DNA of 64,000 nt from Bacteroidia bacterium (lineage in GTDB: Bacteria > Bacteroidota > Bacteroidia > CAIKAF01). This document shows positions 1 to 64,000 of this stretch, one piece after another. Location of the stretch: assembly GCA_016742095.1 (NCBI GenBank), contig JACVCJ010000001.1:1-64000 (forward strand). The letters run 5' to 3'. Each line of letters starts with the position of its first letter. Positions within the stretch are counted from its first letter, which is position 1. A program made the position numbers and the translations under genes. The notes under the pieces are model-generated. The model was not told the DNA's origin and ran no database searches. It saw only the letters and a list, made by a program, of their open reading frames with translations.

Positions 1-1
1 C

Positions 2-154
2 GATATGGCGGGCCGCACTCTTGTACAGGGTAAACATAAAAGCGAAGGCGCAAGCATGTGGCAACACGATCTGCAGGACCTGAAACCCGGTATCTACATC
101 CTGCATGTGAACGACGGTCAGCAGGACCATAGCCGGAAATTCCTGAAACAATAA
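2..154 (+). CDS. T9SS cargo protein, C-terminal fragment
   Basis: The window opens inside this gene, and only the last 50 residues are visible. They match a type A T9SS sorting domain: a DMAGR turn, then a DLQDLKPGIYILHV strand, then a basic end (RKFLKQ). The end of the next gene (DISGR ... DLQDLKPGVYVLQV) is closely similar, so the two are probably tandem paralogs. The protein should be exported by Sec, moved across the outer membrane by the T9SS and cleaved at this domain. The functional part lies outside the window, so what the protein does cannot be said. Confidence 0.75.
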   Translation, partial: DMAGRTLVQGKHKSEGASMWQHDLQDLKPGIYILHVNDGQQDHSRKFLKQ

Positions 155-409
155 ATAACAGAGTAAAGCACGATATAACAGAGAGGGACCAGAGCGTTCC
201 TCTTTTTTTTTACAAATAATAAAACAGGCATAATATACAAGCCGGGTACAGTAAAGGCTGAGAAGCGCTGTACGTATGGAAAACAGGCCTTAGGGGAGAA
301 GAAATACAGTATTTCCTGAGTTAACGCAGACTTAAAACAGGGCATATATTCAGGTAGTGTAGAGAAGGTTTCTTTGTGCGACCAATTCTCTAATCTTAAA
401 TCACTACAA
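155..409. other. spacer between two T9SS cargo genes
   Basis: This AT-rich spacer holds no open frame that looks coding. A T-rich run near 201-211 follows a weak GGACCAGAGCGTTCC stretch and may end transcription of the upstream gene. No clear TAnnTTTG promoter element is visible before the next gene. Confidence 0.4.
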
Positions 410-3400
410 ATGAATACACCTAAACGTGTCCTGTTCTGTTTGTTTATTTATACCTGTATACTCAGCGGATGGAGCCAGGTAACCCTCACTACCTCACCCT
501 ATTCCCAGAATTTTAATACGACTCCCGGCGCCAGCGGCACATCCTATCCCGCAGGCTGGAGCAGTTACAACGGAACGACCGTAGACAATGCCATGACCAA
601 CGGAACGGCTACCAGTACGACCGGCGCCAATTACAACTACGGCTCCCGCATTGGTCTCCTGGGCAGCGGCTCGGCATTCGATCCGGGTTCCATTGTACTC
701 GCCATCACCAATACCAGTAATTTCTGCAACCTTAGAATATCGTATAACGTTATAAAGATAAGGGAACAAACGCGTGACTGTTCATTCCACCTGCAGTACA
801 GCACTACGTCGCCAACCTCCGGTTTTACCAATGTCACGGGCGGCACCTACAATTCGGCGTCCCTTGCACAGAATACCAGTACGCCCTATACCAACCTGGA
901 TATTTCGGCGCTGGACAACCGCGGCGGGGTGGTATACCTGCGCTGGTACTACGCTTCCAGCGGCAGCGGCAGCCGCGACGGGGTGGCCCTGGACGATGTG
1001 TCCATTTCCTGGACCAGTTGCTCCTCGCCGGCACCGGAGATCAATATACGCGGTAACGGCGTAAACATTGTATCGGGTGATGTTACACCCACTACCACCG
1101 ATTTTACCGATTTCGGAAGCACGCCGGTAGGCGGAGCCACTATTACGCGCAGCTTTACCGTACAGAATACCGGTACGGCCACACTTACGCTGGGCGCACT
1201 GTCTATTACGGGTGCCAATGCAGCCGATTTTTCCGTTGCAACGGCTCCGTCAGCCTCTGTAGCCGCCGGCGGTTCCACCACGTTCAGTATCGACTTTGAT
1301 CCCCAGGCCGTAGGTACGCGCAATGCCGGCATCAGCCTGCTGAATAACGACAGCGACGAAAACCCCTACACTTTTGCCATCCGCGGTAACGGAACAGCGT
1401 CCTGCACTACACCGGACGCGCTGGAATTTACCACGCAGCCTTCCAATACACAGCAAAGCGCCACCATGAGCCAGGTGCGGGTACGGGCCTACTGTACCTC
1501 GAATGGCGTAACGGCCACGGGTTATACGGGCCCCATAACCATACAGGTGCTGACGCCGGGTTGTGGCTATACGGCCCAGACCGTAAATGCCGTGAATGGT
1601 ATTGCCACCTTCAGTTCCATCGTTTTCCATCGTAGTCCGCAGAGCGGTCTGCAACTGGAAGCCACCGCGCCTTCACTCACTTCGGATATAAGTAGCAGTT
1701 TTACTATAACTGTACCTCCGGGCACGCCGGTCACCACCACACTGCGCGATGAGAACTTTGAGGCTTCGCCGGCCATTCCCTGGTCTTACACGGTGGGTAC
1801 GCCTTCCAATACCGGTTCGGGCGGATCTGCGGGTACAGATGTGACGGGCCCCGCCGTTTTCAGCGGTAACACCGTACTTGCCAAAAGTTATTCCATAGCC
1901 AACGGCAGCGGGGAGCGCGGCAGTTCGAATACCGTAACATTTGCCAATGTAAGCGGCCTGGCTGCCTATAATTACGTAACATTCAGCTTTAAGGTAGCCT
2001 CCCTGGGCAGCGGCAGCGGCGCGGGTAATGACGTCGGCGAAGATCTTATACTGCAGGTAAGTACCAATAACGGGGGCAGCTGGCAGACCATTCTTACCGA
2101 ATCGGGCGGAAGTAACCGCCTTTTTAACCTGTCGGCCACGCCGGTTACCGGCCTTACGCTCAGCAACAGCACCTATTCTTCCGGTTCGCTGAGTGCTTTT
2201 TCGATACAACTGAACGGCGTAAGCAATTTTGCCTTCCGCATTACGGCCAGCAATAACCGCAATAACGAAAACTGGGTGATCGACGATGTACGCCTCACCG
2301 GAACGGCCATCCCGACGGCTTCTTCCTTTGCCCTGCCTACGGCCGATGCGGGCCCGGACATAACCGTATGCAACGGCTCCGGAGCACAGCTTTCTGTAAA
2401 CGTAAACTCATTCCAGGCGCCGCTTACGTACAGCTGGACGCCTGCTGCCACACTCAATAACGCGGCCATTTCAAACCCGGTGGCTACGCCATCCGCAGCA
2501 CAGATCTATACCGTGGTTGTAACCGACGCAGACCAGTGCCGCGCTACCGACCAGGTAAGCGTGAACCTCCACGGCTCCGGCGGTACACCCGGCCTCTGGA
2601 CCGGCGCCGATAACCGCGACTGGTTCAACTGTTTTAACTGGGACGACGGACAGATCCCGGGCTCAACAACCGATGTAAACATACCTGTAACCTCTAATGA
2701 TCCCGAGATCGATGCCCCCGGCGCCGAAGCCAATAACCTTTCGGTGGCCGCAGGCGCGCTGCTCGAGATCGACGACCCGGCCGCCACGCTCGATCTGTAC
2801 GGCAACTATACCAATAGCGGAAACCTGCTGAACAGCAGTGGCGAAGTAACGGTTACCGGCAGCGGCAATGCCGTTTTCAGCGGTACGGCCTTCTCTTTTT
2901 TCCGCCTGCGCATGGACAATCCGGATACGCTGATCATGAACACACCGGTACTGGTAGACAGCCAGTTCGTATTCAGCCAGGGGAACATTCGCACACAGGC
3001 ACATACTTTTACCCTGGGTTCTTCTACCTTACATACCGGGTTGCTCAGCTACACATCGGGCCATATCATCGGTACCATGAAGCGCTGGTTCAACGGCAGC
3101 AACAGCGGAGCGCTGAAAGGCCTTTTTCCTTTCGGTGTGAACGGCAACGACCGTTTTGTGACGGTGGAATATACTTCGGCACCCACAAGCGGCGGATCGC
3201 TGACCGGGCATTTTGAACCGGTGGCCATGGGCCTGAACGGCTTACCGCTGAGTGTGGCCGCTGCCGGTTCCTGCACCGCATTCTCCGCAGAGAACACACA
3301 AAGCGAGGGCTACTGGCAGATAGACGCCAACGACGGCCTGAGCGGAGGTGTATACGATATTACCCTGGTAGGCGAGAACCTGGGCGGAATTACTTCGCTT

Positions 3401-4093
3401 TGTGAACTCACGGCCCTGAAACGCATAGGCGGTGGAGCCTGGCTGCAGAGCGGCACACACCAGGAACCGACAGGTTCGCTTACACGTCCGGTGATACAAC
3501 GCACAGGCGCAACGGGCTGGAGCAACTGGGGCTTTGCCGGCGGACTGCCGAACCCGCTGCCGGTGCAGATGGGCAGTATGGAACTGCGCTGCAACGGCGA
3601 TGGTATTGCCGAACTGATGTGGGAAACGAACACCGAAATGAACAATGCCTATTTCCAGGTGGAACTGAGTACCGATGCCGAACATTTTACACCTGCCGGA
3701 ACGCTGAACGGAGCTGGTAACAGCAATACACCACTTTCTTACAGCTACGAACTGCCGAGAGGCACACAGGGTTACCTGCGCCTGAAACAGGTGGACTACA
3801 ACGGCGATTTTACCCTGTACGGCCCGCTGAGCATTTCCTGTGAGCAGCCTGCGGAATGGAACAGCCTGTGGAACGGACAGCAGATGCAGGTGCAGTTCGG
3901 CGCCGATGCCAGTGGTTCGTATACCATTGCTGTACTCGATATCTCGGGACGTATCCTGCGGAATGAGAAATACAGCTGCGAGAACGGCGGATGTGTGTGG
4001 CAGAGCGATCTGCAGGACCTGAAGCCCGGCGTATACGTGTTGCAGGTATACAACCAGGGCGGAGCGCACAGCATTAAATTTGTAAAACCTTAG
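410..4093 (+). CDS. large secreted T9SS cargo protein with choice-of-anchor D domain
   Basis: The protein has 1227 residues from the ATG at 410; a TTG 36 bases upstream is in frame but precedes the signal peptide. Residues 1-23 are a Sec signal ending in GWSQ. Two jelly-roll-like regions with DDV motifs (about 30-200 and 445-635) resemble carbohydrate or adhesion modules. Between them, about 208-330, is a choice-of-anchor D (ASH/DUF1573-like) domain with FGSTPVGG and FTVQNTGTATLTL. A PKD/Ig-like stretch (ADAGPDITVC) starts near 642. The C-terminus is a type A sorting domain (LDISGR, LKPGVYVLQV). It is most likely a cell-surface or released adhesin-like protein. No enzyme active site is visible. 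Confidence 0.85.
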   Translation: MNTPKRVLFCLFIYTCILSGWSQVTLTTSPYSQNFNTTPGASGTSYPAGWSSYNGTTVDNAMTNGTATSTTGANYNYGSRIGLLGSGSAFDPGSIVLAITNTSNFCNLRISYNVIKIREQTRDCSFHLQYSTTSPTSGFTNVTGGTYNSASLAQNTSTPYTNLDISALDNRGGVVYLRWYYASSGSGSRDGVALDDVSISWTSCSSPAPEINIRGNGVNIVSGDVTPTTTDFTDFGSTPVGGATITRSFTVQNTGTATLTLGALSITGANAADFSVATAPSASVAAGGSTTFSIDFDPQAVGTRNAGISLLNNDSDENPYTFAIRGNGTASCTTPDALEFTTQPSNTQQSATMSQVRVRAYCTSNGVTATGYTGPITIQVLTPGCGYTAQTVNAVNGIATFSSIVFHRSPQSGLQLEATAPSLTSDISSSFTITVPPGTPVTTTLRDENFEASPAIPWSYTVGTPSNTGSGGSAGTDVTGPAVFSGNTVLAKSYSIANGSGERGSSNTVTFANVSGLAAYNYVTFSFKVASLGSGSGAGNDVGEDLILQVSTNNGGSWQTILTESGGSNRLFNLSATPVTGLTLSNSTYSSGSLSAFSIQLNGVSNFAFRITASNNRNNENWVIDDVRLTGTAIPTASSFALPTADAGPDITVCNGSGAQLSVNVNSFQAPLTYSWTPAATLNNAAISNPVATPSAAQIYTVVVTDADQCRATDQVSVNLHGSGGTPGLWTGADNRDWFNCFNWDDGQIPGSTTDVNIPVTSNDPEIDAPGAEANNLSVAAGALLEIDDPAATLDLYGNYTNSGNLLNSSGEVTVTGSGNAVFSGTAFSFFRLRMDNPDTLIMNTPVLVDSQFVFSQGNIRTQAHTFTLGSSTLHTGLLSYTSGHIIGTMKRWFNGSNSGALKGLFPFGVNGNDRFVTVEYTSAPTSGGSLTGHFEPVAMGLNGLPLSVAAAGSCTAFSAENTQSEGYWQIDANDGLSGGVYDITLVGENLGGITSLCELTALKRIGGGAWLQSGTHQEPTGSLTRPVIQRTGATGWSNWGFAGGLPNPLPVQMGSMELRCNGDGIAELMWETNTEMNNAYFQVELSTDAEHFTPAGTLNGAGNSNTPLSYSYELPRGTQGYLRLKQVDYNGDFTLYGPLSISCEQPAEWNSLWNGQQMQVQFGADASGSYTIAVLDISGRILRNEKYSCENGGCVWQSDLQDLKPGVYVLQVYNQGGAHSIKFVKP

Positions 4094-4144
4094 GTATATA
4101 CTAAATTTAACGGAAGCTCTGTGTCGGGATTATTGCTTTTTGAA

Positions 4145-4152
4145 TACCTTTG
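4145..4152 (+). promoter_or_regulatory. TACCTTTG -7 element
   Basis: This is an exact match to the Bacteroidota -7 consensus TAnnTTTG, 38 bases before the ATG of the next gene. No good TTTG -33 element is seen at the right distance. Confidence 0.4.
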
Positions 4153-4190
4153 TTACGTTATTCAACTTTATTAAAAGCAAAGCATTTACT

Positions 4191-4637
4191 ATGAAAAAGA
4201 TCGTGTTAGCTTTCGTATTTGCCGCACTGGGTCAGTATACCTTTGCCGCAAGCAACAACGCCGCAGCGGCGCCGAACATCGGTAAACTGATCACCATGTT
4301 CACGGGTTCACTTTCCCCGGATGCCTTTACAAGCGCCTGGGATGCGGGTGGAAAGAAAGAATTCACCAAAAAGGTGAAGAACAACGCCAATATGCCGGTG
4401 GTAGGCACGGCTTTGTCGAACCTGGCAAGCACCTACCTCACAGACGCAGCGTTTAAAACGGGCTGGCAGACGGTAAAATCGAAATGGATCAAAGATGCGG
4501 CAGCGGCCAAAACCGTGCAGAACGTGGCAGGTAGCCTGCTTACCCTGCAGCAGTACATCAATCCTTCGATGTTTACCAGCAAATGGTCAAAAATTCAGCC
4601 TTACTGGGAAACCGGTCTGAAAACACTGGCCTCGTGA
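4191..4637 (+). CDS. small exported protein with three internal repeats
   Basis: The protein has 148 residues from the ATG at 4191, with a Sec signal (MKKIVLAFVFAALG) ending near TFAA. I do not recognise the family. The mature part appears to hold three degenerate repeats of about 35-40 residues, each with an F-x(2-4)-W core (DAFTSAW, AAFKTGW, SMFTSKW) followed by a Lys-rich and then an Ala/Leu-rich helix. It is rich in Lys and Ala and has no cysteine. It should be periplasmic or secreted. It stands alone between a promoter element and a strong terminator. Confidence 0.75.
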   Translation: MKKIVLAFVFAALGQYTFAASNNAAAAPNIGKLITMFTGSLSPDAFTSAWDAGGKKEFTKKVKNNANMPVVGTALSNLASTYLTDAAFKTGWQTVKSKWIKDAAAAKTVQNVAGSLLTLQQYINPSMFTSKWSKIQPYWETGLKTLAS

Positions 4638-4660
4638 TTTTGTACGACCTGAAAAAAAGC

Positions 4661-4694
4661 AAAAAAGCCTCGCTGACAGCGAGGCTTTTTTTTT
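4661..4694. terminator. bidirectional intrinsic terminator
   Basis: A perfect stem GCCTCGCT/AGCGAGGC with loop GAC is flanked by an A run and a T run. It serves the converging genes that end at 4637 and 4713. Confidence 0.9.
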
Positions 4695-4712
4695 GCATCG
4701 TTGTATAGATGA

Positions 4713-6056
4713 CTATTTGGTTTTGATCTCGACGATCGGGCGGAACCCGATGAAACTTTGAGCGGCCGAGTCCCTGGACACAAAACGGCGGTTCTTCACC
4801 TGCATGAAATGCGCGGGCATATTCCAGGCGCCGCCTTTTATCAGCAGACTGTCATTACCGGGCACAGGCTGCACGACCTCGGCCACATTGCCGCTGATGC
4901 AGTAAAGGCCCACACTGTTCGGGAAATAGGAGATAACGGGCGCGGTAATGCTGGCATCCTTATACGGCAGCTGCACTCTACCCGAAGAGTCACGGAAAGC
5001 CTGGAAATTGGCCAGGAAAAGTCCTTTGGAATTCCGTACATAGGGGCCGCCCCAGGGATAAGGCCCGGTCTGGTTGCCCAACGCTGCCAGCATCCATTCA
5101 CTTTCGCTGGGCAGGCGTATCTCATAACTGTTGTTGTTACGCGGGCGGTCTGCCGCAGCCTTGTTCACCAGTTCGCTAAGCCAGCGGCAATAAGCCAGCA
5201 TGGATCCGTAGCGCAGGTTCACCACCGGGTAATCGTTATAGGCCGGGTGCGTGGAATAGTGTTTACGGTAGGACTCATTGTCTTTGTAGGGCCTGTTCCA
5301 CATAGAATCTACAATGGCGGCGGCACGGAATTCATCCAGGCGGTTATTGATCACCAGGTCGTACAGGAAAGTGCGGTATTCCTGGTTGCTTACTTCGGTG
5401 GCGCTGATGAGCAGCGTATTGGGCGAAATCTCAAAGTTCATGCCCGGCCAGGATCTCTTCTCCTGTTTCAGGATGGCCTTTACCATGTCGGCCTTGCGTT
5501 TTTCATTGGCTGCGATCTCCGCTTCGCTGATCTCGGGTATTTCGGGCCAGGTATCCCGTTTTACACGGGCGGGCGGAGCAATACGTCCGCCGCCGCCGTT
5601 ACCGCGGGCAACGTAAAAGTCATTTTTCGTTTCGGTATCAGTCTGCGTACTATCCTCAGCCACAGGGGTGCCGGGCCTGGAAGGTGCGGGACGATCGCCG
5701 GTTGCAGCTGTAATGCCGGCTGTTTCTGTGCCGGACGGCTTTCCGGGTTCCTGTCCGGGGCCGGAAGTGGTTTGTGTATGCTCAGCGGCAGTGCTTTTTG
5801 CAGGTTGTGTGCTGTTGCCGCTGCCGCGGAGCAGAAAAAAGAGGCCGATGCCCAGTACCAGCAGGCCGGCCAGGAAGATATTCAGGTAGAATTTCGGGAT
5901 GGATCTGGTTTTATGCGGCCCGTAGGCGGGCGTTTCGTTCAGGAGGAAATTAGCTGTCATATCAAGTACGGTTTCGCGCTCATCATATTCCGAAAACAGT
6001 GCCGCCTGCCGCAGCAACTGTTCTGTATCCGTTGCGGTTTTGGACTTATTTTCCAT
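4713..6056 (-). CDS. single-pass membrane protein with FGE-sulfatase (SUMF1) domain
   Basis: The protein has 447 residues from the ATG at 6056; a GTG at 6083 would add nine. Residues 1-55 look cytoplasmic, 56-78 form one hydrophobic span, and 80-175 are a Thr/Pro/Glu-rich linker. From about 195 to the end is a formylglycine-generating-enzyme-like domain: RLPSESEWMLAALG, YPWGG, GNVAEVV, KGGAW, IGFRP. This fold also occurs in GldK and GldJ. No obvious catalytic cysteine pair is seen, so it is probably not an oxidase. Its start lies inside the end of the sigma factor gene (11-base overlap), so the two are translationally coupled. That arrangement suggests an anti-sigma or sensor role, which is inference. 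Confidence 0.75.
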   Translation of the reverse strand: MENKSKTATDTEQLLRQAALFSEYDERETVLDMTANFLLNETPAYGPHKTRSIPKFYLNIFLAGLLVLGIGLFFLLRGSGNSTQPAKSTAAEHTQTTSGPGQEPGKPSGTETAGITAATGDRPAPSRPGTPVAEDSTQTDTETKNDFYVARGNGGGGRIAPPARVKRDTWPEIPEISEAEIAANEKRKADMVKAILKQEKRSWPGMNFEISPNTLLISATEVSNQEYRTFLYDLVINNRLDEFRAAAIVDSMWNRPYKDNESYRKHYSTHPAYNDYPVVNLRYGSMLAYCRWLSELVNKAAADRPRNNNSYEIRLPSESEWMLAALGNQTGPYPWGGPYVRNSKGLFLANFQAFRDSSGRVQLPYKDASITAPVISYFPNSVGLYCISGNVAEVVQPVPGNDSLLIKGGAWNMPAHFMQVKNRRFVSRDSAAQSFIGFRPIVEIKTK

Positions 6057-6603
6057 GATTTTGCTGCTGTTTAAGTTTTTCACTCAGTTTCTTTTCGAGC
6101 CGCTTTTTCAGCCGGGCATAATACACCTTGAGCTGGAAAGCGGGTTTGCCGGTGTACGAAGAAATGGTACTGTAATCCACACCCTGGCTGCGGGACAACA
6201 GCAGGATGCGTTCCCATGATTCCAGTTTTTCCAGTTCTTCGTTCAGGACCTGCAACTGCGGATCGTTCGCGGGAGCTGGCGTTTCGGGTTCCGGAACCCG
6301 TTCTTCCAGTTCCTGCAGGGGTACCACAGGCACAGCCCTGGGGCCGCGCAGCGAATTCTTCAGTTCGTTCACAAAGATCCGGAACAAAAAACCGGCGTAT
6401 TTTGCTTCGTTCTCGAACGTATATGCGTCCTTCTTCTCCACGGCCCTGTACAGGCATTTGTACACCAGTTCCCAGGCAGCGTCGGGCTCTATTCTCCAGG
6501 TATGCACGGCATAGCGGTGCAGTTTGTGACCATAGGTCTCGAACGCTTTCGAAATTTCAGCGTTCGCCTGCTCGTCGGGAATATAGGTGCTGCGTGTTTT
6601 CAA
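6046..6603 (-). CDS. RNA polymerase sigma factor, ECF-like
   Basis: The protein has 185 residues. Residues 18-85 look like region 2 (HKLHRYAVHTW, FLFRIFVNELKNS). After a Pro/Glu linker of about 30 residues, region 4 (about 125-180) has a helix-turn-helix (GVDYSTISSYTGK) and a basic helix (LKKRLEKKL). The start is TTG at 6603. No in-frame ATG exists upstream, so the true start is unsure. The downstream overlapping membrane protein is probably its partner. Region 2 is diverged, so I would not assign it to a named ECF group. Confidence 0.7.
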   Translation of the reverse strand: MKTRSTYIPDEQANAEISKAFETYGHKLHRYAVHTWRIEPDAAWELVYKCLYRAVEKKDAYTFENEAKYAGFLFRIFVNELKNSLRGPRAVPVVPLQELEERVPEPETPAPANDPQLQVLNEELEKLESWERILLLSRSQGVDYSTISSYTGKPAFQLKVYYARLKKRLEKKLSEKLKQQQNHGK

Positions 6604-6702
6604 TGTAATAATGCCTGTAAATATAAAAACACAAAGTGGTAACAGCTCCGGTTTGTTTTCATGCGGTAATTATGTGTTTTTATTATGATATTTGTACCTT
6701 AT

Positions 6703-6738
6703 ATAGATTTTACCTATTATTATATATGTGCATTCTAT
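6703..6738 (+). promoter_or_regulatory. OxyR-like operator upstream of catalase
   Basis: The 15 bases at 6703-6717 match the OxyR half-site ATAGnTnnnAnCTAT at every defined position. A second copy at 6724-6738 matches 9 of 11 defined positions. They are separated by 6 bases, where the E. coli consensus has 7. The pair ends at the catalase -33 element, as expected for an activator. An OxyR protein is encoded at 32435. Confidence 0.55.
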
Positions 6739-6769
6739 TTGACTTTGCGTGTATTAGCCCTCACCTTTG
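6738..6769 (+). promoter_or_regulatory. catalase promoter
   Basis: TTTG at 6738-6741, a 20-base spacer and CACCTTTG at 6762-6769 fit the Bacteroidota promoter, with one mismatch in TAnnTTTG. The start of transcription would be about 20 bases before the ATG. Confidence 0.6.
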
Positions 6770-6796
6770 TGGTGTGAAATCAATATACCGGAGAGA

Positions 6797-8320
6797 ATGA
6801 AAAAATTTATGATCGGTGTTTCGGCACTATTGCAGATGCAGCTGCTGACCGCACAAAACCTGACCACCAATACAGGCGCGCCGGTGGGCGACAACCAGAA
6901 TTCGAAGACCGTAGGCAATAACGGTTCGGTTCTGCTCGAAGATATCCATCTTATTGAAAAACTGGCGGCATTCGACCGGGAACGTATCCCCGAGCGCGTG
7001 GTGCATGCCCGTGGTACCGGCGCCTATGGCGAATTTACCGCTGCGGCTGATATGTCGGCCTATACCAAAGCTTCTTTCCTGGCTGCGGCCGGCAAGAAAA
7101 CGCCGGTGTTCGTACGTTTTTCCACGGTGGTCCACAGCAGCGGCTCGCCGGAGACCCTGCGCGATCCCCGCGGTTTTGCCGTAAAATTCTATACCGATCA
7201 GGGAAATTACGACCTGGTGGGCAATAACCTGCCGGTGTTCTTTATCCGCGATGCCATCAAGTTCCCCGATATGGTGCATGCCTTTAAGCCCTCGCCGGTG
7301 TACAACAAGCAGGACCCGGACCGTGTGTTCGACTTTTTTGCCAATATCCCCGAGGCCACGCATATGCTCACCCGCCTGTATTCCGACTACGGAACGCCGG
7401 CTAATTACCGCGAAATGAACGGCAGTGGCGTACATGCCTTTAAATGGATAAATGCACAGGGACAGGTGGTGTATGTAAAATACAGCTGGAAGAGCCTGCA
7501 GGGCGAGCGCAACCTGAACGCCGCCCAGGCCGCCGAAATACAGTCGAAAGACTTTCAGCATGCCACCGTTGATCTGTATACGCATATTAAAGAAGGCAAA
7601 TTTCCTTCCTGGGAATTATACGTACAGATACTGAAGCCGGAACAACTTTCCACACTGGATTTTAATCCGCTCGACGCTACCAAAATATGGCCCGAAAGTA
7701 TTGCTAAACCCATGCTGGTAGGTAAAATGACGCTGAACCGCATACCGGGCAATTTCTTCGAAGAAGTGGAACAGAGCGCTTTTTCACCGGGTACCCTGGT
7801 GCCGGGTATTGAACCCAGCGAGGATAAACTGCTGCAGGGCCGTCTGTTCAGCTATTTTGACACACAGCGTTACCGTATTGGGTCTAATTTTCAGTACCTG
7901 CCGGTGAACGCGCCCCAAGTAGCGGTGGTATCGCACAACCAGGACGGGGCCTTCAGCAACCGCGGCAAAAATTCAGAAGTGAACTACCAGCCTTCGGTAA
8001 AAGAGAACAAGCCCGACCAGGACGCCTACGATTACAGTAAAAAAGAACTTCCGGCGGGCACGGTCATTACCCAGGCCCGGATCGACAAGCCGGACAACTT
8101 TACCCAGGCGGGCGATTTTTACCGCTCCCTGAGCGAAACGGAGAAGAAAAACCTGATCGCGAACCTTGCGGGCGACCTGGCCCAGGTGACCAATAAAGAC
8201 GTGGTACGCACCATGGTCGGTTATTTTTACATGGCCGACGCCGATTACGGTAAACGCCTGGCCGACGCACTGAAACTGAGCCGCGAAGAAGTAGAACGTA
8301 CATTCATGAAACAGAAATAG
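6797..8320 (+). CDS. katA: exported heme catalase
   Basis: The 507-residue protein is a monofunctional heme catalase, converting hydrogen peroxide to water and oxygen. The ATG at 6797 (after GGAGAGA) is preferred to an upstream TTG because it begins a Sec signal (MKKFMIGVSALLQMQ, cut after LTAQ). The distal His is in RVVHARGTGAYG. The Asn and its surroundings are in DLVGNNLPVFFIRD. The proximal heme-ligand Tyr is in RLFSYFDTQRYRIG. The length fits small-subunit (clade 3) catalases, which lack the C-terminal flavodoxin-like domain. A signal peptide is uncommon and places the enzyme in the periplasm. The neighbouring exported ankyrin protein probably acts with it. Confidence 0.93.
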   Translation: MKKFMIGVSALLQMQLLTAQNLTTNTGAPVGDNQNSKTVGNNGSVLLEDIHLIEKLAAFDRERIPERVVHARGTGAYGEFTAAADMSAYTKASFLAAAGKKTPVFVRFSTVVHSSGSPETLRDPRGFAVKFYTDQGNYDLVGNNLPVFFIRDAIKFPDMVHAFKPSPVYNKQDPDRVFDFFANIPEATHMLTRLYSDYGTPANYREMNGSGVHAFKWINAQGQVVYVKYSWKSLQGERNLNAAQAAEIQSKDFQHATVDLYTHIKEGKFPSWELYVQILKPEQLSTLDFNPLDATKIWPESIAKPMLVGKMTLNRIPGNFFEEVEQSAFSPGTLVPGIEPSEDKLLQGRLFSYFDTQRYRIGSNFQYLPVNAPQVAVVSHNQDGAFSNRGKNSEVNYQPSVKENKPDQDAYDYSKKELPAGTVITQARIDKPDNFTQAGDFYRSLSETEKKNLIANLAGDLAQVTNKDVVRTMVGYFYMADADYGKRLADALKLSREEVERTFMKQK

Positions 8321-8332
8321 GGTTACAGGGTG

Positions 8333-8365
8333 AGCGGTGCGGCAGGGGTGTCGCACCGCTTTTTT
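8333..8365 (+). terminator. terminator between catalase and ankyrin genes
   Basis: A perfect 9-bp stem AGCGGTGCG/CGCACCGCT with a 10-base loop is followed by six T. It sits between two same-strand genes, so it may reduce rather than abolish read-through into the ankyrin gene. Confidence 0.8.
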
Positions 8366-8411
8366 ATCCCGCAGGCCTTCTCAATGCTACACCATTATAC
8401 CGAATATTTTT

Positions 8412-8927
8412 ATGAAACGTATCGTTTTTATACTATCGATCCTGTTCTCTGCGCCGGCCTTTGCACAGTACCCGCTCATCGATGCGGCGCGGAACAACGA
8501 TACCCTGCAGATGGCGGCGGCCCTTGCATCGGGTGCAAAACCCGATGATACCGACGCCCGGGGTTCCACAGCACTCATTGTGGCGGCCTACAACGGAAAC
8601 GAAGATGCCCTGCGCTGGCTCATTGCCCGGGGTGCCGGCCTGGACGCACAGGATGCCATGAGCAATACCGCGCTGATGGGCGTATGTTTTAAAGGCTACG
8701 AAAATATAGCGCGTATACTGCTGGAAGCCGGTGCTGCTCCCGATATACAGAACGGGAACCAGGCCACGGCGCTTAGCTTTGCCGCTACCTTCGGGCATAC
8801 GGGCATTGTAAAACTGCTGCTGGCCCATGGTGCTGATAAAGACCGGCCCGACCGCTTCGGAAATACTCCGCTGATGCACGCACAGATGCAGGGCAATACC
8901 GAAATTACGGAGCTGCTGAAGCCCTGA
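8412..8927 (+). CDS. exported ankyrin-repeat protein
   Basis: The protein has 171 residues from the ATG at 8412. It begins with a signal peptide (MKRIVFILSILFSAPAFAQ), followed by about four ankyrin repeats (for example GSTALIVAAYNGNEDALRWL and ATALSFAATFGHTGIVKLL). The product should be periplasmic. In Pseudomonas aeruginosa a periplasmic ankyrin protein (AnkB) is encoded next to katB and is needed for full catalase activity. The same pairing here, with both partners exported, suggests a similar support role. A terminator lies between the two genes, so it may be expressed at a lower level or from its own promoter. Confidence 0.85.
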   Translation: MKRIVFILSILFSAPAFAQYPLIDAARNNDTLQMAAALASGAKPDDTDARGSTALIVAAYNGNEDALRWLIARGAGLDAQDAMSNTALMGVCFKGYENIARILLEAGAAPDIQNGNQATALSFAATFGHTGIVKLLLAHGADKDRPDRFGNTPLMHAQMQGNTEITELLKP

Positions 8928-8960
8928 GCCTGCCGCGGCTAAAATAACCTGTTGAGGGTA

Positions 8961-8992
8961 TTTGGGTAATCGCCGGATAAGCCGTATTTTTG
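8961..8992 (+). promoter_or_regulatory. lysS promoter
   Basis: TTTG, a 20-base spacer and TATTTTTG match the Bacteroidota consensus TTTG-N19-20-TAnnTTTG exactly. The -7 element ends 18 bases before the ATG. Confidence 0.75.
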
Positions 8993-9010
8993 CACACTTT
9001 TAAACAGATT

Positions 9011-10552
9011 ATGCAACACGAATTGAGCGAGCAGGAAGCACTGCGCAGGCAAAAACTGGCTGAGATCAGAGCACTTGGAATTGACCCTTATCCCGCCGAG
9101 GAGATAAAGGTAAGCCATTTTGCTGCCGATATAAAGCGGGATTTTACCGAAGGTGCCACCGGTTACGAAGAAGTATACCTGGCCGGCCGTCTCATGAGTG
9201 TACGCGATATGGGCAAGGCCAGCTTTGCCGAACTGATGGACAGCAGCGGACGTATACAGGTGTATGTACGCCGCGACGATATCTGCCCCGGCGAAGACAA
9301 AACGCTGTACAATACCCTCTTTAAAAAACTGCTCGATATCGGCGATTTCATCGCGGTAAAAGGATACGTTTTCAAGACCAAGGTGGGCGAGACCTCGCTG
9401 CATGTGACCGAACTGCGCCTGCTGGCCAAAACACTGCGTCCGCTGCCCATCGTTAAGAAAGACGAGGACGGCAATGTGTTCGACGCCTTTACCGATCCCG
9501 AAAAACGTTACCGTATGCGTTACGTGGACCTGGTGGTGAACGAAGGCATCAGGGAGACTTTCCTGAAACGTACCCGCATGATCAATGCCATACGCGATTT
9601 CCTGAACGAACGCGGCGCCCTGGAAGTGGATACGCCCGTACTGCAGAATATTCCCGGCGGAGCGGCCGCGCGCCCCTTCACCACGCATCATAACGCGCTG
9701 GACGTACCTTTTTACCTGCGTATTGCCAATGAACTGTACCTGAAACGCCTGATCGTGGGCGGGTTCGACTGGGTGTACGAGTTCAGCCGCAACTTCCGCA
9801 ACGAGGGTATGGACCGCACGCACAACCCCGAGTTTACCGTGCTGGAGTTCTACGTAGCCTATAAAGACTACAACTGGATGATGGACACCACCGAACAGCT
9901 GTTCGAAAAAATAGCCCTCGCCAGCAACAACAGCACCGAACTGCCGGTAGGCGACAACACCATCTCGTTCAAGGCACCGTTCAAACGCGTTTCGATCTAC
10001 GATGCCATTAAAGAACATACCGGCATCGATGTAAGCGGTATGGACGAAAATACCCTGCGCGAGGTATGCAAACAGCTGCACATCGAAGTGGACGAGACCA
10101 TGGGCAAAGGCAAACTGATCGACGAACTGTTCTCCGAAAAATGCGAACACCATTATATACAGCCCACGTTTATTATCGATTACCCGGTGGAAATGAGTCC
10201 GCTCACCAAAAAACACCGCAGTAAGGAGGGGCTGGTAGAACGTTTTGAGCTGATGATCAACGGCAAGGAGATCGCCAATGCCTACAGCGAGCTCAACGAT
10301 CCCATCGATCAGTACGAGCGTTTTGTAGACCAGATGCAGCTGAGCGAACGTGGCGACGACGAGGCCATGATCATCGATCACGACTTTATCCGCGCCCTGG
10401 AATACGGTATGCCGCCCACGGCCGGTATCGGTATCGGTATCGACCGCCTGGCCATGCTGCTGACCAACCAGGCCAGTATACAGGAAGTGCTTTTCTTCCC
10501 GCAGATGCGCCCGGAAGTGGTACACAGTAAAGAAACCACCGAACAGCCCTGA
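9011..10552 (+). CDS. lysS: lysyl-tRNA synthetase, class II
   Basis: The enzyme charges tRNA-Lys with lysine, using ATP. The 513-residue protein starts at the ATG at 9011 (MQHELSEQEALRRQ). The N-terminal OB-fold anticodon-binding domain spans about 55-165 (YLAGRLMSVRDMGKASFAEL). The class II catalytic core follows, with motif 1 around FLKRTRMINAIRDFL, motif 2 in FRNEGMDRTHNPEFT and motif 3 in GIGIGIDRLAMLL. The length is typical of bacterial LysS. The next gene starts one base after its stop, so they share a transcript. Confidence 0.97.
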   Translation: MQHELSEQEALRRQKLAEIRALGIDPYPAEEIKVSHFAADIKRDFTEGATGYEEVYLAGRLMSVRDMGKASFAELMDSSGRIQVYVRRDDICPGEDKTLYNTLFKKLLDIGDFIAVKGYVFKTKVGETSLHVTELRLLAKTLRPLPIVKKDEDGNVFDAFTDPEKRYRMRYVDLVVNEGIRETFLKRTRMINAIRDFLNERGALEVDTPVLQNIPGGAAARPFTTHHNALDVPFYLRIANELYLKRLIVGGFDWVYEFSRNFRNEGMDRTHNPEFTVLEFYVAYKDYNWMMDTTEQLFEKIALASNNSTELPVGDNTISFKAPFKRVSIYDAIKEHTGIDVSGMDENTLREVCKQLHIEVDETMGKGKLIDELFSEKCEHHYIQPTFIIDYPVEMSPLTKKHRSKEGLVERFELMINGKEIANAYSELNDPIDQYERFVDQMQLSERGDDEAMIIDHDFIRALEYGMPPTAGIGIGIDRLAMLLTNQASIQEVLFFPQMRPEVVHSKETTEQP

Positions 10553-10553
10553 T

Positions 10554-10868
10554 ATGAGTTCACCGAAGTGGGTACAACGCTTACAGGAACGCTGGAACCT
10601 GAGATCGGCCTGGCAGGTGGTACTGGTACTGCTGGCTTTTGCCTGTACGGGGACCACCGTTCTCTTTATTAAAGAACCCCTGCTCGATTTCCTGGGTATT
10701 TCCGAAAAAGGAGGCTGGATACGTACGGTACTTTACCTGCTGGCGGTATTGCCGCTTTACAATGTCTTGCTGCTTGCCTACGGGGCTGTTTTCGGGCAGT
10801 TCCGCTTCTTCTGGGAGTTCGAGAAACGCACGCTGCGACGCATCCTGAAATTGTTTCGTATTAAGTAA
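10554..10868 (+). CDS. small membrane protein, DUF6787-like
   Basis: The protein has 104 residues, with two hydrophobic spans (about 20-40, VVLVLLAFACTGTTVLF, and 58-82, VLYLLAVLPLYNVLLLAYG) and basic ends. The conserved QFRFFWEFEKRTLRR motif follows the second span. Such a protein is often found directly after lysS in Bacteroidota, and I believe it is the family called DUF6787. Its function is unknown. It is one base from lysS, so it is in the same operon. Confidence 0.75.
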   Translation: MSSPKWVQRLQERWNLRSAWQVVLVLLAFACTGTTVLFIKEPLLDFLGISEKGGWIRTVLYLLAVLPLYNVLLLAYGAVFGQFRFFWEFEKRTLRRILKLFRIK

Positions 10869-10960
10869 GGCTTAACACAAACTTCTGAATAACAGAAAAC
10901 TATTGACGCTAACATAAACCGCGGTTTATGATGGGGTAATACATAATAACGTACTTGCAT

Positions 10961-11827
10961 ATGAGAAAAAACAAGTACGTGAAAAGAAAAATCCAAATAG
11001 CCGTAATTTCCGACGTACACTTAGGTACCTATGGCTGCAGGGCTGAAGAACTGCACAATTACCTGCGTTCGATCGAACCGGATATCCTGATCCTGAACGG
11101 AGATATCATCGATATCTGGCAGTTCAGCAAGAATTACTGGCCCAAATCGCACATGAAAGTGGTGAACCGTCTGCTGAAAATGATCAGCAACGGTACCCGC
11201 GTGTACTATATTACGGGGAACCACGACGAGCTGCTGCGCAAGTTCACCGACTTTCAGCTGGCCTCCTTTACACTCTGCAATAAACTGGTGGTGGAGATCA
11301 ACGGACAAAAGACCTGGTTCTTCCACGGCGACGTGTTCGATATGAGCATCAATTACAGCAAGTGGCTGGCCAAACTGGGCGGCAAGGGATACGACCTGCT
11401 GATACTCATAAACAGCTTCCTGAACAATGCGCTGGAGTACTTCGGCTACGAAAGGGTATCCCTGTCCAAAAAAGTAAAGAACAGTGTGAAAAGGGCCGTT
11501 AAATTCGTGAACGATTTTGAGAAGACCGCCATCGATATGGCCGGTTTTCACGGGTACGACGTAGTGGTATGCGGACACATACACCAGCCTGCCATGCGCA
11601 AGGTGCAGACCGAGCACGGCGAAGTGCTGTACCTCAACAGCGGCGACTGGGTGGAGAACCTTACCGCCCTCGAGCTCAACAACGGGACCTGGTCGGTATT
11701 CTCGTACCGCGACAGCGCCCTGCATGAGCACCCGCTGGAGCGTGAAATTGCCGAAGAAGAGGACCAGGAAGAAGATATTGCCAAGGAATTTGAGCCCGTA
11801 TTACAGATGATGCGCTCCATAGCCTGA
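10961..11827 (+). CDS. LpxH-like calcineurin-type metallophosphoesterase
   Basis: The 288-residue protein starts at the ATG at 10961. All metallophosphoesterase motifs are present: ISDVHLG, LNGDIID, TGNHDE, FHGDVFD and CGHIHQP, which together bind two metal ions. The family includes UDP-2,3-diacylglucosamine pyrophosphatase (LpxH), which makes lipid X for lipid A. Several related Bacteroidota phosphatases look the same, so the substrate is not certain. It has no signal peptide and is cytoplasmic. An acidic tail (EIAEEEDQEEDIAKE) is unusual. Confidence 0.85.
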   Translation: MRKNKYVKRKIQIAVISDVHLGTYGCRAEELHNYLRSIEPDILILNGDIIDIWQFSKNYWPKSHMKVVNRLLKMISNGTRVYYITGNHDELLRKFTDFQLASFTLCNKLVVEINGQKTWFFHGDVFDMSINYSKWLAKLGGKGYDLLILINSFLNNALEYFGYERVSLSKKVKNSVKRAVKFVNDFEKTAIDMAGFHGYDVVVCGHIHQPAMRKVQTEHGEVLYLNSGDWVENLTALELNNGTWSVFSYRDSALHEHPLEREIAEEEDQEEDIAKEFEPVLQMMRSIA

Positions 11828-11870
11828 AATGCCCTTCATTTGTCGCGTTTGTTAGGTTTTTCAGTAAGTA

Positions 11871-11908
11871 AAAAAGGCTGCCTCGTTGTAAGTGAGGCAG
11901 CCTTTTTT
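11871..11908. terminator. bidirectional intrinsic terminator
   Basis: The 9-bp stem GGCTGCCTC/GAGGCAGCC, flanked by A and T runs, lies between converging genes. Confidence 0.9.
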
Positions 11909-11941
11909 GCATAATATATTTGGTATACGATGGATATACGC

Positions 11942-12586
11942 TTATTTTTTCTTCTTCTTTTTGTCTTTGGAAACGGCCGCCGCTTTTGAAGGAGCCGCCT
12001 TTTTTACCGTTGTAGCCTTTTTGGCTGCGGCAGGCGCTGCTTTTTTCGCCGTTGTGCGGGCCGTACTTTTGGCTTTTGCCGCGGGGGCTGCTTTTTTAGA
12101 AGCTGCCGGTTTGGCTTTGGCCGTACTGCGTGCCGCCGGTTTTGCCGCTTTCGCCTTTCCTCTGGAAGAGGCCGCCCTGCGTTTGGCTGCATCGCCGCGG
12201 TTGTAATAGGCTTTCAGTTTGGGACTGTTTTTCAGGTGATCGTTCAGCTCCTCGCGGGTGACCCATTTCAGGTTCTCGGCCTTGTTATTCAGTTTGTCGT
12301 GATCGAGGTGTATAACAAATTCCGCTTTTCTGCCGGACTTCTTGTTAAAGGTCTCGGCCACGATCTTATGAATGAACAAAGTAACGTTTTGTCCGTCAGG
12401 CTTCGCTTTGAAAACACGGTAGCCCTGTACCAGGGTGCCCTTCAGCAATTTGCCGTCTTCGGTCTTTTCGCGAAAACTTACAATACGACCTTTGTTGGAT
12501 ATGGCATACTGATTTCTCAGCAGCGTGCCTTTAAAACTGAATTTTAAAGGCTTAAAGGTTTCGCCGGGTAGAAGTTTAAAAGACAT
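11942..12586 (-). CDS. NUMOD4/HNH-type protein with histone H1-like tail
   Basis: The protein has 214 residues. Residues 1-45 carry a NUMOD4-like motif (YAISNKGRIVSF). About 65-115 form an HNH-type nuclease core: FIHKIVAETFN, then IHLDHDKLNNKAENLKWVT, with the His, Asp and Asn positions of the family kept. From about 130 to the end is a low-complexity tail of Ala, Lys and Pro (AAPAAKAKS-type repeats ending in K8), much like eukaryotic histone H1 or bacterial Hc1-type tails. NUMOD4-HNH proteins are usually homing or phage nucleases. The tail suggests a chromosome-bound protein, which is inference. No intron or mobile element is visible nearby. Confidence 0.75.
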   Translation of the reverse strand: MSFKLLPGETFKPLKFSFKGTLLRNQYAISNKGRIVSFREKTEDGKLLKGTLVQGYRVFKAKPDGQNVTLFIHKIVAETFNKKSGRKAEFVIHLDHDKLNNKAENLKWVTREELNDHLKNSPKLKAYYNRGDAAKRRAASSRGKAKAAKPAARSTAKAKPAASKKAAPAAKAKSTARTTAKKAAPAAAKKATTVKKAAPSKAAAVSKDKKKKKK

Positions 12587-12615
12587 TTCTTTCTATAGGT
12601 TTTATGTTAGCCATA

Positions 12616-12623
12616 CAAATATA
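12616..12623 (-). promoter_or_regulatory. TATATTTG -7 element of the HNH gene
   Basis: Read on the minus strand this matches TAnnTTTG, about 30 bases before the ATG at 12586. No TTTG is found at the right distance upstream. Confidence 0.4.
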
Positions 12624-12781
12624 GTTTTTTTTAACAATCTTAAACTTTTATTTGTAACAAAAAGAAAATCTTATGTATACTATTTTAGGCGAAACCCTAC
12701 CGTATAAAATAGTTTAAGAGTATACGCACTGCAAAATTTTTTGTAAATTAGGGCGTTCTTAACCATCAAAACAGGTATTCT

Positions 12782-13375
12782 ATGAAATCTTTTTCGTTGC
12801 TCCTGCTAACAGGGCTCAGCAGCATCCTTTTCTCTTCCGCACAGACCGTACATAAATTCGATATCTTCCTCTTCGGGGATAAAGTGGGCACCATGACCGT
12901 ATCCCGGAAAGATTACGGCAACGGCACCATGTATTACGAACTCAAAAGCCATTCCGAGGCCAAGGTGATGTTCGTGAAAAAAGTGCTCGACGTGGAGATG
13001 AACTCTACCTACGAAAACGGTAAAATGGTGCGCTGTTACAGTCGTTACGTGGTCAACGATAAAACGGAGACCTTCGTAAGCGCTTCCTGGGACGGCAGCA
13101 AGTACAACGTGGAGAATGAAAAGGGTAAGAGTACGCACGGCACGCAGGTGCTGTATTCGGTGCTGCACCTTTTCTACAAGGAGCCCAGCGCCCAGCAGAG
13201 CCTGTGGTCGGAACGCGTGGGCCAGCAGCTGCCCATCAAGCATAAAGGCAGCGGAATATACGAATTTAAAAACCCGGGGGGCGCCACCAACGTATACAAA
13301 TACGAGAACGGCAAAGTAAAGGAAGTGGAGATGCAGGCCACCTTCGGGACCTCGTATATGCGTCCGGCCGTTTAA
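12782..13375 (+). CDS. exported DUF6134-like protein
   Basis: The protein has 197 residues, with a Sec signal (MKSFSLLLLTGLSSILFSSAQ). The mature part is beta-rich, with FLFGDKVGTMTVSRKDYG and SSYMRP-like ends, and has no catalytic motif. It resembles the Bacteroidota family I know as DUF6134, whose function is unknown; that assignment is from memory. It should be periplasmic or outer membrane-facing. It is a single gene with a terminator behind it. Confidence 0.7.
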   Translation: MKSFSLLLLTGLSSILFSSAQTVHKFDIFLFGDKVGTMTVSRKDYGNGTMYYELKSHSEAKVMFVKKVLDVEMNSTYENGKMVRCYSRYVVNDKTETFVSASWDGSKYNVENEKGKSTHGTQVLYSVLHLFYKEPSAQQSLWSERVGQQLPIKHKGSGIYEFKNPGGATNVYKYENGKVKEVEMQATFGTSYMRPAV

Positions 13376-13400
13376 AACAGCAGTTGAACGTTTGTTACAT

Positions 13401-13432
13401 AAAAAAAGCGGCCATTGCGGACCGCTTTTTTT
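13401..13432. terminator. intrinsic terminator between converging genes
   Basis: A stem AGCGG/CCGCT with loop CCATTGCGGA lies between an A run and a T run. Confidence 0.8.
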
Positions 13433-13451
13433 GTTTTGAGTTTTATCGGGA

Positions 13452-14402
13452 TCAGGCTTCTACTTCGGCCGGCTGCTCTACGGCTGCCAGGGCTTCGGCC
13501 TGTTTCTTTTTCATGAGTCCGATCTTCGACGGGCTGCCGAAGATGTAGAACATTTTTTCGCGAAAAGTATCGGCTTTTTTCACATCGGCCACAATTTCCT
13601 TGATCTCATGGAAATTCAGGTAGAAGGGGTTCGAGCTGTAGGGGATGGGCGTGGTGAGGCCGTATACGGGGCGCTCTTCCAGCGGCTGGTAGGTGCCGAA
13701 CATGCGGTCCCAGAGGATAAAGGTGGCGCCGTAGTTCACGTCCAGGTATTTCTCCTGTGAACCGTGGTGCACCTTATGGTTGCTCGGTGTGGCAAAAATG
13801 TATTCGATAAAGGGGTGCAGGCGCGGTACGTACTCGCTGTGTACCCAGAACTGGAAGAGTACGGCTACCTGGTTGGCCACAAAGAACACCAGCGGGTGAA
13901 AACCGGCCAGGATCACGGGCAGGAAGAAAATGATCTTGAACTGCTGGATCCAGGACAGGCGGAAACTTACCGCCAGGTTATAGTGATTGCCGCTGTGGTG
14001 CGTAATGTGCGTGCACCACCAGAAACGCTGCTCGTGCGAGATACGGTGTGCCCAGTAACTGCACAGGTCCAGCAGGATGTAGCAGGGGAAGAACATCCAC
14101 CATACGAACTCCTGGCGCCAGGGGATCAGGTTATACACAAACCAGACCATGGAGAAAAGTAACAGTTTGGTAACCAGGTTGCTGGCCAGGTTGCCCAGAC
14201 CTACGAAGATGGAACCCCATAACTCCTTATTGTTGTAATAATCGCGTTTGTCGTGATTGTTGAGCCAGTATTCAAGGCCGGTGAAGGCCAGCATTACGGG
14301 TACTGCCCAAATGATGAGCTGGGGTGCTGCTTTGTCAATGCCGCTCAGTGTGTCCCAGGTAATGGGATCGGCTCCAAAGATCTTAAAAGCTGTATGCATC
14401 AT
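13452..14402 (-). CDS. fatty acid hydroxylase / sterol desaturase family protein
   Basis: The protein has 316 residues and is an integral membrane di-iron enzyme. The eight-histidine motifs are present: HRISHE, HITHHSGNHYN and HKVHH. At least four hydrophobic spans surround them. The family hydroxylates or desaturates lipid chains, including sterol, carotenoid and sphingolipid substrates. Bacteroidota make sphingolipids and flexirubin or carotenoid pigments, so the substrate could be either. Two ATG codons begin the frame (14402 and 14399). It is a single gene, and its start faces gyrB across an AT-rich spacer. Confidence 0.85.
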   Translation of the reverse strand: MMHTAFKIFGADPITWDTLSGIDKAAPQLIIWAVPVMLAFTGLEYWLNNHDKRDYYNNKELWGSIFVGLGNLASNLVTKLLLFSMVWFVYNLIPWRQEFVWWMFFPCYILLDLCSYWAHRISHEQRFWWCTHITHHSGNHYNLAVSFRLSWIQQFKIIFFLPVILAGFHPLVFFVANQVAVLFQFWVHSEYVPRLHPFIEYIFATPSNHKVHHGSQEKYLDVNYGATFILWDRMFGTYQPLEERPVYGLTTPIPYSSNPFYLNFHEIKEIVADVKKADTFREKMFYIFGSPSKIGLMKKKQAEALAAVEQPAEVEA

Positions 14403-14547
14403 GATGCAAAAGTAAAAAAATAAGAAACGTAGTGTTTTATTTTATAAATTTTCATTAAAAAGAGGGTGGTAAGGCAGTGACAGGGCGGATTGTTGAAAAA
14501 GCATCAAAAATGCTCGTTCCGGGGCTCCTAAAGTCCTTTAAAAATCG

Positions 14548-14555
14548 TATTTTTG
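14548..14555 (+). promoter_or_regulatory. gyrB -7 element
   Basis: TATTTTTG matches TAnnTTTG exactly, 21 bases before the gyrB ATG. The -33 region is weak. Confidence 0.5.
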
Positions 14556-14573
14556 CATGTTAAATCAAAGTAA

Positions 14574-16538
<1,965 letters not shown>

Positions 16539-16563
16539 CAACTGCGCGAATAATGCATATACT

Positions 16564-16599
16564 AAAAAAGCGTCCCGCTACCAGCGAGGCGCTTTTTTT
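16564..16599. terminator. intrinsic terminator between gyrB and the carboxypeptidase gene
   Basis: The imperfect stem AAGCG..CCGCT/AGCG..GCGCTT with loop ACC lies between A and T runs. The core resembles other terminators in this window. Confidence 0.75.
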
Positions 16600-16616
16600 A
16601 TGTGTATACGTTTTTC

Positions 16617-18953
16617 TTATTTCTTGATGAAACGTAAGGTATGTCCGCCCGTACGTATGAAGTACAGACCGGGACGCAGCGCTTCCAGTGAAAGCGTATA
16701 TACATCACCGGTATTGGGAACATATTGCAGTACCTGTCCCGTGGTGCCCAGCAGGCTCAGATCGCTGCCCGGCGTCATTCCTTTTACCGTAACCTGTGTT
16801 TCGGCAGGGTTCGGGAAAAGCTGCAGCGCATTGCCCGCCAGGTTTTGCAGGCCGGTATTGTTGCTGCTGGTATCGCTGCTGATCGTAAGTATCTCCAGGT
16901 CGTCGAAGTAGAAACCGTCCCCGACTACGCCCTGGTCCGTCACCAGCTGAAAACGTATAGTGATGGATTGTCCCAGGTAACCACCCAGTGAAATTTCTTC
17001 CTGTACCCAGTCGGACTGTGTACCGTCGTACAAAGGTTCGCCCTCGGCCTGGTCGGCTGTGCCGGCATGTGTATACTTTCCGCAGAGCGGTGTCCAGGAA
17101 ACGCCGTTGTCGGTGCTGGCCTCCACCTGCACATAATCGTAAGCGGCCTCTATGTCCCACTTGGCCCAGAAACGCAGCAGGGCTTCCTGCAGGTTGGTGG
17201 CGCTGAGGTCTACGGGCGTGCTGAGTACGATGCGTTTGTTCTGGTTATTGCTGTAATTGCCGTTGGGGCTGTCGGTAATGCTCGAGGGCGCACTTACAAA
17301 GGTATTGGTGGTGGTGCTCCAGCTGCCGCCCTGCATGGTAAAGCCGCTCACGGAGGAAGCATCGTTGTCGAGTATGGCTACCGGCGTGCCGTATATTTTT
17401 TCCAGCGTGTCGCTTTTGCTGAAGGTACCGTTATTCACCGTAAGCAGGAATTTCAGTACCGTACCTTCGGGCAGTCCGCTGTTCAGCGTATAGGCAATAC
17501 TGTCGTTATATACCTGTAACTGTACGGGATTTGTATACGTAACCGGCGCTCCGGTGCTTTGTATGCCGCTGCCCAGGGGCGTGAGCGAAACGCTGAAATT
17601 GCCGTTCTGCATACCGTAACGGCTGAAGTCATACGCTATATATCCCGAATTCGCCGGCAGGTAACGGCTGCTGCGGTCTTTGGCCAGTGCCGTTTTCAGC
17701 ACCAGGCGGACCAGGTCGATGTTCATTTTCAGGTTGGCGCGGCACATGGGTAAAATGCGGTTCTGAGCCGGCCAGAAACCATCGTCGCTACCGCCCGATT
17801 CCGGCGTAAGGGCCAGTACCTTGGGTTTGTCGGGCGTAACGTCGTACAGCCAGTCGTCCGTATCACCGGAAGCCGGGTACAGCTCTACACTCCGGATATT
17901 ACTGAAGTTGTTCACCGAGACCATTTCTTCGGTAAAAGCGGCAAAATAGGCATCGTCGGGCGTTAGTACATTGGCATAGCCATAAGGATACAGCAGCAGG
18001 TTCGAATAACTGTGGTGGGTAAAGGAAGCCGCAAAGTCGTACTGTTCGGCAAACCATTTAAAGGCCTGTGTTTCGGGTTCCGAAAAAGCCGAAGGACCGG
18101 GATAGGTATCGTCATTGGTATTGGCAGAAACACCGGTAGTGCCCCATTGCACGCCGAAGTTCCGGTTGAGGTCCACACCCGGGTTGCTGGTGCCCACGCT
18201 GCGCATGTTCTTGCGGTGCATACCTCCGCCGCCGGGCGACTGGGTTTCGTTGCGGATCACCCCGTCCGGGTTGAGCACGGGTATAAAGTACAGTTCGGCA
18301 TTATCGACCAGGTATTTGATCTCCGGGTCTGTGGCATAATTCCCGAGCATGTACCACATGAAATAAAGCAACTGCATGCCGCTGATGGCCTCGCGTGCGT
18401 GTATATGGGCGCTGTAGAGCAGGCGCGGTTCGTTCTCGTCGGTAGAGGCATTGTCCGAAATTTTTACCCAGTACAACGGGCGGCCCTGGTGCGTAACAAA
18501 GCTGCCGATCTGTGCTTTGCCCTTGAAAATATTGGGATACTGAGCGGCCATATCATCCAGCTCCTGCAGTATCTGTGCATAGGTCAGGTAGCCGCCCATA
18601 CCGCCGGTGTTGAAACCGGCCGGATCGTTGTATTGTTCAGGAGTACAGTTATCCCGTCCGCTGCCGCCGCTTTTGGCCGCCAGGCGTTCGGCATAGAAAC
18701 GTTCCATATCTTCCTGCAGCACCGTATACGTATAGCCATCCGCTTTGATGCGGGCGATCTCGCTTTCGCTCATTTCGGTCTCCAGGCCGTTCTTGCCGCC
18801 ATGGAAATGATCGGTGCCGTATTTTGCAGTGAAGGACTGCTGTGCAGCCGGGTCCACATGCCAGCGTACCTTATGGTAACGTTCTTTCTGCTGGGCCGTG
18901 GCGGTACCGAGAAGCAGGGAAAAGGAAAGTGCGGAGAAAAGACATTTTTTCAT
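16617..18953 (-). CDS. secreted M14 zinc carboxypeptidase with T9SS domain
   Basis: The protein has 778 residues from the ATG at 18953. Signal: MKKCLFSALSFSLLLGTATA. A short propeptide-like part (40-110) is followed by the M14 catalytic domain (about 115-430). The zinc motif is in AHIHAREAISG, the second zinc His in FTHHSYSNLLLYPYG, and the catalytic Glu in ALTPESGG. Then comes an Ig-like part, a jelly-roll part (DDLEI) and a C-terminal type A T9SS domain (LFPNPAETQV, LRPGLYFIR). It should cleave C-terminal residues from peptides outside the cell, with a likely nutrition role. Confidence 0.92.
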   Translation of the reverse strand: MKKCLFSALSFSLLLGTATAQQKERYHKVRWHVDPAAQQSFTAKYGTDHFHGGKNGLETEMSESEIARIKADGYTYTVLQEDMERFYAERLAAKSGGSGRDNCTPEQYNDPAGFNTGGMGGYLTYAQILQELDDMAAQYPNIFKGKAQIGSFVTHQGRPLYWVKISDNASTDENEPRLLYSAHIHAREAISGMQLLYFMWYMLGNYATDPEIKYLVDNAELYFIPVLNPDGVIRNETQSPGGGGMHRKNMRSVGTSNPGVDLNRNFGVQWGTTGVSANTNDDTYPGPSAFSEPETQAFKWFAEQYDFAASFTHHSYSNLLLYPYGYANVLTPDDAYFAAFTEEMVSVNNFSNIRSVELYPASGDTDDWLYDVTPDKPKVLALTPESGGSDDGFWPAQNRILPMCRANLKMNIDLVRLVLKTALAKDRSSRYLPANSGYIAYDFSRYGMQNGNFSVSLTPLGSGIQSTGAPVTYTNPVQLQVYNDSIAYTLNSGLPEGTVLKFLLTVNNGTFSKSDTLEKIYGTPVAILDNDASSVSGFTMQGGSWSTTTNTFVSAPSSITDSPNGNYSNNQNKRIVLSTPVDLSATNLQEALLRFWAKWDIEAAYDYVQVEASTDNGVSWTPLCGKYTHAGTADQAEGEPLYDGTQSDWVQEEISLGGYLGQSITIRFQLVTDQGVVGDGFYFDDLEILTISSDTSSNNTGLQNLAGNALQLFPNPAETQVTVKGMTPGSDLSLLGTTGQVLQYVPNTGDVYTLSLEALRPGLYFIRTGGHTLRFIKK

Positions 18954-18972
18954 AAACAGCAAATTGTTCTTT

Positions 18973-19003
18973 CAAAGTAAACAGTTGTAGCTGAGAAAAC
19001 AAA
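18973..19003 (-). promoter_or_regulatory. carboxypeptidase promoter
   Basis: On the minus strand, TTTG, a 19-base spacer and TTACTTTG match the consensus with one mismatch. It is about 20 bases before the ATG at 18953. Confidence 0.5.
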
Positions 19004-19031
19004 GCCTGTTCCCCGAATATTTTCCCGGTTC

Positions 19032-19418
19032 TCAGCGGTTGATCTTTACCGGCTGTTTGTGCTCGTCGATCGCTACAAAGGTAAACTCGCCGCTGACGGC
19101 TTTTTCACGCTCTTCGGAATACATCTGTTCTATAAAAATGTCCACGCGTATCTTCAGGCTGGTATTGCCCAGGTAGGTCACTTTACCTATCAGTTCCACA
19201 ATGGTACCGGCGGGAATGGGCTTTTTAAAGTCGATACGGTCGCTGCTTACCGTAACCATGCGCTGACGGCAGAAACGGGTGGCGGTGATAAAGGCGGCCT
19301 CGTCCATCAGCTGCATGGCGGTGCCTCCGAAAAGGGTATCGTAATGATTGGTGGTATTGGGAAACACGGCTTTGAATATATGTGTTTCGGCCTGTCGGAT
19401 CTTTTCTTCTACGGTCAT
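19032..19418 (-). CDS. acyl-CoA thioesterase, hotdog fold
   Basis: The 128-residue protein fits the YciA/BACH type: NHYDTLFGGTAMQLMDEAAFITA holds the hotdog helix with the catalytic Asp, followed by FKKPIPAGTIVELIGKV. It hydrolyses acyl-CoA to free CoA and acid in the cytoplasm, and the chain-length preference is unknown. Its ATG overlaps the stop of the PAS gene by 4 bases, so it is translated with it and falls under the same upstream cobalamin riboswitch. Confidence 0.88.
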   Translation of the reverse strand: MTVEEKIRQAETHIFKAVFPNTTNHYDTLFGGTAMQLMDEAAFITATRFCRQRMVTVSSDRIDFKKPIPAGTIVELIGKVTYLGNTSLKIRVDIFIEQMYSEEREKAVSGEFTFVAIDEHKQPVKINR

Positions 19419-19987
19419 ATGATTTCGTTTTCGAGTGCTAAAAAATGAGTGATCTTCTGTTGATGGCGCAGCGGGAATACTTCAATACCGCAGAGGTATT
19501 CGCTGCCGTCGGCCCGGTAATTGAGCAGGCTGCTGCGGAAACGCCGGCCCGCTTCCAGTTTTTTATGTATATACGCAATTTTATGCGGACAGCTGTTCGT
19601 ACCCTGCAGGAAGGACGGTTTTTTGCCGATGGCGAACGAGGCGGGATAACCGGTCATGCGTTCGAATCCTTCGTCGGCCCAGCAGATGACGCGCTGTGCA
19701 TCGGTAAGTACCAGGGCCTGGTAGGGGCGTGTAAGAATGGCCGGCAGTTGCTTTGTCCAGTCGGCGCCGCCTGCAATGCGGCACAGTGTGTGCATAATTT
19801 CGGCATTCCCGCGTTCGGACGAAGGAGCCGCCAGGTCCCAGCACAGCAAGGGATGCTGACCAGGCCGCGGGTCTTCTATCCGGGACTGTAACTGCGTATA
19901 TTCATCCCAGCTGAGCGACATCAGGTACATATCGAGGCACATGATGCGGCTGAGTTTTTTACCGGTGTTGTTTTTTTGTGTCTGCAC
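19415..19987 (-). CDS. PAS-domain protein, LOV-like but lacking the adduct cysteine
   Basis: The protein has 190 residues from GTG at 19987; the nearest ATG is 19942. It has no signal and no output domain. An N-terminal half of about 90 residues (LCWDLAAPSSERG) precedes one PAS domain: QALVLTDAQRVICWADEGFE, then MTGYPASFAIGKKPSFLQG, then NYRADGSEYLCGIEVFPL and THFLALENEI. The GKKPSFLQG motif lines up with GRNCRFLQG of LOV photosensors, with Pro where LOV has the flavin-adduct Cys. It is therefore probably not a classical photoreceptor, though it could bind another ligand or a partner. A cobalamin riboswitch lies upstream on the same strand. Confidence 0.8.
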   Translation of the reverse strand: MQTQKNNTGKKLSRIMCLDMYLMSLSWDEYTQLQSRIEDPRPGQHPLLCWDLAAPSSERGNAEIMHTLCRIAGGADWTKQLPAILTRPYQALVLTDAQRVICWADEGFERMTGYPASFAIGKKPSFLQGTNSCPHKIAYIHKKLEAGRRFRSSLLNYRADGSEYLCGIEVFPLRHQQKITHFLALENEII

Positions 19988-20047
19988 AGTTTGTATCGTT
20001 TTTTGTATGCTCTTTAGTTTATACTACGGAGCTGTGCGGAACGGGGA

Positions 20048-20088
20048 AAGACAGGCCGGAGCCTTCGCGTGAACGAACGTCCTGCCTT
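20048..20088 (-). promoter_or_regulatory. candidate riboswitch expression platform
   Basis: On the minus strand, AAGGCAGG (20081-20088) can pair with CCTGTCTT (20048-20055; seven Watson-Crick pairs and one G-U). It can also pair perfectly with CCTGCCTT (20133-20140) in the 3' part of the cobalamin aptamer. The two pairings exclude each other. No T run follows the 20048-20088 hairpin, so the switch, if real, is not a plain intrinsic terminator. Confidence 0.45.
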
Positions 20089-20129
20089 GTGTTAACTCTG
20101 CCTCAATCCGCGAAAGCATCATTTCTGCA

Positions 20130-20292
20130 ACAAAGGCAGGTCTCCTGACTTGCACCGTTCTTACCGCCTTCCCGTCCCGCTTCCGGCAGGGCAGTGGCAT
20201 ACGGGTAAAAACCGCGGGTGCTTACAGTTACGGGACAGTTCGTGAATTGCACACGATTCCCTTTTCATCCCGCGCGTAGCGGGAACCTTTGT
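20130..20292 (-). promoter_or_regulatory. cobalamin (adenosylcobalamin-type) riboswitch aptamer
   Basis: All signature parts are present on the minus strand. The GGGAATCGTGTGCAAT and ACTGTCCCGTAACTGTAAG blocks are at 20221-20262, and GCCACTG is at 20192-20198. The B12 box AAGTCAGGAGACCTGCC is at 20135-20151. The closing stem P1 is ACAAAGG (20286-20292) with CCTTTGT (20130-20136). Seven-base P1 pairing is exact. The first gene downstream is the PAS protein at 19987; no TonB-dependent receptor or cobalamin gene is near. Confidence 0.95.
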
Positions 20293-20344
20293 CTGTATTT
20301 TTACTAAAGAGCGATGTACAAATATATAAATCTGCGGCAACTTT

Positions 20345-21292
20345 TTAAAGGCTGCGTTTTTGTTTCAGGAAACGGATAAAAAGCCCCTGCTGATCGATGA
20401 ACACGTTGTGGGAACAGTTTTCGGGATACAGCAGGTTCTCGGCGCCTAATATATGCTGCAGGGCCTGTACCTGTGCCGGGGAATAGAGCCCGTCTTCACG
20501 TCCGTAGACCGCATACACAGGAAACTTACGGGCACAGAGTTCCTTTATCTGCGGAGCAAGATCGAGGGTGGTGTACTGTTCGTTCCGCCAGAAACCCGCC
20601 GGCGCTTCGCGACTCATGTCCGACAGCAGTTTATACTGCGGGTCCGCACGCATTTTCGTATACAGATCTTGGGCCTCTTCCGTAGGTTGTGCCGGGGAGT
20701 AAAACCCGTTCTGCATGGCGTGCATAAAACAGTAAGATGCATATTCCATACTGGTGGAATCCATTTTTTCGAGTGCGTATATATACTTCAGGTTGGCATG
20801 ATCTTTCTTTTCGATGTATATACTTTTTGAGCGATTTCGTATATGTGTAAACGATTCCTGCAGGTTCACCGGAGCGCCGGCAAGGATCAGGGCATCCACT
20901 TTTTCGGGGTATTTTAAGCTGAAGAGCGTGCCCAGTATACCGCCGAAACTGTGGCCCAGCAGCGTGGCCTTGCGTATGCCGCAGCTTTTGTATACGTGTG
21001 CCAGATCGCTGAAACTTTCCTTGAACGTATAGGCCGCTTTGGCATTGGGGGAGCGCCCTTCGCCCCGGCGGTCGTACACGATCACGTAGAATCCTGAATC
21101 GGCCAGGGTCTGAGCGGTACTCAGCTCAAAAGAGGCGGCATTGTAACCGGGGCCTCCGTGCAGGAATACAAGCGCCGGATCTTCTTTTACCCCGAAAGTT
21201 CGTATATATAAGGACTGTGCCTGCAGCAGGCTGCCCAGCATAAAGAAAAGAACACAAAAATAAAGGCGGAAAGATCGTTTTAGTATAGTCAT
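20345..21292 (-). CDS. exported alpha/beta hydrolase, prolyl iminopeptidase-like
   Basis: The protein has 315 residues, with a Sec signal (MTILKRSFRLYFCVLFFMLG) cut near LLQAQS. The alpha/beta hydrolase core has the oxyanion motif HGGPG, nucleophile GHSFGG, Asp in YGREDGLYSP and His in CSHNVFID. HGGPG and the S33-like layout point to a proline iminopeptidase or a related peptidase or esterase. The substrate is not known. It follows a lipoprotein gene by 23 bases or less and should be cotranscribed with it. The cobalamin riboswitch begins just after its stop on the same strand. Confidence 0.85.
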   Translation of the reverse strand: MTILKRSFRLYFCVLFFMLGSLLQAQSLYIRTFGVKEDPALVFLHGGPGYNAASFELSTAQTLADSGFYVIVYDRRGEGRSPNAKAAYTFKESFSDLAHVYKSCGIRKATLLGHSFGGILGTLFSLKYPEKVDALILAGAPVNLQESFTHIRNRSKSIYIEKKDHANLKYIYALEKMDSTSMEYASYCFMHAMQNGFYSPAQPTEEAQDLYTKMRADPQYKLLSDMSREAPAGFWRNEQYTTLDLAPQIKELCARKFPVYAVYGREDGLYSPAQVQALQHILGAENLLYPENCSHNVFIDQQGLFIRFLKQKRSL

Positions 21293-21303
21293 AAGGAAAT
21301 GCG

Positions 21304-21816
21304 TCAGGGTTTTATCAGTATAACGGACGAATACGGCAGTTTTTCTTCATACGACACCAGTTTGTAGGGATGTACCTCTTTAAAATACCAGCAGTCGGGC
21401 AGCGGCCAGGTTTTATAATGGGGCTTGCTGAAACTGAATTCCAGCGTATGTACCCGTTCATAGGCTGTTTCCGGGTCATTGGGGTTCAGGGGCAGGTTCA
21501 GGTAATTGTACCGCAGGGTGCCCTGGTTTAATACTTCGTCCTCAGCTGCGGCACTTGTTGTTTCGTAAAGCGTAACATCCGGGTAGTCGATCTGTATACG
21601 TATTGTTTGCATTTCTGCAGAATGGTCCTGCAAAGGGCAACTTCCGCAGGTCTTATATTCCAGGGTGCTGAACCGCCAGCTGCCGTTTGCCGAAGAAAGG
21701 AATTCGGCCTTCTTTTTTTCGTGGAGTTTCTCTTCCTGTTTTACCGGGTCACAGGCCGAAAGCAGGACACAGCAGCAACAGGTAAAAAGGAATGCAAAAA
21801 GTCGGAGCGGCTTCAT
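21304..21816 (-). CDS. lipoprotein of unknown function
   Basis: The protein has 170 residues from the ATG at 21816. A lipobox (VLLSAC) with a Cys-rich signal marks it as a lipoprotein. The mature part includes a TCGSCPLQ motif near residue 57, a possible metal or disulfide site. I do not recognise a family. It precedes the hydrolase in one operon. A TACATTTG -7 element at 21820-21827 lies so close to the ATG that the mRNA may be nearly leaderless. Confidence 0.75.
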   Translation of the reverse strand: MKPLRLFAFLFTCCCCVLLSACDPVKQEEKLHEKKKAEFLSSANGSWRFSTLEYKTCGSCPLQDHSAEMQTIRIQIDYPDVTLYETTSAAAEDEVLNQGTLRYNYLNLPLNPNDPETAYERVHTLEFSFSKPHYKTWPLPDCWYFKEVHPYKLVSYEEKLPYSSVILIKP

Positions 21817-22114
21817 GTTCAAATGTACGTAAAAAAGAAGATCGTATGCAGACGCCGGGAAGCGCTTTTTATTTTACATTAATGTTTAAATTTAAGAGCT
21901 TCAGCTTTTATAAGACCCGTATATCCGAAAATAGTTTATCCGGCCGGTTTTTTTTCATCATTTTAATTAATTGATAATCAAATATTTTTTAAAAATGCTC
22001 TGCATTGCATACCTGTTTTTCGTCTAAATAATTAACACCTGTTAACGTTTTTGTGATTTTTTCATTAATATTACATTGACTAAACAATTAACTAATACAA
22101 ACCAAGCTATACCT
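21817..22114. other. AT-rich spacer with divergent promoters
   Basis: This separates two divergent genes. TACATTTG (21820-21827, minus) serves the lipoprotein gene. The rest is strongly AT-rich (stretches near 21940-22075) and probably holds the promoter of the next plus-strand gene. No consensus -7 element for it stands out, and no small open frame of note is seen. Confidence 0.4.
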
Positions 22115-23869
22115 ATGAAGTATTTAGTATTGCTGTGCTTTGCACTGTTCTCTGCGGGAGCGTTTGCACAAACGGAGATATGCAACAATGCAATTGACGA
22201 TGACGGCGATGGCCTGATTGACCTGAATGACTCTACGGACTGTGTCTGCAATAATGCCGGTACTTCGGTGTCTTCACTGATCCCTAATGCTTCTTTTGAG
22301 GCCTATGATTACCTGCCTACGGGCTTTTCACAGATGGATGCGGCTACCGGCTGGACCCAGGCCACACAGGCCACGTCCGACTATTTCAATCACCCGTCGT
22401 ACAACTGGGCCCCGGCCGTAAACCTCGGTCTGGTGCCACCTCCCGACGGCGTGGGATACGTGGGCTGTCACATTATGAGCGGGTACATTGAGTACGTGGG
22501 AGCCTGTCTTTCTTCGCCCATGCTGGCCGGTACCAATTATAAAATATCGTTCCAGACGGCGGCATTCCCGACAGACGGCGGCGGCGGAAGCTGTAACGGC
22601 GATGCCGTGGGCGCCACCACCATCGACCTGGTGATCTATGGCAATGCCAGCTGTGCACAGATGCCTGTAATGACGATGGACTGTCCCATTCTTTCCGATC
22701 CCAGCTGGGTGGAACTGGGCCGCTTTACCTATACGCCCGGTACTTCCTGGTCTACGGTAACCATTACGTTTACACCTACGACCAATATCAATGTAATTAT
22801 GCTGGGCGGTCCCTGCTCATCCGATATACCGGCCGGTTTTGCTTCGGCCTTCGGCCAGTTCTGTTACCCGTATTTCGTATTCGACGACCTGGTGCTGAAC
22901 GAATCGAGCCTTTTTGCCGCCGTGAGCGACAGCGGAACCTTCTGCGGAGAAGACAAGACCCTGCTGGCGTCCAACCAGACCACCCCGGGCAGCTGGCAGT
23001 GGTACTACGAAGGCGTGGCCATGAACGGTGAGAACGGTCAGAACCTGGACGTGATCGGAGCCGGTAACGGTCCCGGACTGTATAATGTTGTGTATACCGA
23101 TACAAGCGGTGCCTGCGTGGTGGCTTCTATCGAGATCGATAACCCCGTTACCGTAGATGCCGGCTATTCGGCTACGGAAGAATGTATCGGGAAAGTGACC
23201 ACATTCACGGCTTCTGCCACTACGAATGACGGACCTCTTACCTACAACTGGGACCTGGGCGATAATTCGGCCAGTACCGATGAGAACCCGACGCATACCT
23301 ACGCAAATGCCGGACAGTACAATGTACAGGTGGTGGTAACTACCGCCACGGGCTGCCAGGACAGCATAACGCAGACCGTTACCGTGAATGCGCTGCCCGA
23401 GGTAGATGCCGGTGAAGACCTGTATATATGCGGTAACGGCAAGGTTACGCTCAGCGGCAGCGGGGCAGCTACCTATACCTGGGACAACGACGTGCAGAAC
23501 GGCGTAGAATTCCAGCCTGCCCCCAATACCTATACCGTAACGGGTACCGACAGCAACGGCTGTGTAAATACCGACCAGGTAAAAATTGATGTGGCCCAGA
23601 GCGTGGATGCCGGTAAGATACCCAATATCTTTACCCCCGACGGCGACAGCATGAACGATATCTATACCACCGACCAGTTCAAGGAATGTACGTCATTCGA
23701 ATGTACCATATACAACCGCTGGGGCGTGAAGCTGTACCAGACCAACGACGTGCTGATCAACTGGGCGCCGGGCTCTATCGAAGACGGCGTGTACTTTGCC
23801 ACCATCTTCTACACGGACTGTAACGGTAAACAGGAGAAACACGAACAACACATTACCATATTTCAGTAG
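22115..23869 (+). CDS. T9SS type B cargo protein with PKD domain
   Basis: The protein has 584 residues from the ATG at 22115. The signal (MKYLVLLCFALFSAGAFAQ) is followed by an acidic calcium-binding-like stretch (NAIDDDGDGLIDLND), then a beta-sandwich part (SLIPNASFEAYD), typical of surface proteins. An IPT/PKD-like domain at about 360-445 has TYNWDLGDNSAST. Another Ig-like segment (ATYTWDND) follows. The C-terminus is a gliding-motility-associated, type B sorting domain: IPNIFTPDGDSMND ... CTIYNRWGVKLY ... DGVYFATI. It is probably surface-attached. The ligand is unknown. Confidence 0.9.
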   Translation: MKYLVLLCFALFSAGAFAQTEICNNAIDDDGDGLIDLNDSTDCVCNNAGTSVSSLIPNASFEAYDYLPTGFSQMDAATGWTQATQATSDYFNHPSYNWAPAVNLGLVPPPDGVGYVGCHIMSGYIEYVGACLSSPMLAGTNYKISFQTAAFPTDGGGGSCNGDAVGATTIDLVIYGNASCAQMPVMTMDCPILSDPSWVELGRFTYTPGTSWSTVTITFTPTTNINVIMLGGPCSSDIPAGFASAFGQFCYPYFVFDDLVLNESSLFAAVSDSGTFCGEDKTLLASNQTTPGSWQWYYEGVAMNGENGQNLDVIGAGNGPGLYNVVYTDTSGACVVASIEIDNPVTVDAGYSATEECIGKVTTFTASATTNDGPLTYNWDLGDNSASTDENPTHTYANAGQYNVQVVVTTATGCQDSITQTVTVNALPEVDAGEDLYICGNGKVTLSGSGAATYTWDNDVQNGVEFQPAPNTYTVTGTDSNGCVNTDQVKIDVAQSVDAGKIPNIFTPDGDSMNDIYTTDQFKECTSFECTIYNRWGVKLYQTNDVLINWAPGSIEDGVYFATIFYTDCNGKQEKHEQHITIFQ

Positions 23870-23888
23870 CATCTGATGATATAAAAGC

Positions 23889-23926
23889 AAAATGCCGGAG
23901 ATCAATTTCTACCGGCATTTTTTTTG
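23889..23926. terminator. bidirectional intrinsic terminator
   Basis: AAAATGCCGG pairs with CCGGCATTTT around a 13-base loop, with T runs on both strands. Confidence 0.85.
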
Positions 23927-23978
23927 TTTTCGTTTTTGGGTAAGGGTGCATAAGAAGGTACAACGGGAAAGGGAAGCT

Positions 23979-24311
23979 TCAGGATATTTCTTCGTTTACC
24001 TGGGCTTCGGGGGCGTTCAGTTTCACGGATTCGATACCGTTGTCGCGCGCGCTGCTGCTTTCGTACATTTCGCTTATGCCGATCACCTGACCGTTAGCTG
24101 CTTTAAGTGTAAAGTACGGGCTTCCGTCGGATGCGGTCCTGCGTTCGTACATACTGTCGTCGGGTGCGTTTTTGCGGACCGACTCGATGCCGTTGTCGCA
24201 GCCTGTACGGGAAGCATACCCCTCGCTGCTGAGAATGGTACGTCCGTTACCGGCCTTGAGCGCAAACTGGAACTCGCCGTTACTGCGTTTACTGATGACA
24301 AATTTTCCCAT
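23979..24311 (-). CDS. YegP/DUF1508-family protein, two tandem repeats
   Basis: The protein has 110 residues made of two copies of a domain of about 50 residues. The first runs GKFVISKRSNGEFQFALKAGNG ... NGIESVRKNAP. The second runs DGSPYFTLKAANGQ ... NGIESVKLNAP. E. coli YegP has this two-domain layout (DUF1508/UPF0339). Its biochemical role is unknown. The protein has no signal and should be cytoplasmic. A strong consensus promoter precedes it. Confidence 0.88.
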   Translation of the reverse strand: MGKFVISKRSNGEFQFALKAGNGRTILSSEGYASRTGCDNGIESVRKNAPDDSMYERRTASDGSPYFTLKAANGQVIGISEMYESSSARDNGIESVKLNAPEAQVNEEIS

Positions 24312-24349
24312 GTTTCGTTGTAGTTAGGTGGATAAATAATGAAGAAACA

Positions 24350-24380
24350 CAAATTTAAAATAAAAGCGGACAATGCCAAA
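24350..24380 (-). promoter_or_regulatory. YegP-family gene promoter
   Basis: TTTG, a 19-base spacer and TAAATTTG on the minus strand match the consensus exactly. The -7 element is about 40 bases before the ATG at 24311. Confidence 0.7.
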
Positions 24381-24625
24381 TAATCCCTCTGAAGGAACGA
24401 AAACGGCAACATGAAAAAGGGATGTACGGATACATACTTTCATTGTACTTCGGGATAACAATGACTATACGTTATTACCGGAAGGCTCTTTTTACCCGGC
24501 ATAATGATTAATATACTAAATTATAGCCTGCCGCCGGTTCAGGTCTGCGTAATTTCTTCTTCGGCACTTAGACATGGCAGAGCATTATGCGGCGAAAGTA
24601 AAAATTAGTATATACATCATGTAAA

Positions 24626-24662
24626 AAGAAAAGCCTGACGGCAGGAAGGATGCGGTCAGGCT
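24626..24662 (-). terminator. intrinsic terminator of the HsdR-N gene
   Basis: On the minus strand the 8-bp stem AGCCTGAC/GTCAGGCT is followed by TTTTCTTTTT. Confidence 0.8.
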
Positions 24663-24687
24663 GTGTAAACAGTTCCGGAAACTCTTT

Positions 24688-25761
24688 TTAAACCGTTTCT
24701 TTTACTTTCTCATAAAAGTCGATGGCTGCAACGAGCTGATCGCTATACGTGAACAGATCGTCCAGGGACAGGAACTCAAATTTGGTTTCTTTCTTTTGTT
24801 CATCAAAGATCCCGAGTTGTTTTTTAGTGCCGTTGAGGTACAGGCGGCAAATGGTCTTACGGTTATTATCATCTAACAAAATAGAGAAGTACGACTGCGC
24901 ATCCCTGTAAGCAATACGCGATACTTCTACCCGTTGCCGCAAAATGCTCTTTACGATAAGAAAACATTCAAGCTCTTCTGCCGTGGTAACGATCTTGCTG
25001 ATGCTCTCCGAAACTTCCGCCGGAACCGGTTCGGCCGCATTGTTCTCAGATTCTTTAGACAACGCAGATTTTAAACGTTCCGTGATCAGATCACTTATAT
25101 AATGTGAAATAGATCTGCGTGTCAGATTGGTGAACTGGTCCAGCACTTTCTGGGTGATCATTCCCGGGTATACCTGTCTTGCAAAGTGTTTGACGAAATT
25201 CTCTGATGGCGTGGTAAATTCATTGTTTATGAGATTTTTAAGCTCATTCGTGTATTTGAGCTCGCTGGCGGTCGTTATGATATTGTCTACATCAAAGTAC
25301 GACTTGTGGAATTTCTTTAATTCTTCGATCTGGTTATCGCGTAGGTCCGCCAGGTTAAATTCCAGGAATGGTTTTTCATCCATTTTATTGGGTTCTGCCA
25401 GGTCTGTATAAAAACGGTAGAGAATGCCATTGGTCAGGATACCGAACCGGGCCCTGGATACATGAAAATACCGTAACAGCTGTCCGTCATGCACATCCAG
25501 GTTCTGGTTCCAGTGTTTACATTCTATGAGGATCGTCGGAATGGTATCCTTTAGGATCGCATAATCGATCTTCTCGCCCTTTTTGGTGCCTATATCGGAT
25601 ATGAACTCCGGAACAACTTCCAGGGGATTGAACACATCGTAGCCTAATGCCTGGATAAAAGGCATTACAAATGCGGTTTTGGTTGCTTCTTCTGTGTGAA
25701 TTTGTTCTTTTAACTTAAGAACTCGGTCACTAAGCTGTTTCAGGGTGTCTTTCAGGTCCAT
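24688..25761 (-). CDS. orphan restriction-endonuclease-like protein (HsdR N-terminal fold)
   Basis: The protein has 357 residues. Its N-terminal 150 match the HsdR-N/PD-(D/E)XK nuclease fold: EATKTAFVMPFIQALGYDVFN, then EKIDYAILKD, then TILIECKHW (the E-x-K site). Full HsdR has over 700 residues with a helicase, which is absent here. The C-terminal half (about 190-357) has mixed helices and no motif I know. No methylase or specificity gene lies nearby. The gene is AT-richer than its neighbours and sits in gene-poor flanks, which suggests transfer. A role in phage defence is possible but not shown. Confidence 0.75.
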   Translation of the reverse strand: MDLKDTLKQLSDRVLKLKEQIHTEEATKTAFVMPFIQALGYDVFNPLEVVPEFISDIGTKKGEKIDYAILKDTIPTILIECKHWNQNLDVHDGQLLRYFHVSRARFGILTNGILYRFYTDLAEPNKMDEKPFLEFNLADLRDNQIEELKKFHKSYFDVDNIITTASELKYTNELKNLINNEFTTPSENFVKHFARQVYPGMITQKVLDQFTNLTRRSISHYISDLITERLKSALSKESENNAAEPVPAEVSESISKIVTTAEELECFLIVKSILRQRVEVSRIAYRDAQSYFSILLDDNNRKTICRLYLNGTKKQLGIFDEQKKETKFEFLSLDDLFTYSDQLVAAIDFYEKVKETV

Positions 25762-26122
25762 AAATTTTTACTGGTTTTAAATTGGGTGTTGAATAAAAGT
25801 TCCCGAACAGTTTCTGGCTGCTCAGCAATAATGATAAATACGTAGGGGAATGGGTGGATGTATGGGGTCAGGGTAATATGCAGAGTTTAAGGTTAACGAT
25901 GTCAAATATATTCATTTACAAAGAAAACCCAAGAGAAGTTGAAAAAATGTGGACACGGCAGGTCCTCAGCACACCACCATCTCGGTGGTAAATGCGTCAG
26001 CGGCCGGCGGCAGTAAGATATACGAAGAACCTGTAGATAACATAAGCGTGTTGATCAGGACACAAAAGTAGGCTGCCTGTTTTGCCTGCACAAGAGGAAA
26101 AACCCGGTTCCTGACAGGGAAT
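25762..26122. other. gene-poor spacer with a possible coding remnant
   Basis: An open stretch at 25949-26071 (about 40 codons, plus strand) reads VDTAGPQHTTISVVNASAA and onward, with coding-like composition but no good start. It may be debris of a gene cut by transfer of the nuclease gene. Nothing else is recognisable; no tRNA or repeat is visible. Confidence 0.35.
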
Positions 26123-26518
26123 TTACCCGCAACGTCCGGGTTGCCAGCGGGCGGGTTCGGGCTTTTTGTGGCATTTGCAGCTGCGGCGTATTTCGCTTAC
26201 GAACCACTGCCGGTCGCGCAGGCGGGCCAGCAGCACATAACGTATGGCACGGTAACTCTTGTCCGCAACAGGGTCGTGCACCAGTTCAATGCGGTATTCG
26301 TTGTTTCCGTAATTCTCCGATCTTACCGTTATATCCGAAGCCTGTGTCCCCGGCGGACGTTCGTAGAACAGCAGGATCAGTTCTTCGGGCGTTTCAATAT
26401 CCTGGCGGTCCTGCACCCGGGTATTGATGTCGGTGGTGTCCAGCAGATCGTACTCTTCGGCACAGGAGCTGAAAAAAAAGGTGAGGCACAGCAGCAGGAA
26501 GAGGTATCTTGCACTCAT
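26123..26518 (-). CDS. small lipoprotein of unknown function
   Basis: The protein has 131 residues from the ATG at 26518; a longer frame upstream lacks a signal. A lipobox (FFFSSC) marks it as a lipoprotein. The mature part has a YDLLDTTDINTRVQD stretch, a beta-rich centre and a Cys-containing basic end (RRSCKCHKKPEPARW). No family recognised. The C-terminal region, where the protein has two nearby cysteines, might bind a ligand or form a disulfide. Confidence 0.65.
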   Translation of the reverse strand: MSARYLFLLLCLTFFFSSCAEEYDLLDTTDINTRVQDRQDIETPEELILLFYERPPGTQASDITVRSENYGNNEYRIELVHDPVADKSYRAIRYVLLARLRDRQWFVSEIRRSCKCHKKPEPARWQPGRCG

Positions 26519-26618
26519 GATAAACGGTTTGGCTGAATGGGGACGCAGGGTGTGAGCAACCAAATATACTGAATTAAGGCCGTAATTCCACATAATAAGC
26601 GTATTATATGCAGCGGTA

Positions 26619-26867
26619 CTAAGGGTAACAGAAGCCGCAGGCCTTGCTGAAACCCCGGTCTTCCGCGTCTTTCTTCTTCAGTTTCCGGATCTCGTGCGTG
26701 CAGCGTTTGAGCCCGCTGCAATAACCGCTGTGATAGGCATAGGCACTGCCGCTCATGCATACGTAAACGCTGTCGGAGGCGGGCGGGGGAGGCAGGTATA
26801 GCGCTGCGGAACGCTGTCCGCAGAACAGGGCCATCCCTGCCAGGCTAAGGGATAAAAAGGTCTTCAT
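26619..26867 (-). CDS. small exported cysteine-rich protein
   Basis: The protein has 82 residues from the ATG at 26867. The signal is MKTFLSLSLAGMALFCG. The mature part has VYVCMSGSAYAYHS, CSGLKRC and the ending CGFCYP. The pattern VYxCxxxxAxxYH...C.GL..C...C..CY recurs in many Bacteroidota small exported proteins, so this is a member of a common but uncharacterised family. The cysteines suggest metal binding or disulfides. It lies just behind murF-alr on the same strand. Confidence 0.65.
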   Translation of the reverse strand: MKTFLSLSLAGMALFCGQRSAALYLPPPPASDSVYVCMSGSAYAYHSGYCSGLKRCTHEIRKLKKKDAEDRGFSKACGFCYP

Positions 26868-26915
26868 AGTGTGGGTGTGAATGGTGTTTTTCAAAGATAC
26901 ATTTTCCCGCGGATC

Positions 26916-29351
26916 TTACTCACGGATATATATTCTTTTTACACGCTGCCCGATGGAGGTAAGTACTTCATAGGCAATGGTGTCCAGCGCGCGGGCCATT
27001 ACATGAATGTCGGGGTTTTCGCCGAAGAGCACCACTTCATCGCCTTCGCTGCAGGGAATACCTGTTACGTCGATCATACACATGTCCATGCAGATGGAAC
27101 CGAGGGTCTCGCAGAGATGATCGCCTATTTTTACATGGTAGCGGCCCAGTCCCAGTTTACGCGGAAAGCCGTCGGCATATCCTACCGAAATGGTGGCAAT
27201 GCGGGCTTTTCCCTTTATTTTTCCGCGCCGTCCGTATCCTACGGTCTCGGGTTCTTCAATACTGCGTATGGCGGCGATGCGGGTCTTAAAACTGACGGCG
27301 TTTTTCAGGAATACCTGTTGTGCGGGATCGGCGGCAATGCCGTACAGGCCTATGCCCAGGCGGGCCATATCCATAGCCCGGAGATGCAGACGTTCCAGTC
27401 CGGCGGTGTTTTGGGCGTGCAGCAGGGGCCGGATGCCGAGGCGTTCGGAAAGATAATCGGCCGACTCATAAAAGCGCCGCAGCTGTTCTCGTGAAAAATC
27501 GTCCATGGCCGGGTCGTCGGCAGCGGCCAGGTGCGTAAAGATACTGCGTACTTTGATCTGCGGATTGGCGGCCAGCAGTTCGGCCAGGGCTTCGGTCTCC
27601 CCGGGCATAAAGCCCAGGCGGTGCATCCCGGAGTCGATCTTGATATGTACCCCGGCGGCGCCGTGGCCCAGTTCCTGCAGGCCCTGTATCAGGAAATGCA
27701 GTGAACGGAAACTGTAAATTTCGGGTTCCAGGTCGTAATTCACCAGGGCACTTACCGAAGGTATCTCAGGACTCATGACCATAATGGGCAGCTGAATGCC
27801 TCCCTGGCGCAGTTGTACGCCTTCGTCGGCATAGGCCACGGCCAGGTAATCGGCGCCGAGGTATTGCAGGTGCCGGGCCATCTCTACCGCCCCGGCCCCG
27901 TACGAAAAGGCTTTTACCATTACCATGAGGCGTGCCTTGCCGGCCAGGCTGCGGTAATGCTTAAAATTATGCGATATGGCGTCCAGGTTGATCTCCAGTA
28001 CGCACTCGTGGTTCTTTTCTTCCAGGATGGCGGCCACCCGTTCCAGGCCGAAGCTGCGCGCCCCTTTAATAAGAATGGCTTCCTGTACAAAGGAGGCCGG
28101 GTTCAGTTCGGCCAGCAGGTCGCCCGTTTGTGCAAACGAAGTGGAAAAACCGTTGAACAGGGACGCATAGCGGCTGATCTCCGGGCCGATCAGGATCACT
28201 TTCTCAAACTGGTAACTGTTGGCCAGGCGGGCAATTTCTGCATAGAGTTTTTCACCGGGCTCGTTATCGGCAAAGTCAGAAAGGATGAGGCTGCGCTTCA
28301 GCTGTACCGGCATACGGTGCAGTTCTTCCATGGCTATTTTCAGCGACTGGAAATCGGCGCTGTACGTATCGTTGAGCAGTATACTGCCATTGATGCCGTT
28401 CTGTATACGTAAACGTCCCTCCGGTGGGTGCAGCAGCGGGACCACCGCGCCGAGCAGCTCTGCGGAAACACCGTAATGCAGGGCGGCGGCCAGGGCCAGG
28501 CCCAGGTTCAGCAGGGAAGTGCGGTCGGTACGGAAAAAGGCACAACGCAGGAGCAGACGGCCGTTTTGCCATACTTCCACTTCTTTGTCCGTGGCGGCCT
28601 TTATATACAAAGAGGCTTCTGTATCCTGCAGGGAAACGCTCAGCAGCTCCTTCCCGGGAAAGAGTTTGCGGAGCGTTTCGGTATGAGGAGCCTCTTTTTC
28701 GGCGATCAGGGTCTTGCAATGCAGGAAGAGGTCGGTTTTTTCAAGGAATTTGGCCTGTTCCGACTCAAAATTTTCGGCATGGGCGTCCCCGATGAACGTA
28801 AGAATGCCGGTTTCGGGCCGTATGATGCGTTCCAGCCGCTGCATTTCGCCCGGCCGGGAGATACCGGCTTCGAAAATGCCGATCTCCGTATCTTCGTTCA
28901 GGTGCAGCACTGAAACAGGCACGCCGATCTGTGAGTTGTAGCTGCCGGGGTTCTGTGTAACGCGCATACGGCGGCTCAGGATCTGTCCCAGCCATTCTTT
29001 TACAATGGTCTTACCGTTGCTCCCGGTAATGCCGATAACGGGTATGCGGAAGGAAGCGCGGTGTGCAGCGGCCAGGTTCTGCAAGGCCTGCAGGGGATCG
29101 GGCGTAAGGAAATAAAAAGCGTCGTCGTGAGGGTGTTCCGGCATCCGGTCCAGTACAAAATGGCGGCAGCCTTTGCGGTAGGCGTCTTCGCAGGATGCCC
29201 GTCCTTTTTCGCCGAAGGCAAAGAACAGTACCTGGCTTCCGGCGGCAATGCGGCGGCTGTCGAACTCGGGCTGCAGGTCGCGCAGGGGATCATCGCCCGT
29301 AAAGGCTTCCGAGCCCAGCAGGCGGGCCAGCTCATTCAGACGTATTTTCAT
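26916..29351 (-). CDS. murF-alr: bifunctional MurF / alanine racemase
   Basis: The protein has 811 residues and joins two peptidoglycan enzymes. Residues 1-440 are UDP-MurNAc-tripeptide:D-Ala-D-Ala ligase (MurF), with ATP motif GITGSNGKT and [11 protein letters not shown]. Residues 445-811 are alanine racemase, with PLP lysine in [11 protein letters not shown] and catalytic Tyr in [16 protein letters not shown]. Alr makes D-Ala and MurF adds D-Ala-D-Ala to the precursor, so the fusion links two steps of one pathway. This fusion is known in Bacteroidota. It overlaps tdk by 20 bases. Confidence 0.94.
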
Positions 29352-29928
29352 GTTGGCGCATTTTATCGTTGAAACATTCGCGGCAAAGCGGCACGTATTT
29401 ATCTACTTCGCCCAGTACCACCAGGTGATCGCCGGGGGCAAAACGGTAGGAATGATTGGCCTGGAACCCGCATTCCACGCAGATGGCATGCACTTTGGTC
29501 ACAAATTCGGCCATGGCCATGAGCTGGGGCATAGGCCCGAACGGCCGTCCCAGGTAATCCATGTCCAGTCCGGCGGCAATAACGCGTATGCCCATATCGG
29601 CCAGCTGCGAGCATACCTGGGGCAGGCCTGCGTCAAAGAACTGGGCCTCATCGATGCCGATCACGTCCACATCGGAGGCCAGCAGCAGTATATTGTGTGA
29701 ACTTTCCACCGGGGTGGAGCGTATGGCGTTCTTATCGTGGGAAACCACTTCGATATCGTCGTAGCGGATATCGATGGCCGGTTTAAAAATTTCGACCTTC
29801 TGCCGGGCGAACTGGGCGCGTTTTAAACGGCGGATGAGTTCCTCGGTCTTGCCGGAAAACATGCTGCCGCAGATAACTTCAATACAGCCGCGACGCGACG
29901 AAAACTGGGACCTATGCTCAAATACCAT
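29332..29928 (-). CDS. tdk: thymidine kinase
   Basis: The 198-residue protein phosphorylates thymidine with ATP in the pyrimidine salvage pathway. The P-loop is [11 protein letters not shown], the Walker B-like motif is GIDEAQFF, and the zinc-binding cysteines are in [12 protein letters not shown] and [10 protein letters not shown]. The lid region has [19 protein letters not shown]. It is the type II tetrameric bacterial enzyme. The start of murF-alr lies within its last 20 bases, so they are cotranscribed. Confidence 0.95.
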
Positions 29929-30042
29929 CGTTTTAAAAACCGCCTGTTAATAGATTGCCGTACCGGCCAGCCACAAAGTAAATAATTTTAGCTTGTTTTG
30001 ATCGTTTTATTATTGAACCGGTGTATATAAAAACGATTGAAC

Positions 30043-30918
30043 ATGGATAAAAGGGCTCTGACTCTGGAAATTGATCTGCTTCTGAAAAAAATCAATGCCC
30101 GCCATCAGAAAATGATGGGCTACGGCACGGATATTCCCGAAGGTTTTGCAGAACTGCTGCAACAGGAAGTACTTACCCTGTATAAGAAATACGTGCAGCT
30201 GGAATATACCCTGCAGAACGAAACGGAGCACGCTCCTTTCCAGGAAACGCAGGTGCAGCCCGTCGTACAGCCCCCCCAGGTTCAGCCGCAGCTTCCGCAA
30301 ACGTCGCCGGTACAGCCCCAGACAGCGGTTGTAAAAGAAGAACCGAAGGCGGAACCACAACAGGAGCCGGTACAACAAAACTCCGTGCCGGAACCGGAAG
30401 CCCCGAAGAAAGAGGACGATTCCATTGTAAAACTGGTACAGCAGGCCCTGAGCGGACAGGGAGAACCACGCAGCAATCCTTTTGCCACGCCGCAGCCCAT
30501 CGTAAAAGCCGGGCCGGTACCGCAGGCCCCGAAAGAACCCGAACCGGTAAAACAGCAACCTGTATACGAAGAGCCCAAGCAGCAGGTGGTACAGCCGCCG
30601 GTAAAACCGGTATCTACCCCGGCGCCGGCCCTCAAAAATGAAGAAGAAATACCGCTTACCCTGGCCGATAAACTGCGTATGCAGGGCATTGCCGACCTGC
30701 GTAAGGCCATTCCCATTGCGGATAAATTTTTGTATATGAACGAGCTGTTCCAGGGGGAAATAAACCACTACAACCAGGCGCTCGAACGTTTTAACGCGTG
30801 CAGCAACGCCCTGGAAGCCCGCGACCTGTTCGAGAGCATGAAACAGCATTTTGAGTGGGACGAAAATTCCAAAACGGTAAAACGTTTTGCCGACCTGCTT
30901 ACCCGTAAATTCCTATAA
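30043..30918 (+). CDS. conserved hypothetical with Pro/Gln-rich linker
   Basis: The protein has 291 residues from the ATG at 30043. The N-terminal helical part (1-65) and a conserved C-terminal helical part (about 205-291; DLRKAIPIADKFLYMNELF and HFEWDENSKTVKRFADLL) flank a 140-residue linker rich in Pro, Gln, Val and Lys. There is no signal peptide. I recognise the C-terminal part as a recurring Bacteroidota motif of unknown function. The long linker suggests a tether between two domains. It is 2 bases from the peptidase gene. Confidence 0.7.
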   Translation: MDKRALTLEIDLLLKKINARHQKMMGYGTDIPEGFAELLQQEVLTLYKKYVQLEYTLQNETEHAPFQETQVQPVVQPPQVQPQLPQTSPVQPQTAVVKEEPKAEPQQEPVQQNSVPEPEAPKKEDDSIVKLVQQALSGQGEPRSNPFATPQPIVKAGPVPQAPKEPEPVKQQPVYEEPKQQVVQPPVKPVSTPAPALKNEEEIPLTLADKLRMQGIADLRKAIPIADKFLYMNELFQGEINHYNQALERFNACSNALEARDLFESMKQHFEWDENSKTVKRFADLLTRKFL

Positions 30919-30920
30919 AG

Positions 30921-32177
30921 ATGAAAAAACTGCTTGCCGGGCTGCTGTTCAGCCTGCCGCTCCTGACCGTACAGGCCCAGGAACGCGACTATGCCCTTAC
31001 GCAGATACGGATACTTACCTCAGACAGCCTGCACGGCCGCGGTTACGTGAACCAGGGCGATGTAAAGGCGGCACGGTACTTACAGGGAGAGTTCGCCCGT
31101 ATCGGGCTGCAGCCGCTGCCGGAACTGAAAAGTTACCTGCAGTCCTTTCCGAACCCGGTGAACACCTTTCCCGGTACGCTGAAGATATTCTATAACGATA
31201 CCGAACTGCAACCCGGTGTGGATTACCTGCTGAGTCCCGAAAGTGCGGGCGGCAGCGGAAAAGCGAAGGTCGTACAGGTGAACTGGAGCAACCTGCAACG
31301 CATAAAGGCCTCCAAATGCCGGGACAGGGTACTGATGGCCGATCCGGGTACCACAAAAAATAAAGACAGCCTTTCGCTTTTCTGGAGAACGGTGGCTCCG
31401 CTGAACCGGGAAGCGGCCGTATTTGTAAGTGTAGAACACGGCAAACTGACCTGGAGCGTAAGTTCCGGGGTGGCCGGCAAAGTGCTTATTGAACTGGCGG
31501 CAGCCGTGCCCCTGAAATATGGAAAACCCCGTTCCCTGGCCTGGGAAGTGGAACAGAAGGCCGAACCGGCGTACCGTTCACAGAACGTGATCGGTATGGT
31601 AAAAGGGACCATCGCCGATAGCTTTGTACTGGTAACGGCGCATTATGATCACTTAGGCCGTATGGGCGCCGCCACTATTTTCCCGGGAGCCAACGACAAT
31701 GCCAGCGGTACGGCCCTGATGCTGGACCTGGCCCGCAGTTTCGCCGCGGAAACCCCGAAGTATTCCATGCTCTTTGTCGCCTTTGCCGGTGAAGAGGCCG
31801 GACTGGTAGGCTCGCGCTATTTTACGGACCATCCGCCGGTACCGCTGAAAAACATAAAAATGGTGTACAACATCGACCTGGCCGGGGGCGGTGATAAAGG
31901 CGTTACCATCGTGAACGCCACGGAATACCCGGCCTACTTTGCAAAGCTCGAAGAACTGAATACCCGCAACGGCTGGCTGGCCGCGGTGAAGAAGAGAGGA
32001 AAGGCCGCCAACAGCGACCATTACTGGTTCAGTGAAAAAGGCGTTCCGGCCTTCTTTATGTATGCCGAAGGAGGCGTTACCGCTTACCACGATGTGAACG
32101 ACACCGCCGACAAACTGCCGATGAACGAGTACGAAGACCTTTTCCGCCTGGTACGCGCCTTTCTCGGAAGTCTGTAA
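30921..32177 (+). CDS. exported M28 family zinc peptidase
   Basis: The protein has 418 residues, with a signal peptide (MKKLLAGLLFSLPLLTVQAQ). The M28 zinc ligands are in TAHYDHLG, GANDNASGTALM, AFAGEEAGLVGS, MVYNIDLAGG and NSDHYWFSEKG. It should be an aminopeptidase with two zinc ions in the periplasm or outside. The fold also has a lid domain (about 60-210), consistent with PA-like inserts. No T9SS domain is seen, so it is probably periplasmic. It is cotranscribed with the preceding gene. Confidence 0.9.
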   Translation: MKKLLAGLLFSLPLLTVQAQERDYALTQIRILTSDSLHGRGYVNQGDVKAARYLQGEFARIGLQPLPELKSYLQSFPNPVNTFPGTLKIFYNDTELQPGVDYLLSPESAGGSGKAKVVQVNWSNLQRIKASKCRDRVLMADPGTTKNKDSLSLFWRTVAPLNREAAVFVSVEHGKLTWSVSSGVAGKVLIELAAAVPLKYGKPRSLAWEVEQKAEPAYRSQNVIGMVKGTIADSFVLVTAHYDHLGRMGAATIFPGANDNASGTALMLDLARSFAAETPKYSMLFVAFAGEEAGLVGSRYFTDHPPVPLKNIKMVYNIDLAGGGDKGVTIVNATEYPAYFAKLEELNTRNGWLAAVKKRGKAANSDHYWFSEKGVPAFFMYAEGGVTAYHDVNDTADKLPMNEYEDLFRLVRAFLGSL

Positions 32178-32184
32178 AAGAAAA

Positions 32185-32228
32185 AAACAAATTCCTTGGG
32201 ATAGAGGCCCGAAAGAATTTGTTTAATT
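32185..32228 (+). terminator. terminator of the M28 peptidase gene
   Basis: A perfect 10-bp stem AAACAAATTC/GAATTTGTTT closes a 20-base loop, followed by AATTTT. The loop is complementary to a later segment (see the 32204 entry). Confidence 0.7.
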
Positions 32229-32304
32229 TTGTGATAGAGGATTTAGAGAGGTAGTAGACTTAATACAATTACCGTGCCATAAATCGAAAAAATTTCGGGG
32301 CCTC
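32204..32304 (+). repeat. long-range inverted repeat, candidate structured RNA
   Basis: GAGGCCCGAAA (32204-32214) pairs with TTTCGGGGCCTC (32293-32304) with one bulged base, across about 80 bases. GGGGC (32297-32301) can also pair with GCCCC (32325-32329). The first arm lies in the loop of the preceding terminator, so several pairings exclude one another. It may be a 3' UTR structure or small RNA; I cannot tell. Confidence 0.35.
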
Positions 32305-32395
32305 TTTCCAATTTTAACAAAAAAGCCCCTTTGTCTAATTAAATTTTGCTTTGCTTAAACATTAGACGCATCTTAACATCAGTTTTAATTATTAT

Positions 32396-32424
32396 CACTA
32401 TCTTTGCATAGATAAATTTTATAT
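32396..32424 (+). promoter_or_regulatory. oxyR -7 element overlapping an OxyR-like site
   Basis: TATCTTTG (32399-32406) matches TAnnTTTG and lies 28 bases before the ATG. CTAT-N6-ATAG surrounds it, and the right half (ATAGATAAATTTTAT) matches 9 of 11 OxyR half-site positions. The N6 spacing matches that at the catalase operator. Autoregulation by OxyR would be expected from E. coli. Confidence 0.45.
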
Positions 32425-32434
32425 CTTTTATCCC

Positions 32435-33385
32435 ATGACCGTATTACAACTCGAATACATCATAGCCGTTTACCGGCATCAGAATTTTACCGAAGCCGCC
32501 GCTTCCTGCAATGTAACCCAGCCTACGCTCAGTATGCAGATCCAGAAAGCGGAAGAGGAGCTGGGCATACGTATATTCGACCGTTCGCGGCAACCGGTTC
32601 GGCCCACCCGTGAAGGCGAAAAGATCATTGAGCAGGCCCTCATTGCCCTGCAGGAAGTACGTAAGATATCGGAACTGGCGCAGATCCATCACGATGTGGC
32701 CGAAGGAGAGATATCCGTAGGTATCATCCCGACCCTGGCGCCCTACCTGATACCGCTGTTCCTGGCCGATTTCCTGGAGAAGAACCCGAAAATACGGCTG
32801 AACCTTTTTGAGCTGACCACCGAAACCATTATACGAAAACTGAAGGACGAAAGCCTGGACGCCGGTATACTGGCCACCCCGCTCGAAGATACCGACCTGC
32901 TGGAGGAACCGCTGTTCTACGAGCCTTTTGCGCTGTACCTGCCTGCCGATCATAAACTGCGCAAACGTAAGACCATCACCAGTTCAGACATCGACCTGGA
33001 CGAGCTCTGGCTGCTGAACGAAGGGCACTGCTTCCGCGACCAGGTGATCAATCTCTGTAAACATTCGGGCGGCGAGACCTATTTCCCGAACCTGCGCTTC
33101 CAGAGCGGCAGCCTGGAAACCTTACGTAAACTGGTGGACCGCAATTACGGCTATACGATATTGCCGGAACTGGCCACGAAAGATTTTAACGGGAAAGACC
33201 TCATGAAGCTGCGTTACTTTAAATCGCCGCAACCCAGCCGGGAGATCAGTATGGTTACCCTGCAGGGCCGGGGCGAACGCCTGGTATTACAGAGTCTTGC
33301 CCACAGCATAGCCCAGTCGGTACCGGCACACATGCGCCGCAAGGCCGGGCACCAGGCCGTACCTATTTTACAGGAACAGGACTAA
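32435..33385 (+). CDS. oxyR: OxyR, peroxide-sensing LysR-type regulator
   Basis: The 316-residue protein senses hydrogen peroxide through a reversible disulfide and activates antioxidant genes. Residues 1-60 carry the LysR helix-turn-helix (FTEAAASCNVTQPTLSMQIQ). The sensing cysteines are at residues 199 and 208 (EGHCFRDQVINLC), the same positions as in E. coli OxyR. The effector domain is present. The ATG at 32435 is clear. The exported catalase, at 6797, has an OxyR-like operator. Its 3' end overlaps the GumN gene on the other strand by 23 bases. Confidence 0.93.
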   Translation: MTVLQLEYIIAVYRHQNFTEAAASCNVTQPTLSMQIQKAEEELGIRIFDRSRQPVRPTREGEKIIEQALIALQEVRKISELAQIHHDVAEGEISVGIIPTLAPYLIPLFLADFLEKNPKIRLNLFELTTETIIRKLKDESLDAGILATPLEDTDLLEEPLFYEPFALYLPADHKLRKRKTITSSDIDLDELWLLNEGHCFRDQVINLCKHSGGETYFPNLRFQSGSLETLRKLVDRNYGYTILPELATKDFNGKDLMKLRYFKSPQPSREISMVTLQGRGERLVLQSLAHSIAQSVPAHMRRKAGHQAVPILQEQD

Positions 33386-34220
33386 CCTGGTAACCTTCGT
33401 TGCGCAGCAGGGTGATGAGTCCTTCGGGACCGCCCAGGTGCGCCGCGCCTACCGCGATAAAGAGTTTTTCGTTATCGCTGAACATGGTCTTCATTTTTTC
33501 GATCCAGCGTTTGTTGCGTACGATCAGCAGCGGATCGTTCAGTGAACTGAATTCGTCGGCATTGGCAATATAATTGTAAATGGCCTCTACGTCCTGCGAT
33601 TTGTATACCTGGTACATTTTATCCAGTTCCCTGGCCGATCTTTTCGGATTGGTAGCGGTCTCGTACAGCGATCTGGCCTGGTCTTTCAGCGAAATGGCCT
33701 TTAAGGCGGCCAGCTGTACTTCGGGTTCATCGAGTCCTCCGGTCAGTTTACCCAGTTCTTTGGCCCTGGCCAGGAAATAGGTCTCATAGCCCTTGGTATC
33801 TTTCAGTACGGCCAGCTGCATCAGCTGCTGCTGGGCCATCAGGGGTTTGAACTGCTCGAACATGGCTACGGAAAGTCCGTGTTTTTCCATGGCTTTGCTC
33901 AGCTTTTTGTATTCTTTGGGCGTATACAGTTCTTTTAAGGTCTTTACGCTGTCGATCTTCAGGGCTTTCAGTACTTCCAGCTGCAGTTGCGGAGCGTTCA
34001 GGTCCATTTCGAACACAAAACGGTCGCTGCCGGCGGCCACACTGTCCAGGCGGGGGGTAACCTCGAACTGGTCGGCCGGAATGATGTGAACGGTACCGAA
34101 AAGATAAACGGGCTGGGTGATGTTACCGCCTTCTACCTTCCACAACAGGCTCGACTGGCCGAAAATGGAAAGCTGGCTTATAAACAGGGCAAATGTAGAG
34201 AGTAAGTGCAAAATTTTCAT
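33363..34220 (-). CDS. GumN/TraB family exported protein
   Basis: The protein has 285 residues, with a signal peptide (MKILHLLSTFALFISQLSIFG). The TraB/GumN motifs are the N-terminal LFGTVHIIP and the C-terminal FIAVGAAHLGGPEGLITLL. The family is thought to be a peptidase-like fold related to Tiki, but the bacterial role is not established. It is rich in Lys and helices. It is convergent with oxyR and overlaps its last 23 bases. Confidence 0.85.
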   Translation of the reverse strand: MKILHLLSTFALFISQLSIFGQSSLLWKVEGGNITQPVYLFGTVHIIPADQFEVTPRLDSVAAGSDRFVFEMDLNAPQLQLEVLKALKIDSVKTLKELYTPKEYKKLSKAMEKHGLSVAMFEQFKPLMAQQQLMQLAVLKDTKGYETYFLARAKELGKLTGGLDEPEVQLAALKAISLKDQARSLYETATNPKRSARELDKMYQVYKSQDVEAIYNYIANADEFSSLNDPLLIVRNKRWIEKMKTMFSDNEKLFIAVGAAHLGGPEGLITLLRNEGYQVSPVPVK

Positions 34221-34239
34221 AAAACCGGACCTTTATATA

Positions 34240-34247
34240 TATTTTTG
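34240..34247 (+). promoter_or_regulatory. mscS -7 element
   Basis: TATTTTTG fits TAnnTTTG exactly and lies 18 bases before the ATG of the channel gene. The -33 region (AAATTTTC) is weak. Confidence 0.4.
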
Positions 34248-34265
34248 TAAATGTAATCGAAATAG

Positions 34266-35132
34266 ATGATGATTATGGCCTTTGGAAAGGATTTTCAGCA
34301 ATTTTTAAATGCACCCCTGCTGGAGCTGGATAAATATACGCTGTACCCGCGGCATGTGATCAGCCTGGTTTTTATTGTCGTATTCACCCGCCTGTTATCG
34401 TACCTGGCCCGTGTGATCATTATGCGCTATGCCAGCCGTAAGAACATGGCCCGGGGCAGTGCACAGTCCATACACCAGATCGTAAAGTACTTCCTGTACA
34501 TTATGGCCGTGGTGGTGTTCCTGGATAATATGGGCATTAAGGTGACCGTGCTGCTGGCCGGTGGTACGGCGCTTTTTGTAGGTATAGGTCTGGGTCTGCA
34601 GTCTACCTTCAACGATTTTGTGTCGGGCTTCATCATCCTGTTCGAGGGCAGTGTGCGTGTGGGCGATATCCTGAACGTGGACAACGAGGTGGGCATCGTG
34701 CGGGAGATCCGCCTGCGTACTTCCCAGCTGGAGACCCGCGACGGTAAGCTGATGATCATTCCCAATTCGAAATTTGTGAACGACAGTATTTCGAATTACA
34801 CGCACATGAACGACCAGACCTCTTTTGATGTAACCGTGGGCGTGGCCTACGGCGTGGACCCGCTGCTGGTGGAAAAGGCCATTACTGAAGCGATGGACCA
34901 GGTGCCCGATATACTGAAAGACCCGAAACCGGCCGTATCTTTTCACGATTTCGGCGACTCGGCCCTGCAGTTCCGTGCCTCCTTCTACACCCGGCAGATA
35001 TTTGCCGCCAACCGCGTACGGAGCCAGCTGCGCTATAAAATATACGAGACCTTTAAAAAATACGGGATCGAGATACCCTTTCCGCAGCGCGACGTGCATG
35101 TGGATATGGAATGGAAACAGAAAAATGACTAA
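34266..35132 (+). CDS. MscS family mechanosensitive channel
   Basis: The protein has 288 residues, with N-terminal transmembrane helices (about 20-110) and the MscS pore/beta domain: VTVLLAGGTALFVGIGLGLQ, FNDFVSGFIILFEG, VRVGDILNV and EIRLRTSQLETRDGKLMIIPNSKFV. It should open under membrane tension to release solutes. The C-terminus ends with EIPFPQRDVHV, typical for the family. Three ATG codons (34266, 34269, 34275) could start it. It precedes relA/spoT by 33 bases on the same strand. Confidence 0.93.
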   Translation: MMIMAFGKDFQQFLNAPLLELDKYTLYPRHVISLVFIVVFTRLLSYLARVIIMRYASRKNMARGSAQSIHQIVKYFLYIMAVVVFLDNMGIKVTVLLAGGTALFVGIGLGLQSTFNDFVSGFIILFEGSVRVGDILNVDNEVGIVREIRLRTSQLETRDGKLMIIPNSKFVNDSISNYTHMNDQTSFDVTVGVAYGVDPLLVEKAITEAMDQVPDILKDPKPAVSFHDFGDSALQFRASFYTRQIFAANRVRSQLRYKIYETFKKYGIEIPFPQRDVHVDMEWKQKND

Positions 35133-35165
35133 CTTTAGAATCTCACAACCGCAAAGAATATTGTA

Positions 35166-37403
35166 ATGGGTATGTCGCACGAAGAACTGGTAATAAATGC
35201 CGAAAAGGAACGCCTGGAGATCTTACGGAAATACAAACAACTGCTGAAAGCGGTAGAGCCGCACATCAAATCCCGCGATGACCTGAAAAAGATCCACAAG
35301 GCCTATGAACTGGCCTGTGAAAAACATAAGGATATGCGCCGCAAATCGGGCGAGCCGTATATCTACCATCCCATTGCCGTGGCACAGATATGTGCGCAGG
35401 AACTGGGCCTGGGCGTTACTTCGGTGATCTGCGGACTGCTGCACGATACCGTGGAAGATACCGACCTGACCCTCGACGATGTGCGCGAGCTGTTCGGGGA
35501 CGACGTATGCAAGATCATCGACGGGCTTACCAAGATATCCGGGGTGTTCGACCAGTCGCAGTCCATACAGGCCGAGAACTTCCGTAAGATCATCCTCACC
35601 CTGTCCGACGACCTGCGGGTGATCCTGGTAAAACTGGCCGACCGCCTGCATAACATGCGTACGCTGGAGCATATGCGTCGTGACAAACAGCTCAAGATCG
35701 CCAACGAGACCCTGTACCTGTTCGCCCCCCTGGCACACCGCCTGGGTCTGTACGCCATTAAAACCGAGCTGGAAGACCTTTCGCTCAAGTACGTAGAGCC
35801 CGAAAAATATACCGAGATCGCCAACAAGCTCGAAAAGACCAAGGAAGTGCGGGAACGCTTTATCAGCAGTTTCATTCACCCCATCAAAAAACAGCTGGCC
35901 GAACAGGGTTTCGAATTCGAAGTGAAGGGCCGAACCAAGTCCATTTATTCCATTTACAATAAGATCGTTAAGAAGGGCGTGCCTTTCGAAGAGATCTACG
36001 ATATCTTTGCCATCCGCATTATCCTGGACTCCCGCCCCGAGAACGAAAAATCGGACTGCTGGCGGGTCTATTCCATCATTACCGACCTGTACAAACCCAA
36101 GCCCGACCGTATGCGCGACTGGATATCCTTTCCGCGCAGCAACGGCTACGAGTCGCTGCACATTACGGTAATGAGCCCTTCAGGGAAATGGGTGGAAGTA
36201 CAGATACGCACCGCCCGTATGGACGAAATTTCAGAACGGGGGTATGCCGCCCACTGGAAATACAAGGAAAGCGGTATGGAAAATGCCGTGGACGACTGGA
36301 TACGCCGCATACGCGAGATACTGGAGAATAACGAGAACGCCGTGGACCTGGTCGAAAGCTTTAAGCTGGACCTGGATACGGAGGAGATCTTCATCTTTAC
36401 GCCCAAAGGCGAACTGCGTACCCTGAAGTCGGGTACCACCGCGCTCGATTTTGCCTACGATATCCACTCCGAGATCGGCAATACCTGCATCGGGGCAAAG
36501 GTGAACAACAAACTGGTGCCCATCAGTTACAAACTGCGCAGCGGCGACCAGGTGGAAGTGCTTACCTCGTCCAAGCAGAAACCCAAGGAAGACTGGCTCA
36601 AGATCGTGATCAGCACCAAGGCCCGCGAAAAGATAAAAACGGCCCTGCGCGAAGAAAAACGCCGGGTGGCCATGGACGGCAAAGAAGTATTCGAACGCAA
36701 ACTGCGGCACCTGGGTGTTACGTTTAATGAACAGGACATAAACCGCATCCTGCACTACTTTAAGGTTCCCGACGTACAGGATTTATACTACAAGGTGGCT
36801 ACGGGCGGTATCTCCAATTTCGAGATCAAACAGTTCTATAAAGACGAGAACAGCCGTAGCTGGTACCAGTACCTGGCCAATAAGATCCGCCGCAAAACGC
36901 CGGAGAAAAAAGAAGAAAAAACGCTGGAAGAACTCATCAAGGACGCCAAGCGCGACGACAGCCTGGTGATCGGCGATAATACCGTAAAGCTCGACTATAA
37001 ACTCTCGTCCTGCTGCAATCCCATTCCCGGCGACGAAGTGTTCGGTTTCGTGACCGTGAACGACGGCATCAAGATACACAAGACCACCTGCCCCAATGCC
37101 ATGCAGCTGATGAGCAACTACGCCTACCGTATTGTAAAGGCCCGCTGGACCAACCGCGAGAGCATTGCCTTCCTGGCCGGGCTGCGGGTAGACGGTTTCG
37201 ACGAAGTGGGTATCGTAAATCGCATCACCAAAATTATCTCGAACCAGCTCAAGGTGAACATGCGTTCCATTTCCTTTGAGACCAAGGACGGCCTTTTCGA
37301 GGGGAACATCATGGTGTTTGTGCAGGACACCAATCACCTGAACGATATGATCGCCAAGCTGCGCGAGGTACCGGGCGTCATTAACGTGACGCGCCTCAAC
37401 TAA
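35166..37403 (+). CDS. RelA/SpoT bifunctional (p)ppGpp synthetase/hydrolase
   Basis: The 745-residue protein makes and degrades the stringent-response alarmone. The hydrolase HD domain (about 50-200) has YHPIAVAQI and LLHDTVEDTDL. The synthetase domain (about 250-370) has RTKSIYSIYNKI and RSNGYESLH. The TGS domain has IFIFTPKGELRTLKSGTTALDFAY. The helical/zinc-finger part has SSCCNPIPGDEV and KTTCPNA, followed by the ACT domain at the end. An RxRD-like sequence in the synthetase fits the bifunctional type. It is probably the only long RelA/SpoT protein in the cell, but the window cannot show that. The start could be 35166 or 35172. Confidence 0.93.
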   Translation: MGMSHEELVINAEKERLEILRKYKQLLKAVEPHIKSRDDLKKIHKAYELACEKHKDMRRKSGEPYIYHPIAVAQICAQELGLGVTSVICGLLHDTVEDTDLTLDDVRELFGDDVCKIIDGLTKISGVFDQSQSIQAENFRKIILTLSDDLRVILVKLADRLHNMRTLEHMRRDKQLKIANETLYLFAPLAHRLGLYAIKTELEDLSLKYVEPEKYTEIANKLEKTKEVRERFISSFIHPIKKQLAEQGFEFEVKGRTKSIYSIYNKIVKKGVPFEEIYDIFAIRIILDSRPENEKSDCWRVYSIITDLYKPKPDRMRDWISFPRSNGYESLHITVMSPSGKWVEVQIRTARMDEISERGYAAHWKYKESGMENAVDDWIRRIREILENNENAVDLVESFKLDLDTEEIFIFTPKGELRTLKSGTTALDFAYDIHSEIGNTCIGAKVNNKLVPISYKLRSGDQVEVLTSSKQKPKEDWLKIVISTKAREKIKTALREEKRRVAMDGKEVFERKLRHLGVTFNEQDINRILHYFKVPDVQDLYYKVATGGISNFEIKQFYKDENSRSWYQYLANKIRRKTPEKKEEKTLEELIKDAKRDDSLVIGDNTVKLDYKLSSCCNPIPGDEVFGFVTVNDGIKIHKTTCPNAMQLMSNYAYRIVKARWTNRESIAFLAGLRVDGFDEVGIVNRITKIISNQLKVNMRSISFETKDGLFEGNIMVFVQDTNHLNDMIAKLREVPGVINVTRLN

Positions 37404-37447
37404 AACACGGGATATTTGTTTTTAGACCATATATAAAGAAAAACGTT

Positions 37448-37900
37448 ATGAGCACATTAAAAGTAGGAGACAAAGCGCCTGCCCTCAGCGGCACCGACCA
37501 GCACGGAAAGCCTGTTTCGCTGGCAGACTTCAAAGGAAAAAAACTGGTATTGTATTTCTATCCGAAGGACGATACCCCGGGTTGCACGGCCGAGGCCTGC
37601 AACCTGCGCGATAACTATGCCGCCATTAAAAAAGCCGGCTACGAGATACTGGGCGTAAGCGTAGACGATGCCAAAAAGCACACTAAATTCATTGCCAAGT
37701 ACGAACTGCCTTTCTCCCTGCTGGCCGATACAGAAAAGAAGACCGTGGAAGATTACGGCGTATGGATCGAAAAAAGCATGTACGGCCGCAAATACATGGG
37801 CGTAAACCGCATGACCTTTATTATTGACGAAAACGGTATCATCGAAAAGATCATCGAAAAAGTGGATACCAAAGATCATACGAAGCAGATACTGGAGTGA
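37448..37900 (+). CDS. bcp: thiol peroxidase Bcp (atypical peroxiredoxin)
   Basis: The 150-residue protein reduces peroxides through cysteines at residues 46 and 51 (TPGCTAEACNLRD) in the thioredoxin fold. The C46/C51 spacing fits the E. coli Bcp type, with thioredoxin as reductant. Motifs: KPVSLADFKGKKLVLYFYPK and LLADTEKKTVEDYGV. It is cytoplasmic, and with the catalase and OxyR it adds to peroxide defence. The ATG at 37448 is supported by a short A-rich leader. Confidence 0.94.
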   Translation: MSTLKVGDKAPALSGTDQHGKPVSLADFKGKKLVLYFYPKDDTPGCTAEACNLRDNYAAIKKAGYEILGVSVDDAKKHTKFIAKYELPFSLLADTEKKTVEDYGVWIEKSMYGRKYMGVNRMTFIIDENGIIEKIIEKVDTKDHTKQILE

Positions 37901-37903
37901 GCA

Positions 37904-37931
37904 GATAGCATATAGCCGATAGCTTATAGCC
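37904..37931 (+). repeat. two tandem 14-base repeats
   Basis: GATAGCATATAGCC and GATAGCTTATAGCC are adjacent and differ at one position. They sit in the bcp-recA spacer, and the second one also forms an arm of the terminator. Confidence 0.6.
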
Positions 37932-37984
37932 TGGCTGTTACGCCTCAGGAAGCTGTCCGCTATGAGCTCCCGGCTTTTTTTTTA
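37914..37984 (+). terminator. long composite terminator after bcp
   Basis: AGCCG/CGGCT (outer) and AGCTTATAGC/GCTATGAGCT (inner, one G-U) form a stem with a two-base internal loop and a 28-base top, followed by nine or more T. It shares sequence with the tandem repeats. Confidence 0.6.
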
Positions 37985-38044
37985 CCTTTTTTTGCAAAAT
38001 ACGATCCTTTGACTAAATTAATGCCCAACAAATTGACGAAAAAA

Positions 38045-39073
38045 ATGGCAAAAGATGAAAAACTGATGAAGCTGGATGCGTTAAAATTAACGCTGGACAA
38101 GCTGGAAAAGGAGTATGGAAAAGGTACGGTGATGCGTTTGGGTGACAGGAATGTGGATAATATAGAAGCCATTCCTTCGGGTTCGTTGTCGCTCGACCTG
38201 GCACTGGGCGTAGGCGGTTATCCGCGCGGCCGTGTGATCGAGATCTACGGCCCGGAGTCTTCCGGTAAAACAACCCTTACCATTCACGCCATAGCCGAGG
38301 CACAGAAACAGGGCGGTATTGCGGCATTTATCGATGCGGAGCACGCCTTTGACCGTTTTTATGCCGAAAAGCTGGGCGTGGACATCAACAACCTGCTCAT
38401 TTCCCAACCCGACAACGGGGAACAGGCGCTCGAGATCGCCGATCATCTGATCCGTTCCGGAGCCATCGATATCATTGTGATCGACTCCGTGGCGGCACTC
38501 GTCCCCAAAAGCGAGCTGGAAGGCGAAATGGGCGACAGTAAAATGGGTCTGCAGGCCCGCCTCATGTCACAGGCCCTGCGTAAACTGACGGCCACCATCA
38601 ACAAAACAGGCTGTACCTGTATCTTCATTAACCAGCTGCGCGAAAAGATCGGTGTAATGTTCGGTAACCCCGAAACGACCACCGGTGGTAACGCGCTTAA
38701 ATACTATTCGTCCATCCGCCTGGACATCCGCCGTATCGGCCAGATCAAAGACGGGGAAGACGTGGTAGGTAACCGCGCCCGCGTAAAAGTGGTAAAGAAC
38801 AAGGTAGCGCCTCCGTTCCGCCAGGCCGAATTCGACATTATGTACGGCGAAGGCGTAAGCAAAGTGGGCGAAGTACTGGACATGGCCGTGGAACTGAACG
38901 TGGTGAAGAAAAGCGGCGCATGGTTCAGCTACGGCGATACCAAACTGGGGCAGGGCCGCGACGCCGTGAAGCAGTTACTGAAAGACAATCCCGAACTCTG
39001 CGAGGAACTGGAGCAAAAGATCAAGGACGTGATCTTCTCCGGCGAAAAACCCGAGAAAGCCGACAAAAAATAG
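38045..39073 (+). CDS. recA: RecA recombinase
   Basis: The 342-residue protein drives strand exchange and SOS activation. The Walker A motif is [10 protein letters not shown], with [17 protein letters not shown] for loop/filament contacts and [15 protein letters not shown]2-like [15 protein letters not shown] is present. I prefer the ATG at 38045 ([14 protein letters not shown]), which matches the usual RecA length. The ATG at 38021 would add eight residues. A TACCTTTTTTTG stretch at 37983 may be the promoter. Confidence 0.95.
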
Positions 39074-39111
39074 GCACCGTTATTCTTGAAAGATAAGTCG
39101 CTGAAAACGAC

Positions 39112-39139
39112 AAAAGGGGGCTTCTGCCCCCTTTTTTTA
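39112..39139. terminator. intrinsic terminator after recA
   Basis: GGGGGC pairs with GCCCCC around loop TTCT, flanked by A and T runs, between converging genes. Confidence 0.9.
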
Positions 39140-39160
39140 TTGCAGGATCAGATAGCTTTT

Positions 39161-40798
39161 TTAATCCAGCGTGATTAACGCGGGAGTATTGTTCTTGTAA
39201 CCGAACAGGCGGGCTTTGGCGCCGGAACTGATCAGTTTGCCCGGAGCCATCTGGGTGATGGTCAGCGGAACAATGATCTTGTCCTCGCCACGGGTATCGA
39301 AGAGGAAGTTTGTTTCGAATTTACCGTCCGGACGGATCCTGGTCATCACCAGGGCGCCGTCTTTAAAGCTGCGGTATTGTACCGGGGCAGAGTTTTCGTC
39401 CAGGCCTTTGTTCTTAATATGGTCCATGTAAAACAGGTACAGGTTGTCGTTGTATTCGAACGCGCTCACGCTGGCCCCGTAGGTAGTATTGACCAGGTGC
39501 TGGTTCTTGGGCACTTTTACCGTCCATTCTTCTTCTCCGCTGGCATCGAGGGCCGAAACAATAATGTCCTGGTACATGTAGTGGTACGTGTAACGCACAT
39601 TTCCCTTGGAATCGGTGGTGGTGGTCACATACATATAGTACTGCTCGCCCACCAGGTAGCGGCCGCCGTTGCTGCGTTTGATGATCTGGCGGGTCTCCAG
39701 GTTGGTCATACCGCGTTCTTCGCCGCGTTTTTCCTCTTTGCGGTCCATTTTACGCTTGTCGCGAGCCGATTCAAAGGCACGCACCAGCTCCGGTGAAAAG
39801 TCGTAACGTTTCAGGTCGGTCATTTCTTTGGTCTCCGGGTCGAAAAGAGCCGTGAAATAACCCTTGTAACCCACACTTTTATCGGTGGTGTAATACCCCG
39901 CGATCATGATATCGCCTACATTATCCAGGCTGATAATGAACTCTGACAGGCGGGAATCGTTGATGTCCTGTTTGTACTCCACGGCCTCGTCACTGCCGTC
40001 GGCAATGTGAAATACGATGAACTCATCGTAGGGTTTGTTCTTTTGTTTGCCGCTGCCACCGTCGGATTTGTTACGGGCAAAAATATAGATATCGTTACCG
40101 AACAGGCGCTGCCCGATGATAGAGAAATTCTGGTCCGGTTTGCCTATGTTCACGTCTTTTTCCCAGATCATCTGCAGGTCCTGGTTATAAAGCGCGTAAC
40201 TGTAACGGCGCTGTACGGGTTCACCGCGTTTGCGGTCCTGTTTTTTGGAATAATACACCAGGAAATTCGGGTTGTCTTCAAAACTCTGTACGCTGAACTT
40301 ACCGTAGGTGGCAAATTTGTAAAACCCGGTCATCATGGCAATACCTTCCACTTTGGTGTTTTCGGTACTGAGCATCAGCTGGGGCGCTTCATCGATCTGG
40401 CCCAGTTTAGTATTGATCTCCTGGAAATAGAGTTTTTCAGAATTCAGTTTTTTGTCGTAATCCGTGCTCAGCAGATAACTTTTCTTACCGAGGGTAATTA
40501 CGTCCTCGAGCAGGTAATACTTCGATTTGCTCACCGGGCTCAGGGAGGAACTTTCCAGTCCCAGCGAAGGCGTCAGTTTAAACAGGCCCACTTCTTTTTT
40601 GGCACGGTAGGTCACCTGGGTAAAGCCGTTCTCCAGGTCGCCGGTAAAGCCGAACTTAGAGTGTTTGGAAGGTAATTTGATGGTTTCACCGAATTGTACG
40701 GTAACCCCGGGCGCGGAATAGGACTCCTGCGCAAACCCGCTCATGTGCAGGACGAAAACGGAGGTAACGGCAAGTATTGCAGCCTTAAAATGATTCAT
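39161..40798 (-). CDS. exported protein of unknown function
   Basis: The protein has 545 residues, with a signal peptide (MNHFKAAILAVTSVFVLHMSGFAQ). I do not recognise a family. The mature part is beta-rich with regular Tyr/Phe-containing strands, which fits a propeller-like fold. An unusual charged stretch near residue 355 has RDKRKMDRKEEKRGEERG. No catalytic motif, T9SS domain or membrane segment is seen. It is a single gene. Confidence 0.7.
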   Translation of the reverse strand: MNHFKAAILAVTSVFVLHMSGFAQESYSAPGVTVQFGETIKLPSKHSKFGFTGDLENGFTQVTYRAKKEVGLFKLTPSLGLESSSLSPVSKSKYYLLEDVITLGKKSYLLSTDYDKKLNSEKLYFQEINTKLGQIDEAPQLMLSTENTKVEGIAMMTGFYKFATYGKFSVQSFEDNPNFLVYYSKKQDRKRGEPVQRRYSYALYNQDLQMIWEKDVNIGKPDQNFSIIGQRLFGNDIYIFARNKSDGGSGKQKNKPYDEFIVFHIADGSDEAVEYKQDINDSRLSEFIISLDNVGDIMIAGYYTTDKSVGYKGYFTALFDPETKEMTDLKRYDFSPELVRAFESARDKRKMDRKEEKRGEERGMTNLETRQIIKRSNGGRYLVGEQYYMYVTTTTDSKGNVRYTYHYMYQDIIVSALDASGEEEWTVKVPKNQHLVNTTYGASVSAFEYNDNLYLFYMDHIKNKGLDENSAPVQYRSFKDGALVMTRIRPDGKFETNFLFDTRGEDKIIVPLTITQMAPGKLISSGAKARLFGYKNNTPALITLD

Positions 40799-40954
40799 AA
40801 TAGTTGTATGGAATAAAAAATATGGAACAGGGAAAAAACCGGCGCCGGGTTTTATACCGGGACGAAAATGCAGAGAGTTCGCTCAGTGTAAGGGCCGGAA
40901 CACTGTCAAGATGCATAGCTGTATAGTGTTAAGGCGCGCTAAGATAGATACTTT

Positions 40955-42244
40955 TTATAATTTTTCTATCTGCGGACGGAATTTTTTAGTGAGAATGATG
41001 CCCGCTATTCCTACGAGTATCAGTACGGTAGAGATAATTTCGGCCTGTGTAACGCCCCCCAGTATATTGTATTCTGAATTTACACGGAACTGCTCTATAA
41101 AGAAACGTTCCATACCGTTGAAAATAAGGTACACGCTGAACATGAGCCCGGGACGGTCCAGTTTTTTACGGAAGAACCAGAGCCCGGCAAAGATCAGCAG
41201 CCCCATAAAGATCTCGTAGATAGGCGTGGGTATTACCGGTATGGGCAGGCGGTTGCAGTACTCGCCCTGGCAGTTTTCGATGGGAATACCGTCGTTATTT
41301 ACGTTGTGCGGGTACACGGAGGCAAACATCCAGTCGGGCAGGAAGCTGAGGGCCGCCGGCTTTTCGAAATAGGTATATGGCACCTGGTCAACCGAACCGA
41401 AAGCCACGGTATAATAGGCGGCATGGGCTTTAATATCGTTCTGTATACTGTCGGGAGGCACCTGTACATAAGTGCCGGTAGCGGGTACGTAGCGGTAGGC
41501 GCTGTTCACCACGCCCCAGTCGCCGTCGCCGGCCAGCTGGCAGCCCAGCCGGCCCAGTCCGTAGGCCAGGATAAGCCCGGGGGCCACGCAATCGGCAATA
41601 TGCATAAAGTTGAGGCCTTTGGATCGTACGTACCAAACCACGGCCACAAAGCCGCAGATAAGTCCGCCGTAAAAGGTGAGCCCGGCAAAGGAGAAGAACT
41701 GCCCGGCAGGGTCCTGCATAAAGGCGTCCCAGTATTCGAAATGGTGAAATATCTTGGCGCCGAGTATACCGCTTATGGCGGCGATCATGGTAATATTGGT
41801 CACCAGCTCACCCGAAGTAAGCGCGCGTTCTTCGGTAACAGGGTTCGGAACCGACTTGCGTTTTTTGTCCCAGTATACATACCCGGCCAGCAGTGCGGCA
41901 CCGATCAGGCCGGTTACAAAATTACCCTTCAGCGAAAGTATGGCTTCCTGCGGGTGCGAGCTGAACATGGACGCGTCCGTGAGCAGCAGCCCCAGTTTAA
42001 AACCGAGTACAAAACCGAAAAGAAGGTTATAGATGATCTCGGTGGTGGAAGCCGGTTTGCCCTTGGTCTCCCTGGTCATTACCGGTTTAAAGATGCCGGA
42101 CTGAAAACGGCGTTCCAGTTCTTTTTTCAGCACCCAGGCCGCAGCCAGGAAGGATAAAGCCACTACAAATCCGAAAGTAGGCAGACCAAGGTCCAGGTTG
42201 GTGCCGAACAGGTAATTGAGTAAATAGCCCAGAGTAGGGAACAT
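40955..42244 (-). CDS. lgt: prolipoprotein diacylglyceryl transferase
   Basis: The enzyme transfers diacylglyceryl from phosphatidylglycerol to the lipobox cysteine of prolipoproteins. The 429-residue protein starts at the ATG at 42244. It has about seven membrane spans and the Lgt motifs GAKIFHHFEYW, GLTFYGGLICGF and GLGRLGCQLAGDGDWG, a Bacteroidota form of the Lgt signature. It is longer than E. coli Lgt (291 residues), with an inserted segment around residues 45-145. Several lipoproteins in this window would be substrates. Confidence 0.9.
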   Translation of the reverse strand: MFPTLGYLLNYLFGTNLDLGLPTFGFVVALSFLAAAWVLKKELERRFQSGIFKPVMTRETKGKPASTTEIIYNLLFGFVLGFKLGLLLTDASMFSSHPQEAILSLKGNFVTGLIGAALLAGYVYWDKKRKSVPNPVTEERALTSGELVTNITMIAAISGILGAKIFHHFEYWDAFMQDPAGQFFSFAGLTFYGGLICGFVAVVWYVRSKGLNFMHIADCVAPGLILAYGLGRLGCQLAGDGDWGVVNSAYRYVPATGTYVQVPPDSIQNDIKAHAAYYTVAFGSVDQVPYTYFEKPAALSFLPDWMFASVYPHNVNNDGIPIENCQGEYCNRLPIPVIPTPIYEIFMGLLIFAGLWFFRKKLDRPGLMFSVYLIFNGMERFFIEQFRVNSEYNILGGVTQAEIISTVLILVGIAGIILTKKFRPQIEKL

Positions 42245-42436
42245 AACGCGTCTTTTTCTTTGTTTGGATTGCAAGTTTACAATAAAATGGCAGCATTCGG
42301 TACATTTTTTAAGCCTGCAGGGCCTATAAACACAAAATTAACGCAGTTCCGTCCCCTGTTTCAGCTCTTGTTAAGATTCGCTTAATTAAGATCTTTTAGA
42401 ACGAGAACTGTCCGGTTCTTTTTATTATTACACTGT

Positions 42437-43240
42437 ATGAAACGGATAACAGCGAAACTGATGCCGTTTGTTATGCTCCTGTTCACGGGCATAATACCGG
42501 TTTCGGCCACCTCTTATTTTACACCGCAGGGTGTTTTTGTAGGGAATTACGAACCTGAACGCGCCAACGTGGCCATTATTACGCATGATTATGTGCTGGG
42601 GCGCGACAGTATTACGGAATTCGGGATGTCGGCAAAGCATTTCAATACCATTGCCCGCATTGTACGCCTGGAAAGCCTGCTGGGCGATGCCGACGAAGTG
42701 CTGTACATTGCCCACACAGCCAATAACCGGGCCAGGGAACTGGGCATTTCGCTCTACGATCTGCTTATGACCTCTTATTCCTCGGTAAAAAGCTGGCACA
42801 AGACGGAAATGGACCCGCTGGATACCTCGCTGAGTTCCTGCAATGCGCGTGCCGCCCTCATCGACGTGCTGCTCGGCAATCCGGATCCCACGCAGGGCGC
42901 TACCTTCTGGGACGGTACCGATTTCCTGGCCTGGGGCCTGCAGTCGCCCAACGGTACCCCGCAGAATAAATTCGAAGAATACAACTGTATCGAAATACCA
43001 CTCACTGTATTTACGGCCTATCTGTATAATCACCAGTTGCGCTACCGCGATCAGCTGGTGCGTTACTCGCGCCGTGAATACGAATTTCCGGCTCCCGTAT
43101 TTACGGAAGGCAGTAACTGGAATGGCAGTAATTTTGCGTTTTATACGGCCAGCACATCGCCTTTCCAGATAGAAGCCACGGCTACGGCCGGTTATAGTAT
43201 CTTCTGGAAAAAATATCCCTGTACGGCTGCGGCCGATTAA
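42437..43240 (+). CDS. exported protein of unknown function
   Basis: The protein has 267 residues, with a signal peptide (MKRITAKLMPFVMLLFTGII). I do not recognise the family. Notable features are a helical part (SAKHFNTIARIVRLESLLG) and a GATFWDGTDFLAWG motif near residue 155. The first is somewhat reminiscent of cell-wall hydrolase or lysozyme folds, but no catalytic pattern is certain. Two Cys pairs may form disulfides (SSCNARAA and YNCIEIP). It ends 4 bases into the opposite mtaB gene. Confidence 0.65.
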   Translation: MKRITAKLMPFVMLLFTGIIPVSATSYFTPQGVFVGNYEPERANVAIITHDYVLGRDSITEFGMSAKHFNTIARIVRLESLLGDADEVLYIAHTANNRARELGISLYDLLMTSYSSVKSWHKTEMDPLDTSLSSCNARAALIDVLLGNPDPTQGATFWDGTDFLAWGLQSPNGTPQNKFEEYNCIEIPLTVFTAYLYNHQLRYRDQLVRYSRREYEFPAPVFTEGSNWNGSNFAFYTASTSPFQIEATATAGYSIFWKKYPCTAAAD

Positions 43241-44571
43241 GCGTCGGCCATCCGGGCCGCGATCGATTCGGGAATGTCCTCACGGTTGGTAAGCCGTACC
43301 GTCATTACTCCTTCACTGTCCTGCTCCAGCATGCGTGCTTCGCGGATCTCATTAATGTACAGCGGGTCGTACGGCATTTTTACTTTCAGGTAGTTCTCTG
43401 TGAAACCATGCATCCATTCGCCGTCGTTTTCAGCTTCGAACAGGACTTTCCAGGTTTTGCCGAGCTGACTGTCGTAAAAGGCCCTGCGTTTTTTTTCGGA
43501 GAGTATGCGTAGCATATTGGTGCGGTCTTTACGTATGCTTACGGGCACTTTGCCTTTTATTTTAAGGGCGCCCGTATTGCTGCGTTCGCTGTAGGTGAAC
43601 ACGTGCAGGTAGGATACGTCCAGCTCGTTGATGAAACGGTAGGTGTCCAGGAATTCCTCTTCGCCTTCGGAAGGGAAACCCGTAATTACGTCCACCCCGA
43701 TGCAGGCGTCGGGCATCAGGCGGCGTATGCTGCTTACACGTTCGGCATAGAGTTCGCGCTCGTATTTACGGCGCATTTTTTTCAGGATATCGTTGTTCCC
43801 GCTTTGCAGGGGAATGTGAAAATGCGGTACAAACTTGCTGCTCTGTGCGCAATAGGCAATGATCTCGTCAGACAGCAGGTTGGGCTCGATACTGGAAATG
43901 CGGAAGCGCGGTACGTCCACCTCGCGGTCCAGGGCTTTTACCAGTTCGAAAAAGGTTTCGCCGGTACTTTGACCAAAATCCCCGATGTTCACCCCGGTGA
44001 GTACGATCTCTTTGGCGCCGCCGGCCACGGCTTCACGGGCTTTCTGTACGGTCTCCTCCACACTGGCGTTCCGACTTTTGCCACGGGCCAGCGGAATGGT
44101 GCAGAAGGTGCAGAAATAATCGCAGCCGTCCTGTACTTTCAAGAAGGTGCGGGTACGGTCGCCCGATGAAAAAGCGGGCGTGTAATCTTTTACGTCTTTG
44201 ATGTTCCCGTTGCGCACCAGCGGCGTTTCGGGATGCCCCTGCAGCAGATAGCTGCTGATGTTGAATTTTTCGGCGGCCCCCAGCACTACGTCCACGCCCT
44301 GTATGCGGGCGATCTCTTCGGGTTTCAGCTGGGCATAACACCCTACGATGGCAATGAAGGCATCGGGATTGTGTTTTTTGGCCTGGGCCACTACTTTCTT
44401 ACACTTGCGGTCGGCATGGTCGGTCACCGAGCAGGTGTTGATCACATATACATCGGCGCCGTCCTCGAAGTTCACGCGCTCGTATCCTTCGTCGGCCAGG
44501 TTTTTGGCAATGGCCGAACTTTCGGAAAAATTGAGTTTACACCCAAGTGTATATATGTGAAACGATTTCAT
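43237..44571 (-). CDS. mtaB: tRNA methylthiotransferase MtaB
   Basis: The 444-residue protein is a radical SAM enzyme that adds a methylthio group to t6A37 of tRNAs. The N-terminal MTTase domain has cysteines in TLGCKLN, INTCSVTDHADRK and VGCYAQ. The radical SAM cluster is CDYFCTFC, with GVNIGDFG in the SAM domain. A C-terminal TRAM part is present. The LGCKLNFSES form separates MtaB from MiaB and RimO. The last 4 bases overlap the opposite gene. Confidence 0.9.
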   Translation of the reverse strand: MKSFHIYTLGCKLNFSESSAIAKNLADEGYERVNFEDGADVYVINTCSVTDHADRKCKKVVAQAKKHNPDAFIAIVGCYAQLKPEEIARIQGVDVVLGAAEKFNISSYLLQGHPETPLVRNGNIKDVKDYTPAFSSGDRTRTFLKVQDGCDYFCTFCTIPLARGKSRNASVEETVQKAREAVAGGAKEIVLTGVNIGDFGQSTGETFFELVKALDREVDVPRFRISSIEPNLLSDEIIAYCAQSSKFVPHFHIPLQSGNNDILKKMRRKYERELYAERVSSIRRLMPDACIGVDVITGFPSEGEEEFLDTYRFINELDVSYLHVFTYSERSNTGALKIKGKVPVSIRKDRTNMLRILSEKKRRAFYDSQLGKTWKVLFEAENDGEWMHGFTENYLKVKMPYDPLYINEIREARMLEQDSEGVMTVRLTNREDIPESIAARMADA

Positions 44572-44603
44572 TGCGGGGGCAAAGATACGAAATAGATCAT
44601 CAC

Positions 44604-46145
44604 TCAGGCAGAGGTCCAGCTATCCCTGTCCAGGCTGCGGTACTGAATGGCTTCGGCCAGGTGCTCGGGACGGATATCGGCAGCACCGGCCAGGTCGGCG
44701 ATGGTACGGCTTACTTTCAGGATACGGTCGTAAGCCCGGGCCGAAAGTCCGAGTTTCTGCATGGCGGCTTTCAGGAGCAGCATGCCCGGCTGGTCGATGC
44801 GGCACCAGGTATCCAGCTGTTGTTTGTTCATCTGGGCATTGCAGTACATTCCGGGCGTTTCCTTATACCGTTCCAGTTGTATGTCCCTGGCCCGGATCAC
44901 GCGTTCGCGGATGGTACTGCTTTCTTCGCTTTTGCGTATTTCACTCAGTTCGCCGAAGGAAACGGGTGTAACTTCCACATGCAGATCGATACGGTCGAGC
45001 AGCGGGCCTGAAATTTTGTGCAGGTATTTGCTTACACTGCCGGGCGGACAGCTACAGGGCCGGTCGGGGTGATTGAAATTGCCGCAGGGACAGGGATTCA
45101 TGCCTGCAATGAGCATAAAACCCGCGGGGTAATCGATGGTAAAACGCGAGCGTGAAATGGTTACGTGCCGTTCTTCCATGGGCTGACGAAGTACTTCGAG
45201 CACACTGCGTTTGAATTCCGGCAGTTCGTCCAGGAAAAGTACGCCGTTGTGTGCCAGGGAAATTTCGCCGGGCTGCGGATTACTGCCGCCACCCACCAGG
45301 GCTACGTCGCTTATGGTGTGGTGCGGACTGCGGAACGGACGCCGGGTCACCAGCGCGTCTTTTGCCTGCAGTTTCCCGGCCACGGAATGGATCTTGGTGG
45401 TCTCGAGCGCTTCGTGCAGGGTAAGTGGAGGCAGGATCGTGGGCAGGCGTTTGGCCAGCATGGTCTTGCCGGAGCCGGGAGGGCCGATCATCAGTGCGTT
45501 ATGGCCGCCGGCCGCTGCAATTTCCAGGGCTCTTTTTATGTTTTCCTGGCCTTTCACTTCCGAAAAGTCCATGGTGTAATCCGAAAGATTATCGAAGAAC
45601 TCTTCCCGGGTATTGATCTCCGTTTTTTCGATGCGGCCTTTGCCTGTAAAGAAGCTGACCACCTGGGCCAGATCGTCGGCGCCGTATACGTCCAGGCCGT
45701 TCACAATGGCGGCTTCGCGGGCGTTCTGCCGGGGCAGGATAATGCCTTTGAACTGTTCCTTCCGGGCCTGTATGGCAATGGGCAGGGCTCCCTTAATGGG
45801 ACGCAGACTGCCGTCCAGGGCCAGTTCGCCCATAATGATGTATTGCTGCAGCTCTTCGCCGGGCAACTGTTCCGAAGCGGCCAGGATACCGATGGCCATG
45901 GTAAGGTCGTAGGCCGAACCTTCCTTGCGGATATCCGCCGGGGCCATATTGATGGTGATCTTTTTGCCGGGAATATGAAAGCCGTTATTCTTCAAAGCCG
46001 CCTCGATGCGTTGCTGGCTTTCCTTTACGGCGCTGTCGGGCAGTCCCACCAGGAAGAATTTGGCTCCCGGCGCCATATTTACCTCTACGGTAATGGTAAT
46101 TGCATTTACGCCATAAACGGCGCTTCCGTATGTTTTTACAAGCAT
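44604..46145 (-). CDS. YifB/ComM-like magnesium chelatase-type AAA+ ATPase
   Basis: The 513-residue protein begins with an Lon-protease-like domain (SAVYGVNAITITVEVNM ... GLPDSAVKESQQRIEAAL), then the AAA+ core: GPPGSGKTMLAKRLP, FLDELPEFKRSVLEVLRQP, SRSRFTIDYPAGFMLIAGMNPCPCG. The C-terminal part has RVSRTIADLAG. ComM is a hexameric helicase for branch migration in natural transformation. Bacteroidota homologs are often called YifB, with unknown function. No competence genes are near. Confidence 0.9.
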   Translation of the reverse strand: MLVKTYGSAVYGVNAITITVEVNMAPGAKFFLVGLPDSAVKESQQRIEAALKNNGFHIPGKKITINMAPADIRKEGSAYDLTMAIGILAASEQLPGEELQQYIIMGELALDGSLRPIKGALPIAIQARKEQFKGIILPRQNAREAAIVNGLDVYGADDLAQVVSFFTGKGRIEKTEINTREEFFDNLSDYTMDFSEVKGQENIKRALEIAAAGGHNALMIGPPGSGKTMLAKRLPTILPPLTLHEALETTKIHSVAGKLQAKDALVTRRPFRSPHHTISDVALVGGGSNPQPGEISLAHNGVLFLDELPEFKRSVLEVLRQPMEERHVTISRSRFTIDYPAGFMLIAGMNPCPCGNFNHPDRPCSCPPGSVSKYLHKISGPLLDRIDLHVEVTPVSFGELSEIRKSEESSTIRERVIRARDIQLERYKETPGMYCNAQMNKQQLDTWCRIDQPGMLLLKAAMQKLGLSARAYDRILKVSRTIADLAGAADIRPEHLAEAIQYRSLDRDSWTSA

Positions 46146-46285
46146 GGTAAAGCAGCGGCTAATAGAAAGGCAAAGATAGGGAAATGAAGCGCCCTGAGGG
46201 AACGGTTTTACTGTATTTTATCCAGTGTGATTATCAGTAAGAAGCGTTTGCCTGAAAATTCTGCTACGTACAGAAAAGAAGCGTA

Positions 46286-46849
46286 TTAAAACGTGTACCC
46301 GGCCCCGATCCCGCACCATACGGAAAACGTACGGGCAAACATGAACGCATCTTTTTCAGCGCTGCTGATGTCCGTGCCTAAGGGAGATACGCGGAACGAA
46401 GGCAGCACGGCGGCCCGCAGGAACAGTCCTCCGCCGGGTTTGCGGTACGAGTAACCGATGCGCGGCGAAAGAATGAAATAATCGCGGGTGTTGCTTACGG
46501 TACTCTGCATATCGGGCGCACGTTGCAGTGTGGTAAGGTGAAAATAGGTAATGCCTGCACCGATCTCGAGGTGATGCGCCGTTTCGCGGTGGTACATGAG
46601 CGTAAGCTGCAGGGGAACGGCCGGGCCTTTCAGCGAGCGGAAGGGCAGGTAACCAAAACCGGCTCCCGCACTCAGTTTAATGCGGCTGTCGCGGTACACC
46701 AGGTAATCGTAGTTCACAGACCAGGCATAGGCATTGCCCAGCAGTTCGGCATAAACGGTATGCCGTCCGTCCTGGCGGTTCTGTGCAGAAGCGGGCAGGA
46801 ATGCCAGGCAGAAGAAAAACAGCAGGCAGAGGCGTACGGGTACTTTCAT
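46286..46849 (-). CDS. outer membrane-like exported protein
   Basis: The protein has 187 residues, with a signal peptide (MKVPVRLCLLFFFCLAFLPASA). The mature part has alternating strands (YAWSVNYDYLVYRDSRIKLS, FLRAAVLPSFRV) and ends with Phe (IGAGYTF), as in small outer membrane barrels. I do not recognise a named family. It is a single gene behind the tandem M43 genes on the same strand, with a terminator in between. Confidence 0.7.
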   Translation of the reverse strand: MKVPVRLCLLFFFCLAFLPASAQNRQDGRHTVYAELLGNAYAWSVNYDYLVYRDSRIKLSAGAGFGYLPFRSLKGPAVPLQLTLMYHRETAHHLEIGAGITYFHLTTLQRAPDMQSTVSNTRDYFILSPRIGYSYRKPGGGLFLRAAVLPSFRVSPLGTDISSAEKDAFMFARTFSVWCGIGAGYTF

Positions 46850-46876
46850 AGGCTAAAAATAGGAAATAGAACGGTA

Positions 46877-46920
46877 TAAAACGAAAAAACAGCCTCGTCT
46901 CGCTATCAGCGAGACGAGAC
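46877..46920 (-). terminator. intrinsic terminator of the first M43 gene
   Basis: On the minus strand, an 11-bp perfect stem CTCGTCTCGCT/AGCGAGACGAG with loop GAT is followed by GGCTGTTTTTT. Confidence 0.85.
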
Positions 46921-46946
46921 TGCCTTCTCTGCTTTTGTATAGATCA

Positions 46947-49154
46947 TCAGTGGATCACGATCTTTTCGGTAAAGCTGCGGCTGCCCAGCGTTACCTGTAT
47001 CACATACACGCCGGCGGCACCGAATACGGCACGGTCCAGCGTAATGTTCTGTGTGCCGGCCGTAAGCGGTCCCTGGTAAAGTGCGGCTACTTTTTTGCCC
47101 ACCATATCGTAGGCGCTTACGTTCACTTCCTGTACGGACTGTGGTAATTGGAACTGCAGGGTGGAAATGCCGCTTACCGGGTTGGGAAATACGCTCAGCG
47201 AAAGGTCTGCCGCGTCCATTTCCTCTACCGTTACGGTATTGGCGGAGAAGATCTCGAAATCGTCCAGCCAGAGGTTGTTGTTGAATTGTCCGCCGGAGGT
47301 GAACTCAAAACGGAAACGTACATCGCTGCCGGTCGCGTTGTTACCCGTGAGGTCGATGCTTTGCTGCTCCCAGTCGACTTTGCCGGAAGGCACAAATTCG
47401 TTGGGATTGATGGTATTGTGCGAAAGTTCGGTGGCCGTAAAGAGCTTCAGCGGGGTCCAGTTGTTGCCGCAATCCGTGGAGCGGGACACCAGCAGGCGGT
47501 CCGGTTCAATAGCGTACGCTCTCTGGTCGTCTTCATCGAAACCGATGCTGTTGCCCGTGCGCAGTACATAAGCCGATTTGAAACGGAGTTTGATATTGCC
47601 TCCCGTAACGGCGCTCATGTTGTAAGCCGGCGATATCAGTATATATTTGGCGTCGCGCACGCTGCTGATGTTGCGGCAGACCAGGCTGAAATCGTCCGTG
47701 TAGGAGGCGACATTGCTGCGGTGCCAGCCTTTGGCGGGATCGGGTTCGTTCACTACCGTCCATTTCCCCTGTTCAAAAGGATCGCCGATCTCGATGCCGT
47801 CGCGGTAACCCCAGAATTTACTTTCTACATCCGTGGGCATTACGTGTATGTATGCGGTGCGTGAGATGCTGCTGCTGCCGTTGGCGCTGCTGATGCTCAT
47901 GGATACGGAATATACGCCGGGTGTATGGTAGGTCACAACCGGGTTCTGTGAAGTACTGCCGGCCGGACTGCCGCCTTCGAAGGTCCAGGACCACTGGTGG
48001 GTGACGCCGCTGATATTGCCGTTGAACGAACCGTCGCGGAAGTTCACGGTCTGCCCGGCGCAAATGGTATTGTCTGTTGCCCAGAAATCGGCATAGGGTT
48101 TATAGGCCGTGCAGGCAGCCGCGCCGTCGGCTACGCCGGTCCCCGTTAAATTTGCCTGTTGCCAGAGGTTTTTGCGGAACTGGTAAAAATCCAGCGCGGC
48201 GCGCATGCGCTGTACCTGACCCCGGGTAAACATGCTGGGGCAGTTGTAATTGTTCACGTAATCCATTAAGTTCTGGTAATTTTCACCGATCACAAAACGG
48301 CGGATGGAGTCAAGCGGATTGGTCTGCCAGTCGTCGTAACATACCGCTTCTTTTACCGTGGAACCGCAGGGGTTGTTCCAGGCAAAATTGGCCGTATCAC
48401 TGATGGGCGTATCCTCTACCAGGTCGTCGCCGCAGATCTCATCACCCCAGATGTGTATCAGGTTCAGGAAGTGCCCTACTTCATGCGCCGGTACCGCCTG
48501 TACCACCGTAGACGAAGCATCTACCACGGGGCCGTCTTTCAGGGCCTGTGCACCGCCCGGCAGGTAGGCATAGCCCAGTATGCTGCCCGGACCGGAAGAG
48601 CCGGGTTCGCGGATGTTCTTTACCACCCAGATGTTCAGGTAGCGGGAGCGGTCCCAGTAACTCAGGCCCTTGAAGTTTTTATCCTCGTACGTGTTTGCCG
48701 TGGCGTAAGGGGCATAGATACGGCGGATACCGTCGGTACAGTTGCCCTGGGGATCGAGTGTGGCCAGGCGGAATTCCAGCTGGGCATCGGTAGCCAGGGA
48801 GTCGAAACTCAGGGGCAGGTTGCCGATGTTGGGCGTGGCCCGGTTATAGGCCTGGTTTAGCTTGCTGATCATCGTGTGTACATCGGCATTCGGGATATTG
48901 GAAACCGAGGAGCCGTCATGCACAATATGTACCACTACGGGTATGATCCGCAGTTCGTTGGCCTTGAGGCCCGGAGGAGCCACCGGAAGCTGGTCCAGGT
49001 AGGTCTGGAAGGCAGCCTGTTCCGCAGCGAACTGTGGGTTTTGCATACTCTCGCGATAGTTTGGTGATCCGCAGGCAGCCATGTGTACATGCTGTGCGGA
49101 AAGGGCGCCCGTTAACCCGGCCATAAAGGCCGCGGATAATAGAATTTTCTTCAT
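46947..49154 (-). CDS. secreted M43 metalloprotease with PKD and T9SS domains (copy 1)
   Basis: The 735-residue protein begins with a signal (MKKILLSAAFMAGLTGALSAQ). The M43 metzincin domain (about 60-330) has the zinc motif HEVGHFLNLIHIW near residue 223 and the N-terminal IIPVVVHIVHDG. A PKD domain (about 345-440) has HQWSWTFEGG. A jelly-roll domain with DDFEI follows, and the C-terminus is a type A T9SS domain (LSVFPNPVSG, AAGVYVIQV). It should be secreted and cleave proteins outside the cell. The neighbouring gene is a paralog of the same length. Confidence 0.92.
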   Translation of the reverse strand: MKKILLSAAFMAGLTGALSAQHVHMAACGSPNYRESMQNPQFAAEQAAFQTYLDQLPVAPPGLKANELRIIPVVVHIVHDGSSVSNIPNADVHTMISKLNQAYNRATPNIGNLPLSFDSLATDAQLEFRLATLDPQGNCTDGIRRIYAPYATANTYEDKNFKGLSYWDRSRYLNIWVVKNIREPGSSGPGSILGYAYLPGGAQALKDGPVVDASSTVVQAVPAHEVGHFLNLIHIWGDEICGDDLVEDTPISDTANFAWNNPCGSTVKEAVCYDDWQTNPLDSIRRFVIGENYQNLMDYVNNYNCPSMFTRGQVQRMRAALDFYQFRKNLWQQANLTGTGVADGAAACTAYKPYADFWATDNTICAGQTVNFRDGSFNGNISGVTHQWSWTFEGGSPAGSTSQNPVVTYHTPGVYSVSMSISSANGSSSISRTAYIHVMPTDVESKFWGYRDGIEIGDPFEQGKWTVVNEPDPAKGWHRSNVASYTDDFSLVCRNISSVRDAKYILISPAYNMSAVTGGNIKLRFKSAYVLRTGNSIGFDEDDQRAYAIEPDRLLVSRSTDCGNNWTPLKLFTATELSHNTINPNEFVPSGKVDWEQQSIDLTGNNATGSDVRFRFEFTSGGQFNNNLWLDDFEIFSANTVTVEEMDAADLSLSVFPNPVSGISTLQFQLPQSVQEVNVSAYDMVGKKVAALYQGPLTAGTQNITLDRAVFGAAGVYVIQVTLGSRSFTEKIVIH

Positions 49155-49182
49155 AGTTGTTGTGTGTTAGGTTCTTATATCA

Positions 49183-49190
49183 CAAATTTA
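49183..49190 (-). promoter_or_regulatory. TAAATTTG -7 element, M43 copy 1
   Basis: It matches TAnnTTTG on the minus strand, about 29 bases before the ATG. The same element is found before copy 2. Confidence 0.5.
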
Positions 49191-49287
49191 TTTTATTACC
49201 GCGGCCGCTGTTTATACAAATTTTACGACTTGTCGGGCGCCCCGGAGAGGTAGAAAATAAAGGAACCGGTACACAAAACCGGGAAAA

Positions 49288-49322
49288 CAAAAAAGCCATC
49301 CCGCTGTAAGCAGAATGGCTTC
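49288..49322 (-). terminator. terminator of the second M43 gene
   Basis: On the minus strand, AGCCATTCTGCT pairs with AGCGGGATGGCT (with G-U pairs), loop TAC, followed by TTTTTT. Confidence 0.7.
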
Positions 49323-49342
49323 TGAAAAAATATATCTATCGT

Positions 49343-51550
49343 TTACCTGATCACGATCCTTTCGGTGAATTCGCGGTTACCGAGGGATACTTTCACAAAG
49401 TATACACCGGCAGCGCCAAAGGTATTGCGGTCGATGGCAATGTTCTGTACGCCGGCCACGAGGGAACCTTTATACAGGGAAGCCACCTGTTTGCCTACCA
49501 TATCGTAAGCTACCACGGTTACGTTCTCTACAGCCTGGGGCAGTTCGAACTGCAGTGTGGACAGGCCGCTGACCGGGTTCGGGAAGATGCTCAGGTTGAG
49601 GTCTGAAGCGTTCATTTCTTCTACAGAAACCGCATCGGCAGAGAATATCTCGAAATCGTCCAGCCACAGGTTGTTGTTGAACTGGCAACCGGAAGTGAAC
49701 TCGAAACGGAAACGAACGTCGGTACCCGTGGCATTGCCGCCGGTAAGGTCGATGCTCTGCTGTTTCCATTCTACTTTATCCTGCGGAACGAACTCGTTCG
49801 GGTTGATACCGCCGGAAACCAGTTCTGCTTTGGTAAATACTTTCAGGTTCGTCCAGGTATTTCCGCAGTCGGTAGAACGGGCAATGGTCAGGCGGTCGTC
49901 GATCACGCGGTAAGCGCTCTGGTCGGCCTCGTCGAAACCGTAGGCACTTTCGGTACGTAATGCGTATGCCGATTTAAAGCGCAGTTTTTTGTTGTTGCCT
50001 GTGATGGCTGTAATGTTGAAGGCCGGAGAGATCAGCGTGTATTTGGCATCGCGTACGCTGTTGGTATTGCGGCAAACCAGGCTGAAGTCGTCGGTGTAGG
50101 CGGCATCATTGGTGCGGTGCCATCCTTTTTCGGCATCCGGCTCGTTCACCACGGTCCATTTGCCCTGCTCATACGGATCGCCGATCTCGATACCGTCTCT
50201 GTAACCCCAGAATTTGTTGTCTACTTCGTCGTTCATTACGCGGATGTAAGCAGTGCGCTCTTTGGTGCTGCTGCCGTTGCCGTTCGAAATGGTAAGCGTA
50301 ACGGTGTAGGTACCCGGGGTATTATAGGTAACAACGGGATTCTGTGAAGTGCTGGTAGCAGGTGTACCGCCTTCAAAGGTCCAGGCGAACTGGTGTGAAC
50401 CCGTTGTAATGTTTCCGTTGAAGGAACCGTCGTTGAAGTTTACAGTACCACCTACGCAAACTACGTTGCGGGTAGCCCAGAAATCAGCGACCGGTTTCAG
50501 GTTGGTGCAGGCGGGTGAACCGTCGGCAACGCCTGTGATGGTCAGGTTCTCTTCGTCCCACAGATTTTTGCGGAAAGAGTAGAAATCCAGTGCGGAGCGC
50601 ATTCTTTCTACCTGGCCTTTGGTGAACATGCTCGGACATTCGTAGTTATTTACATAGTCCATGAAGTTCTGGTAGTTCTCACCGATCACAAAGCGACGGA
50701 TAGAGTCCATCTGGCTTGTCTGCCAGTCCTGGTAGCAGGTGGCTTCTTTCACGGCTGAATCGCAGGGATTCGGCCAGGCAAAGTTTACGTCTTTGCTGAT
50801 GGGGGTATCGTCCACCTGGTCGTTACCGCATTCGGTATCGCCCCAGATGTGTACCAGGTTCAGGAAGTGACCCAGCTCGTGCGAGGTAACGGCCTGTGAA
50901 GTAGCCGAAGAGGCTGCAACGGTAGGACCGTCTTTCAGGGCCTGTGCACCGCCCGGGTAATAGGCATATCCCAGGATGGTACCACCGCCCACTTCACCGG
51001 GCTCTTTGATGCTTCTTACCAGCCAGATATTCACATATTTGGCACGGTCCCAGTAGCTAAGACTTTTAAAACGTTTGTCTTCGTGTGCGTTTACAGACGC
51101 GTAAGGGGCGTACACGCGGCGGATACCGTCGGTACAGTTTCCGAGAGGATCCAGTTTGGCCAGGCGGAACTCCAGCTGAGCGTCCGTAGCCAGTGAATCA
51201 AAGTGAAGGGGCAGATTTCCGATGTTCGGAGTAGCGCGGTTGTACGCCTGGTTCACCTTGGTGATCATCTGCTGTACGGCCGCATTGCTGATATTGGACT
51301 GGGCAGTTCCGTCATGTATAATATGAACAACTACGGGAATGATGCGCAGCTCGTTGGCTTTAAGCCCGGGTGTTGCCGCCGGAAGCTGTTCCACATAGGT
51401 CTGGAAGGCAGCCTGCTCCGCAGCAAACTGCGGGTTCTTCATAGCCTCGTGGTAATTCTGTGTTCCGCAGGCTTCCGTATGTACGTGCTGCGCTGAGGCA
51501 ACTCCTGCAAAACCAGCCACTGCGGCTGTCAACAATAGAAATTTTTTCAT
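49343..51550 (-). CDS. secreted M43 metalloprotease with PKD and T9SS domains (copy 2)
   Basis: The 735-residue protein starts at the ATG at 51550 (MKKFLLLTAAVAGFAGVASAQ). It has the same layout as copy 1: M43 zinc motif HELGHFLNLVHIW, PKD domain (HQFAWTFEGG), jelly roll (DDFEI) and a type A T9SS domain (LSIFPNPVSG, AAGVYFVKV). The two proteins are highly similar along their whole length, with the same length. The copies are head-to-tail, with separate promoters and terminators. They could differ in specificity. Confidence 0.92.
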   Translation of the reverse strand: MKKFLLLTAAVAGFAGVASAQHVHTEACGTQNYHEAMKNPQFAAEQAAFQTYVEQLPAATPGLKANELRIIPVVVHIIHDGTAQSNISNAAVQQMITKVNQAYNRATPNIGNLPLHFDSLATDAQLEFRLAKLDPLGNCTDGIRRVYAPYASVNAHEDKRFKSLSYWDRAKYVNIWLVRSIKEPGEVGGGTILGYAYYPGGAQALKDGPTVAASSATSQAVTSHELGHFLNLVHIWGDTECGNDQVDDTPISKDVNFAWPNPCDSAVKEATCYQDWQTSQMDSIRRFVIGENYQNFMDYVNNYECPSMFTKGQVERMRSALDFYSFRKNLWDEENLTITGVADGSPACTNLKPVADFWATRNVVCVGGTVNFNDGSFNGNITTGSHQFAWTFEGGTPATSTSQNPVVTYNTPGTYTVTLTISNGNGSSTKERTAYIRVMNDEVDNKFWGYRDGIEIGDPYEQGKWTVVNEPDAEKGWHRTNDAAYTDDFSLVCRNTNSVRDAKYTLISPAFNITAITGNNKKLRFKSAYALRTESAYGFDEADQSAYRVIDDRLTIARSTDCGNTWTNLKVFTKAELVSGGINPNEFVPQDKVEWKQQSIDLTGGNATGTDVRFRFEFTSGCQFNNNLWLDDFEIFSADAVSVEEMNASDLNLSIFPNPVSGLSTLQFELPQAVENVTVVAYDMVGKQVASLYKGSLVAGVQNIAIDRNTFGAAGVYFVKVSLGNREFTERIVIR

Positions 51551-51572
51551 AGTCACGTATTTTCTTAAAATA

Positions 51573-51580
51573 CAAATTTA
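51573..51580 (-). promoter_or_regulatory. TAAATTTG -7 element, M43 copy 2
   Basis: It matches TAnnTTTG on the minus strand, 23 bases before the ATG at 51550. The region before it (GACAA..CGTAAAA..TTTGT) is also shared with copy 1, so the duplication included the promoter. Confidence 0.5.
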
Positions 51581-51711
51581 ACTTTTTATTATCGGAACTC
51601 GTTCGAACAAATTTTTACGTTTGTCAGAAAAATATTCCCGGTGCAATTATAGTACAAAATTAACATTTCAGTAATTTTACGGAACAAATTTCTCGATAAT
51701 CCACATACATA

Positions 51712-52713
51712 ATGAGTAAGAAGAATATTGCGATCAACGGTTTTGGAAGAATAGGACGATACACCCTGAAAATGCTTCTCGAAAAATCAAGTCATAACAT
51801 AGTGGCTATAAATGATTTAACGGATACGTACACACTGGCCCACCTGCTGCGTTATGATTCCGTTCACGGCCGTTTTAAAGGTACCGTGGAACACCGCGAA
51901 CACAGCCTCATCATCAATGGTAAGGAGATCCCGGTGTATGCCGAAAAAGACCCCGCTAACCTGCCCTGGGCCAAACATGATGTAGATGTGCTTGTGGAGT
52001 CGACCGGTATTTTCCGCTCCCGTGACAAGGCCTCGGCGCACCTGAAGGCCGGCGCCAAAAAAGTGATCATTTCGGCCCCGGCAGACGGAGACGATATACA
52101 GAGCGTGGTAATGGGCGTGAACCATTCGGTACTTAACGGCAGCGAGGACATTATTTCCAATGCTTCCTGCACCACCAACAACGCCGCTCCCATGATCATG
52201 ATCATCGACCAGCTCTGTGGAGCCCTGGGCGGATTTGTAACCACCGTACACTCCTACACCAGCGATCAGCGTCTGCACGATTCGCCGCATAAAGACCTGC
52301 GCCGTGCCCGTGCCGCTGCCGAAAACATCATTCCCACCACTACGGGCGCCGCCAAGGCCATTACCCGCATCTTCCCCGAACTGGAAGGCAAGATCGGCGG
52401 AGCCGGCATACGTGTGCCGGTAAAGGACGGTTCCCTGACGGATATCACCCTCATCGTACAAGATCCCAAAAGCGTGGAGGAGATCAATGCCGCCTTTAAA
52501 GCTTCAGCCGAAGGCAGCCTGAAAGGTATACTGGAATACTGTACCGATCCCATCGTGTCTACCGACGTTATTGGTAACGCGGCGTCCTGTGTGTTCGATG
52601 CGGAGCTGACCTCCGTGATCGGCAATATGGTAAAGGTGGTAGGCTGGTACGACAACGAGGCCGGTTACAGCAACCGCCTGGTAGATCTTATCGATTACTG
52701 GACCGCTTTATAA
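51712..52713 (+). CDS. gap: glyceraldehyde-3-phosphate dehydrogenase, type I
   Basis: The 333-residue protein oxidises glyceraldehyde-3-phosphate in glycolysis. The NAD-binding motif is INGFGRIGR, with NDL after the second strand, which favours NAD. The catalytic Cys is residue 153 in NASCTTN, with the His in HSYTSDQ. The sequence after SCTTN is NAAPM; most GAPDHs have a second Cys there (SCTTNC). DNEAGYSNR near the end is typical. The start ATG at 51712 is clear. Confidence 0.95.
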   Translation: MSKKNIAINGFGRIGRYTLKMLLEKSSHNIVAINDLTDTYTLAHLLRYDSVHGRFKGTVEHREHSLIINGKEIPVYAEKDPANLPWAKHDVDVLVESTGIFRSRDKASAHLKAGAKKVIISAPADGDDIQSVVMGVNHSVLNGSEDIISNASCTTNNAAPMIMIIDQLCGALGGFVTTVHSYTSDQRLHDSPHKDLRRARAAAENIIPTTTGAAKAITRIFPELEGKIGGAGIRVPVKDGSLTDITLIVQDPKSVEEINAAFKASAEGSLKGILEYCTDPIVSTDVIGNAASCVFDAELTSVIGNMVKVVGWYDNEAGYSNRLVDLIDYWTAL

Positions 52714-52736
52714 AAAGTATATAAAACACAGAAAGA

Positions 52737-52769
52737 AAGCTCTTTCGCTGCATGCGGGAGGGCTTTTTT
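52737..52769 (+). terminator. terminator of the gap gene
   Basis: The 12-bp stem (AAGCTCTTTCGC with GCGGGAGGGCTT, three G-U pairs) with loop TGCAT is followed by TTTTTT. Confidence 0.75.
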
Positions 52770-52838
52770 GTTGACCCCATTGCATAAAAAACCCGGATAC
52801 AACACTGCATCCGGGTCTGTATTTTTATACCGAAAGGA

Positions 52839-54389
52839 TCATTCTTTAATGATGCGCAGTACCGCTTTTTCGCCGGCGGCGTTCGTTACGCGCACAAAGT
52901 ACAGGCCTTTGGCACCTTCGATGTTCAGCACGGTGTTCTCGCCGTTCATTCGGAGGTCCTGCAGCACCTGACCCACGCTGTTGATCAGTTCCAGCTGCAG
53001 CATTTCTTTATTTTCTGCGGCTTCTATCCGGAAACTGCCTGTGGTGGGGTTGGGATACAGTTTCAGCGAAGCGCTGAGGGCATTTTCCAGTCCGAAATAG
53101 TAATAGGATCTGCAACCCGAAGTATCTGTACAACCGTTGGCCGTTATGATAACCGCAAAATCACCGTTCAGACCCGGTGAGAAGTTCTGGCTGGTGGCTC
53201 CGGGTACCAGCATCTGATTATTACAGTCGTACCACTGGTAGCTGGTGGCTCCGGCAGCGGCTACCAGTTGCGGCGGCACGCTCAGGGTCATGCTCACGGT
53301 CGTATCTACGGAATTAACGGTGAGCGTAATGGTAAGAATACTGTCGCAACCGGCGGCGTTCGGGATGGTATCGGTATATATGCCCGAAGTGGTATACACG
53401 GCTCCGCCGGGAGAGGTATACCCTTCCGGGACACAGGCTGTGGCAGCGAAAGAGGCGCTGCTTTCGAGGCTGTTGAAGATAATGGTATCTGAACCGCTGC
53501 CGCAGTCCCCTGAAATGTTTACGGAGAATGTATCGGGCGTGGTCACCGTGAGGGCAGGCATGGTGATACCGTTGGACCAGGTTACGCTTCCTGCGGAAAC
53601 GGGGTAAGGCAGATCGAACTGTACGGCGCCGTCCGAGGGGCAGATGGCCTGGTCGGGGCCCAGGAAGCCCGGTGTGGCGTAGGGGTTGTACAGCTGGGCT
53701 ATTTCAGCGGCGCTCAGGGCGCGGTTATACACACGGAACTCGTCGAGCAGTCCGCCGGAAGGCGCACCTACGTTCGTGGCGTATCCCATTACTTTAAAAG
53801 GTCCTCCGGAAGAGGTGATAACGGGCGTAGCGCTCTGTGGCACGGTAGTTACCAGGGCGCCGTTCAGGTAACCGTAAATGGTATTGGCAGGCTGATCGTA
53901 TACGAACGTGGTCATGGTAGAGGTCGTTAAGGCCCCTCCGTTCACCAGTACGTCCGTAATACCGGTACCGCGCAGGATCCAGTTGTTGGAGCCGGCCACG
54001 CCATTGGTGAAGCAGCGGAACGAACCGGCATTCGCATCACCGAAAATGTAATAGAGCGTGGCATTGGCTGAGATCTGGTTGGTACGGAACGAGATGGTCC
54101 AGCTTATATTGCTGAGTTCGGTGTTCCAGCCGGTATTGAGGTAGTCGCTGCCGGAGCTGTTACCGCTGCCCATAAGCACGCCGCCGCAGAGAAAAGAGCT
54201 GCTGCCCTGGGTAATGGCTCCCAGGATATTGGCGGTATCGGTGCCGGCAGGCGGAGCAGAGGCCAGGTTCGGCACTTTGGTACCGCTGCCTTCAAAATTG
54301 TAATAAAGAAGTTCGGGGGTGTTCTGCGCACGGAGAATTCCGGCAACACCAAGCCATAAAGCAATGGCCGTTGTAGAGAGCTTTTTCAT
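52839..54389 (-). CDS. secreted LamG-like protein with T9SS domain
   Basis: The protein has 516 residues. Signal: MKKLSTTAIALWLGVAGILRAQ. A LamG/concanavalin-like domain (about 25-225) has LLYYNFEGSG, DYLNTGWN and LLDEFRVYNRALSAAEIAQLY. Then come two Ig-like repeats with LGPDQAICPSDG and SYQWYDCNN. The end is a type A T9SS domain (LKLYPNPTTGSF, AKGLYFVRV). It probably binds carbohydrate or another surface. No enzyme site is visible. It is a single gene. Confidence 0.9.
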   Translation of the reverse strand: MKKLSTTAIALWLGVAGILRAQNTPELLYYNFEGSGTKVPNLASAPPAGTDTANILGAITQGSSSFLCGGVLMGSGNSSGSDYLNTGWNTELSNISWTISFRTNQISANATLYYIFGDANAGSFRCFTNGVAGSNNWILRGTGITDVLVNGGALTTSTMTTFVYDQPANTIYGYLNGALVTTVPQSATPVITSSGGPFKVMGYATNVGAPSGGLLDEFRVYNRALSAAEIAQLYNPYATPGFLGPDQAICPSDGAVQFDLPYPVSAGSVTWSNGITMPALTVTTPDTFSVNISGDCGSGSDTIIFNSLESSASFAATACVPEGYTSPGGAVYTTSGIYTDTIPNAAGCDSILTITLTVNSVDTTVSMTLSVPPQLVAAAGATSYQWYDCNNQMLVPGATSQNFSPGLNGDFAVIITANGCTDTSGCRSYYYFGLENALSASLKLYPNPTTGSFRIEAAENKEMLQLELINSVGQVLQDLRMNGENTVLNIEGAKGLYFVRVTNAAGEKAVLRIIKE

Positions 54390-54457
54390 GCTGTTAGTTA
54401 ATGGTTTCGGGCTAAAGGTATAAAAACATTAACGAATGCTGCAAGGGGCTGCTTTCT

Positions 54458-55117
54458 TTAAAGTGAAACGATACGTCCGTCGGCCATCTGTATATGACGG
54501 TCCGAGATAGCGGCCAGGTCTTCGTTGTGGGTCACGATCACAAAGGTCTGCTTCAGTTCGTTGCGGAGCGAAATGAACAGGTTGTGCAGGGCCGCGGCGT
54601 TTTCGCTGTCGAGGTTCCCGCTGGGTTCATCGGCAAAGACCACCGAAGGGGAATTGATGAGTGCCCTGGCCACGGCTGTACGCTGCTGTTCGCCCCCGCT
54701 CATGGCCGAAGGTTTGTGCTGCGCCCGGTGGGCAAGACCCAGGATCTCGAGCAGTTCCCAGGCCCGTTTCTGGGCTTCCTTTTTATTATGGCCCGAAATA
54801 TAGGCCGGTATCAGTATGTTCTCGAGGGCGGTGAATTCCGGCAGCAGGTGATGGAACTGGAACACAAAGCCGATATTGTTGTTGCGGAATGCCGATAATT
54901 TGGTGTCGTTGCGGAAATTAAGGTCCGTCCCGCGGAATTCTACCTTGCCTTCATCGGGCGAATCGAGCGTGCCCAGGATATGCAGCAGGGTACTTTTCCC
55001 GGCGCCGGAACGGCCGGTAATGGCCAGTATCTCAGCCTGCTGAATGTCGATGTCTACGCCTTTCAGTACGTGCAGACTGCCATAACGCTTGTGTATGTTC
55101 CGGGCCTGGATGATCAT
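54458..55117 (-). CDS. lolD: lipoprotein-release ABC transporter ATPase, LolD-like
   Basis: The 219-residue protein has Walker [13 protein letters not shown]-loop [13 protein letters not shown], signature [16 protein letters not shown] and Walker [13 protein letters not shown]. It matches LolD/MacB-type ATPases that power export of lipoproteins or peptides with LolC/E-type membrane partners, which are not in this window. Its start overlaps the hydrolase gene stop by 4 bases, so the hydrolase is translated first. Confidence 0.88.
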
Positions 55118-56013
55118 GCTTGCGATTTTAAGAATTCTTCTGCAAATATAAAATGGTCTTTGTAAGCAGAAGGGTGTGTGAGTATATTGATGTGGTCGTA
55201 ATCTTCAAGATTCCCGTTCCTCCGGCTCAGCAGGCGAAAATTTTCTTCAGGTATGCCGCTTTCCTTCAGCAGGCGTTTTACGTCGGAGGCATGGCCCAGC
55301 AGTTTGTCGTTCACCCCGGTGAGGAACAGCGAGGGCGGAAGCTGCATGTTCCGGAGCGTAAGGGCGATATCGCTTCCGTCGGGGTAGAACTTCCAGCGGC
55401 GGGCGTATACCCAGCGGTTTATCTGCAGGAAAAAAGGTCCGGGTTCATCGTCGCTGCCCATTTTCAGTTTACGGGCGGGCAGGTAACCCAGGAAGAGCGC
55501 ACAGAAGGTGCCGAGTCCGCTCCATATAATGTCGATGATCCAGAGGCGACGCAGGGAGAACACGCCGATGCGCCGTTTGCTGCCGAAGCAGAGCAGGGCC
55601 GAAATATGCGGCAGCAGTTCCGGTTTGCGGGCCAGGGTGGCCAGGGCCAGTACGCCGCCCCAGGAATGTGCGCCCAGGATCACTTTTGTATGTCCGGTTT
55701 CCTCCATCACCCGGCGTATCAGCGCGGGGATCTCGTTCTCTATCGTATCGTACTGGTCCGCTTTGTTGCCTTTGTGCACGGCCGGCACCGATCCGCCCTT
55801 ACCCCGTAGATCGGCCGCAAACACCGTATACCCGGCACTGGCCAGGAAAGGGGCCAGGCCTTTGCCGCTGCGGCTGAAGAAAATGCGGGCATTCTCGATA
55901 GAGCCGTGCAGCAGCAGAACGGTCTTTCCGTTGGGAAGCTCCGGTTCAAAGCAGTGAATGGCTACCTGGTCCGCCTGTAAAGTAAGGGTAGCCTTTCGGT
56001 ATTGATAGTTCAT
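55114..56013 (-). CDS. alpha/beta hydrolase
   Basis: The protein has 299 residues from the ATG at 56013. The frame is open another 265 codons upstream, but that stretch is antisense to dnaX. The core has [10 protein letters not shown], nucleophile GAHSWGG, and a probable His in [10 protein letters not shown]. It has no signal peptide. A hydrophobic segment near residue 140 ([19 protein letters not shown]) may be a membrane-associated lid. The substrate is unknown. It is divergent from dnaX and shares the region between the two starts. Confidence 0.85.
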
Positions 56014-56090
56014 GAAGGGAAGCGGATTATTTTTCCACAAAGTAATAAAAACCCGGCCGGATATTCTTATTTTTGTTTCCCGCTTTGGAG

Positions 56091-56104
56091 ATGAAGGAGT
56101 TTCT
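56091..56104 (+). promoter_or_regulatory. Shine-Dalgarno-like site before dnaX
   Basis: AAGGAG lies 6 bases before the ATG at 56105. It is one of the few clear Shine-Dalgarno sequences in the window and decides the start. Confidence 0.5.
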
Positions 56105-57214
56105 ATGTCAGAATTTATAGTATCGGCCCGCAAATACAGACCGCAGACGTTTGAAGACGTTGTAGGCCAGAAACATATCACAAATACGCTCAAGAATGCC
56201 ATACGCACCGGAAAGGTGGCGCATGCGTTCCTGTTCTGTGGTCCGCGCGGGGTGGGTAAGACCACATCGGCCCGTATCCTGGCAAAAACGCTCAATTGTA
56301 TGAACCTTACCGCCGAGCTGGACCCCTGCAATGAATGCGAGTCCTGCACGGCCTTCAACCAGTCGCACTCCTTCAATATCCATGAGCTTGACGCCGCCTC
56401 CAACAACGGGGTGGACGATATCCGCCAGCTGGTGGAGCAGGTGCGCATTGCCCCGCAGGTAGGTACGCACAGCGTATACATCATCGACGAGGTACACATG
56501 CTCAGTACTGCGGCCTTCAACGCCTTTCTGAAAACGCTGGAGGAACCGCCCGCACACGCCATTTTTATCTTGGCCACCACCGAAAGGCACAAGATCCTGC
56601 CCACCATCCTGTCGCGCTGCCAGGTATTCGATTTCAGCCGTATCACCATCGAAGATATGGCCGAACACCTGGGTAATATCGCCCGCAAAGAAGGTGTGGA
56701 CGCCGAACAGGATGCCCTGCACGTAATTGCCCAGAAGGCCGACGGCGCGCTGCGCGACGCCCTGTCGATCTTTGACCGTATGGTTACCTTTTCCGGCGAT
56801 AAACTCACGTATTCGGCCGTGATCGAGACCCTGAACGTACTCGATTACGATTATTTCTTTAAAGTGGTCGACTATGCACTCAACGGCGATATCCGCCAGT
56901 TGCTGCTTACGTATAACGATATCATCAATAAAGGTTTCGAAGGTCATAATTTCATCACCGGCTTCTGTGAACACCTGCGTAACCTGATGGTTGCCCGCGA
57001 CGCACAGACGGTACGCCTGCTCGAAGTGGGCGAAAAAGCCCGCGAACAGTATCTGCAGCAGGCCAAAAGTACGCCGGGCGACTGGCTGCTGGCCGCCCTG
57101 CGCGAATCCACCAAGACGGACATCGACTACAAGGCCGCTACCAATAAGCGGCTTATCGTGGAATTATTACTGTTGCAGCTGGTCGACCTAAAAAAAAAAG
57201 CCATGACCGCGTAG
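56105..57214 (+). CDS. dnaX: DNA polymerase III gamma form (short dnaX product)
   Basis: The protein has 369 residues from the ATG at 56105 (MSEFIVSARKYRPQTFEDVVG). The AAA+ clamp-loader domain has Walker A GPRGVGKTTSARIL, four zinc Cys around NECESC and LNCMNL, and IIDEVHMLSTAAFNAFLKTLEEPPAH (split here: Walker B IIDEVHML, SRC motif LSRCQVFDF). The last in-frame part reads QLVDLKKKAMTA and stops at TAG. This is the length and layout of gamma, which lacks the tau-specific C-terminal domains. The open frame just before the stop shifts at a run of ten A, which suggests a programmed frameshift giving tau (next entry). Confidence 0.9.
   Translation: MSEFIVSARKYRPQTFEDVVGQKHITNTLKNAIRTGKVAHAFLFCGPRGVGKTTSARILAKTLNCMNLTAELDPCNECESCTAFNQSHSFNIHELDAASNNGVDDIRQLVEQVRIAPQVGTHSVYIIDEVHMLSTAAFNAFLKTLEEPPAHAIFILATTERHKILPTILSRCQVFDFSRITIEDMAEHLGNIARKEGVDAEQDALHVIAQKADGALRDALSIFDRMVTFSGDKLTYSAVIETLNVLDYDYFFKVVDYALNGDIRQLLLTYNDIINKGFEGHNFITGFCEHLRNLMVARDAQTVRLLEVGEKAREQYLQQAKSTPGDWLLAALRESTKTDIDYKAATNKRLIVELLLLQLVDLKKKAMTA
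57190..57200 (+). other. A10 slippery run in dnaX
   Basis: Ten A at 57190-57199 followed by G. In frame 0 it reads CTA AAA AAA AAA GCC and stops at TAG 12 bases later. In the -1 frame the open reading continues to 57846. E. coli uses A AAA AAG ribosomal slippage, and Thermus uses transcriptional slippage on a similar A run. A weak hairpin (TCTCCG/CGGGGA, 57218-57233) lies 17 bases further on. Confidence 0.75.
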
Positions 57215-57846
57215 GCCTCTCCGATTCCGGGGACGGTTACATTACCACTTCTTCGCAGGTGCCCGCACGTACCCAGCCCGGACAGACCGGGGGCGCAGGC
57301 GCTACCTATTCCAAAGCCAAAAAAGGCGTGGAAGAGAATATCCTGAAACCGGGTTATTCCATCAATCCCAATACGGTGCTGGGCAATAAGCCCAAACAGG
57401 CTGCCGAAGCGACGCCGGATGAAAACGGACCCATGGTGGTGGAAGACCCCGAAGTAGTGCGCCAGGCCGGCGAACGCGAACTGCTTGACTTCGACACACT
57501 GAAAAATCAGCTTATTGAACAGTACAAAACCCAGAACCGCAGCAATATGGCCACCTGGCTGGGTATGCTGCAATACAACGAGGCGGCTAAAACACTGGAT
57601 ATAACCGTGGATGCCAAGGTCCAGGAAACGGAGATCGGCGGCGAAAAACCGGCGCTGCTCTATCATTTCCGGCATGGTATGGGCATTCCCGAACTGCAGC
57701 TGAACATAGTGCTGCGCGAAGTACAGAAAGCCGATGTGAACATGCGTAAGATATACACGGCCAAAGAAAAGTTCGACCATATGGCCGCCAAAAATCCCAA
57801 CCTGGAAATACTGCGCTCTACCTTCGGACTGGAGATCGATTTTTAA
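57199..57846 (+). CDS. dnaX: tau-specific C-terminal part of DnaX (-1 frame)
   Basis: This frame is open from before the A10 run to TAA at 57846 and is joined to the gamma frame by a -1 shift at 57199, giving a tau of about 580 residues. After the shift it reads KKKSHDRVGLSDSGDG, a Ser/Pro-rich linker (about 60 residues), then a conserved C-terminal domain (about 90-215 in this frame) with NMATWLGMLQYNEAAKTL and DHMAAKNPNLEILRSTFGLEIDF. This position is where tau domains IV-V bind DnaB and the polymerase. No good start codon or separate promoter supports an independent gene. Its last 4 bases overlap the opposite M16 gene. Confidence 0.8.
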   Translation, partial: SHDRVGLSDSGDGYITTSSQVPARTQPGQTGGAGATYSKAKKGVEENILKPGYSINPNTVLGNKPKQAAEATPDENGPMVVEDPEVVRQAGERELLDFDTLKNQLIEQYKTQNRSNMATWLGMLQYNEAAKTLDITVDAKVQETEIGGEKPALLYHFRHGMGIPELQLNIVLREVQKADVNMRKIYTAKEKFDHMAAKNPNLEILRSTFGLEIDF

Positions 57847-59072
57847 TTTTTGGGCAGCAGCCGGAATGAACTGTATATTTCCGGTGCGAAGTGTTCGTTG
57901 GCCACCTGCTGCAGGTCCTGCGAACTTACCTCGTCGATCTGGCGCATGATCTCGTGCACGCTCAGGATATGCCCGTTGTGCAGGAACGAGCGGCCCATAT
58001 AGTGAATGATGCGGTCTTTATTATCGTCGGCCAGGGCCATGGCGCCTTTTACCTGTTTTTTTGCCCTTTGCAGCTGTGCAGGGCTCAGGGCGGTTTCCCG
58101 GAGCTTTTTCAGCTCTTTTTCCACGATGCCCACGGCTTTTTCGAGCTTGCTTTTATCGGTATTCAGGAAAATATGCATGGTACCGCAGTCGCTGTAGGCG
58201 TTCAGCTGACTTTCCACCGAATAGGTGAGGCCGTTCTTCTCGCGCAGGCTCAGGTTCAGCACCGAAGTAAGCGAAGGGCCGCCCAGTATATTGTTGAACA
58301 GCAGGTGCGGCGCCCGCAGCCGTTCCTTACGCGAAGGTCCGTGCGTGGCCAGCAGGTAATAGGCCGAATGGATGTCTTCTTTCTGCGTGGTGTGAAAAGG
58401 CGTGGTATACATGAACGGTTTGCGTTCAAAACTGCGGATGGAGGCCGGGACCTCGTTCAGCAGCGGCTCGGCATATTTACAGATGCGCTCAAAGTTGAAG
58501 TTACCCACCGAACAGAAAATGATCTGGTCGGTATTGTATTTACGTTTTACAAATCCCGACAGCTGTTCCCGCGTTATCTTTTTGACCGAGGCAGTCGTAC
58601 CCAGTATGGGCTTTTCGAGCGGATGTCCCTTAAAGTACAGCGCATCGAACTTATCGAACAGGCTTTCCACCGGATCGTCCTTGTAGGATTCGATCTCGTC
58701 CAGGATCACGCCCCGTTCTTTTTCCACCTCTTTTTCCGGGAAAGTACTGTGAAAGGTGATGTCGGTGAGAATGTCCACGGCTTTTTTCAGTTCCGAACGC
58801 AGGAACGATGCATATACGAAAGTTTCTTCCTTGGTAGTGTATGCGTTCAGTTCGCCGCCGCTGTCGTCGATGGACGAAATAATGCGCCAGGCCGGGCGTC
58901 TTTCGGTGCCTTTAAAAAGTACGTGTTCAAAAAAGTGGGCTATGCCGCCTTCGCCTTTTTCTTCGTCGCGGGTGCCGGTATTGATGTACAGTCCGCACCA
59001 GGCCGTAATGGTCTTGGCCGGCACGTGCAGGATCCGGATACCGTTAGAAAGTTCTTTTACAAAATATTGCAT
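57843..59072 (-). CDS. M16 family zinc metallopeptidase
   Basis: The 409-residue protein has the inverted zinc motif HFFEH near residue 46, with the third ligand Glu in ILDEIESYKDDP. The N-terminal part has NGIRILHVPAK and AWCGLYINTGTRDE; the second M16 domain (about 180-400) has GPSLTSVLNLSLREKNGLTYSVES. It resembles pitrilysin-like or processing peptidases (PqqL, YmxG). There is no signal peptide. It is convergent with dnaX and 2 bases from gldD. Confidence 0.92.
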   Translation of the reverse strand: MQYFVKELSNGIRILHVPAKTITAWCGLYINTGTRDEEKGEGGIAHFFEHVLFKGTERRPAWRIISSIDDSGGELNAYTTKEETFVYASFLRSELKKAVDILTDITFHSTFPEKEVEKERGVILDEIESYKDDPVESLFDKFDALYFKGHPLEKPILGTTASVKKITREQLSGFVKRKYNTDQIIFCSVGNFNFERICKYAEPLLNEVPASIRSFERKPFMYTTPFHTTQKEDIHSAYYLLATHGPSRKERLRAPHLLFNNILGGPSLTSVLNLSLREKNGLTYSVESQLNAYSDCGTMHIFLNTDKSKLEKAVGIVEKELKKLRETALSPAQLQRAKKQVKGAMALADDNKDRIIHYMGRSFLHNGHILSVHEIMRQIDEVSSQDLQQVANEHFAPEIYSSFRLLPKN

Positions 59073-59074
59073 AG

Positions 59075-59668
59075 CTATTTCCAGCGCAGGGTTTGGGTGA
59101 TATGTTCCACGTCCTGACGCAGGAAGGCCAGGGCAGGGGCCACTGAATCGGCATTGGCGCTGCTGTTGAAGTACAGGCTGCCCCGTATAAAGTGATGCAG
59201 GGAATCGGTAAGGTGAAACTGGCAGTTGGAGGCCGCGTCGCCCTGTATCTGGTAAATAATGCCGTATACCTTACGTTGCGGGTCGTTCACAAGTATCTCG
59301 TCGATGGCGTTGGCCTTTACGGTATGCTTGTACACGAGGGTGCGCGAATCTTCCAGGTAGGGGCGGGCATCGCCTTTTACGTCCTCGTAGCTCATGTATA
59401 CGGTGGCATTGTACAGGGGGAACTGCAGGTCGAACCAGCAGGGCCGCACTTCATCGCCGCGTTTGTAGGGCTGAATTTTAGAATACACCGGGTATTCAAA
59501 AGAAAAAGGGCAGAGCGAATCGTACAGCAGGTATTTCTTTTCGGGTTCCGGCAGGCGGAAATAGCCCTTGGGTTTGGGTATAAGTTCCTTTTCTTCGCCG
59601 ATACAGGCCTGCAGCCCGAAGAGCGTGAGCGATAAGAAAAACAGAACGGTGCTATTATTCCTGGACAT
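59075..59668 (-). CDS. gldD: gliding motility lipoprotein GldD
   Basis: The 197-residue protein starts at the ATG at 59668. The lipobox is LFGLQAC. GldD-like motifs are PKPKGYFRLPEPEKKYLLY, CPFSFEYPVYS, and NCQFHLTDSLHHFIRGSLYF. GldD is needed for gliding motility and works with the T9SS in Flavobacterium; its exact role is unknown. It overlaps gldE, and both fall in the conserved cluster with ssb and mutY. Its start lies inside the end of gldE. Confidence 0.88.
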   Translation of the reverse strand: MSRNNSTVLFFLSLTLFGLQACIGEEKELIPKPKGYFRLPEPEKKYLLYDSLCPFSFEYPVYSKIQPYKRGDEVRPCWFDLQFPLYNATVYMSYEDVKGDARPYLEDSRTLVYKHTVKANAIDEILVNDPQRKVYGIIYQIQGDAASNCQFHLTDSLHHFIRGSLYFNSSANADSVAPALAFLRQDVEHITQTLRWK

Positions 59669-60947
59669 TTTCGTTTTCAATGATCGTTATTTTTACTTTA
59701 TGTATGCGGCGGTTGTCGGCGCTGAGCACTTTCAGCTTCAGGTTGCCTATTTCCACTTCCTGGCCGCGTTCGGGTATTTTACCCAGTACTTCCACAATGG
59801 CGCCCGCCAGGGTATCTACGTTCTCTTCCACCTGGCTCAGGGTGCCGTCGGGCAGGCTCAGTACCTGGTACAGGTCCTTGAGGTAGGTCTTGCCCGAAAA
59901 TATGTATTCCGAAGCGCTGAGCCGCAGCTGATCGCGCACTTCTTCGTCGAATTCGTCGTTGATCTCGCCCACGATCTCTTCCAGGATGTCTTCCAGGGTA
60001 ACAATGCCGCAGGTGCCGCCGTATTCGTCCACCACCACGGCCAGGTGCATTTTTTTATTCTGGAATTCCTTCAGCAGATCGTCGATCTTTTTGTTCTCCG
60101 GTACGAAAAAAGGCTTGCGTATGAGCCCGCGCCAGTCAAAATCATCGCTTTCGTGCAGGTAGGGGATCAGATCCTTCACATACAGGATACCGCGGATGTT
60201 ATCGGCATTGCCGGTGTATACGGGCACGCGGGAATAACCGTTCTCCACCACGCTTTCGATCATCCTAGCGAAGGAGTATTCGTCCTGGATAAAGAACACG
60301 TCCACCCGGGGCGTCATGATGGTAGAAACGTCCACGCTGCCGAATTTTACGATGCTCTGCAGCAGTTTGCCCGAATTTTCGTCCTGGGTGCCAACGCCGG
60401 TCAGTTCCAGGGCCTGGGAAAGTTCTTCCACCGAAATGGAAGTGTCTTTTTTACGGATGCGTTTATCGATATAGGTTCCCATACCCGACAGGGGCAGGGA
60501 CAGGGGCTTCAGCAGGCGTACCATGACCGAGGCCGGACCGGCCATTACCAGGGATATACGCAGGGAATTGCGGTTGGCGAATATTTTGGGAATGATCTCG
60601 CCCACGAGCAGGATCAGGAAGGTAACGGCCACCACCTGTATCAGGAACTGCGCCCACTGCGGAATGTTGTGCATGGGCAGCGAGGCCAGCAGCGGCTCCG
60701 AAAGTACCACCACGCCGATGTTCACCGTGTTGTTCAGGATGAGTATGGTAGCCAGCAGGGTTTTGGGCTTATCGAGCAGGTTCTTGAGCTTCTCGCGGGA
60801 GGAAGTCTCGGGCAGATCTTCCAGTACGGTGGGCTTCACAGAGAAAAAGGCCACTTCGGAAGCGGATACCACCGCCGAGCAGGCCAGTAAGAATAAAATG
60901 ATGATGCTGTAGACGATCAGACCTGTGACCGGATCGGAGATCTGCAT
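59655..60947 (-). CDS. gldE: gliding motility membrane protein GldE
   Basis: The 430-residue protein starts at the ATG at 60947; a TTG at 60995 would add 16 residues before the first membrane span. It is a CorC/HlyC-like protein: four membrane spans in the first 200 residues (DUF21; IVVLSEPLLAS, TFLILLVGEIIPKIFANRN), two CBS domains (about 215-340; VFFIQDEYSFARMI, YGGTCGIVTLEDILEEIVGEI) and a C-terminal transporter-associated domain. Its relatives may move Mg or Co. In gliding Bacteroidota it is required with GldD. It overlaps gldD by 14 bases. Confidence 0.9.
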   Translation of the reverse strand: MQISDPVTGLIVYSIIILFLLACSAVVSASEVAFFSVKPTVLEDLPETSSREKLKNLLDKPKTLLATILILNNTVNIGVVVLSEPLLASLPMHNIPQWAQFLIQVVAVTFLILLVGEIIPKIFANRNSLRISLVMAGPASVMVRLLKPLSLPLSGMGTYIDKRIRKKDTSISVEELSQALELTGVGTQDENSGKLLQSIVKFGSVDVSTIMTPRVDVFFIQDEYSFARMIESVVENGYSRVPVYTGNADNIRGILYVKDLIPYLHESDDFDWRGLIRKPFFVPENKKIDDLLKEFQNKKMHLAVVVDEYGGTCGIVTLEDILEEIVGEINDEFDEEVRDQLRLSASEYIFSGKTYLKDLYQVLSLPDGTLSQVEENVDTLAGAIVEVLGKIPERGQEVEIGNLKLKVLSADNRRIHKVKITIIENENVQE

Positions 60948-61017
60948 TCCCGTTCCCGCAAAGTTGACCGTCAAACTGACCGGATGATCGTCCAAAGTGT
61001 GCTGTTTTTAGTTAATA

Positions 61018-61503
61018 TTAAAAGGGACTGTTGCCGCGTCCCTCGTTTTCGTTGCCCAGGTCCTCGAAATTGGGTCCGGAGCTGGAACCGCTGCTGTTGC
61101 TGCTGTTCTGGTTGTACGAAGTATTCTCGTCGTAGTTCTCGTTCTGTCCGTACCCGCCGCGGTTGCTGTCCTGCCGGCGGTCGAGCATTACCAGGTTCTC
61201 GGCCTCAATTTCAGTGATCGTTTTTTTAGAACCGTCCGGCCCTTCGATCTGCCGGTTTCTCAGTTTGCCTTCCACGTAAATGCGTGCTCCCTTGCGCAGG
61301 TATTTGTCTGCCAGGTCTGCCAGGCCTCTCCACAGAATGATGGTATGCCATTCCGTTTTATCGATCCGGTCGCCGGACGCATTCCGGTATGTTTCCGTTG
61401 TAGCCAGTCTCAGTCGTGCTTTTGATGCTCCATTGTCCAGTTTTCTAAACTCCGGGTCCAACCCCAAATTACCTACAAGAATTACTTTATTTACTCCGTT
61501 CAT
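61018..61503 (-). CDS. ssb: single-stranded DNA-binding protein
   Basis: The 161-residue protein has the OB fold (about 1-110; NKVILVGNLGLDPEFRKLDNG, EWHTIILWRGLADLADKYLRKG, IYVEGKLRNRQ). A Gly/Asn/Ser-rich linker follows. The C-terminal tip ends in NSPF rather than the usual acidic DDIPF, although an acidic FEDLGNENEG lies just before it. It protects single-stranded DNA in replication and repair, and the tip binds partners. Confidence 0.95.
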   Translation of the reverse strand: MNGVNKVILVGNLGLDPEFRKLDNGASKARLRLATTETYRNASGDRIDKTEWHTIILWRGLADLADKYLRKGARIYVEGKLRNRQIEGPDGSKKTITEIEAENLVMLDRRQDSNRGGYGQNENYDENTSYNQNSSNSSGSSSGPNFEDLGNENEGRGNSPF

Positions 61504-61543
61504 TTTAGCAAATTGATTACTACGTTTTCCTATTTCCTTTTGT

Positions 61544-61617
61544 CAAATATAAATAAAGGATCTTATCAAATAAACCCTCTTCCCAAATTTACCTAAAAAA
61601 ACGGAACAACCTACAAA
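61544..61617 (-). promoter_or_regulatory. candidate promoters of the ssb-gldE-gldD operon
   Basis: On the minus strand TAAATTTG (61584-61591) has TTTG 22 bases upstream (61614-61617), and TATATTTG (61544-61551) is a second, shorter match nearer to the gene. Both lie between mutY and ssb. Confidence 0.45.
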
Positions 61618-62639
61618 AGCCCTTTCCCGGCGATAAAAACGTCGCTGAATTTACGCAGTACGATGGGAAAACCGTACCTGTCCAGTTCGCTGTCGGCCAC
61701 GGCCTCGTAGTCCTGCAGGTGACCGGCCTGCAGTTCCGTCTGCCAGAAACGGATATGCAGCAGCTGATGGCTCAGGGTATGTTTGGCCTGTTGCAGGAGT
61801 TGCGGGGCGGTTTCTCTGCCGGCAAAGGAAGGCAGCGGTTCCGGGTCCGGACCGCCGGTCTCGCAGAGCGGAAATTCGTACAGCCCCTGCCAGATATCTC
61901 CGGCGCCGCGTTTGCGTATATACTGTATGCCTTCGGCGCCCAGGTAGTAATGCAGGTAGCGTTCTTTTTTCGGGGCAGCCTTTGTTTTAAGGGGAATGCG
62001 GTCGGTAAGTCCGTCCCGGAAGGCGGCACAGGCGCTTTGCAGGGGGCATTCGTGGCAGAGCGGGTTCTGCGGTTTACAGATAAGGGCGCCCAGTTCCATG
62101 AGGGCCTGGTTGTGCAGGGCGGCGGTACCGGGCTGCAGCCAGGCGGCGGCGATGCGTTCTATCTCGCGGCGTACGGGCGTGGAGTTCACCGGTTCGGTAA
62201 TGCCGGCAAAACGGCTTATGACGCGGATCACGTTACCGTCTACCACGGCGCGGTCCTCATTGGCGGCAAAAGACGAAACGGCGGCGGCGGTATAGGGGCC
62301 GATGCCTTTGAGCCGGATCAGCTCATCGTATGTTACGGGAAAGTGATCCGGGAACTTTTCGACGATCTGTTTTGCCGTGGCGTGCATGTTGCGCGCGCGG
62401 GAGTAATAACCGAGTCCCTGCCAGAGCCGGAGTACTTCATCTTCTTCGGCTTCAGCCAGTTGCCGTACATCGGGGTAGGCTTCCGAAAAAGCGTTGAAAT
62501 AGGGAAGTCCCTGGTTTACACGCGTTTGTTGAAGTATTACTTCTGAAAGCCAGATCAGGTAAGGGTCCCGTGTGTTACGCCACGGTAAATCCCTTTTAAT
62601 ATCAAGATACTTTTTTATTAAAACTTCCGAAATTTTCAT
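61611..62639 (-). CDS. mutY: A/G-specific adenine glycosylase MutY
   Basis: The 342-residue protein removes adenine mispaired with 8-oxoguanine. The helix-hairpin-helix has GIGPYTAAAVSSFAA, followed by the catalytic Asp in DRAVVDGNVIRVISR. The iron-sulfur cysteines are in CKPQNPLCHECPLQSAC. The C-terminal NUDIX-like part (about 230-342) recognises 8-oxoguanine. The ATG at 62639 (MKISEVLIKKYL) is preferred to an upstream ATG at 62687. It is divergent from the HU gene. Confidence 0.94.
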   Translation of the reverse strand: MKISEVLIKKYLDIKRDLPWRNTRDPYLIWLSEVILQQTRVNQGLPYFNAFSEAYPDVRQLAEAEEDEVLRLWQGLGYYSRARNMHATAKQIVEKFPDHFPVTYDELIRLKGIGPYTAAAVSSFAANEDRAVVDGNVIRVISRFAGITEPVNSTPVRREIERIAAAWLQPGTAALHNQALMELGALICKPQNPLCHECPLQSACAAFRDGLTDRIPLKTKAAPKKERYLHYYLGAEGIQYIRKRGAGDIWQGLYEFPLCETGGPDPEPLPSFAGRETAPQLLQQAKHTLSHQLLHIRFWQTELQAGHLQDYEAVADSELDRYGFPIVLRKFSDVFIAGKGLL

Positions 62640-62645
62640 GCAAGG

Positions 62646-62679
62646 TTTGGCAAAGTTACAATTTAGATTTGTACATTTG
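62646..62679 (+). promoter_or_regulatory. HU gene promoter
   Basis: TTTG (62646-62649), a 22-base spacer and TACATTTG (62672-62679) match the consensus, with a slightly long spacer. The -7 element is about 55 bases before the ATG. Confidence 0.55.
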
Positions 62680-62733
62680 CACCCCAATTTAGGGAGGCAA
62701 GTATTACAAAATCAATGTTTAAATAAAATAGAG

Positions 62734-63018
62734 ATGACAAAAGCAGAAATCGTAAATCAGGTTGCAGATGCTACAGGAGTAGAAAAAGTAGCAGTTCAGG
62801 CCACAGTTGAAGCTACCATGAAGGCTATCAAAGACAGTCTTTCACGTGGTGAGAACGTGTATTTGCGCGGTTTCGGTTCTTTCATAGTTAAGAAAAGAGC
62901 TGAGAAAAAAGGCCGTAACATTTCCAAAAACACCACAATTATTATTCCTGCTCATAACATCCCTTCTTTCAAACCTGCCAAAGTGTTCATGGAGCAGGTG
63001 AAGAAAAAGGTGAAATAA
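62734..63018 (+). CDS. hup: HU-family DNA-binding protein
   Basis: The 94-residue protein starts at the ATG at 62734 (MTKAEIVNQVADATGVEK). It has the helical dimer base (AVQATVEATMKAIKDSLSRGE) and the beta arms around YLRGFGSFIVKKRAEKKG. The usual RNPxTG tip is RNISKN here, and Phe, Lys-rich residues remain. It is a nucleoid protein that bends DNA. Downstream lies the TPR protein, then a tiny basic protein. Confidence 0.93.
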   Translation: MTKAEIVNQVADATGVEKVAVQATVEATMKAIKDSLSRGENVYLRGFGSFIVKKRAEKKGRNISKNTTIIIPAHNIPSFKPAKVFMEQVKKKVK

Positions 63019-63047
63019 GCCCCGGGCTTGGTTAAAAACATTTTCAG

Positions 63048-63881
63048 ATGAATAAAACAGGCATTATACTGATATTGGCGCTGGTTGCGGGCTCTGCCTT
63101 TGCAGCGGCGTTCTTTATGCCTAAAACATTCTCTGATGAACAGGTTAGAGAGCGCAATCGCAAACAGGCGGCAGAAGAGTTCCTGAAAGAGCTGAAGAGC
63201 ATCAAGACGGAGGTTCCGCCTCAAACAGCTGTAGCGTCCGACCGCTGGGAAGAGGTCCTTTCCTCGGGTGGCAGCCAGGCTGTTCCTGCTTGCGATTCGC
63301 TTGTTTTACTGTGGGACAGGGCTATGTTCCCGCAGGTATCCGCTTACTTTTTCGGTAAAAAGGCCGAACTGGTAAACGATGCGGACACCTGGACACAGGC
63401 CGGTAAACGTTTCCTGGCCGTATCGGCCTTTGCAGGGGACGGCAACCGCGGCTGGGCCGTTGAGAACGCGGAATATGCCTTTGAAAAGGCACTGGCGATC
63501 GATCCGCGCAACCGCTCTGCTAAAATCAAGCTGGCGGCAACCATCGTGGAAAAAGGTACCGAACCCATGAAAGGTATCGCTATGCTGCGCGAAGTAGTGG
63601 CCGAAGATCCGGCAAATACCGAAGCGATCATGGAACTGGGACGCTTTGCCATGGTATCCGGGCAGTTTGACAAGGCCATAGGCCACTTCACGGAAGTGAC
63701 CCGTATCGATACCACCATCAGTGAGGCCCGCTTCTACCTGGCCGATGCCTATGCCGCTTCCGGTAAAAAAGATTCGGCACTTGCACAACTTAACCTATAT
63801 TTGCAGAAAGTGCCCGCCGATATGGTGGCACAACAGGCAAAGGAATACATGAAATCCACCTACGGGATTGAGAATAAATAA
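63048..63881 (+). CDS. membrane-anchored TPR protein
   Basis: The 277-residue protein has an N-terminal hydrophobic span (about 5-22; TGIILILALVAGSAFAAAFF), which may be an anchor rather than a cleaved signal. Then comes a Lys/Glu-rich helical part, and three or more TPR repeats (about 145-265), for example AENAEYAFEKALAIDPRN, AMLREVVAEDPANTEAI and GHFTEVTRIDTTIS. The family is often found next to HU in Bacteroidota, with unknown role. It lies 29 bases after hup. Confidence 0.8.
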   Translation: MNKTGIILILALVAGSAFAAAFFMPKTFSDEQVRERNRKQAAEEFLKELKSIKTEVPPQTAVASDRWEEVLSSGGSQAVPACDSLVLLWDRAMFPQVSAYFFGKKAELVNDADTWTQAGKRFLAVSAFAGDGNRGWAVENAEYAFEKALAIDPRNRSAKIKLAATIVEKGTEPMKGIAMLREVVAEDPANTEAIMELGRFAMVSGQFDKAIGHFTEVTRIDTTISEARFYLADAYAASGKKDSALAQLNLYLQKVPADMVAQQAKEYMKSTYGIENK

Positions 63882-63914
63882 AATTATTGTTTAACGAATT
63901 AAAAATTACACATC

Positions 63915-64000
63915 ATGCCTTGCGGAAAAAAAAGAAAAAGAGCTAAGATGAACACCCACAAAAGAAAGAAAAGACTTCGCAAAAACCGTCACAAGAAGAA
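63915..64000 (+). CDS. very small basic protein (AURKAIP1/COX24-like), partial
   Basis: The ATG at 63915 begins MPCGKKRKRAKMNTHKRKKR and continues to the window end with LRKNRHKK; 28 residues are visible. The composition is almost wholly Lys, Arg and His. I recognise this as the Bacteroidota peptide annotated as AURKAIP1/COX24-like, related to the small mitochondrial ribosome protein mS38. It probably sits on the ribosome. That is known of the family, not shown here. The stop lies outside the window. Confidence 0.75.
   Translation, partial: MPCGKKRKRAKMNTHKRKKRLRKNRHKK

Follow-up and report, generated by a model that had tools for sequence, protein, structure and literature searches.

In the 64,000-nucleotide stretch of Bacteroidia DNA analysed here (hereafter called the window), a cobalamin riboswitch on the reverse strand is followed by the genes for a PAS protein and a 4HBT hotdog acyl-CoA thioesterase (TE) (Table 1). 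The Rfam covariance model RF00174 matches 20305-20118 with 115.4 bits, as compared to a gathering score of 31.5 (E 3.2e-28). The match is full length (model positions 1-189 of 189), and the aptamer core and the B12 box lie within it. This is the sole Rfam match in the whole window, and it stands alone between 19950 and 20350 at E values up to 1. The first-pass annotation had expected a complete element with a strong RF00174 match, and it correctly named the PAS gene and the overlapping thioesterase gene as the first genes 3′ of the riboswitch, consistent with the PF13426 and PF03061 matches. Its span, 19415-20292, covers the PAS gene, but clips the aptamer slightly and omits the thioesterase gene.

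Table 1. Features of the riboswitch locus (window coordinates)
Feature	Position	Strand	Basis
Cobalamin riboswitch aptamer, complete	20118..20305	-	RF00174, 115.4 bits
Candidate -7 box TATATTTG	20319..20326	-	Read from sequence; matches TAnnTTTG; TTTA 19 bases upstream (20349-20346)
L5 loop segment CAAUUC, kissing partner of L13	20244..20249	-	Read directly; can pair with GGAUUG 20109-20104
P13/L13 hairpin of the expression platform, UGCUU..AGGCA, loop with GGAUUG 20109-20104	20099..20118	-	Sequence
Possible switch helix, B12-box strand CCUGCCUUUGU 20140-20130 with ACAAGGCAGG 20090-20081, replacing P1	20081..20140	-	Duplex energies
PAS gene, 190 aa, GTG start at 19987, stop ending at 19415	19415..19987	-	First ORF 3′ of the riboswitch; Pfam PAS_9, PF13426, E 4.4e-9
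4HBT hotdog acyl-CoA thioesterase (TE) gene, 128 aa	19032..19418	-	PF03061, E 1.9e-19; 4-base overlap with the PAS gene

Architecture of the riboswitch leader

An alpha/beta-hydrolase gene (21292-20345) ends shortly before TATATTTG, which fits TAnnTTTG, the -7 box consensus of Bacteroidota promoters. Together with the upstream TTTA, TATATTTG suggests an RNA start near 20315. With this box so close behind the end of the hydrolase gene, the riboswitch probably lies at the 5′ end of a transcript of its own.

How might the aptamer control the genes behind it? In the window, a kissing pair between L5 and L13 is predicted to be available, as CAAUUC is complementary to GGAUUG. Relatives have a similar GCTTTCGCG hairpin sequence behind the aptamer, and within the order, two further genomes, L054 and L055, combine CAAAUC with GGUUUG, a compensatory change in the L5-L13 contact. 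The computed duplex energies are -14.1 kcal/mol for the CCUGCCUUUGU/ACAAGGCAGG pairing versus -10.9 kcal/mol, and it is plausible that pairing of the 3′ strand of P1 with ACAAGGCAGG serves as the expression platform. No convincing terminator was seen in the riboswitch leader.

The first-pass annotation had also raised the possibility of a missed gene ahead of the PAS gene. The spacer at 20117-19988 contains no ORF of at least 60 residues and holds a 32-codon frame at most, which excludes a larger hidden gene between the aptamer and the PAS gene. This frame, MMLSRIEAELTQGRTFVHAKAPACLSPFRTAP (20122-20024, reverse strand), opens in the last bases of the aptamer and is closed by a stop ahead of the PAS gene. 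It could encode a leader peptide; it overlaps the P13 hairpin and was not seen in relatives.

A perfect 10-base inverted repeat, GCTCTTTAGT (20312-20303) and ACTAAAGAGC (20018-20009), flanks the entire leader, with its 3′ arm about 20 bases ahead of the PAS start codon. Pairing of the two arms could fold the leader into a single large hairpin. We also considered a mobile element around the riboswitch, and rejected it: the extended end GCTCTTTAGTAAA occurs once in the genome, which gives no support for a repeat family.

The PAS and thioesterase proteins

The alignment of the orthologues divides the PAS protein into an N-terminal extension, carrying the LDMYLMSLS and HPLLCWD motifs, and a single PAS domain of the LOV fold at about residues 89-190. 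No output domain was found in its 190 residues. The AlphaFold2 model (pLDDT 85) predicts the LOV/PAS fold, and the best matches of the modelled domain are LOV domains (Z 18.3, rmsd 1.0 over 102 residues), which are the nearest proteins in sequence as well. The window protein shares the fold and the FLQG and NYRKxG motifs with the LOV domains of Chloroflexus CagFbFP/CisFbFP, MrLOV, and YtvA. It differs from them in three pocket substitutions (Cys to Pro, Asn to Cys, and Gln to Glu), in its additional N-terminal extension, and in having no effector domain.

These substitutions are characteristic of the whole family. The position of the photoactive Cys (GxNCRFLQG) is Pro in 78 of 79 members, including Pro124 of the window protein. 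The second flavin-contacting Asn of LOV domains is Cys, and the Gln is Glu, in all 79 relatives (Cys166 and Glu186 in the window). The first flavin Asn (N156 in the window) and the Gln of FLQG are retained across the 79, and the window protein thus lacks the full Asn/Asn/Gln set. Since the adduct-forming Cys is replaced, canonical LOV light sensing is unlikely, and we rejected the identity of the protein as a canonical LOV photoreceptor; the first-pass idea of a PAS protein that reacts to light is unlikely to hold in the form of a canonical blue-light sensor. Judged from sequence and model, the protein is LOV-shaped but non-canonical as a photoreceptor, and its relatives form a LOV-derived family with a distinctive Pro/Cys/Glu pocket.

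Could the PAS protein nevertheless bind flavin and sense redox state or light, thereby tuning methionine or B12 metabolism, with the thioesterase serving a separate function? Cobalamin is photolabile and MetE is oxidation-sensitive, and LOV domains are the closest to the PAS protein in both fold and sequence. According to PMC5645311, Cys-less LOV proteins can still signal via flavin photoreduction. Against this reading stand the three pocket substitutions, the missing output domain, and the retention of the PAS protein where MetE is absent, and we consider such a sensor quite unlikely.

The thioesterase consists of a single hotdog domain and clearly passes the Pfam cut-off (70.2 versus 20.6 bits for PF03061). 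It shares 62-68% identity with its PAS-linked counterparts in Litoribacter ruber and genome G296, and its structural and family relatives include 2gvh, 2eis, ACOT7, and YciA. At the level of regions, the NHYDTLFGG..LMDE stretch is conserved with 2gvh and 2eis; hotdog thioesterases carry Asn/Asp in the corresponding region. The NTTNHYDTLFGG region aligns throughout the 4HBT acyl-CoA thioesterases compared (YciA, ACOT7/ACOT12, 2gvh, and 2eis), all with the single hotdog domain. In contrast to these proteins, the window enzyme is encoded in a B12-riboswitch operon by a gene that overlaps a PAS gene, and it scores below the YciA equivalog cut-off (56.7 versus 162 bits). The breadth of the 4HBT family makes its substrate unreadable from the sequence. 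The four-base overlap of the two genes suggests coupled translation.

Riboswitch-linked PAS loci and the loss of metE

Next, we compared the locus with those of relatives. Full-length stand-alone PAS relatives turned up when 395 genomes of the class were searched, and one of them, in Litoribacter ruber, has the riboswitch, PAS, and thioesterase in the same order as in the window. A scan of 85k named genomes gave no match with the single window PAS protein as the query, and did yield PAS relatives with a three-row PAS alignment. In that scan, the order riboswitch-metE-PAS occurs in Thermoflexibacter ruber, Raineya, Pleomorphovibrio marinus, Algoriphagus aestuariicola, a Flammeovirgaceae MAG, and others, while the riboswitch directly precedes the PAS gene in A. 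vanfongensis, L. populi, L. ruber, and a Cyclobacteriaceae MAG. The window arrangement, with the thioesterase gene following, is found in L. ruber, L. populi, and A. vanfongensis. As the same order recurs in relatives, a chance neighbourhood of the riboswitch and the gene pair is ruled out.

In 295 genomes of the L. ruber family, 56 loci contain orthologous stand-alone PAS genes. A same-strand cobalamin riboswitch lies upstream in 33 of them, as compared to a chance expectation of about 0.0007 per gene, assuming two riboswitches per 5 Mb. A full metE gene separates the riboswitch from the PAS gene at 27 of these 33 loci (followed by the thioesterase gene at 19, with none beside the PAS gene at the other eight), and six have no metE. 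The thioesterase gene follows the PAS gene at 22 of the 33 riboswitch loci versus 3 of the 23 others (p 9e-5), and the PAS gene is present in 34 of 66 genomes with metE versus 22 of 229 without it (p 1.9e-12), both tests ignoring phylogenetic dependence. The two genes are thus very probably downstream members of a cobalamin-riboswitch regulon, of which riboswitch-metE-PAS-thioesterase is the usual form in this family.

These comparisons partly bear out the first-pass suggestion of an unrecognised B12-linked pathway, in that the pair is a recurrent riboswitch-linked module. Rather than standing alone, the pair forms the tail end of a metE riboswitch operon. The objection that the riboswitch of relatives precedes a B12 gene, with the PAS gene a mere insertion, does not refute the suggestion: metE often intervenes, but the PAS gene is the regular next gene and is kept under the riboswitch after metE loss.

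The metE-less loci are scattered among the riboswitch-metE-PAS loci on the PAS tree, where well-supported branches force at least three changes, and metE is absent from anywhere in the six L. ruber-family genomes with these loci. In A. vanfongensis, a 45-codon metE fossil followed by a stop lies between the riboswitch and the PAS gene (E down to 7e-18). The comparison shows that the repeated dropout of metE, at least three times with the riboswitch and PAS gene retained, leaves the riboswitch-PAS-thioesterase order found in the window. The Litoribacter PAS proteins start with MSxSQLGYxWIDSP, which resembles the MetE N-terminus at the right place and may be a scrap of metE (a weak match, E 0.06-0.2). 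In genome G617 (locus L275), the frame MQNHDFNYLTIESNKACKH between the riboswitch and the PAS gene may be a second, decaying relic, its metE match (E 0.35) being not significant alone. By tblastn, the window spacer 20117-19988 contains no metE relic.

The documented loss of metE, together with the possible scrap in Litoribacter, also fits a scenario of leftover control, in which the riboswitch simply drives the next genes and the control of the PAS and thioesterase genes brings no benefit. This scenario does not easily accommodate three observations: the aptamer and L13 hairpin have stayed intact where metE was lost, the PAS gene was kept in each of at least three independent losses, and the pocket residues are invariant in 79 proteins. 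The pair is also found in a B12 uptake and salvage cluster with no detected riboswitch. We therefore regard leftover control as rather improbable.

No riboswitch was found within the stretch searched at 23 of the 56 PAS loci, some of which lie in clusters of the B12-uptake type or several kb from metE, and the PAS protein may accordingly have a wider role. In Roseivirga, the PAS and thioesterase genes lie between a BtuB-like receptor gene and a CobU-like gene, in the salvage cluster mentioned above; the CobU-like match is just under the curated cut-off, and the other neighbours were named by eye. In Pseudarcicella, the pair adjoins BtuF-like and Dph6-type ATPase genes. These neighbourhoods would suit a role of both proteins in cobalamin salvage or corrinoid handling, rather than in the relief of blocked acyl-CoA. 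We judge this very unlikely: metE, and not an uptake gene, is the commonest partner, and it is not obvious what a hotdog acyl-CoA thioesterase would do in salvage.

Several further neighbourhoods were observed. The PAS gene lies immediately behind BtuC/BtuD/BtuB-like genes at L308 (G691) and L154/L280 (G618), and in Roseivirga spongicola the thioesterase gene after the PAS gene is followed by CobU/CobT/CobS/CobC-like genes, named mostly by eye at all of these loci. Genome G296 encodes a 430-aa N-terminal half of MetE (L128, 7860-9152), followed directly by the PAS gene, a gene for a Cys-rich CWC protein, and the thioesterase gene, with no riboswitch found there; a full metE lies at another site. 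G659 (L301 and other copies) has three metE matches, each with a PAS match nearby, one of which is interrupted by a stop. In Mariniphaga sediminis, a PAS relative is located behind genes that by eye resemble ribonucleotide reductase and its activase; ribonucleotide reduction is another pathway with B12-dependent and B12-independent versions. In three genomes of one genus (G079, G114, and G230; L136-L138), a more distant stand-alone PAS relative adjoins a DNA polymerase IV-like gene.

A proposed B12-shortage module and known riboswitch operons

The window genome encodes MetH with its activation domain (PF02965, E 3e-129) and methylmalonyl-CoA mutase, as well as the start of IcmF, cut by a contig end. 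As metE is absent from this genome, it appears to be B12-dependent for methionine, and the substrates of its B12-dependent acyl-CoA mutases would accumulate without B12. The cassette has a GC content of 0.50-0.54, close to the 0.52 of the window. The window branch is without resolution on the PAS tree, and the genomes compared include no close relative of its lineage.

On balance, we favour a B12-shortage module that would be switched on at low B12, in which the thioesterase may drain stalled acyl-CoAs and the PAS protein may act as a sensor or regulatory partner. The riboswitch class suggests that bound cobalamin would favour the form with P1 and the L5-L13 contact, with low expression, and that the PAS protein and thioesterase would be made when cobalamin is scarce. 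Without B12, methylmalonyl-CoA mutase and IcmF would stall, and propionyl-, methylmalonyl-, or isobutyryl-CoA would accumulate and tie up CoA. The thioesterase could then hydrolyse these acyl-CoAs and release free CoA. Probably translated together with the enzyme, the PAS protein may bind a small ligand in its modified LOV-type pocket. That the thioesterase drains CoA esters and the PAS protein is its partner, taken jointly, is a tentative conjecture. As for the PAS protein as a cobalamin sensor, cobalamin sensing is already done by the riboswitch.

A more elaborate arrangement, for which we see only an outside chance, would have two layers: the riboswitch induces the thioesterase and its dedicated PAS protein, and the latter binds a metabolite or flavin in the Cys/Glu-modified pocket and gates the thioesterase (or MetE, where present). 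If so, acyl-CoA would be drained only once the B12-dependent mutases have truly stalled. The cultured hosts Litoribacter, Algoriphagus, Thermoflexibacter, and Roseivirga make the questions of function and pocket testable.

How does this operon compare with known ones? The usual view of B12 riboswitch regulons is that they comprise genes for uptake and synthesis as well as for B12-independent isozymes. The window shares its riboswitch class with the BtuB-like TonB receptor operons of Bacteroidota, but has no transporter gene. The one further RF00174 match of the window genome precedes a TonB-receptor-like gene. RF00174 matches occur in 12 of the 16 genomes searched in the order, and the relatives' riboswitches there precede genes of this kind, mostly with a lipoprotein gene next (by eye); the window copy is the exception. 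In a separate observation, G046, G086, and G119 each carry five to seven cobalamin riboswitches, as compared to one or two in most genomes of the class.

Mycobacterium tuberculosis metE is one example of control by a cobalamin riboswitch. B12-element metE is also known from metagenomes (PMC2211319). The riboswitch class and the regulation of metE are already known. We found no published report of a PAS protein or thioesterase with a B12 riboswitch and metE, nor of the two as regular regulon members that outlast metE, in the searchable literature, an absence that is weak evidence given that most subscription journals and RegPrecise lie outside its scope. The operons of the relatives resemble the known systems in the riboswitch class, in metE as the first gene, and presumably in being on when B12 is scarce, and differ from them in two added genes, PAS and thioesterase. 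The window operon keeps the conserved order riboswitch-(metE)-PAS-(TE), but metE, present in the operons of 27 relatives, is absent, and the PAS and thioesterase genes alone remain. A gene pair that accompanies metE and persists after its loss points to a so far undescribed facet of how bacteria cope with scarce B12, for which dealing with stalled acyl-CoAs is the most plausible candidate.
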